Assembly: GCA_029945625.1 (NCBI GenBank)
Contig: JAQSCW010000007.1
Span: 1,460-49,396, forward strand
Length of the DNA: 47,937 nt
Source of the DNA: a bacterium
GTDB lineage: Bacteria; Bacteroidota; Bacteroidia; B-17B0; Aurantibacillaceae
Reading direction: 5' to 3'
Shown here: one piece after another, positions 1 through 47,937 of the stretch
Layout: every line of letters starts with the position of its first letter
Position numbering within the stretch: the stretch's first letter is position 1
Program-made: the position numbers and the translations under genes
Notes under the pieces: model-generated
What the model was told of the DNA's origin: nothing
What the model saw: only the letters and a program-made list of their open reading frames with translations
The model's database searches: none

Positions 1-3000
1 TTCCTTCGCGGTGTCCAATGTAACCGTAAATTCACTGCCGGTAATTAGTGTGAACAGTGGCACAATTTGTTCGGGAAGTTCATTTTTAATAATTCCAACA
101 GGGGCCCAGACCTATACATATACGGGAGGCACAGCACTTGTATCTCCAACTGTAAGCACAACTTATTCTGTGAGCGGAACGAGTTCAGCGGGATGCGTTG
201 GTGCCACTTCCGCACTAAGTTCAGTAACGGTTCATAGCTTACCGCTTATCACCGCCACTAGCGGCAGCATTTGTGAAGGAACTTCCTTTGCCATCATACC
301 ATCGGGTGCCGCTACGTATACCGTCAGCGGAGGCAGTTTGGTGGTGAGTCCAACGCTCACATCAACGTATTCCGTGTCGGGCACAAGTTCATTGGGATGT
401 GTTTCATCAACACCTGCTCTATCAACTGTCACGGTAAATCCCTATCCGACTGTAGGGGTGAATAGTGGTGTGATTTGTTCAGGTACTACCTTTACCATGA
501 CGGCAACGGGAGCGAGTTCGTACAGTTTTTCAGGGGGTTCAGCCATCGTGACGCCAAGTATTTCTTCTTCCTACACAGTAACCGGTATCAGTTCGGCGGG
601 ATGTTCTTCCTTCGCGGTGTCCAATGTAACCGTAAATTCACTGCCGGTAATTAGTGTGAACGGTGGAGGAGTTTGTTTGGGAAATTCCTTTACACTGAGT
701 CCAACGGGCGCTAGTAGCTATACCTATTCAAGTGGAACTGCCATCGTCTCACCAAGCAGCACCAGCAGCTATTCAATTACCGGAACCAATTCATTTGGTT
801 GTGTTTCACTTATTCCTGTTATTGCCACTGTTACTGTTAGTACTGTTTCAACAATAAGCGTGAACAGTGGCACCATGTGTAATGGAGATTCATTCACGTT
901 TTCACCAACGGGTGCGAGTAGTTATTCGTACACCGGTGGCTCCGCCATTGTTTCTCCCACGGTCACTTCAACATATACCATTTCGGGGAGCACTGCAGGT
1001 TGTCAGGCATTGCCTGCCGTAAGCACACTAACGGTTCGGGCCCTTCCTTTGTTAAGTGTAACGAATGGTTCACTCTGTTCGGGAGATTTATTTACTATTA
1101 GTCCTAGCGGCGCCGCTACATACACGTATTCAGGCGGGTCTTCCGTGGTGAGTCCGTCTGTTTCAACCAGTTATTCTGTAATTGGTAAGGACGCACAGGG
1201 TTGCGTTTCATTGCCAACCTTAGTGACCGTAAGCGTTTTTGCACGACCTACCGTAATAGCAGTCAATGGCACAATTTGCGCCGGCGCATCTTTTACACTG
1301 AGTGCTTCAGGTGCGTCCTCCTACAGTTATTCAAGTGGATCTGCCGTAGTTTCTCCTTCAATTAATGCCACGTACAGTGTTATTGGAACAAGTTCTGCTG
1401 GCTGTGCATCTGCGCCTGCTTTTTGCACGGTGAGTGTAAATCTTATACCACAAATTGCGGTTAACAGCGGCACTTTATGTGCGGGTACTACATTTACGCT
1501 AGCGCCAAGCGGAGCATTCAGTTATTCATTTTCGGGAGGATCAGCGGTTGTTTCACCCACAAGTAGCACGAGTTTTTCTGTAACTGGCACCAGTTCGGCA
1601 GGATGTACTTCTAGTGCTGCGGCAATAAGCAGCGTGGTAGTGTATGGTGCTCCTTTAATTAGTGTTTCCGGTGGTACTTCTTGTGCGGGGAACACATTTA
1701 CGATTTCTCCATCGGGTGCGGTTTCCTATACCTATTCTGGAGGCTCGGCAATTGTCGCCCCAACAGTGAGTAGCACGTACTCAGTTATAGGCACTGATGC
1801 ATTAGGTTGCAAGTCTACAATTCCGGGTACCTTGCTTGTGAATGTGTATACCTTACCCGTTATTTCGGTAAATAGTGGTGCCATCTGCATGGGAAATTCA
1901 TATACGCTTATTCCCGCAGGAGGAAATTCTTATACAGTTTCGGGCGGATCGACGGTTGTGAGTCCGACAACCACCTCCTCTTATTTTGTTCTTGGAACCA
2001 GTTCCGTAGGTTGTGTTTCGGCATCTCCAGCTATAGCTACTATGACGGTTAATGCATTACCTATCATTTCTGTTAACAGCGGATCAATCTGCGCAGGGAG
2101 CGTCTTCACTATGGTTCCCGGTGGAGCAAGTAGTTATACGTTCTCAGGTGGATCGGCTACAGTTTCCCCTGCATCCAATTCGCTTTATTCGGTATCCGGC
2201 ACGAGTACGGCGGGATGTATTTCTTTTTCTGCGGCAACTTCAAGTGTAGTTGTTAAATCGCTTCCTGCAATTACCGTTAATAGTGGCTCTGTATGCATGG
2301 GTAGCAGTTTTACAATTAATCCTTCCGGTGCATTCTCATATACAATTTCAGGGGGCAATTCAATTGTTCAACCCAGCGTGAGTACTGTTTATTCGGTAAC
2401 GGGCACCGGTACAAATGGCTGTTCTTCTTCTGCACCAGTTCTATCAAGTGTGAGTGCATTCTCTTTACCGGTAATAATTGTTACGAGTGGTTCTATTTGT
2501 GCAGGATCGAGTTTTGCCATTAATCCTACAGGAGCATTAACTTATACAATTACAGGTGGATCTGGCACCGTGAGTCCTCTTACCACAACAGCTTATAGCA
2601 TCAGTGGAACGGATGCTCAGGGATGTGTCTCAGCTAATTTGGCCATTTCTACGGTAACGGTTAACAGTTTGCCACTAGTTTCCGTGAATAGCGGCACAGT
2701 TTGTTCAGGATCAGTATTCATCTTAATTCCGGCGGGAGCTAGTACCTATACTTTTTCGACCGGCTCAGCTACAGTGCAGCCGACAGTTAACACCGGCTAT
2801 TCGGTAACCGGAACCAGCTCTGCAGGATGTGTGTCTGCTACTTCTGCTATTGCAAATGTCACCGTGGTACCTCTTCCCGTGTTAGCAGTGAATAACGGAA
2901 GTGTTTGTGCAGGGTCTTCTTTCACTCTGAATCCAAGCGGGGCCTTGACTTACTCATTTTCATCCGGATCATCTGTTGTAACACCAACTGCCAGCTCAAT

Positions 3001-3400
3001 GTACACAGTTACCGGCAGTGGAGCAGGCGGCTGTGTGGCGTTTAATAGTGCTATTTCTCAGGTTTTTGTTCGACCAGTACCCACAATTTCCGTTTCTAAT
3101 GGAACAGTATGTGCGGGAAATTCATTTACCTTAAGTCCAACAGGAGCATTTTCTTTTTCCTATTCTGGCGGGTCCGCGGTGGTTAGTCCCGCTATAACAA
3201 GTAACTATACTATTACCGGGAAAAATCAGTACAACTGCGCATCACAGTCTTTTGCTACCGTGTCTGTAATGCCTGTGCCATCATTAAGTATATTTGCGTC
3301 TCCGGAAGTTGTTTGCAGGGGAGAGAAGTCGACCTTAACGGTTTTTGGGGCTGATTCATATGTTTGGAATAATGCGTCAACAAGTTCCTCATTAATAGTG
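1..3400 (+). repeat. Tandem 200-bp coding repeats (about 17 units)
   Basis: These are the DNA counterpart of the 66-68 residue Ig-like modules. Most units have diverged, but bases 1-55 recur exactly at 607-661. That offset of 606 bp equals three repeats of 68, 68 and 66 codons, which points to a fairly recent duplication or conversion of a three-repeat block. Confidence 0.85.
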
Positions 3401-3748
3401 ATACCGCTTTCTAACAACACGTATTCAGTGACAGGTTTTTACGTGAATGGGTGCAAATCAAGCTCTAGTCATACACTTACGGTAAATGAATGTTTAGGAC
3501 TTCACTCGGTCCATCTTCCCGAACGCGATTTTGCTGTATATCCAAACCCTACTAGTGGAGAATTTGTGATAGAGGTCGACCGGGATTCAGAAATAGTCAT
3601 TGTAAATATGATTGGCGAAGTTGTTTTGACACAATTTATTCAAAGAGGCCTCAATAGTTTTGAGTTGGGTACTCAGGATAAAGGCGTTTATTTTATTTAT
3701 ATTAAGGGTAAGGAACACTTATCGGTAATTAAAATGATTAAGCAGTAA
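2..3748 (+). CDS. Giant Ig-like repeat surface protein with T9SS C-terminal sorting domain (5' partial)
   Basis: The frame is open to the left window edge, so the N-terminus and signal peptide are missing; the GTG at 11 lies inside a repeat and is not a real start. About 1245 residues show 16 clear repeats and one divergent repeat of 66-68 residues. Each has a CxGxxF/Y motif near its start, a TGAxSY(T/S) strand, a VSP turn, (Y/F)SVTGT and a second Cys in a GC pair. This matches the Ig-like CxG modules common in Bacteroidota adhesins. The two Cys per repeat could form a disulfide after export (inference). The last 75 residues start with FAVYPNPTSGEF and end in a Lys/Gln-tipped strand, a type A T9SS sorting domain, so the protein should be exported and anchored or released at the surface. 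Cargo function is unknown; an adhesin is most likely. Confidence 0.9.
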   Translation, partial: SFAVSNVTVNSLPVISVNSGTICSGSSFLIIPTGAQTYTYTGGTALVSPTVSTTYSVSGTSSAGCVGATSALSSVTVHSLPLITATSGSICEGTSFAIIPSGAATYTVSGGSLVVSPTLTSTYSVSGTSSLGCVSSTPALSTVTVNPYPTVGVNSGVICSGTTFTMTATGASSYSFSGGSAIVTPSISSSYTVTGISSAGCSSFAVSNVTVNSLPVISVNGGGVCLGNSFTLSPTGASSYTYSSGTAIVSPSSTSSYSITGTNSFGCVSLIPVIATVTVSTVSTISVNSGTMCNGDSFTFSPTGASSYSYTGGSAIVSPTVTSTYTISGSTAGCQALPAVSTLTVRALPLLSVTNGSLCSGDLFTISPSGAATYTYSGGSSVVSPSVSTSYSVIGKDAQGCVSLPTLVTVSVFARPTVIAVNGTICAGASFTLSASGASSYSYSSGSAVVSPSINATYSVIGTSSAGCASAPAFCTVSVNLIPQIAVNSGTLCAGTTFTLAPSGAFSYSFSGGSAVVSPTSSTSFSVTGTSSAGCTSSAAAISSVVVYGAPLISVSGGTSCAGNTFTISPSGAVSYTYSGGSAIVAPTVSSTYSVIGTDALGCKSTIPGTLLVNVYTLPVISVNSGAICMGNSYTLIPAGGNSYTVSGGSTVVSPTTTSSYFVLGTSSVGCVSASPAIATMTVNALPIISVNSGSICAGSVFTMVPGGASSYTFSGGSATVSPASNSLYSVSGTSTAGCISFSAATSSVVVKSLPAITVNSGSVCMGSSFTINPSGAFSYTISGGNSIVQPSVSTVYSVTGTGTNGCSSSAPVLSSVSAFSLPVIIVTSGSICAGSSFAINPTGALTYTITGGSGTVSPLTTTAYSISGTDAQGCVSANLAISTVTVNSLPLVSVNSGTVCSGSVFILIPAGASTYTFSTGSATVQPTVNTGYSVTGTSSAGCVSATSAIANVTVVPLPVLAVNNGSVCAGSSFTLNPSGALTYSFSSGSSVVTPTASSMYTVTGSGAGGCVAFNSAISQVFVRPVPTISVSNGTVCAGNSFTLSPTGAFSFSYSGGSAVVSPAITSNYTITGKNQYNCASQSFATVSVMPVPSLSIFASPEVVCRGEKSTLTVFGADSYVWNNASTSSSLIVIPLSNNTYSVTGFYVNGCKSSSSHTLTVNECLGLHSVHLPERDFAVYPNPTSGEFVIEVDRDSEIVIVNMIGEVVLTQFIQRGLNSFELGTQDKGVYFIYIKGKEHLSVIKMIKQ

Positions 3749-4135
3749 TTTATCCTAATCAATTTCGCCTTCCCTGTGTTAAACAAAGCAATGCTCAGGC
3801 TGTGCTTGCCATGAAAGCGTAAATACTCAAAAATTGGAACAGATGCTATCGTACCCACTAATCGTATCATTTAATAAAAACTTGTGTAGTTGAAGTGGTT
3901 TTGGTCTCACCTAAAAAACGAGAATCTTGGAATTACGAAGATTATTTATTATGCGCTTTTTACCTGCTTTTTGCTCATGGTTTCTTTCTGCCTGAAAAAG
4001 TATGATGATTCCCTTCGGTCTGTTCTTCTTTTTTTCTTGTATTTTTACAGGCTGGTAGTTACAAAAATTATAGGCCGGTCCACAGATGCGCTTCGTTTAA
4101 AGGTCATTCAATTAAAATATGTAATAAACGAGAAT

Positions 4136-4702
4136 ATGAATTCAACTAGTATAATTTATCTGATATCGGTTTTTCTTCTTTTTGCGTCATTTGAGCTCAA
4201 GTCACAAGCAGTAAAAGAACAAACTGCATCAAAAAATGACTTTTATAAACACCGCATCTCAGTCCTAATGGCTAATTCCCATATCCCCACCGCTACCAAT
4301 AGCATTGGCGACAAGTCCTACTTGGTAGTGCCTACATGGGGACTGGATTATGATTATTCCTTCACACGAAATTTCGGTATGGGTATGCACAGTGATATTG
4401 TGCTGCAGCAATATAAAATAGAAGAGCAAGGTGATCACAAGATCATTGAAAGGTCCTTTCCTGTGGCGGTTAACCTTGTAGGATTATACAAACCCATAAA
4501 AAAGCTTTCCGTAGTTTTTGGTGGGGGCATGGAGTTTGAAAAGACAGAGAATTTTAAAATGCTTGTCCTCGGTTTGGAATATGGCATTGAGCTGCCAAAT
4601 CAATGGGAATTGGGAATCAATCTGCTGTACGAAAGAAAAATAGAAATATACGATAGCTGGTTCTTTGGAATGGGATTCTCTAAATTATTCGGTCACAACT
4701 AA
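4136..4702 (+). CDS. Small outer-membrane beta-barrel protein
   Basis: 188 residues from the chosen ATG. The frame extends upstream to a TTG at 3890, but the added 82 residues are not a plausible leader, whereas the ATG at 4136 is followed at once by a signal peptide (MNSTSIIYLISVFLLFASF, cleavage after the SQA region). The mature part alternates polar and hydrophobic residues with aromatic girdles (SYLVVPTWGLDYDYSF, WELGINLLYERK), as expected of an 8-strand barrel, and ends in a hydrophobic strand. Function is unknown. It is followed by another barrel gene after about 190 bp, which has its own promoter-like box, so the two need not be co-transcribed. Confidence 0.75.
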   Translation: MNSTSIIYLISVFLLFASFELKSQAVKEQTASKNDFYKHRISVLMANSHIPTATNSIGDKSYLVVPTWGLDYDYSFTRNFGMGMHSDIVLQQYKIEEQGDHKIIERSFPVAVNLVGLYKPIKKLSVVFGGGMEFEKTENFKMLVLGLEYGIELPNQWELGINLLYERKIEIYDSWFFGMGFSKLFGHN

Positions 4703-4879
4703 GCAAATAGTTGGTTAAGACTATAAGTGAACGTACCTTTTTCTTTTTTTGGATGAGTGGCATTGGTACAAAACATCTCTTAACCTTGCTTCTGATGAAA
4801 TTTGATGAATTCTTAAATTTTCGTGAAAAAATCATGCTAATAAATGCACTTGGACATTATGAAGCTTTGTAAACTTTAA

Positions 4880-4887
4880 TATATTTG
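4880..4887 (+). promoter_or_regulatory. Bacteroidota minus-7 box (TATATTTG), possible leaderless start
   Basis: An exact TAnnTTTG match ends 5 nt before the ATG at 4892, so transcription would begin at or next to the start codon. No TTTG minus-33 element is seen at the usual 19-nt spacing. Confidence 0.5.
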
Positions 4888-4891
4888 TGCC

Positions 4892-5557
4892 ATGAAAAAA
4901 CTCAGCTATACCCTCATTGCCTTTTCTTTTTTGTTCACCTCCTTTAAATTGTCAGCTCAAAAAGTGGAATTGGTTCCACTGTGTGGATACATTTTTCAAT
5001 CTACTTATTATGGTTACGACGGACGTATTGTTTTTTCTGATGGACTTGCCATGGGAGGTATGATAAATTTTAAACCGACTAAATTTTTGGATATAGGTTT
5101 GAACATTTTGAATCAAAGCACCTCTGCCAACCTTATTTACAGCGCAGCTTCGCTGGGTAAAAACCAAACCGTGGATGCTGGAATAATAAACTACCAATTG
5201 AGCTTGGTTCGCAATTACATAAGAGCGGAAGGGCAAAAAGTTGTTCCTTTCGCGGGAATTGACATTGGAGCTATTGAATATTACGGGAAAAACGAAAGTT
5301 CATCCTCCTATGTGAAGATGAGTATTGGGTTTAAAGGAGGAGTTAAGATCTACCTCAATGAAAAATTGAACATTCGTCTTCAGCCGCAACTCGAAATGCC
5401 TATTTCGGGGGTAGGACTTGGTATTGGCATCGGCACAGGTGGAGCTTCCGTAGGTGTGACCACTATGTCCAATTTCGTGCAATTTGGTATTATTGGCGGT
5501 TTGGGGTACACTATCATCAAGAAGAAACAAGAACCAGTTCCTCCGGTTGGCCAATAA
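4892..5557 (+). CDS. Outer-membrane beta-barrel protein
   Basis: 221 residues. The signal peptide is MKKLSYTLIAFSFLFTSF with predicted cleavage near LSAQ. The rest is an outer-membrane barrel of the general Bacteroidota OmpA-like barrel type without a peptidoglycan-binding domain: amphipathic strands, Gly-rich hairpins (GVGLGIGIGTGGASVGV) and a final strand FGIIGGLGYTIIKKK. The C-terminus is a short polar tail with two prolines (EPVPPVGQ). No catalytic motif is visible and the specific function is unknown. A TAnnTTTG box sits directly before the ATG and no Shine-Dalgarno sequence is present. A 401-bp gap follows, so it appears to be a single-gene unit. Confidence 0.8.
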   Translation: MKKLSYTLIAFSFLFTSFKLSAQKVELVPLCGYIFQSTYYGYDGRIVFSDGLAMGGMINFKPTKFLDIGLNILNQSTSANLIYSAASLGKNQTVDAGIINYQLSLVRNYIRAEGQKVVPFAGIDIGAIEYYGKNESSSSYVKMSIGFKGGVKIYLNEKLNIRLQPQLEMPISGVGLGIGIGTGGASVGVTTMSNFVQFGIIGGLGYTIIKKKQEPVPPVGQ

Positions 5558-5958
5558 ATTGCGAGAAGCTTTTGGGGTAGATATATTCTGTAAACCGATG
5601 GTCTATTGTTATTATTTATCTGGCCGGCATACTTGCTAAAAATTACAGCTTATGAAATAAAAGTGCACTTTAATTCTATCCAATTTTAATTTCATTTTGT
5701 TTTCGTCATAACAACCTTAACTGGAATTTTCTGGAAGAAAGAGTAACTTAAAAAATACTGAACTTGTTGTATTATTTTTATACTAATAGAGTGGGGCTTC
5801 GACATTAGTATTTTTTGGATCGATTTTCCGAATAGAATGGAACAAGTTCAAGGCAATGTTTTTTGACTAAATGTAAAAGTCTTTCAAAAAAATTCAATTG
5901 AAAACTAAATATTAATATATTTCCGATTAAATGGAATACTCTTATTTCTGAAAATAAA
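5558..5958. other. Intergenic, no gene seen
   Basis: This AT-rich stretch has no credible ORF on either strand. TATATTTC at about 5914-5921 is one base off the minus-7 consensus and could serve the downstream Omp85-type gene. Confidence 0.5.
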
Positions 5959-7236
5959 ATGATCATTAAGATGTTTAAATTTCGAATCGGAGCCCTATTA
6001 TTTATTTTGGTTCATGCTCATTTTTTTTCGTTGGCTCAATCCGATTCGAGAGATGTGACCGACGTGATCAAAGAGATGAGGCACGATACTTCTTTTACAC
6101 CTATGGCCGGCATTGAAGTGGGGAAAAATTACATTTCTGTATTGCCCTTTATCGGATATGCACCAGCCAATGGATTTATGATTGGTGGTGCAATCAGCAT
6201 TTCACGCTTAATGGCAGCTCCTCCAACCAATTTATCATCGGGTATGCTTAATTTTCAAGTCACCACAAAAAATCAATTTATTATTAATGCGCGCTCAAAG
6301 GTATATCTGGCTAACAACAAGTGGTTCTTACAGGGCGATTGGCGCATCTTGCTCTTTACACAACCCACTTACGGTTTGGGAATAAATAATTCCGGTGGGA
6401 ATAAGACTTTACTGGCTGTCAATAATTTGGAGGAAGCTGGACTCCCCAATGCAGAACCCATGAAGTTTAATTACCTCCGGATCTACGAAGATGTGGTTCA
6501 CAAATTGGGGGAATCGAATTGGTATGTGGGAAGCGGGATGGCGGTTGACGGACATTTTGATATCAGAGACGAAAAACTAGATACCAGCACAACTAGTCCC
6601 GCATATTACATCACCAATCACTATGCCTACAGCAAAGTAAAGGGCTTTGATCCCACACATTATTATACCGCAGGTTTTGACTTGAATGTGCTAACCGACA
6701 CCCGCGACAATATGTCCAATTCTTATAAAGGGTATTACGGTTCGCTAACCTTTCGCGTAAATCCAAAATGGACAAGAACCTCACAAGAAAGCATCATGAT
6801 GTTATACGATGTGCGTTATTATATTGGTTTGAGTAAAAATCGTCCGCGGAAAGTACTAGCTCTTTGGTCGTTTGGAAATTTTGTGGTTGCCGGAAATGTG
6901 CCATATCTTGCTCTGCCATCAATAGGTTGGGATACCTATAATCGCAGCGGACGAGGATACATTCAGGGACGCTACCGCGGGTTGAGTATGCTGTATGCAG
7001 AGGCGGAATACCGCTATCCAATCTCATCTAACGGACTGTGGGGGGGTGTGCTTTTTGTCAACAACACGTTTGCGCAGGCAATTGATGGCGGACTATTTGA
7101 TCATGCCGCTCCAGCTGCAGGAGCGGGCATTCGTTTGAAAATGGACAAACGCGCGCGGGTAAACCTTACTGTTGACCTAAGCTACGGATTAGATCATTCA
7201 AGCGGGGTGTACTTCAGTATGCAGGAAGCATTTTAA
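5959..7236 (+). CDS. POTRA-less Omp85/surface-antigen (BamA/TamA-type) outer-membrane protein
   Basis: 425 residues. A signal peptide (hydrophobic core ALLFILVHAHFFSLA, cleavage near AQS) is followed directly by barrel sequence. The C-terminal half has the Omp85 hallmarks: an RGY-containing stretch (SGRGYIQGRYRG) followed by AEAEYRYPI, and a terminal strand ending in SMQEAF. There is no room for POTRA domains, so it resembles short surface-antigen barrels rather than BamA itself. In Bacteroidota such proteins are often annotated BamA/TamA family; substrate and role are unknown. A second, clearly related protein lies at 19583-20836. The start could also be the ATG at 5971, four codons later. 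Confidence 0.8.
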   Translation: MIIKMFKFRIGALLFILVHAHFFSLAQSDSRDVTDVIKEMRHDTSFTPMAGIEVGKNYISVLPFIGYAPANGFMIGGAISISRLMAAPPTNLSSGMLNFQVTTKNQFIINARSKVYLANNKWFLQGDWRILLFTQPTYGLGINNSGGNKTLLAVNNLEEAGLPNAEPMKFNYLRIYEDVVHKLGESNWYVGSGMAVDGHFDIRDEKLDTSTTSPAYYITNHYAYSKVKGFDPTHYYTAGFDLNVLTDTRDNMSNSYKGYYGSLTFRVNPKWTRTSQESIMMLYDVRYYIGLSKNRPRKVLALWSFGNFVVAGNVPYLALPSIGWDTYNRSGRGYIQGRYRGLSMLYAEAEYRYPISSNGLWGGVLFVNNTFAQAIDGGLFDHAAPAAGAGIRLKMDKRARVNLTVDLSYGLDHSSGVYFSMQEAF

Positions 7237-7706
7237 CGAAAAGGTTCAGAGGATTCACTTTAACTATTTATAATGCGGGAATTTATTTCATATCAACAAA
7301 CAGGTTTCCTTCCGATCCTGCTCTCTAAAAAAAAAAGTCAAGCGCAAACCTAAATATTGATTATGCATTTGGATTATAGGGAGCACAAGGATTTTATTTC
7401 GGCATCAATGAAGTGTTTTGAACCCCTTCATCGTTCTCAGTCATTTTTGAAACTATGCGCTGTTGGAACAAGGCTTTATATGTCCTTAAAAATTAAACAC
7501 AAAGGCACAAGAGATACCAAGTTGCACGGAGCATTATGATATTAAACTGTTAATCTCCGTCCCGTCGTGTGTCTGATTTTATAAATACGAATTTCAATCT
7601 TTTGTCCACAAAACCAGTAAATATTCAGTCGCTATGGCTTCAGTTAGTTTATATTGTCACCTATATTTCATCAGATTATTTCACATACCTTTAAAAAAAA
7701 ACTAAT
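7237..7706. other. Intergenic, no gene seen
   Basis: A 60-codon frame at 7357-7539 has no family resemblance or signal. The segment around 7490-7520 is low-complexity (CACAAAGGCACAAGAGA), like simple intergenic repeats elsewhere in such genomes. TATATTTC near 7661 is a weak minus-7 candidate for the next gene. Confidence 0.45.
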
Positions 7707-9914
7707 ATGCGTCCTTTCTTTTTCACCGGAGGTCAATTTCGTCGGAACTTTCTGTATTTTTTCCTTTTTTTTGTAGGCATGGGGTTTGCCCAGGAAAACG
7801 ATTGGCCGCACAGTATTCAAACGGAGCAAGGCGCAAAGATTATTTTATATCAACCTCAGATTGAGTCACTCAATGGGAATAAGCTGGAGGTCCGGGCAGC
7901 AGTTTCGGTTAAAACAAAAGAGGCAAAGGATCCTGTGTTTGGGGCCGTGTGGATGAGTTGTGTATTGCAAACCGACAGAGACTCCCGAATGGCTTCTCTC
8001 GAGTCGATAAAGATCATTGACGTGAGATTCCCCTCTAACCCCGATTCAAACAAAGTGAGAACATTCAAAAATATCTTAATGACTGAAATCCCAAAATGGA
8101 ATTTAAAAATGGACCTCGACAGACTTGCAGCTTCCATGGAAGAAGACGCGGTGAATTCAGGTAAGTCTGAAAACCTGAAGAATGAGCCACCAAAAGTAAT
8201 TTTCGAAAAAACAGTGGCGGTGCTGGTTCTAATTGATGGGGAAGCAAAATTGATGGACATTGAAAATACGGGCGTAAAACGCGTAACCAATACGGCCTTT
8301 ATCATTCTTCATGAACCCGCATCCCGGAAATACTTCATGAATGGCAATGGGATCTGGTACAACTGTTCTTCACTGGAAGGAGTCTGGCAAAAATCCGGAA
8401 AATTACCGACATCCATTCAAAAAATAGCCGATGATCTGCTGAAAGCCGGCGCCATTGCTCATCCTGATTCGGTTGACAATAAAGTGATTCCTAAAATAAT
8501 CCTATCGCAGGTGCCTTGCGAGTTGATTCAATCTGTAGGAGAGCCTCAATTAAATCCCATCAAAGGCACCAATTTATTGTACGTGAAGAATACCGATGAC
8601 AATATTTTTATGGATATTTCTTCTCAACAGTATTTCATTGTAATCTCGGGAAGATGGTTCAAATCGTCTTCTCTTACTGCAGGGCCATGGACATTTGTAC
8701 CCTCTGAAAAACTTCCTGCCGATTTTTCAAAAATTCCGGTAGGTTCTGAAAAAGATATTGTGTTGGCAAATGTTGCCGGTACCCCCCAAGCAAAGGATGC
8801 TATTCACGACGCACAGGTTCCACAAACAGCTACCGTTGACCGCAAAACTGCCAGCACCACCGTGACCTACGATGGAGAACCAAAATTTGAAGATGTGCCC
8901 GGTACTAAGGGTTTGCAGTATGCTGTTAATACATCAAATACGGTACTCAAATACAAAAATGCCTACTATTGTGTAGATAACGGCGTGTGGTTTATTGGCA
9001 TTGATCCAAAAGGTCCATGGACAGTAAGTGATAAAAGACCTGAAGAGGTAGAGAACATTCCTGCAGAAAGTCCCGTGTACAATGTCAAGTATGTGTATAT
9101 CTATGAGTCAACGCCTGAAGTGGTATATGTTGGCTATACACCCGGGTACATGGGTTGTTATGTTTATGGACCAACGGTAGTGTACGGTACGGGGTATTAT
9201 TACTCTCCATGGTACGGGCCTTATTATTACCCGCATCCGGTTACGTATGGATATAGTATGCATTACAATCCATGGACAGGTTGGAGCGTTGGGATGTCGA
9301 TGGCCATAGGTGGGCCGGCCGGCTGGATGATGATTGGTGTTCACCCATACCCGCCCTATTGGGGTCCACATTATGGAGGCTATTGGGGCCCCCCGCATCA
9401 TTATCCGCCGCCCTATTATCACTGCAATCACCATTATGGAAACACTACCGTGATTGTGAATACTGGAAATAACAGAAATAATAACTACTACCGCACTAAC
9501 AACAATGGTGGCAATATGTATAAAGACCGCGAAGGAGTTCAGAGAAATAATTCGATTAATACCAACGATGTAAAACGGGATAATTCACCAAGAAATAATT
9601 CGGGTGTTACTCCCAACGATGTGAAAAGAAATAACACATCGGGAAACCAAACAAACCAGGGAACGAAGAATGACAGGTATGCCGATCGTGAGGGCAATAT
9701 ACGTCAGGATGCCGGACGGGGAGAAAGGACTCAGAACCAGGCTGCGGACCGACAAAAGGTCGAAACAGCCGACAGGCAAAGAGAACAACGTGATGCAGGT
9801 GCGGTTAATAATAGAAATTCAAATCAATACCAGCATCAAACCCAGCCTTCCGGTGCAGGCGGTTATGGTGGACAGAGACCGAGTGGTGGCGGGAGTGGGA
9901 GAGGCCGACGATAG
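7707..9914 (+). CDS. Secreted protein with three GxW modules and a Tyr/Gly/His-rich tail
   Basis: 735 residues with a signal peptide (hydrophobic core FLYFFLFFVGMGFA, cleavage near AQE). Three related modules follow at about residues 172-240, 270-343 and 386-452. Each begins near DGEx or VGEP, has a VxNT segment and a strand before G(I/R/V)W(Y/F), and ends in G(V/P)W plus a Pro-rich link. Residues 455-600 are extremely rich in Tyr, Gly, Pro and His (GYYYSPWYGPYYYPHP). The last 135 residues are Asn-rich, then Arg/Gln/Glu-rich, and end GGGSGRGRR. Related proteins in other bacteria are sometimes labelled carbohydrate-binding, but I see nothing here that proves sugar binding. Cell-envelope location is inferred from the leader; the tail looks disordered or metal-binding. 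Confidence 0.8.
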   Translation: MRPFFFTGGQFRRNFLYFFLFFVGMGFAQENDWPHSIQTEQGAKIILYQPQIESLNGNKLEVRAAVSVKTKEAKDPVFGAVWMSCVLQTDRDSRMASLESIKIIDVRFPSNPDSNKVRTFKNILMTEIPKWNLKMDLDRLAASMEEDAVNSGKSENLKNEPPKVIFEKTVAVLVLIDGEAKLMDIENTGVKRVTNTAFIILHEPASRKYFMNGNGIWYNCSSLEGVWQKSGKLPTSIQKIADDLLKAGAIAHPDSVDNKVIPKIILSQVPCELIQSVGEPQLNPIKGTNLLYVKNTDDNIFMDISSQQYFIVISGRWFKSSSLTAGPWTFVPSEKLPADFSKIPVGSEKDIVLANVAGTPQAKDAIHDAQVPQTATVDRKTASTTVTYDGEPKFEDVPGTKGLQYAVNTSNTVLKYKNAYYCVDNGVWFIGIDPKGPWTVSDKRPEEVENIPAESPVYNVKYVYIYESTPEVVYVGYTPGYMGCYVYGPTVVYGTGYYYSPWYGPYYYPHPVTYGYSMHYNPWTGWSVGMSMAIGGPAGWMMIGVHPYPPYWGPHYGGYWGPPHHYPPPYYHCNHHYGNTTVIVNTGNNRNNNYYRTNNNGGNMYKDREGVQRNNSINTNDVKRDNSPRNNSGVTPNDVKRNNTSGNQTNQGTKNDRYADREGNIRQDAGRGERTQNQAADRQKVETADRQREQRDAGAVNNRNSNQYQHQTQPSGAGGYGGQRPSGGGSGRGRR

Positions 9915-10251
9915 TTGGTTTTCTGACCCAAAAAAAGGAAAATCAGGGTTTAGGACTTTCTGGTATAACACAGATCATCCTTACTGTTTTGGGGATACTC
10001 TCCTTGTGTTACACAGAAAAAAACACGAATGCAATTTTTTTTCATAAGGCGCTATAAATAGGATGTTTAAAACTCAAATTGAGATGAAATCAAAGACTGA
10101 CAGAATTACAAAAACTTTTAAAAAGTAGGCAGTGAAATACATATGCTCTGAATGCATTGCGTATTGCGCCCAGTTTTGTCCCGCCTTTCTGCTTTCAGAA
10201 AAAGATAAAAGAAGAAAATTTAAATTACAACGCCCGATAGTATGAATGATA
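9915..10251. other. Intergenic, no gene seen
   Basis: A frame overlapping the end of the preceding gene continues into this stretch but looks like a shadow. No hairpin terminator or RNA gene is obvious. Confidence 0.45.
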
Positions 10252-10276
10252 GGCACAAATTGACGATATTTGTGCC
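10252..10276. promoter_or_regulatory. Perfect 9-bp inverted repeat upstream of the DUF2490-like gene
   Basis: GGCACAAAT and ATTTGTGCC are separated by 7 nt. The right arm overlaps GATATTTG, one base from the minus-7 consensus, so the dyad could be an operator over the promoter or a hairpin at the 5' end of the message. It lies 21 nt before the ATG at 10298. Confidence 0.45.
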
Positions 10277-10297
10277 ACACAAAACCTCCTTTTTTTG

Positions 10298-11134
10298 ATG
10301 GGCTTTTTCCCTTTTCGTGGCCTGAGGCAAAGATTATTTTTACCTAGCCGATCCTTCGGCGGTGCTCGTTTGATCCTGCTTCTAACGGGGGTTTCGTTAT
10401 CTTACAATGCCCCTTCACAGACCACCTCCTACACGCAAATAGTGAACGATTTCACATTCACCCGACCTATTGCAGGCAAATGGGCAAGCGAAATCAATAT
10501 AGGAAATACCTACAGTAATTCTCCGGTTAACAAGAATCCCTTTGCGTATGTCACTCAATATATGGCACGCTATTGGATGCACTACTACCTCAATGCACGG
10601 TGGAAACTGTCTTTGTTTTCGGCCTACTTCTATAATTACGACGTGCCCGAAGTAGGTCAGGTGCTCGCACCCGAGATTAGGATTGCACCTCAGGCGGTTT
10701 ACTACATTCACAAAAGAGGATATACCCTGAGTACCGTGTCGCGGGTTGAAATACGCTTCAAAAACATGGAAAAAAAGGGATATACCGATTCGTACCGTTA
10801 TTTTCAAAACCTTAAATACCTTCATCCCATAAATAGCAAGATCATCCGGCAAGGTGTGTGGTACAGTATTGCTGTTGAAGAGGCATTTATTAATCTGCCT
10901 TCGGGGAACGGAACAAAAATGAATTTTGACCGCAATCGATTTAATTTAGGAGCAGGATACTGTTTTACCGAAGGTCTTCTAATCGAACTGTGTTACGTGA
11001 ATGAGTATGTTCCCCGCGCGGGTAACAATGAAATGTACCACCACATTTCTACCAGCATTGTCTTTAATAACTTCCGTTCAAATATTAAGAAGAGGTTTCC
11101 GACTAGGTTCGGTACTACAAAACCCGATGAGTAG
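10298..11134 (+). CDS. DUF2490-like outer-membrane protein
   Basis: 278 residues from ATG 10298; a TTG one codon upstream is less likely. The N-terminus has a basic stretch and then a hydrophobic signal segment (LILLLTGVSLSYNAPSQ). The mature part has alternating aromatic strands, such as RYWMHYYLNARWKLSLFSAY, EIRIAPQAVYYIHKRGYT and the final HHISTSIVFNNF, as in DUF2490 barrels of Bacteroidota. Function is unknown. The N-terminal region before the hydrophobic core is longer than usual (about 25 residues, with FRGLRQR and SRSFGGAR), so the true start may be a later non-ATG codon. The 9-bp inverted repeat just upstream suggests regulated expression (inference). Confidence 0.7.
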   Translation: MGFFPFRGLRQRLFLPSRSFGGARLILLLTGVSLSYNAPSQTTSYTQIVNDFTFTRPIAGKWASEINIGNTYSNSPVNKNPFAYVTQYMARYWMHYYLNARWKLSLFSAYFYNYDVPEVGQVLAPEIRIAPQAVYYIHKRGYTLSTVSRVEIRFKNMEKKGYTDSYRYFQNLKYLHPINSKIIRQGVWYSIAVEEAFINLPSGNGTKMNFDRNRFNLGAGYCFTEGLLIELCYVNEYVPRAGNNEMYHHISTSIVFNNFRSNIKKRFPTRFGTTKPDE

Positions 11135-11301
11135 GGGAGTAATTGAATTTTTGCCCGGAGTCACAAAAATGGTGTCAAGTAAGCGAAGAAATGCCGATTT
11201 CATCGTTCAAGCCCTAAAGGTTTATTTCGGGGACATTTGACTTTTGCCGGTTGAATTTCAAAACTAGTCCTTAAAAAAATAATTGATAGTAATTAAAGCA
11301 C

Positions 11302-11829
11302 CTATTCCTTTTTAGGTTTCTTCTTTTTTTCCTCCAAAAAACAATTCATTTGAATCTGCAAAGCATCTTTGTGCAATTTGAGGTTGTAGGTGCGAACACC
11401 ACTCGAATCACCTAAACTAATCATCACCTGATTGATCTCAGATCTGGTAAACGCCTTCACGTCCTTTTTGTCGATCAAATACATCAGCTGAAGTGAGGTA
11501 TCGCCTTGATCATAGTCCGAATAATAATATTCCAGCTGATACAGGCTGTCGTTCGCCAATTTCACCTGCATATTTTCTTTGAGTTTCTGGGCGGCCGGCT
11601 TTTCAGGAAAAGGTTGCGGCCAGAGAACGAGGTAAAAGTATTCTTTGTCAGTAAAGATTCCACCCCTTAGTTTTTTTGCAGAAGACCAATAAAATTGTTC
11701 CGGTCCGAGATAATAATACAAATTGCCATCGCTGGCGATCTTACTTTTAATTTCGCACTGTGCATCATACTGGGCGCTTGTTGCCATGAGAATAAGAGTT
11801 CCCAGTAACCTGAAGATTTTTGTGTTCAT
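11302..11829 (-). CDS. Small secreted protein of unknown function
   Basis: 175 residues from the ATG at 11829; a GTG two codons upstream is also possible. The signal peptide is MNTKIFRLLGTLILMATSA with cleavage near AQYDAQ. The mature chain is soluble, with a charged C-terminus (EEKKKKPKKE). No family was recognised. The predicted export and Lys-rich tail suggest a periplasmic protein. A TATCTTTG minus-7 box lies 53 nt upstream. It faces the cytochrome gene at 11984 divergently, and the two share a 154-bp intergenic region. Confidence 0.65.
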   Translation of the reverse strand: MNTKIFRLLGTLILMATSAQYDAQCEIKSKIASDGNLYYYLGPEQFYWSSAKKLRGGIFTDKEYFYLVLWPQPFPEKPAAQKLKENMQVKLANDSLYQLEYYYSDYDQGDTSLQLMYLIDKKDVKAFTRSEINQVMISLGDSSGVRTYNLKLHKDALQIQMNCFLEEKKKKPKKE

Positions 11830-11881
11830 AGACACTTTTTATTTGAGAGGCCCCTTGTGGCACTATTTATCCACTACAATA

Positions 11882-11889
11882 CAAAGATA
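11882..11889 (-). promoter_or_regulatory. Minus-7 box (TATCTTTG on the minus strand)
   Basis: An exact TAnnTTTG match in the divergent gap between the small secreted protein and the cytochrome gene, reading towards the former. No minus-33 TTTG is seen at 19 nt. Confidence 0.4.
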
Positions 11890-11983
11890 GATATTTCTCC
11901 GTATTGAAACGGGAAACTTGTGGATTTTTTCGTGGTATTCGCTAAACTATTTTTTACGACATTTAGGCCCACTAGTAATTTTT

Positions 11984-14221
11984 ATGAATAAACTCCTGCT
12001 TGCGCCCGTATTTTTTATAATCATCATCTTCTTGCAGTTTTGCAAAGAAGAAAAAAAGGAAATAGCGCTCAGGGCTCCCGACTATGTGGGTTCTCATACA
12101 TGCAAATCTTGCCACGTTAAGGAGTACGATAATTTCCTGCTGTCCGACCATTTCCATGCATTAGATAGCGCAAGTTCCAAATCAGTAAAGGGAAATTTTG
12201 AAAAGGCCTCTTTTGTTTATTTTGGGGATACTACTTTTTTTTATACTAGAAACGGAGATTATTTTGTAAGGACAATCGACTCAACTGGTCAGCATACAGA
12301 ATTCAGAATCAGCTATACTCTTGGATGGCAGCCCCTGCAACAATACCTTGTAAGTTTTCCTAGCGGACGCCTCCAAACACTTCCATTTTGTTGGGACACA
12401 CGTTCCAAAGAAAATGGAGGGCAACGCTGGTTTCATATTAATGACAAAGAGAAAATTTCACCCGGAGATGAATTATTTTGGACAGATATAAATATGAATT
12501 GGAACACGATGTGTGCCGATTGTCATACCACCGATTTCTATAAAAATTACGATGTAACAACGAATGAATTTCACAGCACATGGAAAGAAGATCGGGTATC
12601 GTGTGAATCCTGTCATGGGCCGGCTTCCAATCACCTGGCCTGGGTTAATGAAAAGAAAACCAAGAAAGATAGTCTGAAAGGATTTTCAATCGACCTCAAA
12701 GGCGAAAAACCCCAGTGGGTGATGAATTCTGAAAAAGGAATTGCCATGCCCGATCGAAAAACTGAAAATGGCATTCTGCTGGAAACCTGTGCACGTTGCC
12801 ACTCAAGGTCAACGCGATTATCTGACGAATACCGGCACGGAAAATCTTTGTTGCAAACCCATATGCCTGCTACTATTGATACCACTAACTATTACCTGGA
12901 CGGACAGATAAAGAATGAAGATTATGAGTACGGATCTTTTCTTCAAAGTAAAATGTACGCAGCAGGAGTAACTTGTATCAATTGTCATGAGGCACATTCG
13001 ATGAAAATAAAGGAAAAGGGAAATTTGCTCTGCAGTTCCTGTCATCTACCATCAAAATACGATGTTGCTGATCATACCCATCACACGCCGCAGAGTAAAG
13101 GATCGCAGTGCGTGAACTGTCACATGCCTGTTACAACCTTCATGGTGGTTGATAACCGGCTTGATCACAGTATTCGGATTCCTCGTCCCGACTTATCACT
13201 TCAGCAAGGCACGCCAAATGCCTGCAATACATGTCATACCGATAAAAGTACAACCTGGGCAGCAAACGCTTTTTCAAATTGGTTTGCTACTAAACTTCCC
13301 ACAAAAAAAACGTACGGTGAGCTCTTGCATCTCATATCAAAAAATGGGGTGGAGAGCCAATTCTGGTGGAATGAACTCATGAAATCGGAGTATCCCGACA
13401 TCATTAAAGCAAGTGCATTGCGTCAAAATAATAGGTTCTACAATAAAGAAAGCATTAATCAAATTTTGACACACCTCGAAAGCAGAGATCCTAATTTGCG
13501 ATTAAATGCCTTGAATGCCATGTCAGGCTTTCCCGATGAATTAGCAGTTAGTACACTTAGTAAAATGATAAAAGATCCGGTTCTGGCACTGCGTTTGGAA
13601 GTAATTTCAAAACTGGCACCTTTTTACTCAAAATTAGAAGGACGTGATAGAAGTGCATTCGAATTGGGTTTAAATGAATACCTCTTGGTGGAAGAGAAAT
13701 TGAGTGATCGACCTGAAGGCTACCTGAATCGGGGTATTATTCTTGCTTCTGTAGGCAGAGTGGGCGAAGCTGAAAAGGTGTATTTGCAAGGCATTACGCG
13801 TCACCCTATTTTCATAGGCTCTTACCTTAATTTGGCCGACCTTTATCGAACTCAAAAGAGGGATGACCTGGCAAAAATATACATGGAAAAAGGATTACGT
13901 CTTCAACCTTCCAATGCAGCGCTTCACTTTTCACTAGGACTATGGCATATCAGAATGAAGGACAAAGTAAGTGGGTTTAAAGAAATTGACAAAGCTCACC
14001 AGCTAGCTCCTTCCGATGCCTATTACACATACACCTATGCAGTCACAGTGCAGGAAAGCGGCGCGAAGGTTAAATCTCTCCAAATTCTTGAGAACTACTT
14101 GGCCCAATTTGGCAATGACCCGCTTATTCTGGATGCCCTGATCACTTTTTATCGTGATTTCGGAAATAACACAAAGGCAGTGTACTATAGTGATCTTAGA
14201 AGTAAGGTTTTTGGTTCTTAA
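11984..14221 (+). CDS. Octahaem c-type cytochrome lipoprotein with C-terminal TPR/HEAT-like repeats
   Basis: 745 residues from the ATG at 11984; the frame extends 22 codons upstream, but the lipoprotein leader starts here (hydrophobic run, lipobox FLQFC, lipidated Cys20). Eight CxxCH haem-binding motifs lie within about the first 430 residues: CKSCH, CADCH, CESCH, CARCH, CINCH, CSSCH, CVNCH and CNTCH. Spacing and flanks (YVGSHTCKSCH, SCESCHGPASNH) resemble the cytochrome c554 group of multihaem proteins. From about residue 500 to the end, helical repeats appear, first HEAT-like (RDPNLRLNALNAMSGFPDE) and then TPRs (PIFIGSYLNLADLYR, PSNAALHFSLGLWHIRMKD). It probably moves electrons in the periplasm or at the outer membrane and uses the TPRs to bind a partner. 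No oxidoreductase subunit is adjacent, so the substrate is unknown. Confidence 0.85.
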   Translation: MNKLLLAPVFFIIIIFLQFCKEEKKEIALRAPDYVGSHTCKSCHVKEYDNFLLSDHFHALDSASSKSVKGNFEKASFVYFGDTTFFYTRNGDYFVRTIDSTGQHTEFRISYTLGWQPLQQYLVSFPSGRLQTLPFCWDTRSKENGGQRWFHINDKEKISPGDELFWTDINMNWNTMCADCHTTDFYKNYDVTTNEFHSTWKEDRVSCESCHGPASNHLAWVNEKKTKKDSLKGFSIDLKGEKPQWVMNSEKGIAMPDRKTENGILLETCARCHSRSTRLSDEYRHGKSLLQTHMPATIDTTNYYLDGQIKNEDYEYGSFLQSKMYAAGVTCINCHEAHSMKIKEKGNLLCSSCHLPSKYDVADHTHHTPQSKGSQCVNCHMPVTTFMVVDNRLDHSIRIPRPDLSLQQGTPNACNTCHTDKSTTWAANAFSNWFATKLPTKKTYGELLHLISKNGVESQFWWNELMKSEYPDIIKASALRQNNRFYNKESINQILTHLESRDPNLRLNALNAMSGFPDELAVSTLSKMIKDPVLALRLEVISKLAPFYSKLEGRDRSAFELGLNEYLLVEEKLSDRPEGYLNRGIILASVGRVGEAEKVYLQGITRHPIFIGSYLNLADLYRTQKRDDLAKIYMEKGLRLQPSNAALHFSLGLWHIRMKDKVSGFKEIDKAHQLAPSDAYYTYTYAVTVQESGAKVKSLQILENYLAQFGNDPLILDALITFYRDFGNNTKAVYYSDLRSKVFGS

Positions 14222-15170
14222 AGATTTTGTATGGAATTGGAAATGAATAAATATTAAAAAGAATCAGAGCTCGCCTTCTCTTCAAAATGAATCCTTTTCG
14301 AATGTTTATTTGCTGGCTATTTTCCTTCGGAAGGGCCTGATTTGAGCCGCCGGACAGCTTTAAACGAAACTAAATAATGTCTCATCTCATTGTTAGAGGT
14401 GGCAGGACTCATTTTCATTGTTCTATAATGTGTCTTTCTTTGTCCGACAAAGTTTGCGAAACATGGAAGTGTCACACCTTATTCCTATTGGTTTGCTGGC
14501 TTACATGACCAAGGACTTTTCAAATGTAATGAGTAATGCCGCTACTTGTAAGGTGATGGTCCCCTTTGGCAAGGCCATTCTCGTTTTTGTTAAATCAGAG
14601 TTGTCAATTATCAGTAGCTTGCTTTCATCAAAGCCGTATTTCTTCCCGTTTCTATGCTTCCCACAGGATTGATTGAACAGTAAGACTTTCGGCTTGGCGG
14701 ACTTTTGATAGGATTGTTGGGACCACTATTGGCCATGCTGATCCTATTTCCTATGAGCTAAACTACTTTTTTTGATGAAAATGACATCATTTCTTTTCAT
14801 TACCAAGATACTTATCTAAGTTTTTGTTAGATCACCAAAAAAACTTCATAAGAAGATAAATGAAGGAACTGTTAGTAAGATTCTAAATTCAACATCTAAA
14901 AATTTAGGAGGACAACAGATTAGGTAATTGAATCGATTGAAAAAAGGTAGGAAATGAGTTGAAAAATGGGAACTAGTAAGGTTTAAAATGGAGCGTAACA
15001 CAAATGAAACTAACTAGTCGTTGCTGAACTAGCGGTGGTTTTTAGCGGTGTTACAAAAGTGATAACAATCATCAATAGCCATAATAAATGGCATCTCCAC
15101 TTAAACAAAAAACACATTTCTTTGTTGTTCTTAATAATTCAAATTATATTTAACCAAAATCTATCTAGCT
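14222..15170. other. 949-bp gap with no supported gene
   Basis: The only frames are an 84-codon plus-strand frame (14418-14672) and a minus-strand frame of about 74 codons (14501-14724) without an ATG. Neither resembles a family I know. The right end is AT-rich with TATATTTA near 15146, one base off the minus-7 consensus and about 20 nt before the next operon. It may hold a decayed gene, but I cannot identify one. Confidence 0.4.
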
Positions 15171-15654
15171 ATGAAAAAGAACGTACTTGTATTGTTTGCT
15201 GTAGTGTGCAGCATCGTTGGTGCAAAAGCCCAACAAGAGAAAGATGAAATTCAAATGATCCAATCCATGTGGGGGATGGAAAAACGAACTATGGTAACTG
15301 ATTACATGAAGTTTACAGCCGCTGAAGCAACTGCTTTTTGGCCATTGTACGATGCATTTCAGACTGATCTTAGAAAACTTGGAAGTGATCGGATTATGAT
15401 CATCAACGATTATGCCAAAAAACTTATCCTCACTCTCCAATGAGAAAGCCGATGAGTTAATCACAAAGGTACTGAAGAATAATGTGGAGACGGATAAGTT
15501 GATGGACCGCTATTATGTTAAAATGAAAAAGGCCATCACGCCGCTTCGGGCCGGGTCATACATGCAATTGGAGTTTTACATTCTCACGATGATCCGTGCT
15601 GAAATTCAAAGTAATATTCCGATGATAGGAGAATTAGATAAAAAAGTAAAATAG
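15171..15654 (+). pseudogene. Small secreted protein, split by a +1 frameshift at an A6 run
   Basis: The first frame (15171-15443) encodes a signal peptide (MKKNVLVLFAVVCSIVGAKA, cleaved before QQ) and a helical domain ending FQTDLRKLGSDRIMIINDYAKK. The second frame (15412-15654) continues in the same style from NLSSLSNEKADELI to GELDKKVK. The switch is at the AAAAAA run at 15417-15422: with one A fewer the protein reads DYAKNLSSLSNEKADEL without interruption, giving about 160 residues. The cause could be a real mutation, an assembly or sequencing indel, or slippage. The intact protein would be a small helical periplasmic protein of unknown function. It is the first gene of an operon, with the next gene starting 7 nt after its stop. 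Confidence 0.75.
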
Positions 15655-15661
15655 TTATCGA

Positions 15662-16321
15662 ATGAAAAACAGAAAACACTTTTCAAGAGGGACGAGATTT
15701 CTTAAATTGATGTCTGTCCTGACTGTTGCAGCCCTGCTGTTGCCCGGTTGTTACAAAGTCCCAACCACGTATGTTAATGATGATGTATTGGTGGTTACCT
15801 TGCATGACATGGCTGGAGACTTTAAACAATTAGCTACTTTTGCAATTAGCGATACCATTGGGATGGTTTCAGATGATAATTCTGACAAACCTATTTACAC
15901 GAGCGATTCAAAGAACGTGGTTAATAATATTGCTTCAAATTTTACTTCCAGAGGCTTTAAGCGGGTTAACAAAAATCAAGTACCTGATTTTGCAGTGAAT
16001 GTCACAGCCATCAAGGTACTGAACGTAACAACCTATTATCCCGGCTATTATTATGGCTATGGTGGATATTATGGAGGTTCTTATTGGGGTTACCCCGGGT
16101 ACTCGTATTATTATCCATGGGCCTACACCTATACTTATGCCACCGGGAGCCTGTTTATTGAAGTTATTGACCTCAAACACAAAAACGTTCAGGCCAACAA
16201 ACTTAACGTGATTTGGTTCTGTTTGCTTAACGGGTACCTTGACAGCGGCGGAAACTCTGCAACGGTTAACACCTATGTAAATAAAGGATTTAAACAATCG
16301 CCTTATATACAGGCTAATTAA
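15662..16321 (+). CDS. DUF4136-like lipoprotein with Tyr/Gly-rich segment
   Basis: 219 residues. The leader ends in a lipobox (ALLLPGC) after a longer than usual basic N-terminus. The fold pattern is that of DUF4136 lipoproteins: an N-terminal strand with LVVTLHD, FKQLATFAI, then an IASNFTSRGFKRVN element followed by PDFAVNVTAIKV. An insert of about 45 residues (near 125-165) is almost entirely Tyr, Gly, Pro, Ser and Trp (YYYGYGGYYGG). It then returns to a strand, TGSLFIEVIDLKHK. It is probably membrane-anchored, facing the periplasm or the surface. Second gene of a three-gene operon, 7 nt after the frameshifted gene and 11 nt before the barrel gene. Confidence 0.75.
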   Translation: MKNRKHFSRGTRFLKLMSVLTVAALLLPGCYKVPTTYVNDDVLVVTLHDMAGDFKQLATFAISDTIGMVSDDNSDKPIYTSDSKNVVNNIASNFTSRGFKRVNKNQVPDFAVNVTAIKVLNVTTYYPGYYYGYGGYYGGSYWGYPGYSYYYPWAYTYTYATGSLFIEVIDLKHKNVQANKLNVIWFCLLNGYLDSGGNSATVNTYVNKGFKQSPYIQAN

Positions 16322-16332
16322 AATTTTAAACT

Positions 16333-16974
16333 ATGAAATCATCTAAGATAAAAATTAGTTTACTTCTTTTAACCTTCTTGGTAGGGGTTAACAGTTTGAA
16401 AAGTCAGTCCGAAGAAGGTACAGGTCGCTACTCAATTTTATGGCAACCCACCATTCCCCTGGCAGGTACCAAAGAATGGATCGACGTTGGTACATGGAGC
16501 GGTGTGAGCTTTGAGGGTCTTGGTTTTTTGCAAGATGGCATAGCCATTGGCGGTGAGATCTCTCATAACTGGACCTATAAGCGTTTTGACGAAGCCACTT
16601 ACAATTTTAGCGCCACAGGCTTTGAGGGGGCAGTTACAGGAGTTACGTACCGATCAAGCAGAATGGTACCAATTCTTTTAAAGGCTTTTTATTACATTGA
16701 CGCCGGAGGACCACTTCAGCCCTATGTAAGTATTGGCGCAGGTACTCTGTACAATGAAAACTCCTTCACCGTGGGGATGCACTATATGCAGGAAGATAAT
16801 TGGGGGTTTTGTGCCAATGCTGAGCTGGGAGCAGACTATATTTTTCCGGGTTCAAACATTGGGACCCATCTAAGTGCCAAATACAATTATGCGAATATCA
16901 ATTCCGTGTTAAATACCAACAACAATTTATCACGAATTAATTTTTGTCTGGGTATAACTTTTATTGTTGATTAA
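16333..16974 (+). CDS. Outer-membrane beta-barrel protein, third gene of envelope operon
   Basis: 213 residues. The signal peptide is MKSSKIKISLLLLTFLVGV with cleavage near LKSQS. The mature part is a barrel: repeated amphipathic strands with aromatic ends (GRYSILWQPTIPLAG, GGPLQPYVSIGAGTLY, NWGFCANAELGADYIF) and a terminal strand INFCLGITFIVD. No specific family was recognised. It sits 11 nt downstream of the DUF4136-like lipoprotein and is probably co-transcribed with it and the small secreted protein, which suggests that the three products act together at the outer membrane. Confidence 0.75.
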   Translation: MKSSKIKISLLLLTFLVGVNSLKSQSEEGTGRYSILWQPTIPLAGTKEWIDVGTWSGVSFEGLGFLQDGIAIGGEISHNWTYKRFDEATYNFSATGFEGAVTGVTYRSSRMVPILLKAFYYIDAGGPLQPYVSIGAGTLYNENSFTVGMHYMQEDNWGFCANAELGADYIFPGSNIGTHLSAKYNYANINSVLNTNNNLSRINFCLGITFIVD

Positions 16975-17339
16975 TAGATACTCATAGAGTTTTGTTTGGG
17001 CTATTTTTTGTTGATTCTCACTCAATTGGGAATGCAAGAATTAAAGGTTCCAAAACAGACTAACCCAGATTTGATTGTCGTTAAGAACTAAGGAAATTAT
17101 GTATAAACCCATTATTTGAAGCCGCAAAGATATATGAGCACTATTTGGCGACAATCAGGTACCTAAGAGCAGCCTTAATCACCGAATTTGTCAGATTTCG
17201 AAGCGTATTTAAATTCAGGATGAATGATTCAGTGGGCAATTGAAATTGATTTGTATGCAAGAACGCGCGAGCACGGAATGGAATTTCTCGAAATTGGAAT
17301 GAACTTTTAATATCACAAGAAAAAAAAACACAAATTGAA
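16975..17339. other. Intergenic, no gene seen
   Basis: Only a minus-strand shadow frame overlaps this stretch. The last 30 bp before the protease ATG are A-rich (AAGAAAAAAAAACAC), possibly helping translation initiation without a Shine-Dalgarno sequence. Confidence 0.4.
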
Positions 17340-18770
17340 ATGAAATTAAAACTGGCACTTAGTTTAGTCTTTTTCACCGCTGTGGCAATTGCTCAGGATT
17401 ATACACGGGACATCAAAATGGGCGCCAAAGCCGCCAAAGAAGTGGAAAAGGAAATGGGGGATTACCACCACGAAGCCCTTGAAAAAATGATCCGTGGAGT
17501 GGGGGAAAAATTGGTGGCTGCTCTCAAAAAGAAACCGGAGGGATTTCAATTTCAGTTTCATTTGGTGGAAGCGGAAGAACCTAATGCGTTTGCACTTCCC
17601 GGGGGCCATATTTATGTTACCAGAGGACTACTCCCATTAGTACAAACCGAAGACGAATTAGCCGGCATCATGGCTCATGAGGTTATTCATGTGATCAAGC
17701 GGCATTCAGTAAAACAATTTAATAGAGCGGCAATTCCGTTTGTATTGGAGTTGCCGGGAGAATTGGTGAATACGGTAAGTATGACAAACCTCACCAAACT
17801 CATTAACTTACCCATTGTTTTTGTTTCAGAAACGTATTTGGCACACTACAGTAGAAAACATGAAACTGAGGCGGATAAGCTCGGTATTCAATTAGCGGCG
17901 GATGCCGGTTACAATCCTAAAGTGTTGGCTACTGCCTTAACCCGTCTTTCAAAAGGGGTGGAAGCCATGACAGGAGAACTTGAAAAACGAAATTTTTTAA
18001 ACGACCACCCATATACCCCAAAACGTGTAGAGACTATTTTAAAGCTCTCGACTAAAATGCCAGTTGCTAAAAGCCCCCATTTGTATGCATCTCAAGAAGC
18101 GTTCACAAAAAGTTTTAGCGGATTATATGTTGGTAATAATCCTGCGAATGGTGTTTTTTTGGATAATCTTTTCATTCATCCCGATCTTAATTTTTCAATG
18201 CTGATGCCGAGTGGTTGGAAAAATAGAAATGAACCCGATATGGTATCGGCTACTCCTTCGGACGGAGGCGCGGCAGTGACCTTAAGCATGGTGGATCAAA
18301 GTAAAACACCAAGGGAGTTGGGACTAGAGATGCAAAAGAAATTAACTCAATCCAAAACTGTACATCTTGAATTTGCAGGCGATACCACCATTAATACCCT
18401 TCCTGCTTTTATTCTGCGGGTGACCGGAAAAAGGAACGGAAAATCAGGGACTCTTGAGATGATCTGGATTTCTTTCGAACAACACGTCTATCAGCTCTCC
18501 GGTATTTCTGTTCCTGAAAAAAGAAAAGTTTGTGCTGAAGCCATCCGCAGTTTTAGTCAGGCCAAATCACTCGATCGCAGTCTGATCAGAACGCGGGAAA
18601 TAGAAGTGGTGAAATCGCAGTCGGATGAAACGCTGGAAGCATTTTCAAAACGCAGCAATAATAAATTGAAACTTGAAATTACGCGGATCATCAACGATTT
18701 AGACAAGGATGCAAAATTACCTGCCGATAAGGACATAAAAATTGCGGTGGAAAAGGCCTATCAAAAATAA
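17340..18770 (+). CDS. Periplasmic M48-family zinc metalloprotease
   Basis: 476 residues with a signal peptide (MKLKLALSLVFFTAVAIA, cleavage before QD). The catalytic zinc motif HEVIH is at residues 113-117, preceded by NAFALPGGHIYVTRGLL, a hallmark of the secreted BepA/LoiP-like M48 branch. The third zinc ligand is Glu175 in SRKHETEAD. After about residue 265 comes a second domain with FIHPDLNFSMLMPSGW, also typical of this branch, where it follows the protease. Such proteases degrade or assist folding of misassembled envelope proteins. It has no transmembrane anchor, unlike HtpX. It is followed after 97 bp by an HdeD-like gene, in keeping with an envelope-stress neighbourhood. Confidence 0.9.
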   Translation: MKLKLALSLVFFTAVAIAQDYTRDIKMGAKAAKEVEKEMGDYHHEALEKMIRGVGEKLVAALKKKPEGFQFQFHLVEAEEPNAFALPGGHIYVTRGLLPLVQTEDELAGIMAHEVIHVIKRHSVKQFNRAAIPFVLELPGELVNTVSMTNLTKLINLPIVFVSETYLAHYSRKHETEADKLGIQLAADAGYNPKVLATALTRLSKGVEAMTGELEKRNFLNDHPYTPKRVETILKLSTKMPVAKSPHLYASQEAFTKSFSGLYVGNNPANGVFLDNLFIHPDLNFSMLMPSGWKNRNEPDMVSATPSDGGAAVTLSMVDQSKTPRELGLEMQKKLTQSKTVHLEFAGDTTINTLPAFILRVTGKRNGKSGTLEMIWISFEQHVYQLSGISVPEKRKVCAEAIRSFSQAKSLDRSLIRTREIEVVKSQSDETLEAFSKRSNNKLKLEITRIINDLDKDAKLPADKDIKIAVEKAYQK

Positions 18771-18867
18771 ATAGAATTTCACCGGAATGTTGTTTTGGCT
18801 AATTCTGCTGTTGAAAGATGCTTGTCCTGCTGAACGAAAGGTTTAATTGAATTCTAAATTACGACGA

Positions 18868-19425
18868 ATGAAACTTGCAGCATTTTTTCGACCCTGGTGG
18901 ATGATATTAATTCAGGGAATTTTACTGATCGCCCTCAGCATATTTATTTTCGGTAATCCCGAAACCGTAATAACTGCTTTGGCGTTTTGGTTGGGATTCG
19001 CTGTTTTTTTTACCGGTGTGGTGGGAATCGTCGCCTACTTTATTAATAGAAAGGAAGGAGATGGTTTTTATTCATTATTGGGCAGTAGCGCCATCTCACT
19101 TATTGGTATTCTTATGATTTTAAAACTGTTTGCTACCATTAAGGCCATAACCGTGGTGTTTGGTATTCTGTTAGTTATTGTGGCAGTAATGCTCATCTCC
19201 GGCAGTGTTTCGATTAGGAAGCGTTGGCCTTACTGGTGGATCCTCACCATATTGGGTTGTGGCGCGCTGCTGACGGGATTTAAAAGCATCATGGATGTTT
19301 ATTTGGGCGTAGAAAATTTGAGCATCATTATCGGTCTGTCAGTTCTGTTTTCGGGAATTGGGATGGTATGTTTAGCTTTTATTAAAAAAATTATCACCAA
19401 GGTTAGCAGTGAATCCCTTTCTTAA
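18868..19425 (+). CDS. HdeD/DUF308-family membrane protein
   Basis: 185 residues from the ATG at 18868; a TTG 7 codons upstream is less likely. Six hydrophobic segments pair into three hairpins: MILIQGILLIALSIFIFG, then ALAFWLGFAVFFTGVVGIV, and so on. The repeated pattern of a Trp-rich entry, a NPE turn and a Gly-rich second helix is that of HdeD (acid-resistance membrane protein) relatives. HdeD proteins act in the inner membrane and are linked to acid stress in enteric bacteria; the role here is unproven. The neighbouring M48 protease fits an envelope-stress context. Confidence 0.8.
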   Translation: MKLAAFFRPWWMILIQGILLIALSIFIFGNPETVITALAFWLGFAVFFTGVVGIVAYFINRKEGDGFYSLLGSSAISLIGILMILKLFATIKAITVVFGILLVIVAVMLISGSVSIRKRWPYWWILTILGCGALLTGFKSIMDVYLGVENLSIIIGLSVLFSGIGMVCLAFIKKIITKVSSESLS

Positions 19426-19582
19426 TTGAGTTCTTTCATCTACTTTCTTGAAGTGTTTTTTTTTTCATTCAAAATGTGTTTATTTGTTGTGTTTTGAAAA
19501 AAAAAGTGAGATAGATGATAGCAATAAGGCATTTTAATTTGAAACGTATGAGACCTTTTTATAGTTTAAATTTTGGCAATTT

Positions 19583-20836
19583 ATGAGAGCATTCAAATTA
19601 GCCTGTTTAATGCTTGCATTGAGCGTTTTATCCGGGCAGAGGATTAAAAGTCAATCAAACAATGATTTGGCCTTCGCATCTACTAAAATCACCGATTCTT
19701 TTCAAAAGGGGCAGACTGCGGTTTCAACTAGCATTCTTTCCCCAGCTGACACACTCGCGGTAAAAGATACCGCTAAAGTGGTTAAAAAGACAAGAAATCA
19801 GAAAATGGAACACCTTTTTAAGTATATTCCTATTCCCATGTATTCTTATTCCAGTGAAGGTGGTAATCTCGTTGGTTTGGCCAAATTCAATGCGTTTCAA
19901 CTTTCCAAAAAGGATACTATTTCTAAACCTTCCATTGTATCAGGGGTGGCATCCATTACTTCCAAAGGAAGGATCAATGCGTCTTTGGCAACACAATTGG
20001 TGTTTAATAAAGACCGAACAATTATAATGGGGTACTTCAATTATAAAAAACAACCTGAGTACCTCACCAAAATCGGGAATACAATTTATAGAAACAAGGA
20101 AGGCAAAGTAGATAGTATTGAGGAAATCACGTATGAGCGCTTAAAATTTGGCGCTACAGGTTTGTTTCTTGCGGCCAAACATTTATATGCCGGTGCTGCA
20201 TTTGAATACGCAAGCTATTTTGATATTGTCGACACCGGTGCAAATAATTTCCTCACCCGCTATGATGCTCAGGGTTTAAAGGGAGGTACAGATGTTGGGG
20301 CAGGTTTTGCGGGGGCCTTCGATTCCCGTGACAACCGGTATACGCCTTCTAAAGGGGGCTTTGTGCTTTCAACGCTCATTTTTTATCCCCAATTTTTAGG
20401 AAGTAGTTATCAGTTCACAAAGTTTATGTTAGATGCACGTAAATATTACCGCCCATGGTACAAACACGTCATCGCCCTTCAAGCCACTACAAACTATTCG
20501 AACCGCGACGTGCCATTTTATAATTTATCGTTATTAGGAGGCGATAATAAAATGAGAGGGTATTATCAGGGTGCCTTACGCGACAAAGTATTGGTGGATG
20601 CACAGGTGGAGTACCGTATGCCCGTTTACAAAATATTTGGTCTTACTGCCTGGGCAGGAGCCGGACGCACAGCGCCCGACTATAACAGTCTTTCTTTAAA
20701 CGGGTTCCATTGGTCTTTTGGTGGGGGGTTCAGGGTAAGGGTGGATACAAAAAATAACATCAACATGCGTGTCGATTTTGGGTTCGGTCCGCATGGCATC
20801 GCGGGCACCTATATTAATTTTTCTGAGGCGTTTTAG
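19583..20836 (+). CDS. POTRA-less Omp85/BamA-TamA-type outer-membrane protein
   Basis: 417 residues with a signal peptide (LACLMLALSVLSGQ, cleavage region IKSQS). A low-complexity linker (residues 25-70) precedes the barrel. Omp85 hallmarks are strong: DSRDNRYTPSKGGF, then LLGGDNKMRGYYQGALRD followed by VDAQVEYRMPV, and the terminal strand GTYINFSEAF. No POTRA domains fit. It is a distant relative of the protein at 5959-7236 (same DxRDN, RGY and xYRxP landmarks, similar length). A near-consensus box, TAAATTTTG, lies about 13 nt upstream of the ATG. The role is unknown; BamA/TamA-like assembly or lipid transport at the outer membrane are family-based possibilities. Confidence 0.85.
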   Translation: MRAFKLACLMLALSVLSGQRIKSQSNNDLAFASTKITDSFQKGQTAVSTSILSPADTLAVKDTAKVVKKTRNQKMEHLFKYIPIPMYSYSSEGGNLVGLAKFNAFQLSKKDTISKPSIVSGVASITSKGRINASLATQLVFNKDRTIIMGYFNYKKQPEYLTKIGNTIYRNKEGKVDSIEEITYERLKFGATGLFLAAKHLYAGAAFEYASYFDIVDTGANNFLTRYDAQGLKGGTDVGAGFAGAFDSRDNRYTPSKGGFVLSTLIFYPQFLGSSYQFTKFMLDARKYYRPWYKHVIALQATTNYSNRDVPFYNLSLLGGDNKMRGYYQGALRDKVLVDAQVEYRMPVYKIFGLTAWAGAGRTAPDYNSLSLNGFHWSFGGGFRVRVDTKNNINMRVDFGFGPHGIAGTYINFSEAF

Positions 20837-20942
20837 TGCGCTTGCCACCCGGAATTCTTTTTATGGACGTACAGGCTTGCAGGAAGGCTAAACGGTTGAC
20901 GCAATACTAAATAAATTTTAATCTTCTCACGGTGAAAAAAAA

Positions 20943-21515
20943 ATACTCAAATTACTATTTGCCTATGTTTTATACCTATTTTTTATGTTGCGAACACATT
21001 CCGATTCTTTTAAGAACGTAGAAAATGAAGGTCAGGAAGAACAGAAGGAAAAATGGTCTTTGAGAAATTCACTTAACCTGCTCATTATTTCATCCACTGC
21101 AGTTGCTTTTTTGAGTGAATTATTGATAGGGGCGGCAGAGGCAATGGGCAATGCCATGGGAATGTCAACCGTATTTGTGGGTGTAATTTTTGTCGCCATT
21201 GTGGGTGCCGCCGGTAATATTCCGTCCGTTACCATGGCGTCAAATGGGAAAATGGACCTGAGTATCGGCATCGTGATGGGCAGTGCCATTCAACTTTCCC
21301 TATTTGTGGCCCCTCTATTGGCTCTTTTGAGTTTGATTGTCGGTCCACATCAGTTGACCCTTGAATTTTCAAGAATTCTACTCATCATCATTTTTTTAAG
21401 TGTGTTACCTGCTGCAGTCATAGCAGGAGACGGTCAATCTAATTGGTATAAGGGCGTGCAACTGATCATTATGTACATCATGATTGCTCTGATGTTTTTC
21501 TTTGTCCCGAATTAG
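20943..21515 (+). pseudogene. C-terminal half of a CAX-type Ca2+/H+ antiporter
   Basis: The longest ATG frame (20985) gives 176 residues. Similarity to CAX proteins starts about 14 codons earlier, from ILKLLFAYVLYLFFMLRTHS, the end of the first half in full-length antiporters (normally 350-400 residues). The N-terminal half is absent: only 148 bp separate this from the Omp85-type gene. The second-half helices are present (AVAFLSELLIGAAEAMG, TVFVGVIFVAIVGAAGN, MDLSIGIVMGSAIQ). The signature GNAAEH motif with the transport Glu reads GAAGNI here, so an essential acidic residue is missing. The frame itself is intact. Both the truncation and the changed motif argue for a non-functional remnant; a repurposed half-size protein is the alternative. 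Confidence 0.75.
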
Positions 21516-21689
21516 AATTGGTTTGTTAATTGAGGATCAAAGAGAGACACACTGTTGATGTTGTAAATCACCGCACCGGATGATTATTTTCATGGCAATT
21601 GTTTTGATTTTTAGCGGTTGTGCCTTACTTTTGATTTGCAGAACGATAACAAGTAATTATTTTAAACCTTAATCTTAAAGCCTCGAACA

Positions 21690-22274
21690 ATGAATTATTT
21701 AATCAGAAACAAAATTCCTCTACTTTTTGCTCTTTTAATAGTGATGATAGCATGTGGTCCTACCACCGTGTTAACAAGAACCTGGACCGACCCCTCTGTG
21801 ACAGCGGCAACGTTTAAGCCCTTCACAAAGGTGCTGGTGATGGCGCGCTTAAAGGAGGAGACGGGAAATCGCATTGCCGAAGATAAACTGGTAAAACAAT
21901 TTAAGCCCGGTGTAGCACTTGCTTCGTATGCTTTTCTGCTTCCCAGTGATACTCTGCAACGTGCGGTGGACGCGCGATTAAAAAAGGAGGGCTTTGATGG
22001 CTTGGTATTGATGCGACTCAAAAATGTGGAACAAAGTGTCACCGTTCAAAACAGTGGATACGGAGGCTATTATGGAAACAGATACAGCAGCACAAATGTA
22101 TACGTGGATAATAATTATTTGGTGGAAACCTGCATCTTTTCGCTGGAGACAGGAAAAATGCTTTGGTCAGGAACTACTTCGAGTATGAATCCAAGCAGTC
22201 TTGAAACAACCTTAGATGAGATTATTGCCGCAGACAAGGCCCAGCTTATAAAACAGGGATTAATTAAACAATAA
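21690..22274 (+). CDS. DUF4136-like lipoprotein
   Basis: 194 residues. The leader ends in a lipobox (IVMIACG, lipidated Cys22). The mature part starts TTVLTRTWTDPS, close to the DUF4136/YceB-like consensus, followed by FTKVLVMARLKEE, an RAVDARLKKEGFDGLVLMRL element and a C-terminal helix. Near residues 120-135 a short Tyr/Gly-rich insert (GYGGYYGNRYSS) recalls the longer one in the lipoprotein at 15662-16321. ETCIFSLETGKMLWSG is a typical strand pair in this group. It is probably an outer-membrane or periplasm-facing lipoprotein. Function is unknown. It is monocistronic by spacing. Confidence 0.7.
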   Translation: MNYLIRNKIPLLFALLIVMIACGPTTVLTRTWTDPSVTAATFKPFTKVLVMARLKEETGNRIAEDKLVKQFKPGVALASYAFLLPSDTLQRAVDARLKKEGFDGLVLMRLKNVEQSVTVQNSGYGGYYGNRYSSTNVYVDNNYLVETCIFSLETGKMLWSGTTSSMNPSSLETTLDEIIAADKAQLIKQGLIKQ

Positions 22275-22525
22275 GTTCTAGCGAGAGGATAGGGAATCAA
22301 AATTACCAAGGGTGTAAAAGTGTGCCAGGTGGAATTTTTTTTGCTCCTGTAATTAGTTGGAACTAAATTTGGCATAGGTACCCAAAAAAAAAAGACCACG
22401 AAAATTCTTTTTAGGTGTTGCTTTGCTATTAGTTTCTTGATAGTAGAAGTGTAAAATTATCCTGCTAAATGTGAATTGACTCTATACAAAGAAGATGTTG
22501 AGAATATTTAAGGCACCAATTATTA

Positions 22526-23200
22526 ATGAACAAAAACTCATTTTGGACAAGTCGCGTAAAAGAAAGTTCTGCATTTAATCCTGTCGATTGGATCGCGGAA
22601 GTTTTGTTCGGTTTGATTATGGTACTTTCCATCGCCGGAACATTAAGCGTTTCTAACACCGATAAACAAGAAGTACGTGAATTGTTGTGGGCAGCATTGG
22701 GTTGCAATGTAGCCTGGAGCTTGGTGGACGCGATTATGTATTTGATGAACATAGTCGTTGAAAGAGGACATGCACTGCAACTAATTTTTAAGATTAGAGA
22801 TTCTAAATATGACGAGAATTCAAATGAAGTTTTAAAAGGAGAAATTCAACCACTTATCGCCGCGCTGCTTACCCAACAGGAATTCACTAATTTATGCGAA
22901 CGCATCAAACAACTTCGGGCACCTACCAAAAAGAATTTAGTTACATTTTCGGATATCATCGCCGGCGGACAGATTTTTCTATTGGTCTTTTTATGCAGCC
23001 TTCCTGTTGCGCTTCCCTTTGCTTTTATGAAAGATGTGGGAGTGGCACGTAGGGCATTAAACGCTGTCGCGCTGGTCTTATTATTTATTGGCGGGTACAT
23101 ACTTGCAAAATACGCCAATTTCAGACCCTTCTTAACTGCTTTGGTATATTGTTTGATAGGAGTTTTGCTAGTGGGTTTAACAATGCCTTTAGAAGGATGA
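22526..23200 (+). CDS. VIT1/CCC1-like integral membrane protein
   Basis: 224 residues with about five hydrophobic segments: WIAEVLFGLIMVLSIAGTLSV, LLWAALGCNVAWSLVDAIMYLM, IFLLVFLCSLPVALPFAFM, and two near the C-terminus. The motif ALGCNVAWSLVDAIMY, with an Asp inside a membrane helix, and FGLIMVLSIAGTLSV are typical of bacterial proteins annotated as VIT1/CCC1 family (iron or manganese transport in eukaryotes). The central soluble part (100-160) is charged and helical. Transport substrate is unproven. Its TGA overlaps the ATG of the next gene (ATGA), implying translational coupling with a small outer-membrane protein. Confidence 0.65.
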   Translation: MNKNSFWTSRVKESSAFNPVDWIAEVLFGLIMVLSIAGTLSVSNTDKQEVRELLWAALGCNVAWSLVDAIMYLMNIVVERGHALQLIFKIRDSKYDENSNEVLKGEIQPLIAALLTQQEFTNLCERIKQLRAPTKKNLVTFSDIIAGGQIFLLVFLCSLPVALPFAFMKDVGVARRALNAVALVLLFIGGYILAKYANFRPFLTALVYCLIGVLLVGLTMPLEG

Positions 23201-23820
23201 AAAAGATTGCTAGCCTAGTTATTATACTTTTTTTGAACTTGGTGATCGGTAATGCTCAATCGGGCGATACGCTTAAGACAAAACAATGGGAAATAAATGC
23301 AGAAATAAATCTCTATTTGATTCGAGATGATGTTTTTTTATTACCGGTTTTTCGGGCCAATAAAAATGTACTTCATCTTGAGGGCCGTTATAATTATGAA
23401 GACTATCAAACTTTTTCAGCCTGGGCCGGCTACAATTTCAGGGGCGGTAAAAAACTTGAATATGTTTTTACACCTATGCTCGGTGGCTTAATTGGGAACA
23501 CCAAAGGGATGGCTGTGGCCCTTGAAATGAACTTGACATATAAGAAGTTTGATTTTTATTCAGAGATTGAATATTTGGCAGATGCAGAAGGCCGTGATAA
23601 TGATTACCTGTATGATTGGACCGACTTTACCTATTCCCCTAAAGAATGGTTGTGGCTTGGTATAAGCGCTCAACGAACACGTTTGGTTCAAACTCCCTTG
23701 GAAATTCAGAGAGGTATACTCGTGGGAGCGGGCTTCAAGGGCTGGGAACTTAGTGCCTATGTTTTTGATCTGGGATTCCCCCAGCCCTATGGCGTGATCA
23801 CTCTCTCATACAATCATTAA
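23197..23820 (+). CDS. Small outer-membrane protein coupled to the VIT1-like gene
   Basis: 207 residues from ATG 23197, which overlaps the upstream stop by 4 nt. The signal peptide MKKIASLVIILFLNLVIGNA fixes this start; the longer in-frame extension is internal to the upstream gene. The mature chain is barrel-like: WEINAEINLYLI, LHLEGRYNYEDYQTFSAWAG, KKFDFYSEIEYL and terminal WELSAYVFDLGF with GVITLSYNH. Transcriptional and translational coupling to a membrane transporter-like protein suggests an inner/outer membrane pair, but no partner or substrate can be read from sequence. Confidence 0.7.
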   Translation: MKKIASLVIILFLNLVIGNAQSGDTLKTKQWEINAEINLYLIRDDVFLLPVFRANKNVLHLEGRYNYEDYQTFSAWAGYNFRGGKKLEYVFTPMLGGLIGNTKGMAVALEMNLTYKKFDFYSEIEYLADAEGRDNDYLYDWTDFTYSPKEWLWLGISAQRTRLVQTPLEIQRGILVGAGFKGWELSAYVFDLGFPQPYGVITLSYNH

Positions 23821-24081
23821 GAGTCGTGGAAAATCAACATCTAAAACCAAAGTGGCCCAAGTAACGGAAACTTAAGGTACTTGTTTTCATGCTCCCCGTT
23901 TTGTTGAATTCCTTTCGGTTCACTGCAAAATTATAAACAGGAATTTTCTCTGGCAGAGCATCCTTTATCGTTTTTTAATATAAACGGTTATCTGTTGAAT
24001 TATGAAAGCACCGACCGCCAATGTTATTTCAGATTTCACTTCCTTAAGGAAAATCAAATTAGGCTTCCCGGTTCATTCTCC

Positions 24082-24112
24082 TTTGAAATAGAACTCAAAA
24101 TCAGTAAATTTG
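24082..24112 (+). promoter_or_regulatory. Canonical Bacteroidota promoter (TTTG-N19-TAAATTTG)
   Basis: The minus-33 TTTG is at 24082-24085 and the minus-7 TAAATTTG at 24105-24112, with 19 nt between. The box ends 3 nt before the ATG at 24116, so the transcript would be leaderless or nearly so. Confidence 0.65.
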
Positions 24113-24115
24113 AAT

Positions 24116-24853
24116 ATGTGTTATTATGTGGCCTCACATTTTAGCGGCAAAGAGATTTTTCAACTGGAGCACGATTTTGTAGTGCATTGGGAAGAAGAAG
24201 AGCGCGCCTCCTATTACGCCGTTTCTGGGTTTGCACATCCCAAATTACCGGTTATTACCTCGGAGGGGACCTTCAAAAATTACAGATGGGGTTTAATTCC
24301 TTCATGGGTTAAGGATTGGGAATCCGCCAAAAAGATCAGGGAGCAAACTCTCAATGCAATTGGCGACACTCTTACCGAACGGCCTTCCTACCGCCATGCT
24401 GTGAAAGCGGGCAGGTTTTGTGTGATTCCCGTGAACGGTTTTTTTGAATGGCACCATCATATAAATGGGGAAAATTACCCGCATTACATTTATCCTAAAA
24501 GCGAGTCGTATTTCTTACTCGCCGGTATTTATGAACAATGGATAAATAAGGAATTGGATGAGGTTTTCAACACGTTTACCATTATCACCACCCCTGCCAA
24601 TCCTCGAATGGAATGGATTCACAATACGAAGAAACGAATGCCCGCCATTCTAACAAAAGAGGCGGCCAAAATGTGGTTGGATGGTAATATTCCCTTGTCA
24701 GAAAAAAAGGAATTGCTTTCGCCTTTCAGTGAACAACTAATGACGGATCATTCTATTGGAAAATTGATCACTTCACGCAGGGAAAATCCAAACCAACCTG
24801 CAGTGAGCGCTAAAGTGGAATATCCTGAATTGAGGGCATCGTCATCTTCGTAA
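24116..24853 (+). CDS. SRAP/HMCES-family abasic-site protein (YedK-like)
   Basis: 245 residues. The start must be the ATG at 24116, not the in-frame TTG at 24110, because the SRAP nucleophile is Cys2, exposed after Met removal (MCYYVAS). Other family residues are visible: Asn80 (LNAIGDT, usually NARAET), Glu111 in NGFFEW and His169 in IHNTKKRMP. SRAP proteins form a thiazolidine cross-link with abasic sites in single-stranded DNA and shield them. The conserved RWGLIPSW and TTPAN blocks are also present. A canonical promoter sits directly upstream and implies a leaderless message. It is a single-gene unit; an error-prone DnaE lies about 19 kb away. Confidence 0.9.
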   Translation: MCYYVASHFSGKEIFQLEHDFVVHWEEEERASYYAVSGFAHPKLPVITSEGTFKNYRWGLIPSWVKDWESAKKIREQTLNAIGDTLTERPSYRHAVKAGRFCVIPVNGFFEWHHHINGENYPHYIYPKSESYFLLAGIYEQWINKELDEVFNTFTIITTPANPRMEWIHNTKKRMPAILTKEAAKMWLDGNIPLSEKKELLSPFSEQLMTDHSIGKLITSRRENPNQPAVSAKVEYPELRASSSS

Positions 24854-24998
24854 AACAATTCGTATTTTGAACACGTTATTACCGTAGCCTGCAAGTTTTG
24901 TTTGCCAAATCAGGGAAACCCTCCCGCGAAATGATACGAATTTGACCCGATCATCTATTTTATGACAAAAATCATGCTTTTTTAATGACAATGTTCAT

Positions 24999-25028
24999 TT
25001 TGAGTCAGGGACCATTGTGCTACCTTTG
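24999..25028 (+). promoter_or_regulatory. Bacteroidota promoter (TTTG-N18-TACCTTTG) for the universal stress gene
   Basis: The minus-33 TTTG is at 24999-25002 and the minus-7 TACCTTTG at 25021-25028. It would give a leader of about 145 nt before the ATG at 25180, in contrast to the leaderless neighbour at 24116. Confidence 0.55.
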
Positions 25029-25179
25029 ATAAGGCTCTTTTGTCCCCGTAACCGCCACTAAGATTTCCCAAAAAATTTGTGGTTCGATTCCTGAGAAAGA
25101 AGGTAGTACTTCAAAAACTATGAAATTTTGATTATTTCGTTAATTTTTTAAAAGCTTCTAAATAATAAAAATTTTCATC

Positions 25180-26010
25180 ATGAAAACAATTTTGGTTCCT
25201 ACCGATTTTTCAAAGAACGCAGAAAATGCACTTCGCTACGCAGTTGACATTGCAAAAAGAGAAAATGCACACATTGTACTTTTGCACGCCTGTCAAACAA
25301 ATTATTCAAATACCGACATCCCTTATTTCGAAATTGGGGATGAGATCTCAAAGACAAGAAAAGATTCTGATAAGTATTTGCATGAACTCTCACGAAAATA
25401 CATTCATGGCGAAAATGTGGCTTATGAAACTCTAAGTATGGACGAATTTCCTATCGATGCGGTATTGAGAATCGTACAAGAAAAGGAAGTGGACCTGATC
25501 GTGATGGGTACAAAAGGCGCATCAGGAATTATAGGCACCATTTTTGGAAGCAATACCGCTCTGGTGATTGAAAAAGTCAAATGCCCTGTTCTGGCAATTC
25601 CCGAAGCTTCTACATTTCACGAGATTAAAAAGATTACCTATGCCACCTCCTACATTAAAAGCGATTTTGAATGCCTGAGAAAAGTAATTGAAATTGCTGA
25701 ACCGTTTAAAGCGCATCTTAACATTGTTCATATTACCGACCGACGGAATTCACATGAAGAGGAAAGAAGACGGATGGACCAGTTTATTGAAGAAGTGAAA
25801 GTAAAAGTGCCCTATTGGAATTTAACCTGTGAATTGATTTACGATGAAGACACCGAACAGGCATTAAAAAATTATATGGACAAAGACCCCAGCGGTTTAC
25901 TGGTTATGTCGACCCATCACCGTGATTTTTTTGATAAAATTTTCGGGAAGAGTTATACTCAGCAGATGGCCTACCATACCAAAACGCCACTCTTGGCTTT
26001 TCATCATTAA
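25180..26010 (+). CDS. Tandem universal stress protein (UspA-type)
   Basis: 276 residues forming two Usp domains. Domain 1 (1-145) begins MKTILVPTDFSKNAENAL and has the ATP-binding signature G-x2-G-x9-G-S at Gly110, Gly113 and Gly123-Ser124 (VMGTKGASGIIGTIFGS), followed by CPVLAIPE. Domain 2 (about 148-276) keeps the fold (ITYATSYIKSDFECL, GLLVMSTHHRDFFDKIFGKS, TPLLAFHH) but lacks the glycine signature, so only domain 1 should bind ATP. Tandem Usp proteins are common in Bacteroidota and act in the cytoplasm in general stress. It has its own promoter and a leader of about 145 nt. Confidence 0.9.
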   Translation: MKTILVPTDFSKNAENALRYAVDIAKRENAHIVLLHACQTNYSNTDIPYFEIGDEISKTRKDSDKYLHELSRKYIHGENVAYETLSMDEFPIDAVLRIVQEKEVDLIVMGTKGASGIIGTIFGSNTALVIEKVKCPVLAIPEASTFHEIKKITYATSYIKSDFECLRKVIEIAEPFKAHLNIVHITDRRNSHEEERRRMDQFIEEVKVKVPYWNLTCELIYDEDTEQALKNYMDKDPSGLLVMSTHHRDFFDKIFGKSYTQQMAYHTKTPLLAFHH

Positions 26011-26076
26011 CCTACCGCCTTTTTTTTACACCGTTTTTGAAAACGATTTCTTTCTCCCTCAAAAGAGAACCGATTT

Positions 26077-26493
26077 CTAGTTACTTGCCTCTATAATAGT
26101 GGACTCTATAGCTAGTCGCAGGCTAAAAAGACAGAGGAGTAGTGTCAATGGTGAAAAAAACATTTTTTCGAAATTATTCTGAGAAAGAAGATTTCCAATA
26201 GTATTTACTAAAAAGAGGGCAAACATAAGCCAAAGAATTAGCGTTATAAATTTTGGATGTATTCGCACTTTCATGTAATCCATGCGCAACAGCACTATAA
26301 CTAACATAAAGAGATTTAGAAGTAAAGATACTGTTTCCAAAAACTGCATACGTTCAGGGCCATCTATTCTTCCGCCCCAAACTAGGGAGTAGGGGATCAG
26401 CCCAACAAGTACCAGACTATGAAATAGCGCAGAAAGGGTAAGTAGCGCTAAAAGTCCGTTTCCCGCAAATTTAAGTTTAATCAGTTTTTTCAC
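26077..26493 (-). CDS. Four-helix membrane protein of unknown function
   Basis: 138 residues starting at a GTG (26493). Four hydrophobic segments: LLALLTLSALFHSLVLVG, TVSLLLNLFMLVIVLL, FITLILWLMFALFLVNTIG and FFSPLTLLLCLFSLRLAI. A conserved-looking loop, GLIPYSLVWGGRIDGPE, follows the first helix. No family was recognised. It ends the minus-strand cluster (DUF1348, cystathionine gamma-synthase, SPFH, lipocalin) 36 nt after the lipocalin gene and may be co-transcribed. Confidence 0.65.
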   Translation of the reverse strand: MKKLIKLKFAGNGLLALLTLSALFHSLVLVGLIPYSLVWGGRIDGPERMQFLETVSLLLNLFMLVIVLLRMDYMKVRIHPKFITLILWLMFALFLVNTIGNLLSQNNFEKMFFSPLTLLLCLFSLRLAIESTIIEASN

Positions 26494-26529
26494 GCGTTCC
26501 GCTCACTTGTTAATAGATTGGAGGAGACA

Positions 26530-27051
26530 CTATTTCTGTACAGTTACCCGAAGCAAGCTGAGATCAAAATCTTTTGCCCTTAGCCGCGTGAGTATTCCTT
26601 CGTAGATTTCCGAATTCATTTTGGCTGTCCTCGAAAGGATCCACAAATATTTTTTGCCGGGGTGACTCACCACCGCAAAACTATAGTCATCTGCCAGATC
26701 AATGATCCAATATTTTGCTCGGAAGGGCCAAAAAAATTGAACTTTTAATTTGGCATTGCCCGAATTGGCTTCCACAAATGCTTTGCCTTTTATGTAAGAT
26801 TCCTTTCCGCTTATACTGTCGCGGTTACAACGGTTTTCAACAACTACGTAGTCCTTGTCGGTAATGGTATATTCGGCGGTTGTGCAGTGACACCCTTTTT
26901 GAAAAGATTGTGGAAAGGAAGCGATTTCGTACCACCTACCGGCATAACGTTTGAGATCAACCGATGGTACAGTTTGAAGGGTTTGTGAATGACTGCTTGA
27001 GCTTTGCATGGTTAAAAATACAATACAAAAAATGAGTAATTTTTTATACAT
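26530..27051 (-). CDS. Bacterial lipocalin (Blc-like), secreted
   Basis: 173 residues from the ATG at 27051; the frame runs further upstream into the SPFH gene, but MYKKLLIFCIVFLTMQ is the signal peptide. The lipocalin signature G-x-W-Y-E is at residues 38-42 (YAGRWYEIASFPQSFQKGC), with YTITDKDYVVVENRC, KAKLxVQFFWPF-type strands and YAVVSHPxxKYLWILSR-type strands, all standard for Blc. The Cys pair (KGCHC and NRC) may form a disulfide. There is no lipobox Cys, so it is probably periplasmic rather than lipid-anchored like E. coli Blc. Bacterial lipocalins bind fatty acids or lysophospholipids. It lies 37 nt downstream of the SPFH lipoprotein gene. Confidence 0.9.
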   Translation of the reverse strand: MYKKLLIFCIVFLTMQSSSSHSQTLQTVPSVDLKRYAGRWYEIASFPQSFQKGCHCTTAEYTITDKDYVVVENRCNRDSISGKESYIKGKAFVEANSGNAKLKVQFFWPFRAKYWIIDLADDYSFAVVSHPGKKYLWILSRTAKMNSEIYEGILTRLRAKDFDLSLLRVTVQK

Positions 27052-27088
27052 GAAATAGGGTCTACGTCCAAAATAATAATCTTGTCTG

Positions 27089-27907
27089 TTATTTAATAGG
27101 TAACACAGGGCTGGCATTTCCGAAAATAATGGAAATGTTTTTATTGTCTTTAATTAGTTCCACTTTTTCTTTTTCAATTTCGAGATGACGCAATTGTAAA
27201 TATTCTGACACGGTCATGCCCATTTGATTTTTATAAGCTTGATCGGCGATCGCTTTGTTGATCTCTGCTTGCTTTCGGGCTAATTCGGCGTTGGCACGAG
27301 CGCTTTGCGTAAGGATGCTCTGATTTTGCGCTGCGGTATTTTTTGTTTCAGTAAGCACCTGTTCGGGTGGAGTAATGGCGCCAATCGACACCTGTAAGAG
27401 GTCAACCGGCAAATGCAGTTTTGTGGCATACTCCAAAATATCCTTATAAATATCTTTTTCTAATTGAGCTGAAATTTCACGTTTGCTGGCCAGATCAAAC
27501 ATTTTAAACGCACTGGCTTTATCCCTAACCATGGTGCGAAAGGAGGCCTGCAAACTGTGTTCATACCAGTCGGCCGAAAAATCTTTATACAGCTGAGGCG
27601 TCTTTCCTTTTTGTACCTGGCATTTCAAATACACACTGAACGATACCGGCGTATTATCGGAAGGGATCATATTGGTGAAATCCTCCGTAATGGTTATGGG
27701 TGTGATTGGAAACTCTTTATGTTCTGTAGTAAATACACACCACGTGGCCCCTGTCGACACAGGTACATCATCCACCCCACCGTGTCCGAAAATAAAAGGT
27801 TTGTACACCAATACACTTTCTTCCCCCGGATTGGGTTGAACGCGGTAGCAACTAGTCATTCCTGCAGTTACAGAAATGAGCAAAAAGAAGGATGATAGTT
27901 TTTTCAT
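27089..27907 (-). CDS. SPFH/prohibitin-like lipoprotein
   Basis: 272 residues from the ATG at 27907. The leader has a lipobox (AGMTSC, Cys20), so a lipid anchor outside the cytoplasm is predicted rather than the usual SPFH membrane helix. The SPFH core follows (VLVYKPFIF, ITEDFTNMIPSDNTPVSFSVYLKCQV, VDLLQVSIGAITPPEQVL). A long coiled coil (about 195-255: NTAAQNQSILTQSARANAEL, EYLQLRHLEIEKEKVEL) and a GNASPVLPIK tail complete it. The KNTAA and ARANAE heptads are typical of prohibitin/flotillin oligomers. TACCTTCG, one base off the minus-7 consensus, lies at 27929-27936. The lipocalin gene follows after 37 nt; both may act on envelope lipids (inference). Confidence 0.8.
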   Translation of the reverse strand: MKKLSSFFLLISVTAGMTSCYRVQPNPGEESVLVYKPFIFGHGGVDDVPVSTGATWCVFTTEHKEFPITPITITEDFTNMIPSDNTPVSFSVYLKCQVQKGKTPQLYKDFSADWYEHSLQASFRTMVRDKASAFKMFDLASKREISAQLEKDIYKDILEYATKLHLPVDLLQVSIGAITPPEQVLTETKNTAAQNQSILTQSARANAELARKQAEINKAIADQAYKNQMGMTVSEYLQLRHLEIEKEKVELIKDNKNISIIFGNASPVLPIK

Positions 27908-27961
27908 GGATCTGAATTTAATACAACACGAAGGTATCAATTAGTTTTCTTAACCCTGAAA

Positions 27962-29218
27962 CTAAATTTTGTCAAGGGCCTGTCCCAGATCCCAAATAAT
28001 GTCCTCGTAATTTTCGACACCCACACTTAAACGTACTAATTTTTCGGTGATCGACATTTCTTTGCGATGCGCCGGGTCAACACCAATATGCGTCATGGTG
28101 GCGGGGTGCTCGGCAAGCGATTCGGTTCCACCCAAACTCACGGCCAACTTTATAAGTTTAAAGGAATTCAAAAGCTTGAACGCCTCCGCTTCTCCGCCTT
28201 TTACATCGAACGAGAGCATGGCACCCGGAGATGAATATTGCCTTTTGTAAATTTCGTGTTCTTTGCTTCCGGGTTTAATAAAACCTAAATAATATACTTT
28301 TTCTACTTTTGGATGTGTTTCTAAAAAAATAGCCACTTTTTCGGCATTAATCGCTTGTTGTTCCATGCGCACTTTCAGCGTTTCTAAACTCCTCATCAAC
28401 AACCAGCCGGTATGAGGAGCCGCCATGTTTCCTAAAAACGTACGCAGTGTTTTAACACGGGTAATTACCTCTTTGCTGCCGCATACGGCACCCGCAATCA
28501 CATCGCTATGTCCCCCAATATATTTGGTAGCCGAATACAGTGAAAAGTCTGCCCCGTGCTTCAAGGGGCGCTGCCACAAAGGACCCATATAGGTATTGTC
28601 AACGGCCACAAACACCTTTTTGGTACCAGTACTGTATTTTGCTGCAATGCGGCTGCAACTTTCAATATCAATGATCGAGTTGGTGGGATTGGCCGGAGTT
28701 TCGATGTAGATCATGGCCAAACGTTCTCCGTGACCGGTTGCATCTATTATTTTTTCAATATCCCCGCGCTCCTGTCCGGGTTTAAAAGAAACACTGTGCA
28801 CGCCGATCTTAGTTAAAAAATCGTGAATAAAGTGGTCGGTTCCTCCATACAAGGGGGTACTGAATAATAGAAGGTCGCCCGGTTTCAAAAATTCGAGAAG
28901 CACTGTGGAGATGGCCGACATGCCACTTTCAAAAACAGCGCATTCTTCGGCCTCATCCCAAAGCGTGAGTCGATTTTCAAGGATCTCGAGGTCGGGATTA
29001 TTAATGCGACTGTAAATCAAACCCAATTCTTCACTGGCCCGTTTTTCACGAATTCCGTAGGCGACTTCAAAAAACGCTTTTCCTTCTTCGGCACTCTTGA
29101 ATACAAAGGTGGAGGTTTGAAAAATAGGTGATTTAATGGCGCCTTCCGATAACGCAGGTTTGTAGCCATACGACATCATAAGGCTCTCGGGCTTGAATTT
29201 GTGATCTGATGATTCCAT
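27962..29218 (-). CDS. Cystathionine gamma-synthase family PLP enzyme
   Basis: 418 residues. Fold-type I trans-sulfuration enzyme landmarks: YSRINNP (Arg71), FESGMSA (98-100, in place of the usual ASGM), TPLYGGT (Tyr124), VDNTY (Asp207) and the PLP lysine Lys232 in LYSATKYIGGHSD. The C-terminal half has SLGGTESLAEHPATMTH and RLSVGVENYEDIIWDL. Sequence alone cannot separate cystathionine gamma-synthase from gamma-lyase or methionine gamma-lyase; the ESG variation is notable. The frame could also begin at Met14/Met15. It is followed by the SPFH gene after 54 nt and preceded by an AT-rich repeat that abuts the DUF1348 gene. Confidence 0.9.
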   Translation of the reverse strand: MESSDHKFKPESLMMSYGYKPALSEGAIKSPIFQTSTFVFKSAEEGKAFFEVAYGIREKRASEELGLIYSRINNPDLEILENRLTLWDEAEECAVFESGMSAISTVLLEFLKPGDLLLFSTPLYGGTDHFIHDFLTKIGVHSVSFKPGQERGDIEKIIDATGHGERLAMIYIETPANPTNSIIDIESCSRIAAKYSTGTKKVFVAVDNTYMGPLWQRPLKHGADFSLYSATKYIGGHSDVIAGAVCGSKEVITRVKTLRTFLGNMAAPHTGWLLMRSLETLKVRMEQQAINAEKVAIFLETHPKVEKVYYLGFIKPGSKEHEIYKRQYSSPGAMLSFDVKGGEAEAFKLLNSFKLIKLAVSLGGTESLAEHPATMTHIGVDPAHRKEMSITEKLVRLSVGVENYEDIIWDLGQALDKI

Positions 29219-29219
29219 A

Positions 29220-29273
29220 CTAATTCTTAATTTTTAATTCTCAATTTTCAATTCTTAATTTTTAATTTTCAAT
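29220..29273. repeat. AT-rich quasi-tandem repeat (AATTCTTAATTTTT-type)
   Basis: Imperfect repeats of a unit of about 10-14 bp alternate AATTCTTAATTTTT with AATTCTCAATTTTC. They occupy the whole gap between the PLP-enzyme and DUF1348 genes, and the DUF1348 frame stops right where the repeat begins. Confidence 0.75.
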
Positions 29274-29687
29274 TCACATTAACCTCCTCTCGGTCGCATC
29301 AATTGCCACATCATTAATGCTCGCGAAGCGTTTCTTCATAAAACCATTTTCGTCAAATTCCCAATTCTCGTTTCCATACGAACGGTACCATTGACCTTTG
29401 TCGCTGTGCCATTCGTATTCAAAGCGCACGGCAATTTTATTGCCCGTAAAGGCCCAGAGTTCTTTTTTTAGTTTGTAATCGAGTTCTTTTGCCCATTTGC
29501 TTTTTAAAAAGGTTTTTACTTCTTCGCGTCCGGTAATGAACTGATCACGATTCCGCCATTCGGTATCCATGGTGTAAGCCAGCGATACTTTTTCGGGATC
29601 TTTGCTATTCCATGCATTTTCTGCCATTTGCACTTTTTGTGTGGCGGTTTCAAAGTTAAATGGGGGGAGTGGTAATTTTTGTTCCAT
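29274..29687 (-). CDS. DUF1348 (NTF2-like) protein, C-terminus shortened
   Basis: 137 residues matching DUF1348 almost throughout: [82 protein letters not shown]. Family members normally continue past the ASIND...ER block with about 20 residues beginning FHWPLGRRP; here the chain ends ERRLM directly at the start of the AT-rich repeat. The NTF2-like fold suggests a small-molecule-binding or isomerase-like cytoplasmic protein; function is unknown. TAGTTTTG (29735-29742, minus strand) is an exact minus-7 box 48 nt upstream. It is probably the first gene of the minus-strand cluster. Confidence 0.85.
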
Positions 29688-30247
29688 TTTATTTTCTTAG
29701 ACTTTCTATGAAATTGTTAACGTTAGTGGGCATTCAAAACTAATGTAGGTTGGTTTGAAATGGAAAAGCAAAGGTAAGAATGTTTGTTTGTTAGCCGACA
29801 GAATCTAAATGACTTTTGACAGGTATTTTGAAAGATATTAACAGGCCTATCAAGGGATTGACGCAATTTCAAGCGATAAATGCTACTAAGCACTGATCGG
29901 CCTATTCCATTTTCACGCTCCCGAAGCTGTTTATTTTTGATGGCACCCACCTTTCTTCTTTTAACTGTGAATATCCTTTTTATAGGCATCGCATGATTAC
30001 AAGAGTGTATGTGCGAACTAGCAAAAAATTGGAAGTTGGCAAACTGGTGCTGATTATAAAATCAAGTGTGGTTTGAGCTCGTGAAACTATCCTACATCAT
30101 TATTTATATTAGAAACGCAGCCGGGTATTGCCGAAGCTTCCACCCTTTGCGATGTTTGTCTGTGTTGCCATTTCTGTGGGAGTCCTTTTTTCAAATTATG
30201 CATCAAGGTTAAACTCTTGGAAGGGTAACAAAGTAGAATGTTTGCTA
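29688..30247. other. Intergenic, promoter box but no gene seen
   Basis: A minus-strand minus-7 box (TAGTTTTG) sits at 29735-29742 for the DUF1348 gene. An 88-codon minus-strand frame at 29723-29989 has no recognisable features and covers that box, so I do not accept it. The remainder to 30247 shows nothing clear. Confidence 0.5.
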
Positions 30248-30664
30248 TTATCCCGGATAGAGGTTTTTTAGGAATTTGATGGAATGATCCACAAGTTTCA
30301 TCATAATTTTCGTATCAATATCCTCGAGCTTTTTAATATAGATGCAACCGCCACCCAATTTGTATTTACCGAATTGTTTTAAAAGTTCCGTTTCATTTTT
30401 GACTCCCGATAAATAAAGACTGATTGCAGCCGCTCTGGGTGAAAGGCCAATTAAAGGAGCATTCCCCTCACGTCCGCTTTCATATTTATAAGAGTAAGTG
30501 CCAAAACCCATAATGGCACTTCCCCACATTTTGGGAGGCAATTTGGTGTGTTTTTCAATGGCAGCCACGAGGGTGGCACAATCTTCCCACTTTTTTTGGT
30601 CTTTTAGTGTTTTTAGAAATTCGGAGACTTTTTCTGTGGTTTCGGTTGTTTTGTTTTTTGCCAT
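30248..30664 (-). CDS. DUF1801-domain protein (YdhG/IscX-like fold)
   Basis: 138 residues. Family landmarks are clear: WEDCATLVAAIEKHTKLPPKMWG, then IMGFGTYSYKYESGREG, LIGLSPRAAAISLYLSG and YKLGGGCIYIKKLEDID. DUF1801 proteins are small cytoplasmic proteins with a frataxin-like fold; biochemical function is not settled. The spacing of 61 nt to the upstream AraC regulator on the same strand allows co-transcription. Confidence 0.88.
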   Translation of the reverse strand: MAKNKTTETTEKVSEFLKTLKDQKKWEDCATLVAAIEKHTKLPPKMWGSAIMGFGTYSYKYESGREGNAPLIGLSPRAAAISLYLSGVKNETELLKQFGKYKLGGGCIYIKKLEDIDTKIMMKLVDHSIKFLKNLYPG

Positions 30665-30725
30665 GCCTAATTTCTTGCAACACTAAAATTAGATAGTTAT
30701 TTGTTTACAAAAAACCGACTCCGAC

Positions 30726-31316
30726 CTAGGATTCTTCTAGAATAGGCTTGATAATAAGTATTTCTTCCAGAGAAACACGTTTTCTCTTTTTCAAAGCCTT
30801 GAAAAACATGGGGGAGAGGCCCGTCACTTTTTTAAATTGATTGGAGAAATGCGGTACACTACTGTAATGTAGTTTAAAACAAATTTCCTTTAAACTTAAT
30901 TCATCATAAATGATCAGTTCCTTTGCCTTTTCAACTTTATGCTGGATAATGAACTGCTGAATGGTGGAACCCGTGACCTCAGAAAAAAGATTGGAAACGT
31001 AGGTATAATCACATTTTAACTTTTCGCTGATATATTCTGAATACTTAATTTCCAAAGGCTCATCCGAATAATGAATCATTTCGATGATGGCGTTTTTGAT
31101 TTTTTCCACCTGAATTGATTTTTTGTCTTCCAGCACTTCATGACCATTTTTATGTAATGCGATTTTGATTTCATCAAATTGTTTTGGGGAGATATCCCCA
31201 TCTACTTCCAATTCACCCAGTTCAATGCTGGTTACTTTTAGCCCCAATTTCTTAAATTCCTCTTTCACCATTAATTTACAACAATGGCTTACCATATACT
31301 TAATGTACACTTTCAT
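30726..31316 (-). CDS. AraC-family regulator with a short ferredoxin-like N-terminal domain
   Basis: 196 residues. Residues 1-75 look like a small alpha/beta domain starting MKVYIKYMVSHCCKLMVKEE, with VTSIELGELEVDGDISPKQFDEI, similar in pattern to HMA-like folds, and a Cys pair (HCC). Residues 85-182 form two helix-turn-helix motifs of AraC type, ending HFSNQFKKVTGLSPMFFK. This short architecture is common in Bacteroidota. The ligand is unknown; the HCC motif might bind metal (inference). Two perfect palindromes (31368-31378, 31400-31411) lie upstream and may be autoregulatory sites. Confidence 0.85.
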   Translation of the reverse strand: MKVYIKYMVSHCCKLMVKEEFKKLGLKVTSIELGELEVDGDISPKQFDEIKIALHKNGHEVLEDKKSIQVEKIKNAIIEMIHYSDEPLEIKYSEYISEKLKCDYTYVSNLFSEVTGSTIQQFIIQHKVEKAKELIIYDELSLKEICFKLHYSSVPHFSNQFKKVTGLSPMFFKALKKRKRVSLEEILIIKPILEES

Positions 31317-31367
31317 ATAATAGATACTTTTCTGTAAAGTTGAGGTTAAAAGCCTAAAATTACTTGC

Positions 31368-31411
31368 GAGATTATCTCAATAAGTTACACATTTTACAGG
31401 TCTCATGAGAC
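31368..31411. promoter_or_regulatory. Two perfect palindromes upstream of the AraC gene
   Basis: GAGATTATCTC (31368-31378) and GTCTCATGAGAC (31400-31411) are each perfect dyads. Their centres are about 32-33 bp apart, roughly three helical turns. They lie 50-95 nt upstream of the AraC start and could be operators for that or another regulator. Confidence 0.4.
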
Positions 31412-31559
31412 GGTTTTCCATTTCTGATCATGCGCAAGTTTATTACGATGAATTACATGCATCATTTTTGTTTTGAGGGCTTATTGGATCAATCGGAATT
31501 GTTGGGGAAATGTATATTATTTATTCCTTGGATTTTTTTTTAAACAGAAACAACTAGTT

Positions 31560-31810
31560 TGCTGCGTGAGCGATTGTAGTGGAAAGCCCACAGCCACGCC
31601 TGTCTCTTTGCGTGGCGAGGACTTGGAACGGAAAGCGCGACCCCTGAAGCAGAAAAACCAGGAATTATTTTGGTAAGTTTTTTGCTTCAGGGGGCACGCC
31701 CTAAACAGAAAAACCAGGAATTGTTTCGGTAAGTTTTTCACTTCATTGGCGTGCTCATGAAGCGAAGTTCTCCCGTTTTTTGACAGGCTTCTGCTGCATG
31801 AGGGGCACGC
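31560..31810. repeat. Cluster of GC-rich palindromic repeat units
   Basis: Hairpins occur at GCCACGC/GCGTGGC (about 31592-31615) and CCCCTGAAGC/GCTTCAGGGG (31641-31650 with 31684-31693). A segment of 39 nt (31650-31688) recurs 56 bp later (31706-31744) with 4 mismatches. GGGGCACGCCC-like ends mark each unit, and a third unit lies in reverse orientation near 31750-31810. No transposase is nearby. Confidence 0.6.
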
Positions 31811-32033
31811 CCAAAAACTTTCTCCCCAGCTTTTCCGCCTGACCCGGCTTATTCATAAACAGGTTTTGAGACATAATTAGTCGTGCCCGCAACCATCCAG
31901 TCCGTGGCATCCACGTGGTGAGATCAGTTGTAGCCTTATAAAAAAAAGATAGGGTTTTGGCCTCAGGTAAATGGCTGTCGTTTTCGACAGGTTCGCAAAT
32001 GAAAGTTCTGGAAATAGCGATTAGTGGGCTCAT
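31755..32033 (-). CDS. Possible small protein downstream of corA (doubtful)
   Basis: 92 codons from an ATG at 32033, 23 nt after the CorA stop on the same strand. The product contains TGWLRARLIMSQNLFMNKPG and a basic C-terminus, with no signal peptide or known domain. The last 20 codons fall in the palindromic repeat cluster, and the 5' part spans a CTGTCG/CGACAG hairpin (31975-31990), so it may be only repeat DNA that happens to be open. I keep it as a low-confidence entry because of its operon-like position. Confidence 0.25.
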   Translation of the reverse strand: MSPLIAISRTFICEPVENDSHLPEAKTLSFFYKATTDLTTWMPRTGWLRARLIMSQNLFMNKPGQAEKLGRKFLGVPLMQQKPVKKRENFAS

Positions 32034-32056
32034 CGCAAAAGTCCCTCAAAACACGG

Positions 32057-32986
32057 TCAGATCCAGTTCTTCTTTTTAAACGCGAGGAGCGCGATCCCGG
32101 AGATTAGAAACGAAATCAAAATAACGAGCCAAAAACCGTAATGGTTATCCTCAAATACATTGGGCACATTCATTCCGTAAAAACTGGCAATGAGCGTGGG
32201 GATCATCAAAAGAATGGAAATTGAGGTTAGTAATTTCAAGATCACATTCAAATTATTAGAGATCACCGAAGCATACGCATCCATCATCCCACTCAAAATA
32301 TCACTGTAAATATTGGTGGTTTCAAGGGCCTGACGCAACTCGATTTCCACATCCTCCAATAGTTCTTCGTCAATATTTTCCTTCTTCCATCTCAAATTCT
32401 TGATCTTATGAATCAGAATATCATTTCCTTTGAGGGAGGTGGTGAAGTACACCATGCTTTTTTCAATTTGAATGAGGGTCTGAAGGTCTTCGTTCTGGAT
32501 CGACTTCTCCAACTGCTTCTCGGCTAATTTGATCCGTTGGTTAATCTGTTTTAAATACTTGAGGAACCAGATGCTGGAAGAAAGCAAAAGACGCAGTACT
32601 AAGTCGAAATTATTTTTCTTAACGATGAGTTTTCGCTGTGTGTATTTAACGAAGTCGCTCAACATTTCAACACTGTGAAAACTAAGTGAAACGAAAACAT
32701 CTTCTTTGAACATGATGCCCAGAGGTATAGTGGAGAAAGGCAAACTTTCTTCTGAGGTTTTGATCGGAACACGGATGATGATCAGCGACCATTCGTCTTC
32801 TATCTCAAAACGCGGTCGTTCGTCTATGTCATTGATGTCGTTGTAAAACGAGAGGGGAATGTTTAACTCATCGATGAGATGATTCTTGTCGCTTTCACTT
32901 GGATTCTCCACTTGAATCCAACAATTAGGTTCCCACTTTTCGGAAACCAGTAAGCCGTTTGTGCCGTTCTTAATATAGGTGATCAT
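32057..32986 (-). CDS. corA: CorA-family divalent metal transporter
   Basis: 309 residues from the ATG at 32986 (a longer frame exists but has no support). The C-terminus holds the two CorA helices with the GMN selectivity motif at about residues 271-273 (IASFYGMNVPN), the acidic-aromatic loop FEDNHYGFW, and the terminal KKKNWI common in this phylum. The large N-terminal soluble domain includes DIDERPRFEIEDEW and the long stalk helix (INQRIKLAEKQLEKSI). It should form a pentameric Mg2+ (or Co2+/Ni2+) channel in the inner membrane. TACCTTTG at 33023-33030 on the minus strand is an exact minus-7 box 36 nt upstream. Confidence 0.92.
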   Translation of the reverse strand: MITYIKNGTNGLLVSEKWEPNCWIQVENPSESDKNHLIDELNIPLSFYNDINDIDERPRFEIEDEWSLIIIRVPIKTSEESLPFSTIPLGIMFKEDVFVSLSFHSVEMLSDFVKYTQRKLIVKKNNFDLVLRLLLSSSIWFLKYLKQINQRIKLAEKQLEKSIQNEDLQTLIQIEKSMVYFTTSLKGNDILIHKIKNLRWKKENIDEELLEDVEIELRQALETTNIYSDILSGMMDAYASVISNNLNVILKLLTSISILLMIPTLIASFYGMNVPNVFEDNHYGFWLVILISFLISGIALLAFKKKNWI

Positions 32987-33022
32987 AAAAAGTACTCTTT
33001 GAAATGGAACCTGATTTGGCGG

Positions 33023-33030
33023 CAAAGGTA
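33023..33030 (-). promoter_or_regulatory. Minus-7 box for corA (TACCTTTG)
   Basis: An exact TAnnTTTG match 36 nt upstream of the corA ATG. No TTTG is seen at the expected minus-33 spacing. Confidence 0.45.
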
Positions 33031-33158
33031 GGTATAAATTCGTTTTCAGTGGGTCTTAAACCAATTTCATGCTGCAATTAAACAGTAAATGGAATACAGC
33101 TCCGAAAATTGGGAAAAGTGGTTATGAGGTACCCTGGTGGAGATCTTGATTATTTAAT

Positions 33159-33166
33159 TAACTTTG
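33159..33166 (+). promoter_or_regulatory. Minus-7 box (TAACTTTG)
   Basis: An exact TAnnTTTG match 22 nt upstream of the ATG at 33189. A minus-33 element is not clear. Confidence 0.45.
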
Positions 33167-33188
33167 TTAGTACCAAAACCCTATCATC

Positions 33189-33530
33189 ATGAAACAGCAT
33201 ATTTTTTACGTCTTGTTACTAATGTCAATATTTGGTTTCGCACAAAAAATCGCTGAACCTCGGCAGTTTTCAAAAGCTAAATTGTCGGAAATAAAACTGG
33301 TAAGTGAACTTTCGTCTGATCTGCCCCAGGATATGAGAAACGCTTCTGTTGAAATGGCGTATAAGGTGCAAGGGAGTATAAAGACGTTCAAATTTATAGG
33401 AGACACCCTTGGTTCAACAATTATAGCAGCCTTCAAAGCAGTAGACAATCGCTCGAAAGTTTATTTTGATTTACAGACTCCGGGGCCCGTTCCAAAAATT
33501 TACACCTTCGCTATCCTTGTGGCGGACTAG
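33189..33530 (+). CDS. Small secreted protein of unknown function
   Basis: 113 residues with a signal peptide (MKQHIFYVLLLMSIFGFA, cleavage before QK). The mature part of about 95 residues has strands such as VEMAYKVQGSIKTFKFIG and VYFDLQTPGPVPKIYTFAI. No family was recognised. The 3' end overlaps the convergent GyrI-like gene by 20 bp. A minus-7 box lies 22 nt upstream. Confidence 0.65.
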   Translation: MKQHIFYVLLLMSIFGFAQKIAEPRQFSKAKLSEIKLVSELSSDLPQDMRNASVEMAYKVQGSIKTFKFIGDTLGSTIIAAFKAVDNRSKVYFDLQTPGPVPKIYTFAILVAD

Positions 33531-34035
33531 TTTTACGTGTAATCGGCACCCATAATTCTTCTTCTGAATCCGGATCTTCATGCCGGTATTTTTCAGTCAT
33601 GATCTCAAAATGCGGCCTTTGATCTACGGTGTACTCAGAGGCCGGGATCCATTCTTTAAAAATAAAATCAAATAGTCGAGCACCATCCCTGGCAGGTCCC
33701 CTATGAATAAATACGGCATACAATCCTTCCTTTATAACGAGCGGTTCCATGCCTACCGGAATTGATAAATGGTTCGAAACTTCTACGGCGGCCCATTTTT
33801 CAAATTTGGTATGTTTGGTAAATTTTTCGAATTCGGATGCGGGATCGTATATTTCTACAGATAAGAAAGCTCCGTTAATTCTATTCGAGATTTCTTTTTG
33901 CTGTCGCATAAAGCCATTCCACAGCTCAAAAGTACTGTTTTGAACCAGCGCGGTAGTCAGGCGTTTGCCTACGAGCGTTCGGAGTGGAGACGTCATGATG
34001 CGTGGTGCCATAGATAGTTCAGTGGTGTTTTTCAT
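33511..34035 (-). CDS. GyrI-like small-molecule-binding domain protein
   Basis: 174 residues from the ATG at 34035 (a TTG 11 codons upstream lies inside the minus-7 box and is unlikely). The GyrI/effector-binding landmarks are IYDPASEFEKF, AVEVSNHLSIPVGMEPLVIK, LYAVFIHRGPARDGARLFDF, then FKEWIPASEYTVDQRPHFEI and DPDSEEELWVPI. This domain binds small ligands in SOUL/BmrR/GyrI-type proteins; here it stands alone without an AraC HTH. TAAATTTG (34066-34073, minus strand) is an exact minus-7 box. It overlaps the convergent gene at its 3' end by 20 bp. Confidence 0.85.
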   Translation of the reverse strand: MKNTTELSMAPRIMTSPLRTLVGKRLTTALVQNSTFELWNGFMRQQKEISNRINGAFLSVEIYDPASEFEKFTKHTKFEKWAAVEVSNHLSIPVGMEPLVIKEGLYAVFIHRGPARDGARLFDFIFKEWIPASEYTVDQRPHFEIMTEKYRHEDPDSEEELWVPITRKTSPPQG

Positions 34036-34065
34036 CCCGCAAGGTGCTTTAAAGTTTGTTTGATC

Positions 34066-34073
34066 CAAATTTA
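34066..34073 (-). promoter_or_regulatory. Minus-7 box (TAAATTTG on the minus strand)
   Basis: An exact TAnnTTTG match 30 nt upstream of the GyrI-like ATG at 34035. Confidence 0.45.
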
Positions 34074-34142
34074 CGTCTCAACAGGGGCCCTAATTGTTTT
34101 AAAGGTGTTGATGAGAATAGCGTTTGCTCAGCCACTCCTGTT

Positions 34143-34607
34143 TTAACCAATCTCCCCGCCAGTCATTAGTTCTGCCTGTCCCTTCACATAGTCCTTTAGC
34201 CATTGCGTTTTAAAGGAAAACCATTTTTCGCGGTAGTCACCCGAGTTATCAATCACAAATTTAAATTTATTAAAGGGTTTGTTTTCTCTAAGTGCAGCCC
34301 TAAGGAGAGGCGCCAATACGTTCCCAGTTTCCAGCGATTCTACAAAGTCGCTCATGATCTCAAACGATTGATGTGAATCAAGACACTCAATTACGACGAT
34401 GTTCTTTTTGTTCTTCTTAACTTTAGTAAGATCATCTTTCCAGACTTTTTCGATTTCGTGATCGTCATCTGGAAACCTATCGGGATCAGGAATAAAAACT
34501 AGATCATTATTGGTGATGTTCCAAAAACATTGAAAACCACTATCGAGCTCATCAGCAATTCTCCTGAGTTCATCCTCAGTAAAAGGCTTAATTTCCTGTT
34601 TTTTCAT
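34143..34607 (-). CDS. UPF0158-family protein
   Basis: 154 residues. UPF0158 landmarks: ELDSGFQCFWNITNNDLVFIPDP-type start, a central IECLDSHQSFEIMSDFVESL, then ALRENKPFNKFKFVIDNSG and EKWFSFKTQWLKDYV. The family is small, cytoplasmic and of unknown function. An exact minus-7 box (TACATTTG, 34637-34644) lies 29 nt upstream of the ATG at 34607. It appears to be a single-gene unit, divergent from the DUF1761 gene. Confidence 0.88.
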   Translation of the reverse strand: MKKQEIKPFTEDELRRIADELDSGFQCFWNITNNDLVFIPDPDRFPDDDHEIEKVWKDDLTKVKKNKKNIVVIECLDSHQSFEIMSDFVESLETGNVLAPLLRAALRENKPFNKFKFVIDNSGDYREKWFSFKTQWLKDYVKGQAELMTGGEIG

Positions 34608-34636
34608 TGCTAATCATTTAAAAAAACTAACGGGAA

Positions 34637-34644
34637 CAAATGTA
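34637..34644 (-). promoter_or_regulatory. Minus-7 box (TACATTTG on the minus strand)
   Basis: An exact TAnnTTTG match 29 nt upstream of the UPF0158 ATG. Confidence 0.45.
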
Positions 34645-34740
34645 AATATTTTCATGAATGGAAAAAAGCTGAGCTATTCTTAAATTTAACATTAGTCCTC
34701 ATAGATTATATTATTTTTAACCACTAGTAATCAAAAAAAA

Positions 34741-34747
34741 AAGGAGG
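34741..34747 (+). promoter_or_regulatory. Strong Shine-Dalgarno (AAGGAGG), unusual here
   Basis: A perfect AAGGAGG stands 5 nt before the ATG at 34753. Most starts in this window lack any Shine-Dalgarno sequence. Confidence 0.7.
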
Positions 34748-34752
34748 AAAAA

Positions 34753-35190
34753 ATGTCAACCATTCACATCAGCATGCTTGCGATTATTGTTGCAGTAGTC
34801 GCGCATTTTATTCTAGGATTTATTTGGTACACCCCATTATTTGGAAAAATTTGGGCGAAAGAATTGGGACTTAACATGGACCAAAAGCCGCCTAAAGGCG
34901 CAATGGCAAAAGGGATGATTGCCATGCTGATAGGAAATTTTTTAATGGCCTGGGTGTTGGCTCATAATATGGGAGCATGGGCAATTGCCTCAGTGGGAAC
35001 ACCTATGGCAGATACGCCACCAGCCGTAAATGCATTTATGGCAGCCATGTTCACCTGGATGGGTTTCTTTTTACCCGTAGATATTGGAACAGTAACGTGG
35101 GAGATGAAATCCTGGAAATTATTTTGGATCAATACCGGGTATCACTTTGCCTCTTTATTACTGGTATCGATGATCCTCGTGCATATGTGA
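34753..35190 (+). CDS. DUF1761 membrane protein
   Basis: 145 residues, four transmembrane segments. Family landmarks: IVAVVAHFILGFIWYTPLFG at the start, WAKELGL, then GMIAMLIGNFLMAWVLAH, FMAAMFTWMGFFLPV and WKLFWINTGYHFASLLLVS. DUF1761 proteins are small inner-membrane proteins of unknown function. The start is fixed by a strong Shine-Dalgarno sequence. Confidence 0.9.
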   Translation: MSTIHISMLAIIVAVVAHFILGFIWYTPLFGKIWAKELGLNMDQKPPKGAMAKGMIAMLIGNFLMAWVLAHNMGAWAIASVGTPMADTPPAVNAFMAAMFTWMGFFLPVDIGTVTWEMKSWKLFWINTGYHFASLLLVSMILVHM

Positions 35191-35269
35191 ACCTCGGGAG
35201 TTGACCTCTTTTTCAGGTGCTAATGGCGCATTGTTTGCCAATTAGTAATTTGCCGCTTGTTGGCGTATT

Positions 35270-35737
35270 CTAGTTTAGATGAAGATGTTTTCGACCTATT
35301 ATTACCGAAAGGTTTTGTGACTCGGCATAAGCTCTGAAATTGGTGAGGATCGCTTGCCAGCCCAGTACTTGTAATTCATGCGTGTTTTCAGTTTCAGCAT
35401 CAAATTGCTCCGTAATTTGCGTTGTAATACCTTCACTCGCAAATAGTACACGGGCGGTTCTTCCATCATCCATCGTATAAGCGATCATTTTGTGTTTAAG
35501 CACCTCTGTGTAGATGCCGCTGAAATCAAAACTCATACTCCCATCTTTGGCAGCCATTGTAAAAACAAATCGTCCGCCTTTCTTAAGCTCATTGTTAGCT
35601 TTGGGAGCATGCCAGTCGATGGAAGCAAAGTTCCATTTGACAATATGTTCCGGATTGGTCCATAATTCCCACACTTTTTCTATTGGCGCCTTAATACTGG
35701 TTTGAACGCTGAGTCTATTATTTTTTTTTGCCTCCAT
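35270..35737 (-). CDS. SRPBCC/AHSA1-type START-like protein
   Basis: 155 residues. The helix-grip fold pattern is clear: IKAPIEKVWELWTNPEHIVKW-type N-terminus, then FDFSGIYTEV, IAYTMDDGRTARVLF, ITEQFDAETENTHELQ and GWQAILTNFRAYAE. AHSA1-like proteins bind hydrophobic ligands; the specific ligand is unknown. About 15 residues extend past the usual end (SVIIGRKHLHLN). An exact minus-7 box (TAAATTTG, 35774-35781) lies 36 nt upstream. Confidence 0.88.
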   Translation of the reverse strand: MEAKKNNRLSVQTSIKAPIEKVWELWTNPEHIVKWNFASIDWHAPKANNELKKGGRFVFTMAAKDGSMSFDFSGIYTEVLKHKMIAYTMDDGRTARVLFASEGITTQITEQFDAETENTHELQVLGWQAILTNFRAYAESQNLSVIIGRKHLHLN

Positions 35738-35773
35738 TTATTTTTTTTAATGCAATTCAACTGGTAGTTATTC

Positions 35774-35781
35774 CAAATTTA
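35774..35781 (-). promoter_or_regulatory. Minus-7 box (TAAATTTG on the minus strand)
   Basis: An exact TAnnTTTG match 36 nt upstream of the SRPBCC gene start at 35737. Confidence 0.45.
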
Positions 35782-36097
35782 TCAGCACATTGCCCTAGTT
35801 GTCTCCCAAAAACACTTCCTGAAGATCCACACGAAGTTCTTATCCTCCTCTGCCAAAGGACTAAAGTACGGTGAGTGGGGAATGCCGCTGAATCGTGCCA
35901 CACCTCCGCCGGTATACTCACCATTTAACTCTCATCAGATAAATTTATAAATAGTTTATGAAATGGTGAAATAATTCAATTTTTTTTGGCTATCGGGTTT
36001 TTATTTCCTAGGAATAGTAGTACCGATCTTGTAAGATTCTATCGAATTTTTTTAAGGAATAGCCAACTCAAAGGATGCGGCAAGTGCTTGTCCATTT
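35782..36097. other. Intergenic, no gene seen
   Basis: Apart from the promoter box at its left edge, no credible ORF or RNA was found. A plus-strand frame at 35986-36222 is mostly antisense to the cation transporter gene. Confidence 0.4.
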
Positions 36098-36736
36098 TTA
36101 GTGATGGTGATGGTCAATCACGCTTTCCGATGCGGCCTTCTCAAAGCACTCGCGGCCCTCTTGAAACGAGAAATAGGCCAAGAGGATGGCTCCAATGCTA
36201 TCCAGATAGGGTAGTTTTGTAAAATAGTACAGACCGCTGCTCGCCAACAATACAAGCGACATGTAGATGCAAACGCGTGTGCATTCGGCATCTGCTAAAA
36301 TCGCCTGAGAGTTCAAGTCCCTTCCTACGTTCGTTTTTTGTTTTAACAAAATCACCATTATGGCAATCGAGATGAGCGAAATGATGATCCCATAGAGTGA
36401 AGGATCCGGTCGTTGATCAGTTACAATATTATAACTACTTGAAACTACCAAACCCGCAACTAAGAAATAAAAAGACCATCCTGTTATCTTTAACGCCTTG
36501 CGCTCAAATACATCAGGCGAACTTTCCGGGTTCGCTTTGATGCGAATTACCATGTGCAAAATGCCTAACCCCGAAATTGTTTCAATAAAACTATCTATGC
36601 CAAACCCAAATAAGGTAAGACTTTCGTCTGCATACCCTAGTAGGGTGGCCACAAGTCCTTCCGCAATGTTATATACAACCGTGAACACGGCGAGTCCAAA
36701 GGCGAGTTGGTAAAGTTGAGAGCTTGGTTTCTTCAA
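36098..36736 (-). CDS. CDF-like cation transporter with C-terminal His tail
   Basis: 212 residues, six likely transmembrane helices. Cation-diffusion-facilitator features: FGFGIDSFIETISG in the second helix, which carries the Asp of the metal site, and AILADAECTRVCIYMSL plus YLDSIGAILLAYFSFQEGRE in the later helices. It lacks the usual cytoplasmic C-terminal domain. The chain ends VIDHHHH. The start is a TTG at 36736 (preceded by AGAAGG); no in-frame ATG occurs before the transmembrane core. It probably moves Zn2+, Co2+ or similar ions across the inner membrane, but the metal is not known. Confidence 0.8.
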   Translation of the reverse strand: MKKPSSQLYQLAFGLAVFTVVYNIAEGLVATLLGYADESLTLFGFGIDSFIETISGLGILHMVIRIKANPESSPDVFERKALKITGWSFYFLVAGLVVSSSYNIVTDQRPDPSLYGIIISLISIAIMVILLKQKTNVGRDLNSQAILADAECTRVCIYMSLVLLASSGLYYFTKLPYLDSIGAILLAYFSFQEGRECFEKAASESVIDHHHH

Positions 36737-36879
36737 GATCCTTCTAAGTTAATGAGTGTTTTATCACTAAACTACAAATTTGTTTGCGCTGTTCCTTAGC
36801 AAAAACAAGTGTTATAAAGGTACGAAAGTTTAAAATTAAAAAGGGATCATTTAATATGCCTGTCAATCAGGTGGTAAAT

Positions 36880-37269
36880 TTAGAGGAACTGCTTCAGCCA
36901 TTCTCTGGCTTCACCATCATCAGTAAACGAACGCATTGGAATGGGTGGCTTCTGAAAACGAAAGAGTAGCTTCATAATGATTTGCGCCAGTCCCGGTTTG
37001 GATACCATTGCCATGGCGGTGTACATGTTTGGCAATTGTTCAGTGGAATACTTGCGGGTTTTTTTATCAGGTGCGGGAGAGTCGCAAAGATAAATGAGTA
37101 GGGGTACTTTTTTGTTTCCGGTGATTTGTTTGACCAATGCTATGTTTCTACTTATATTCTCAATAGTGCGTTTGGGATTTTTTGAATAGGAATACAGAAT
37201 ACCCGCCGTGTCATATCTGTAATCCGCTATTTCTCCGGTAATAAGTGGAATCTGTTCTAGTGCGATCAT
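36880..37269 (-). CDS. STAS/SpoIIAA-like small protein (DUF7793-type)
   Basis: 129 residues. The pattern NISRNIALVKQITGNKKVPL, then LIYLCDSPAPDKKTRKYS, AMAMVSKPGLAQIIMKLLF, and SFTDDGEAREWLKQFL is typical of a Bacteroidota STAS-like family. The DUF number is from memory and uncertain. Such proteins are cytoplasmic and resemble anti-sigma-antagonist folds, but no phosphorylatable Ser motif is clear. The lipoprotein gene lies 34 nt upstream on the same strand, so the two are probably co-transcribed. Confidence 0.7.
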   Translation of the reverse strand: MIALEQIPLITGEIADYRYDTAGILYSYSKNPKRTIENISRNIALVKQITGNKKVPLLIYLCDSPAPDKKTRKYSTEQLPNMYTAMAMVSKPGLAQIIMKLLFRFQKPPIPMRSFTDDGEAREWLKQFL

Positions 37270-37303
37270 CTTCTTGCCCGGCGATGTAGTGAGCCTATAA
37301 AAC

Positions 37304-37753
37304 TTACTTGAGAGTGAATTTGAGATCTTTTTTGAGTTCGTTATTAATATAAATTTTTATTTTCCAATTGCCCCTTGGTGCCAACTTGTCTTCAAGTGTA
37401 ATAAAGTGCCAGGTGTACCAGGTTGGTTCTTTGGCGGTAAATAAATAATCATTCTGTTCAAATAGTTCATCGTTTGGTGAAATCCATTTTATTTTCACAT
37501 AATATTTCTGGGGGGTGCTCAACTCGAACCAGGTGAGATATATAATGGGCTTTACACTTTCTCCCACCGTATATTCCTTCACCTCGTCAATTGGATCATT
37601 AGTTTCGTCGAGTTTGGAAGTGAGTACTGCCTTCACCGAAATTAAGAGTTGCTCCTTGGCTGTTAAAGCAAAAGCGCCGTAATCAACACCCTTTTTGAGA
37701 GAGGAACAACTAGCTAATAGTGTAGCAAATGTGAAAAGTACAAAATGTTTCAT
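37304..37753 (-). CDS. Lipoprotein of unknown function
   Basis: 149 residues with a lipoprotein leader (MKHFVLFTFATLLASC, Cys16). The mature part is beta-rich with aromatic strands (YYVKIKWISPNDELFE, WYTWHFITLEDKLAPRG, NWKIKIYINNELKKDLKF), like Ig-type or 3-keto-disaccharide-like beta sandwiches; no family was recognised. Likely anchored in the periplasm or outer membrane. It is upstream of, and close to, the STAS-like gene. Confidence 0.7.
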   Translation of the reverse strand: MKHFVLFTFATLLASCSSLKKGVDYGAFALTAKEQLLISVKAVLTSKLDETNDPIDEVKEYTVGESVKPIIYLTWFELSTPQKYYVKIKWISPNDELFEQNDYLFTAKEPTWYTWHFITLEDKLAPRGNWKIKIYINNELKKDLKFTLK

Positions 37754-38545
37754 CTTTTTTAGAGAATTTATAGAAATGCTTGTTAATATGTTTCAAATTT
37801 CGAAATAAAAAGCTTTTTTAATGCGCTTTTAAATAGAGAGAAATTTGGATGCGAATTTAATTCATTTTATTTGAATTTACCTTGACTAAACAAGAATTGC
37901 AAAAATGGCCCAATTCTAAACAAATACCAGGCACAACAAAGCGGAATTCAGAGTGTTTTGTTTTATATGCTAACATGAAAGTTTACTACTGCGCATCTTA
38001 AATAAATAAAATCTGTTCTACCTTACTAGCCCCTTTAAACACAATTTCCATCAGTACCAGAAACATGAAGCCAATGAAGCAACCAAGCGAAGGCTGCGAA
38101 ATATATAACTAAATCACTAAATTCACGTGTATTTCAGGCCTTTACTAAAGTTTTCTCAACAGTGTTACCCAAAGTCAACCCCAAGTTCATCGTGTAATTC
38201 AGTCTTGTATTCGGTGGGGCAAAAAAACACCCTAAAAATTGTTGCATCAAACAACCATCTGTTTGAAAAAAAGTTTATAACTTCATAAACACTAAAACGT
38301 ATGATAGTACCTTTGCTTCTCATCTTTACATTCTGCATTTTTATTCTTGTCCGCTGCTTTGAAATTCAAATCAAATTCAAGTGCGGGAATGGGTAAAAGG
38401 CAGTATAAATAAATTTAGCAGACATAAAATTTCAATGAGATACAGTTATCCAGGTATTGTTTTTTCGTGTTGTGTTATCACCATTCTATGTAAAGTTTTG
38501 GTTCATAAGCTAAACAACCATACCCCTAATATTATATTATAAAAT
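37754..38545. other. 792-bp intergenic, no gene seen
   Basis: No open frame above about 60 codons with recognisable content. The region is AT-rich and lies between divergent transcription units. No exact TAnnTTTG box with good spacing was found by eye. No RNA gene was recognised. Confidence 0.4.
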
Positions 38546-39274
38546 ATGCAGCAAGTAAGTAAACTCTGTAAGAATTGCGATCATGCCCTCACCGGGAAAT
38601 TTTGTAGTAATTGCGGGCAAAAGGCCAACATACACAGAATAGATTTGAAGCACCTGATTCATGAATTTTTCCATGCCCTCACTCATTTTGACCGGGGGTT
38701 TTTTTATACTGCCAAAGAGATGATCATACGGCCCGGGAATGCCATTCGCGAATACTTGGAAGGAAAACGAATAAGTCATCCCAGCCCCATAGTAATGCTG
38801 CTTATCGTAGGTGGTTTATGTTCGTTAGTGTATTATCAATTCGAACTAAAATTGATTACTTTATTTAAAATAAGCGAATTGGATGCCGGCTTTAAGGGAA
38901 TTGACTCCAAATTTTTTGCCGCACTTTATATTGTTTACAGTTTGATCTTTTCTTTGTGTGATTCCATTATATTTAGGTACAAGAACTATAGATTCGGCGA
39001 ATATTTTATCCTCAATGTGTTTATTTCTAATCAGGTTTGTTTGTTTCAGATATGCCTTGTTCCCCTGTGGTTGGTAGGAAGAGAATATGGGATCAATAAT
39101 TATTTTCGAATCCTTATTGGGATAGGATACATAGTCTATTTCATTTTCGTGAGATATCAATTTTTTGAAGTAAAGAACGACAACTTATCGAAACGCAAAT
39201 TGATACTGGAGGGAATTGTTTTCTTTTTGCTTTTCTTCGCTTTTAGTTGGAAGACTATCAGCCAATTTTTATAA
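38546..39274 (+). CDS. DUF3667 zinc-ribbon membrane protein
   Basis: 242 residues. The N-terminal zinc ribbon has Cys8, Cys11, Cys20 and Cys23 (CKNC, CSNCGQKA). Then comes the DUF3667 core: HLIHEFFHALTHFDRGFFYT, MIIRPGNAIREYLEGKRI and SHPSPIVMLLIVGG, followed by four or more membrane helices. DUF3667 proteins are inner-membrane proteins of unknown function that are widespread in Bacteroidota. Confidence 0.92.
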   Translation: MQQVSKLCKNCDHALTGKFCSNCGQKANIHRIDLKHLIHEFFHALTHFDRGFFYTAKEMIIRPGNAIREYLEGKRISHPSPIVMLLIVGGLCSLVYYQFELKLITLFKISELDAGFKGIDSKFFAALYIVYSLIFSLCDSIIFRYKNYRFGEYFILNVFISNQVCLFQICLVPLWLVGREYGINNYFRILIGIGYIVYFIFVRYQFFEVKNDNLSKRKLILEGIVFFLLFFAFSWKTISQFL

Positions 39275-39306
39275 TCGTAAGGTCAGGGCTATTGTAGATA
39301 GTACTT

Positions 39307-39732
39307 CTAGGGGACCCTTGTGCTGTTTTTTTGACCAATTCGTCCTGCCAGATATGCCATGGGAAGATAGGCACCCACCGCGTCCAAAATACTGAACCAA
39401 AGGGGAGAAGGCAGCATAATGATATTAGCAAGCCCTCCCGCTAAAAATAATACTCCTATGCCTAGGGCAAATTTCATGTGATGGCTTAAAGCCATTTTTG
39501 TGGTGAGAAATGCCCCAGCAAACGTTCCCAGAGCATGCGCTAAAAATGGCATAATAAAATGCTGCGGCCCAAATAAATGCATGGAGGCTTTTAATCCTTC
39601 AAGAGTTGTAACATCCGCGTCGATGGGGGGTGGAATGATAGAACTGCTAACCATGATGATGGCCATGTTTACCATACTTCCCACAAGGGCACCGGCCACA
39701 AAGGCCAAAAAGTTTCTGAGAATTAGGTTCAT
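39307..39732 (-). CDS. Small four-helix membrane protein, unknown
   Basis: 141 residues: FLAFVAGALVGSMVNMAIIM, HFIMPFLAHALGTFAGAFLT, FALGIGVLFLAGGLANIIML and SILDAVGAYLPMAYLAGRIG. The His-rich motif FGPQHFIMPFLAHALGT and Pro-rich IIPPPID after helix 1 recur in similar proteins of the phylum. No function is known. It is convergent with the DUF3667 gene, leaving a 32-bp gap. Confidence 0.75.
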   Translation of the reverse strand: MNLILRNFLAFVAGALVGSMVNMAIIMVSSSIIPPPIDADVTTLEGLKASMHLFGPQHFIMPFLAHALGTFAGAFLTTKMALSHHMKFALGIGVLFLAGGLANIIMLPSPLWFSILDAVGAYLPMAYLAGRIGQKNSTRVP

Positions 39733-40193
39733 TTTTACTGAATATTAGTTTATACCAATGGTCTGTGACCACCTTTCCTTCGACATGGCAATTTCGCGAT
39801 ATTTTTCATACGATACTGCGCAGGCTCCTACTAAATTAATCATTTTTTTAGTATCAGGTGACGTTGACCTTGACTACCCACCTCCGCCCCCTAGTAAAGA
39901 AGGGTTTGTTTTCAAAGCTCTAGTGCGTCGTATCAGGGTTAGAATGCAGAGGTAACGAAGAACCGGACAATGTGCCGTGAAACGTAATCAGTAGGCGGGG
40001 ACTGAGAAATATCAAGCTTTTTGCTGATGGAAGTCAGTCCCTTGTGCTTGCCTGCAAGCTTTTTGATCGCGACCTTTGTAAGTGATTAAAACGACTCGCT
40101 TTAGCTAATCGATTTCGACGTAAAGATGGGGATACCAATATCGCCGTCTTTAGTTCAATCGGTTGTTGATGTTGAAATTTTTAAGACAAAACT
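39733..40193. other. Intergenic, no gene seen
   Basis: A 65-codon plus-strand frame (39758-39955) has a run of prolines encoded by CCTCCGCCCCC and no family match; I judge it non-coding. No promoter box was recognised before 40194. Confidence 0.4.
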
Positions 40194-41048
40194 ATGAAAA
40201 AAATTGCCCTCCTTTTCTGCTTGTTCATCTTGATTGTGTCGTGCCGGCAGGCACCCAAAGTAGAACCACCGGTTGTTAATGCGGTACCCGCCGAATGGGA
40301 ATTACCAAAGCTGCCCGCCAATGAGGAATTTGTGATTCGCAAAACCTTCAAAGGAGCCATGCGCACCTGTGAATTTTCGGCCATTATTTTACATTACTTA
40401 GAGGTAAAATATAAAATCCCGAAAGACAAAGTATTAATGGGTGTTTCCACCTGTGTAGATGATATTATCTACACCAAAAATTTCCATTCCAATCCCAATA
40501 TTAAAGGACTGTTTCATTTGGGTGGTTTGGCGGGATTACCGTTTACCGGTGTTTCCGGTTTAGGTGCCCTTTCGCATCACATTCCAGAGGGCGGCACCAT
40601 GTTGTTGTTGCTGGAACCTCATATTGGTTATTCGGCCGATAAAGGATGGGGGTATATTTTGAGATACGATCAGCACGCACCCAGCACCTGTTGTGGTGCT
40701 TTGATGGGAACTCTTTCTAAACTCAAAGACAATAAACTCACCGGCAAAGTGAGCGATGAGGACTATCAAGCCGATAAAATTGGTCAGTTCGCGTTGGAAC
40801 ACAAAGATCAAATCTTGAAGGCCGATATTCCCATCGTGGAATTTACTAAGATGATCTCCCGTGAATCTGAAAAGCAAATTAGAGAACACGTGATGCAAGT
40901 GGACATGGAACACATGAATTATATTGTGATCCTAACAGGGGTACTGATCAATACCGACTACAACTACTCGGATTACCAGGTAATCAAACACATTGTGATT
41001 TACGATGTAAAAAAGAAGACCTTTACAGAAGAAATCTTGATTCCCTGA
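40194..41048 (+). CDS. LCIB-type beta-carbonic anhydrase-like lipoprotein
   Basis: 284 residues with a lipobox leader (FILIVSC, Cys17), so it is predicted to sit at a membrane surface outside the cytoplasm. The core matches the LCIB (limiting-CO2-inducible B) family: STCVDDI with Cys87-x-Asp89, FHLGGLAGLPFTGVSGLGAL, SHHIPEGG (His128/129), LLLLEPHIGYSADKGWG and STCCGALMG (Cys166/167). LCIB proteins are unusual beta-type carbonic anhydrases with a Cys-His-Cys zinc site, known in algae and with bacterial homologues. The C-terminal quarter (helical, then VDMEHMNYIVILTGVLIN) is present. Activity is inferred, not proven; LCIB itself was inactive when tested alone. No transporter for bicarbonate is adjacent. 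Confidence 0.75.
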   Translation: MKKIALLFCLFILIVSCRQAPKVEPPVVNAVPAEWELPKLPANEEFVIRKTFKGAMRTCEFSAIILHYLEVKYKIPKDKVLMGVSTCVDDIIYTKNFHSNPNIKGLFHLGGLAGLPFTGVSGLGALSHHIPEGGTMLLLLEPHIGYSADKGWGYILRYDQHAPSTCCGALMGTLSKLKDNKLTGKVSDEDYQADKIGQFALEHKDQILKADIPIVEFTKMISRESEKQIREHVMQVDMEHMNYIVILTGVLINTDYNYSDYQVIKHIVIYDVKKKTFTEEILIP

Positions 41049-41381
41049 TTAATTGGCACTCTCAATTACCACACAGGCATTTATTTTACAATAAAACTCG
41101 TGTTAACATCAGGAGTGGTCGTCGGGAAACCAATGAAAATAGTAAATTTTCTGTCATAAAATCACCCTTTAAATTTGCGTTTGTTCTCAATATGTGCGTT
41201 GCGAGGTCAGTAAGCGATTTGGTGCAGGTACTTATACCGCAACTGGCCAATTCGTGGAAAGCACATTTTTTGTTTGGGGTTAAACTTTTGAGTGAGAGCA
41301 ATGGCAATTGGGAATTTAGAATGCTTTTTGTTACAATTTTTTTAGAACTTATGTAAACAAATTAGTAAAGTCGATATTGCG
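41049..41381. other. Intergenic, no gene seen
   Basis: A 73-codon minus-strand frame has no features. The right end is AT-rich. Nothing else was recognised between the convergent neighbours. Confidence 0.4.
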
Positions 41382-42098
41382 CTAAAAAAACAAATCGGCA
41401 AATTGCCCTCCGAGTGTTTGCCATACCAAGGAAAATCTGAACATCCACAGAATTTGAAAGAAGAATAGGAAAAACAAGCTGATGAGATAGGGTTTAGGGG
41501 AAGTTCCATTTTTTAGATCATAGAGGAGAAGTAGCACTGTGATGATTTCACTTATAAAGACGGAGGCGATGACGGATTGTGAAAATGATAATCCGCCATA
41601 GTTTTCTAAAATCCTACCAATACCCGGTCCAAATAGGAGTAGGGCAGCGGCTATTATGAAACGGATGTGATAGGCTGCATTTTTTCGGTAATAGATGGCT
41701 AAAGCAAACAAGGCTATAAAATAAAACATGCCACTTACGTTTAACGCAAGCTCTCCTATGTTTTCCTCTCTGGAAATGCGTGGGGCCATTCGGTTAAATT
41801 TGTCTTTTGAAACCAAAAAAATGGAAATAAAGATCAGTGGAACCAAACTAGCGGAGAATCGTCCCAATAGTTTGTGAGCTTTTTGCTTGCCCGATTGTAT
41901 TAAGAAGGGTTGAACGGTAAGCAGGATAAACCACATAAATAAAACGATGCCATGAAAGTGTTTGATTGCATTAATTCCTGCGAAATGGGGGAATAAGCTC
42001 CAATAGGGGCGATAGAAGCCTAAACACAATAAGAGGATGAGGATCACGAAAAGATAGCCGATATTTCTATATTCTTTTTCTAAATGTTTTAGTGGCAT
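41382..42098 (-). CDS. Seven-helix membrane protein, unknown family
   Basis: 238 residues with about seven hydrophobic segments. The first loop and helix 2 hold FHGIVLFMWFILLTVQPFLI followed by KAHKLLGRFSASLVPL; the paired His residues and this order resemble haem-binding cytochrome-b561-like or DUF2306-like membrane proteins, but the match is weak. The later part has AYHIRFIIAAALLLFGPGIGR. Function is unknown. It stands alone with gaps of more than 300 bp on both sides. Confidence 0.7.
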   Translation of the reverse strand: MPLKHLEKEYRNIGYLFVILILLLCLGFYRPYWSLFPHFAGINAIKHFHGIVLFMWFILLTVQPFLIQSGKQKAHKLLGRFSASLVPLIFISIFLVSKDKFNRMAPRISREENIGELALNVSGMFYFIALFALAIYYRKNAAYHIRFIIAAALLLFGPGIGRILENYGGLSFSQSVIASVFISEIITVLLLLYDLKNGTSPKPYLISLFFLFFFQILWMFRFSLVWQTLGGQFADLFF

Positions 42099-42198
42099 AT
42101 AAAGAATCTGCTATTTTGAATTTTTGTTTCATATTTGATCTGCATAAATTTAAGCAAAGATTTTTAAGTACAAACTGCTAGTTAATGGGATTCGGATG

Positions 42199-42320
42199 TT
42201 ATTCTGCTTTGTGCTCCTTTTCTTCCTCCCTCATCTTATACCTCGGCAATCCTATCTCCGCCTCACACTGGTAAGGCGTCCTCTGCGCTGTGCTTCCACA
42301 CCATCATTCCTGTTTTGCAG
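42199..42320 (-). pseudogene. Remnant of a dnaE 3' end
   Basis: On the minus strand this reads QRTPYQCEAEIGLPRYKM then REEEK before a stop, matching the C-terminus of the DnaE encoded at 43601-46666 (HRAPYPSEAEIGLPRYKM). At the DNA level 42223-42266 is identical to 43610-43653 (44 bp). Upstream the match degrades through a frameshift and ends. It is a broken copy of a dnaE tail, separated from the intact gene by the T9SS cargo gene. Confidence 0.75.
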
Positions 42321-42470
42321 CAGGCTGGTCATTTGGCCCAATCATCGTCCTGCCCTCCGGGTTGATTTCAAAATTCTTGCTTTAGCTATTAGGGACTTGC
42401 GGCGAAAGTCTCTTTTTATGATTTCAAATTAAGTTCATTTATTTCGCTGAAGGAGATCCCCAGGAAATCG

Positions 42471-43508
42471 TCATCTCTTAATCACAAGTTTTTTTCTTCC
42501 GATTACCGTTCCAAGGGCGGTGCTAACTTGAAGGATATAGACACCTTCAGAGATACCCGCTATATCAATTGTAGAGATTCCCTCCTGTTTTAGTTCATTC
42601 AGTATAATCCTTCCTGCAAGATCTATGATCTGCACATTGTGTTCATATAATCCATGACCTTGATAGCGGAGCACTAAAGTTTCATGCGCGGGATTTTGAA
42701 AGTCAAAACCAATATTCCCATTTCCCATAGGGAATTTTGTAGGATCGTTGTAAACTGCCAAAGATCTGTTAATAACTGGGGGATTATTTGGATTATAATA
42801 CGTTGGATTAGTGGATGATGTCACAGATAATATATGCCAATGCATACCGGGGCTGTACCATTCCCAGCTTTCACTATTAAGATATGGCCGAAGGCCGGAA
42901 CCATAAATTGCGCGGTACCAGTAGTATGTGGAACGATATATACGAATTGTATTTGTGTAAATGCCGCATGGGGTTACTAATGTACCTGTTGCATCTGCCT
43001 TTAATTGGGTTCCTATTTCCCATTCACCCCCCGTCATCAATGCATCTGCAAATGTCAAAAAATGGCAGCCTTGTTCATATGTGTCTTTAATATGAAAGGG
43101 AAATTTTAGAATGGGTATTTCTGGAGGATCAAGCGAAGTAATCCGATATCTGTTGCCGTCTCCCAGTTCAAAGAGTCCTGTAGTATCAGATCGGTAGTAA
43201 TCTGAACCTAAAATCAAGTTTGCTGTATAAATGGAACTGTACGTGGCCGTTGGGAGTCCGCTGGGAGCATTGTACTTGTAAATGTGGTCGACACCATCTG
43301 TAATAATATTGCTGAAATCCCAGAGCTGGCCTTCCCCCGAAGGTCCCGGTTCAAGGGAGGTGGTGCCAAATTGAAAAGCAAAGGAATCACCCGGTACCGG
43401 TGCGCAATTCGCCGATGTTAGCGTCTGAGAAATGAGAGATGTTTCAAAGCAAACCAACAAAATCGTCAAATAAATTGTAACCTTTAGTTTTGAAACTCTG
43501 TTTGGCAT
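42471..43508 (-). CDS. Secreted protein with T9SS type A C-terminal domain
   Basis: 345 residues with a signal peptide (VTIYLTILLVCFETSLIS, cleavage near SQT). The body is of unknown fold, beginning FAFQFGTTSLEPGPSGEGQL then WDFSNI. The last 75 residues form a T9SS sorting domain: FDFQNPAHETLVLRY, VQIIDLAGRIILNE, then ISEGVYILQVSTALG and KKLVIKR at the end. It should cross the outer membrane through the type IX system. Catalytic residues were not recognised. It lies between a dnaE tail remnant (42199-42320) and the intact dnaE gene, as if inserted into, or flanked by, duplicated DNA. Confidence 0.8.
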   Translation of the reverse strand: MPNRVSKLKVTIYLTILLVCFETSLISQTLTSANCAPVPGDSFAFQFGTTSLEPGPSGEGQLWDFSNIITDGVDHIYKYNAPSGLPTATYSSIYTANLILGSDYYRSDTTGLFELGDGNRYRITSLDPPEIPILKFPFHIKDTYEQGCHFLTFADALMTGGEWEIGTQLKADATGTLVTPCGIYTNTIRIYRSTYYWYRAIYGSGLRPYLNSESWEWYSPGMHWHILSVTSSTNPTYYNPNNPPVINRSLAVYNDPTKFPMGNGNIGFDFQNPAHETLVLRYQGHGLYEHNVQIIDLAGRIILNELKQEGISTIDIAGISEGVYILQVSTALGTVIGRKKLVIKR

Positions 43509-43600
43509 GAGTCGGGTATTTAGAACTAAGTTACAAAGAAAATTGATGCACCCTGGATAAAGACTAAGTAAAATGGCTTCTAATCTCAGATCAATCAGGT

Positions 43601-46600
43601 CTAGCTTTTTTCCTCCCTCATCTTATACCTCGGCAATCCTATCTCCGCCTCACTTGGATAAGGCGCTCTGTGTGTCACACTCACATCTTCTTTCATGTTT
43701 TGCTGGGTGCGGTATTTTCTGTCTTTGTCATCCGCGTATCGGGGATCAGGCACAAAGGGCAGCTTGGCCATTTTCTCTACCGTAAGGGTGGCAAATCCAT
43801 GATCCACATCCACCTTGCCTAACAACAAATAACAGCCTCCACCCAAAAAGGGATACTGTTGCAAACACCTCGCAAAATGCGTGGAATCAAAATACTCTCC
43901 TTCCGAATCAATCCAGGTACCAAAATTCATCAGTCCCTGTTTGGTGGGCACATGTTTCCTGCAAATTAAATAACCCAGCATGCGCACGGTCTGTCCGGCA
44001 TAACTTACCAGATCTTTTGTTTTTACATCGCCCCGGTAGTTGGTCTCCAGCAAATCAAAGGGTGAAGACGATACCGGAAATCCCAATAACTCAATTTCAT
44101 CAAAAGCATCTTCAAAAGGTGAACGGAGCAGGGGAGGAAGTCGGTAATCGCGCGGTGGCTCCGCAAGCAACAATAAGCCTCTGTATTCGGGTTTAAAGTT
44201 GGCGAGCATCATACGGGCTTTTAATACCAATTCGTTTTTGGATTGCTTCGTAAATCGAAAAGCCCCAATATAGATCAATAATTGTATGGTTTCAATACCC
44301 GCCGGTACACGTTCAATAAAATTTTCCAACGAAGTATATAGTCCATTCTTGATGCGCTCTTCGGGAATGAACTGCGCAATGCGTTCTTCCAGATTTTGAA
44401 TGTGTACAAAACCAATAAAAATTTCTTTTCCGTACAAGGTGGTATTGAAGTCACTTTTATTCACACAGGGCTGCGAGATGGTGGCACCGGCCATTCGGGC
44501 CTCATGAAAATAAACTTCCGTACGATAAAACCCCCCAAAGTTATTAATCACCGCCACCATAAATTCAATGGGGTAATAGGCCTTTAAATACAAACTTTGG
44601 TAACTCTCCACTGCATACGAGGCCGAATGTGCCTTACAAAACGAATACCCCGCAAAGGATTCAATTTGCCGGTACACTTCCAGCGAGAGTTGTTCAGGAT
44701 AACCTTTCGCTTTACAGTTCTCAAAAAAATGATTCCGCACGCCTTCAAATTCTTTGAGTGAACGAGTCTTACCACTCATGGCTCTGCGCAAAATATCGGC
44801 ATCGGCCAAATCGAGTCCCGCAAAATGATGCGCAATCTTGATCACATCTTCCTGGTACACCATCACGCCGTAGGTCTCTCCTAACTGTTGTTCAAATACA
44901 GGATGAAAATACTCGAAACTCTTAGGGTTATTATGCCTGAAAATATATTCGCGCAACATACCGCTCTTGGCCACACCGGGCCTTATCACCGAACTGGCCG
45001 CCACCAGTACTTTATACGAATCGCATTTTAACCGTCGCAACAATCCCCGCATGGCGGGACTCTCCACATAAAAACAACCCAGGGTTTTACCGGTCTTTAA
45101 ATACTCATTGGCCCGAGCCTCATCTTTACAAATACGCACATCGCGAATGTTCACCTTTTCGCCGCGGTTCTGCTCAATGAGTTTTACGGTGTCGTTAATG
45201 TGCCCAATGCCACGCTGACTCAAAATATCGAACTTCTCAAAACCAATGGCCTCCGTAATGTGCATGTCAATTTGCGCGGTGGGAAAGCCTTTGGGCGGTA
45301 GCTCCAGCGCCATGTAATTGGTGATGGGTTCCTCCGAAATTAAAATGCCGCAGGAATGCATGCTGCGTTGATTGGGATATTTTTCCAGCATCAATCCGTA
45401 TTCATGCACGTATTTGGTAACCGAATTTTTTTGATGTGAAGCCATTGAACTCGTAGCCAAAGCATCCAATTCTTCTTTCGGCAAACCAAATACCTTGCCC
45501 AGCTCGCGAATAATGGAGCGGTACTTAAACATGGCGATGGTGCCGGTAAAGGCGGTATGCGCGGCATCAAATCGTTTAAAAATATAATTCAGAATATCGT
45601 CGCGCTCTTTCCAACTCCAGTCAATATCAAAATCGGGGGGACTGGTACGGCTGGGATTTAAAAAACGTTCGAAATACAAATTCAGTTCAATGGGACAAAT
45701 ATCGGTAATGCCCAAACAATAACTCACAATGCTATTGGCACCGCTGCCGCGGCCAATGTGCAAAAACCCGCGACTGTTGCTGTAGCGAATAATATCCCAG
45801 GTAATTAAAAAATATCCCGAAAAAGCCAAACGGTCTATCACTTCCAGCTCTTTGTTCACGCGTGCCAGAGCTTCTTTGTTAGTTGCACCGTAACGTTTTT
45901 TTAAACCTTCGTAGGCCAGACTTTCTAATAATAATTTATCACTGTAGCGGCTCTTGGTATAGTACTTTTTGTTTTTGGGAGTTTTAAAATCAAAATCAAA
46001 CGAGCAGGCATCTAAAAGGTATTCGGTGTTTTTAATAATAACAGGGTACTCCTTATAGTAGCTTAATAGCTCATCAATGGGCAGCATTTTTTCTGTGGTG
46101 GCACAATAGTCTTCCTCTGTGAGTTTGGAGAGAATCACATTTTTTTCAACCGCCCGTAAAATGCGGTGTAGGTTATGTTCTTTTTTTACGCGAAAGGTTA
46201 CGGGTTGTAAAATAACCATGCGCTGGCGTTTATCGCTCAGAGGCGAACGAATGAGTTTGCTGAGTTGTTCGGGACGAATACCGATATACTCATACTCGCG
46301 CAAGATCTGCGGCACATTGTGCAAAGGATAGATCACAAAACAATTTTGAAGATCGAAAGGGCAGGGGGGAAGCGGTGTTTTTTCGAGATGGTGTTTTGTT
46401 AACAAACGGCAGAGTTCTCCAAAGCCTTTTACATTTTTAGCGAGACCTATAAAAAGCAATTGATGATCCTGTCTGAATTCAATACCCACAATGGGTTTAA
46501 TGCCGGCAGCAATGCAGTCGAGCGCAAAATCATACACCCCGGTGCTGCAATTAATATCGGTTAATGCCAGAGCCTGCACCCCGTTTTCTTTGGCGAGCTG

Positions 46601-46666
46601 CACCAGATCTTCTACGGGAATGGTGCCGTATCTGAGACTATGATATGAGTGGCAATTGAGGTACAT
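43601..46666 (-). CDS. dnaE2: Error-prone-type DNA polymerase III alpha subunit (DnaE2-like)
   Basis: 1021 residues, the size of DnaE2 rather than the replicative DnaE. An N-terminal PHP domain (about 1-190) is present but degenerate: NCHSYHS in place of HxHS and TDIN in place of TDHG. The polymerase core has GRGSGANS (305-312) and the catalytic PDFDIDW (344-350), with the third Asp near 480 (FEKFDILSQ). Little-finger and helix-hairpin-helix parts follow, then an OB fold (about 905-985) and a tail ending LPRYKMREEKS. DnaE2 enzymes do translesion synthesis with ImuB; neither imuA nor imuB lies next to it here. Upstream (right) is repeat-rich non-coding DNA. Confidence 0.9.
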   Translation of the reverse strand: MYLNCHSYHSLRYGTIPVEDLVQLAKENGVQALALTDINCSTGVYDFALDCIAAGIKPIVGIEFRQDHQLLFIGLAKNVKGFGELCRLLTKHHLEKTPLPPCPFDLQNCFVIYPLHNVPQILREYEYIGIRPEQLSKLIRSPLSDKRQRMVILQPVTFRVKKEHNLHRILRAVEKNVILSKLTEEDYCATTEKMLPIDELLSYYKEYPVIIKNTEYLLDACSFDFDFKTPKNKKYYTKSRYSDKLLLESLAYEGLKKRYGATNKEALARVNKELEVIDRLAFSGYFLITWDIIRYSNSRGFLHIGRGSGANSIVSYCLGITDICPIELNLYFERFLNPSRTSPPDFDIDWSWKERDDILNYIFKRFDAAHTAFTGTIAMFKYRSIIRELGKVFGLPKEELDALATSSMASHQKNSVTKYVHEYGLMLEKYPNQRSMHSCGILISEEPITNYMALELPPKGFPTAQIDMHITEAIGFEKFDILSQRGIGHINDTVKLIEQNRGEKVNIRDVRICKDEARANEYLKTGKTLGCFYVESPAMRGLLRRLKCDSYKVLVAASSVIRPGVAKSGMLREYIFRHNNPKSFEYFHPVFEQQLGETYGVMVYQEDVIKIAHHFAGLDLADADILRRAMSGKTRSLKEFEGVRNHFFENCKAKGYPEQLSLEVYRQIESFAGYSFCKAHSASYAVESYQSLYLKAYYPIEFMVAVINNFGGFYRTEVYFHEARMAGATISQPCVNKSDFNTTLYGKEIFIGFVHIQNLEERIAQFIPEERIKNGLYTSLENFIERVPAGIETIQLLIYIGAFRFTKQSKNELVLKARMMLANFKPEYRGLLLLAEPPRDYRLPPLLRSPFEDAFDEIELLGFPVSSSPFDLLETNYRGDVKTKDLVSYAGQTVRMLGYLICRKHVPTKQGLMNFGTWIDSEGEYFDSTHFARCLQQYPFLGGGCYLLLGKVDVDHGFATLTVEKMAKLPFVPDPRYADDKDRKYRTQQNMKEDVSVTHRAPYPSEAEIGLPRYKMREEKS

Positions 46667-47022
46667 AGAAGAAATTCAACGTTCAATAGTTCAAAGTTCA
46701 AGAGGAACCAAGACAAAAAAGAGTCAAGAATCAAGACAGAGAACAAAATAAACCACATAGAAACATAGGAACATGGTTTTTTGTTTAGGACAGAATACAT
46801 AGTATACTCGCTACGCTCGTATCTTTCCTGAGAGATTTTACCCTTGGTGTTTCCCATCGAGCGCAGCATCGATTGCTCTCGAAGCCCGGTGGCTGAGTGG
46901 GCCCTGAGCTTGTCGAATGGTCGAAGCCACTATGTGTCCTTGTCTTTTTATTTTCTTCCTATGTCCCTATGTACCCGCCCGTCTGACCGGCAATGAAATG
47001 TATTTAATTGGTCGGGCAGATT
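46667..47022. repeat. Low-complexity and REP-like palindromic sequence upstream of dnaE2
   Basis: 46676-46745 contains irregular GTTCAA/GTCAAGA repeats. CACATAGAAACATAGGAACATGG (split over 46755-46777) recurs in reverse orientation as CCTATGTCCCTATGTACC near 46960. Between them, GTGGCT (46889-46894) and AGCCAC (46925-46930) close a hairpin around CTGAGCTTGTCGAATGG, similar to REP-like palindromes seen in many genomes. No gene. Confidence 0.55.
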
Positions 47023-47556
47023 TTATCTTTTTGACGAAACCCTGTAGCCTATTTGTTTTCGGGTTTTTTTGCTTTCTCTCCTTTCCAGTAATTCATCAAA
47101 GTACCTAAACACGATCTCAATATTTTTATCCTGCTTGTCTACTTTATTTTTTATCTTTTCGATTTCTAATTTCAATTCGCTATCCGTAACAAGGCTTTTA
47201 CGAAGTTTTACAAATAATTCTATGATCTTGATACTCACTTGAACAGCCCGCTCACTCTTTAAAACGTTTGCCAGCATTAATATGCCGTGTTCGGTAAATG
47301 CATAGGGTAAGGTTCCCCCAAGGTGACCTTTAGAAGGTATCGCATTTTGCGATACCATTATTTCTACCTCAGGTTCTGTTAATTGAAACATAAAATGCTT
47401 CGGGAATCTGCTGCTATTCCGCTTCACCTGTTCACGCAATCTTATGGCTTTAACGCCATACAATACAGCCAGATCTCTATCCAGCATTACTTTTTCATCT
47501 CTTATTAAAAAGATCTTACTCATTAAAACTTCTTGAGGTACCACAGCTAAATTCAT
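47023..47556 (-). CDS. ORF6N-domain DNA-binding protein
   Basis: 177 residues. The ORF6N domain (about 10-100) has KIFLIRDEKVMLDRDLAVLY, then VKRNSSRFPKHFMFQLTEPE and GGTLPYAFTEHGILMLANVL, the hallmarks of this phage- and mobile-element-linked DNA-binding domain. A C-terminal coiled coil (KLEIEKIKNKVDKQDKNIEI) and a basic tail follow. Function is unknown; such proteins are scattered singly through Bacteroidota genomes and need not mark an active phage. It is flanked by repeats on both sides. Confidence 0.9.
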   Translation of the reverse strand: MNLAVVPQEVLMSKIFLIRDEKVMLDRDLAVLYGVKAIRLREQVKRNSSRFPKHFMFQLTEPEVEIMVSQNAIPSKGHLGGTLPYAFTEHGILMLANVLKSERAVQVSIKIIELFVKLRKSLVTDSELKLEIEKIKNKVDKQDKNIEIVFRYFDELLERRESKKTRKQIGYRVSSKR

Positions 47557-47606
47557 TTCCCTGTTTTTATAACTGTTTCTTTTTTTTAAGAGTGATCCTA
47601 TCTGCC

Positions 47607-47937
47607 TACTACTAAGTGTTCCTTAGTGACCTGAGTGCCTTAGTGGTTACCGCCCACTGCCTACCGCCTACTGCCCACTGTCCACTGTCCACTGCCCACT
47701 ACTAAGTGTTCCTTAGTGACCTCAGTGCCTTAGTGGTTACCGCCCACTGCCCACTGCCCACTGCCCACTGCCCACTGCCTACTACTAAGTGTTCCTTAGT
47801 GACCTCAGTGCCTTAGTGGTTATCGCCCACTGCCCACTGCCTACTACTAAGTGTTCCTTAGTGACCTCAGTGCCTTAGTGGTTACCGCCCACTGCCTACT
47901 ACTAAGTGTTCCTTAGTGACCTCAGTGCCTTAGTGGT
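47607..47937. repeat. Composite minisatellite: 44-bp core plus variable heptamers
   Basis: Five cores beginning ACTAAGTGTTCCTTAGTGAC (47611, 47701, 47784, 47846, 47901) are separated by runs of the heptamer CACTGCC (with TACTGCC, CACTGTC variants) ending TACT or CACT. The heptamer counts are 6, 5, 2 and 1, so core spacings are 90, 83, 62 and 55 bp. The core itself is built of octamer-like CTTAGTGN/CTCAGTGN elements. The array runs off the window end. Confidence 0.9.

Follow-up and report, generated by a model that had tools for sequence, protein, structure and literature searches.

A predicted lipid-anchored member of the LCIB (theta) carbonic anhydrase family in the Bacteroidota

The window, by which we mean the whole stretch of 47,937 nucleotides analysed here from a member of the Aurantibacillaceae (Bacteroidota), contains an open reading frame for a 284-aa protein of the LCIB family (Table 1), which starts at an ATG and is preceded by an in-frame stop four codons 5' of it. 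The nearest listed ORFs on either side (39307-39732 and 41382-42098) both lie on the minus strand, so the gene is probably monocistronic in the window, and an operon with its neighbours was discarded. A Pfam scan of nine proteins encoded near the gene, between 32 and 43.5 kb, found no bicarbonate transporter, and three of them have no family match; this agrees with the first-pass annotation, made from the sequence by itself, which had seen none nearby. The hairpin 3' of the gene is not special (z -0.75), and the promoter-like matches (8 versus 4.0 ± 1.9 in shuffles) were given no weight. Neither a tRNA nor an Rfam family reaching its gathering score was found in the window. A plasmid or phage origin was ruled against, as the LCIB protein had no tblastn match among 72,556 plasmid or 50,697 phage records. 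Elsewhere in the window we observed a multihaem cytochrome c554-like protein with C-terminal TPR repeats (11918-14221), a 1245-aa ORF rich in Ser, Gly and Thr with many similar units and, by eye, a sorting-like tail (11-3748), and a 176-aa ORF that by eye resembles half of a Ca2+/cation exchanger and may be truncated (20985-21515).

Table 1. Features of the LCIB-family gene, in nucleotide positions of the window.
Feature	Position	Strand	Basis or remark
Gene for the LCIB/theta-CA family lipoprotein (predicted)	40194..41048	+	284 aa plus stop
Predicted type II signal peptide MKKIALLFCLFILIVS, residues 1-16	40194..40241	+	lipobox test; same kind of signal in four relatives
Cys17 (TGC), predicted to be lipidated; then RQAPK	40242..40244	+	without acidic lipoprotein export signal
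Pro/Val-rich linker, residues 18-41	40245..40316	+	lower confidence in both models
LCIB catalytic domain (predicted), residues 42-284	40317..41045	+	VIA-align ranges 41-43 to 281-284 versus 6kfs and PtLCIB4 entries
Cys87, predicted zinc ligand 1	40452..40454	+	by alignment; matches the Cys directly before PtLCIB4 Ser47
Asp89, conserved, presumed catalytic	40458..40460	+	alignment; role presumed from beta-CAs
His129, predicted zinc ligand 2	40578..40580	+	PtLCIB4 His88 by alignment
Arg157, invariant in 101/101 aligned rows	40662..40664	+	Arg also in the algal chains shown
Cys167, predicted zinc ligand 3 (not Cys166)	40692..40694	+	alignment

The protein belongs to the LCIB/theta carbonic anhydrase (CA) family. 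The first-pass annotation had proposed this identity from the order of four motifs, and all four are present (C-x-D at 87-89, HLGGLAGLPF at 108-117, SHHIPEGG at 127-134 and STCCGA at 164-169), with a resemblance far beyond chance: the match to PF18599 (LCIB_C_CA) scores 138.6 bits against a Pfam cut-off of 25, and the nearest solved chains by sequence are PtLCIB4 (5b5y, E 1.1e-18), 6kfs and 9vzj/9w05. Structure prediction, which could have revealed an unrelated fold, likewise returned an LCIB-like one. A first model, built from a 9-row alignment (pLDDT 79.4), reached Z values up to 28.4 to LCIB structures and a Foldseek E of 3.6e-18 to the LCIB fold, and a second model from 68 rows (pLDDT 90.3, pTM 0.85) was aligned by VIA-align to 6kfs (Z 29.3, 1.9 Å, 238 aligned residues) and to 5b5y (Z 29.2, 2.2 Å, 236 aligned residues), the matches spanning residues 41/42 to 282/284. 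The best classical beta-CA among the VIA-align matches listed reached a Z of 12.7, and the predicted fold is that of LCIB, nearer to LCIB structures than to classical beta-CAs. PtLCIB4 and 6kfs share with the window protein the fold of the whole domain, the Cys-His-Cys site and the Asp and Arg positions, but are only 23-25% identical to it over the structural alignment, and the window protein differs from them in being bacterial and in carrying a lipoprotein signal. The fold is also common to Chlamydomonas LCIB and LCIC (5k5w, 5b5x; Z 22.5 and 21.5, 16-18% identity), of which LCIB is placed around the pyrenoid in the chloroplast in a passage of PMC7215798, unlike the window protein.

The metal site was examined in an alignment of 101 domains, comprising five predicted lipoproteins (see below) and 96 other LCIBs. 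Cys87, Asp89, His129, Arg157 and Cys167 are all kept in the five lipoproteins, and among the 96 other rows His129 and Arg157 are kept in 96 each, Asp89 and Cys167 in 95 and Cys87 in 94. The PtLCIB4 residue that is mutated in entry 5b5z (H88A) falls on His129 in the alignment, and Val88 stands where PtLCIB4 has Ser47 (mutant names from PDB titles). The zinc ligands thus map, by alignment, to Cys87, His129 and Cys167. The first-pass annotation had named Cys87, His128 or His129, and Cys166: Cys87 stands and His129 is the probable metal histidine, but the third ligand would be Cys167 and not Cys166, because position 166 is Ser in several LCIB members that read SCGA. We infer that Cys87, His129 and Cys167 converge on one metal by homology to the solved chains, and we take Asp89 and Arg157 to be a catalytic pair by analogy with beta-CAs. 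Two further positions set the lipoproteins apart, since Asn92 and Tyr140 are lost in all five and kept in 88 and 93 of the 96 others, respectively; either the activity or the substrate could be tuned by this group-wide loss. An oxidising periplasm is an unusual setting for zinc held by Cys ligands, and this, like the second-shell changes, weighs against a CA there. Depletion of cysteines was considered as a sign of export and dropped, as their counts do not differ significantly between the lipoproteins and the other LCIBs (Mann-Whitney p 0.27). One cytosolic LCIB (L018, G257) has Gly at the position of Cys87, Ser at that of Cys167 and CSYP replacing CCGA, and is probably a metal-free pseudoenzyme.

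The N-terminus of the window protein (MKKIALLFCLFILIVS followed by CRQAPK) combines M-K-K, a hydrophobic stretch and the lipobox I-V-S-C17 (LIVS/C). We applied a single set of rules (positively charged n-region, hydrophobic h-region, lipobox Cys) upstream of the domain to 102 distinct LCIB domains from 122 loci. The test was passed by five of them, namely the window protein, that of Chryseolinea serpens (L048, NZ_FQWQ01000002.1) and those of three other genomes, G1314 (L101), G1311 (L102) and G1031 (L071); none of the remaining 97 passed, with L063 and L072, which have no upstream Met, lying outside the test. The five lipoboxes read LIVSC, LYAC, LSSC, LISC and LISC, the N-termini otherwise diverge, and Lys and Arg are both absent from the n-region of the G1311 protein. 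Counted back from the domain, the closest Met is 36-46 residues away in the five; in those of the others that have an upstream Met, the distance is 19 residues or less. The lipobox that the first-pass annotation had read by eye is therefore real in so far as it passes the rules and recurs in four relatives, and the window protein would be, judged by its N-terminus, a lipoprotein precursor of the type processed by signal peptidase II (SPase II). Two of the other LCIBs lie in open frames of 582 and 601 aa (L003 in G044 and L074 in G1137); in L003 the first Met before the domain gives a protein of about 250 aa, and the two appear to be long open frames and not fusions.

As to the side of the membrane, a lipoprotein surface-export signal of the form K-(D/E)2 or Q-A-(D/E)2 is described for Capnocytophaga in a passage of PMC5080379. 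Neither form, a consensus that comes from other genera, follows the Cys in any of the five proteins, in which the next residues are RQAPK, GKIES, GKIEP, APKRT and SLKKQ. A periplasm-facing location in the outer membrane would be expected from this, and the periplasmic face of the outer membrane is the most likely location as predicted from that consensus.

The five lipoproteins match PF18599 with similar strength, the other four scoring 135.5-158.3 bits. In an unrooted tree of 70 rows, computed from the domain alone after near-copies and short rows had been dropped, they make up one side of a branch (bootstrap/SH-aLRT 100/99) that occurs in 100% of 200 bootstrap trees. The C. serpens protein is 55% identical to the window protein, with which it shares the lipobox and the stretch CVDDIIYTKNFH but not the gene neighbours; the other three are 55, 40 and 36% identical to the window protein, and one of them is 87% identical to that of C. 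serpens. Among the matches listed, no LCIB outside the five exceeds 36%. The signal-less LCIBs of Bacteroidota and Balneolota, for example that of G026 (L002) in the same genus, are of the same family, with 24-36% identity to the window protein in the pairs compared, but differ in having no lipobox, in falling in a separate group of the tree and in mostly keeping Asn92 and Tyr140. The tree and the N-termini together indicate that the exported, lipid-anchored LCIBs are a separate small group in the Bacteroidota and not a one-off.

The searches for further members covered drawn samples of one phylum-level group, and the query's own genome, if it belonged to the sample, is included in each count. 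PF18599 was found in 3 of 60 near relatives and in 17 of 395 genomes of the class. By protein search, the LCIB family occurred in 35 of 395 genomes of the phylum (the locus was obtained for all but 5 of the 35 matches), in 4 of 87 of the window's order, in 32 of 390 of the C. serpens order (3 of 33 places without a locus) and in 25 of 196 of the G1031 family. A single-protein search of genome contigs gave no match, and its repeat with a three-row alignment found C. serpens. In the window's order the lipoprotein form was present in 1 of the 87 genomes searched, and the one other species of the genus with an LCIB (G026) has it without a signal. The lipoprotein LCIB thus has a rare and patchy distribution, compatible with transfer or with loss, and such a sporadic occurrence implies that its role is not a core one.

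The complement of other carbonic anhydrases was compared across the five genomes. Each has at least two beta-CAs (PF00484), and the two of the window genome show no signal peptide when read by eye (among the best 8 of 15 beta-CA matches). Periplasmic alpha-CAs, whose fold is unrelated to LCIB, have in other Gram-negative bacteria the general role of equilibrating CO2 with bicarbonate. No alpha-CA (PF00194) was found in any of the five genomes, and a control search of 14 named genomes detected it in one. Within the alpha, beta and LCIB types of CA, the lipoprotein LCIB is the sole extracytoplasmic candidate found in the window genome. In this genome a beta-CA gene and an NrfD-type gene are about 7 kb apart (G000:C55:74873-83889); the latter, perhaps of an alternative complex III, has a product 30% identical to the NrfD discussed below.

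The safest claim is that the LCIB encoded in the window is lipid-anchored and probably periplasmic, keeps its zinc site intact and belongs to an exported group of the Bacteroidota. Beyond this, we consider it reasonably probable that the protein is an exported, lipid-anchored LCIB-type (theta-class) CA that acts in the periplasm and replaces the usual alpha-CA, whose proposed place and job would be alike. SPase II would cleave after Ser16, Cys17 would be lipidated, and the protein would be placed in the outer membrane facing the periplasm. Zinc held by Cys87, His129 and Cys167, together with Asp89 and Arg157, would there interconvert CO2 and HCO3-, so that respiratory or ambient CO2 would be equilibrated with bicarbonate outside the cytoplasm; CO2 entering by diffusion would then be trapped again by the beta-CAs of the cytosol. 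The first-pass annotation had suggested CO2/HCO3- handling at the envelope or a different zinc chemistry; the first would agree with this reading, and the results speak neither for nor against the second. The CA action itself is likely but unproven, judging from the conserved site. In the LCIB structure paper of Jin et al. from 2016, three of six tested homologues were reportedly active. A review words the activity of the tested homologues differently in the passage concerned, and states there that purified Chlamydomonas-type LCIB proteins have no CA activity despite the fold and the zinc motif (PMC5876011), so that an intact site is no proof of activity. For the diatom theta-CA, on the other hand, a measured activity is quoted in a passage of PMC8132391.

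Genes near some of the lipoprotein LCIBs raise another explanation, in which the protein is the partner of an envelope electron-transfer module and handles CO2/HCO3- or protons for its reaction. A set of envelope proteins comprising YceI, a DUF5777 barrel, cytochrome c, an Fe-S protein and NrfD recurs in these genomes (L139, G000:C19; L120 and L127; L123 and L126; L140), together with a small lipoprotein with a CxxCH-like stretch and no Pfam match, a further membrane protein and, in the G000 and G1031 copies, an EB_dh-like protein. In G1031 a gene for a lipoprotein-like protein follows the LCIB gene by 2 nt on the same strand, and the run continues with YceI (47.7 bits), the EB_dh-like protein, DUF5777, Fe-S and NrfD, although its EB_dh match (30.6 bits) is below the Pfam cut-off of 33.3. 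The NrfD gene of the set lies 4.9 kb before LCIB in G1314 and 14.5 kb after it in C. serpens. The window genome also carries such a set, with EB_dh at 56.8 bits, but on contig C19, unlinked in the assembly to the LCIB gene on C7; the last 400 bases of the two contigs share no 15-mer in either direction, and their adjacency is not supported. G1311 encodes the lipoprotein, but its NrfD is a distant one (28%). NrfD matches above 200 bits, a limit set after seeing a gap between 210 and 159 bits, occur in 26 of 196 genomes of the family, in 3 of the 4 with lipoprotein LCIB and in 0 of 21 with another LCIB, G1278, G1267, G1329 and G1250 being counted among the latter by similarity alone (31-35%, the match starting at query residue 36-43). 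The association gives a Fisher p of 0.0017 versus the genomes with other LCIBs and 0.0077 versus all, but C. serpens and G1314 are near relatives, and merging them yields 0.044. As the module was chosen after being seen, we treat the association as a lead, and inherited gene order could also account for it. A partnership of the window protein with the module is rather unlikely, and it is, in our view, a shade more doubtful that the exported group as a whole couples periplasmic CO2/HCO3- or proton chemistry to electron transfer in the NrfD module. Neither a paper on the NrfD/DUF5777/YceI module nor a redox-module CA role for the LCIB family was found in the open-licence PMC literature.

The same zinc site might instead serve, outside the cytoplasm, a hydrolase or lyase for another small substrate such as COS or CS2, given that the beta-CA fold includes a CS2 hydrolase (3ten, a weak match at rank 25, E 0.15) and that the second-shell changes at Asn92 and Tyr140 are common to the whole group; the zinc ligands and the Asp/Arg pair are however the family's own, none of the nine scanned neighbouring proteins matches a sulfur-metabolism family, and we regard this reading as improbable. 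It is still less probable that the protein is structural or regulatory without catalysis, as proposed for algal LCIB. Three LCIB-family proteins of the same fold are given as without CA activity, and a barrier role is proposed, in a passage of PMC5876011, but the ligand and Asp/Arg set is complete in all five lipoproteins, and the cytosolic LCIB that lost the set (L018) is visibly different. It is most unlikely that the protein is an ordinary cytosolic LCIB whose start codon was misread. The other LCIBs examined do read mostly as about 225-255 aa without a signal, and a shorter, cytosolic product could in principle start at an in-frame GTG at residue 47, where the domain begins. The conserved lipobox, however, argues against this as the main product, the reading frame continues unbroken through a canonical type II signal and a linker, the same arrangement is found in the four relatives, and residues 1 and 56, the latter inside the domain, have no in-frame ATG between them.

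The open papers found treat LCIB proteins almost exclusively as parts of algal CO2 concentration, and among open-licence PMC papers we found neither a functional study of bacterial members nor one on a lipoprotein LCIB. A diatom theta-CA is described in a passage of PMC7215798 as acting in the thylakoid lumen, a case of an LCIB relative outside a cytoplasm-like space. The separate, predicted lipid-anchored group with its conserved active site suggests a parallel, in that the family would have left the cytoplasm in bacteria too. The exported group offers a small soluble-domain test case of whether bacterial LCIBs are real carbonic anhydrases, and of the way in which zinc bound by Cys would function in the periplasm.
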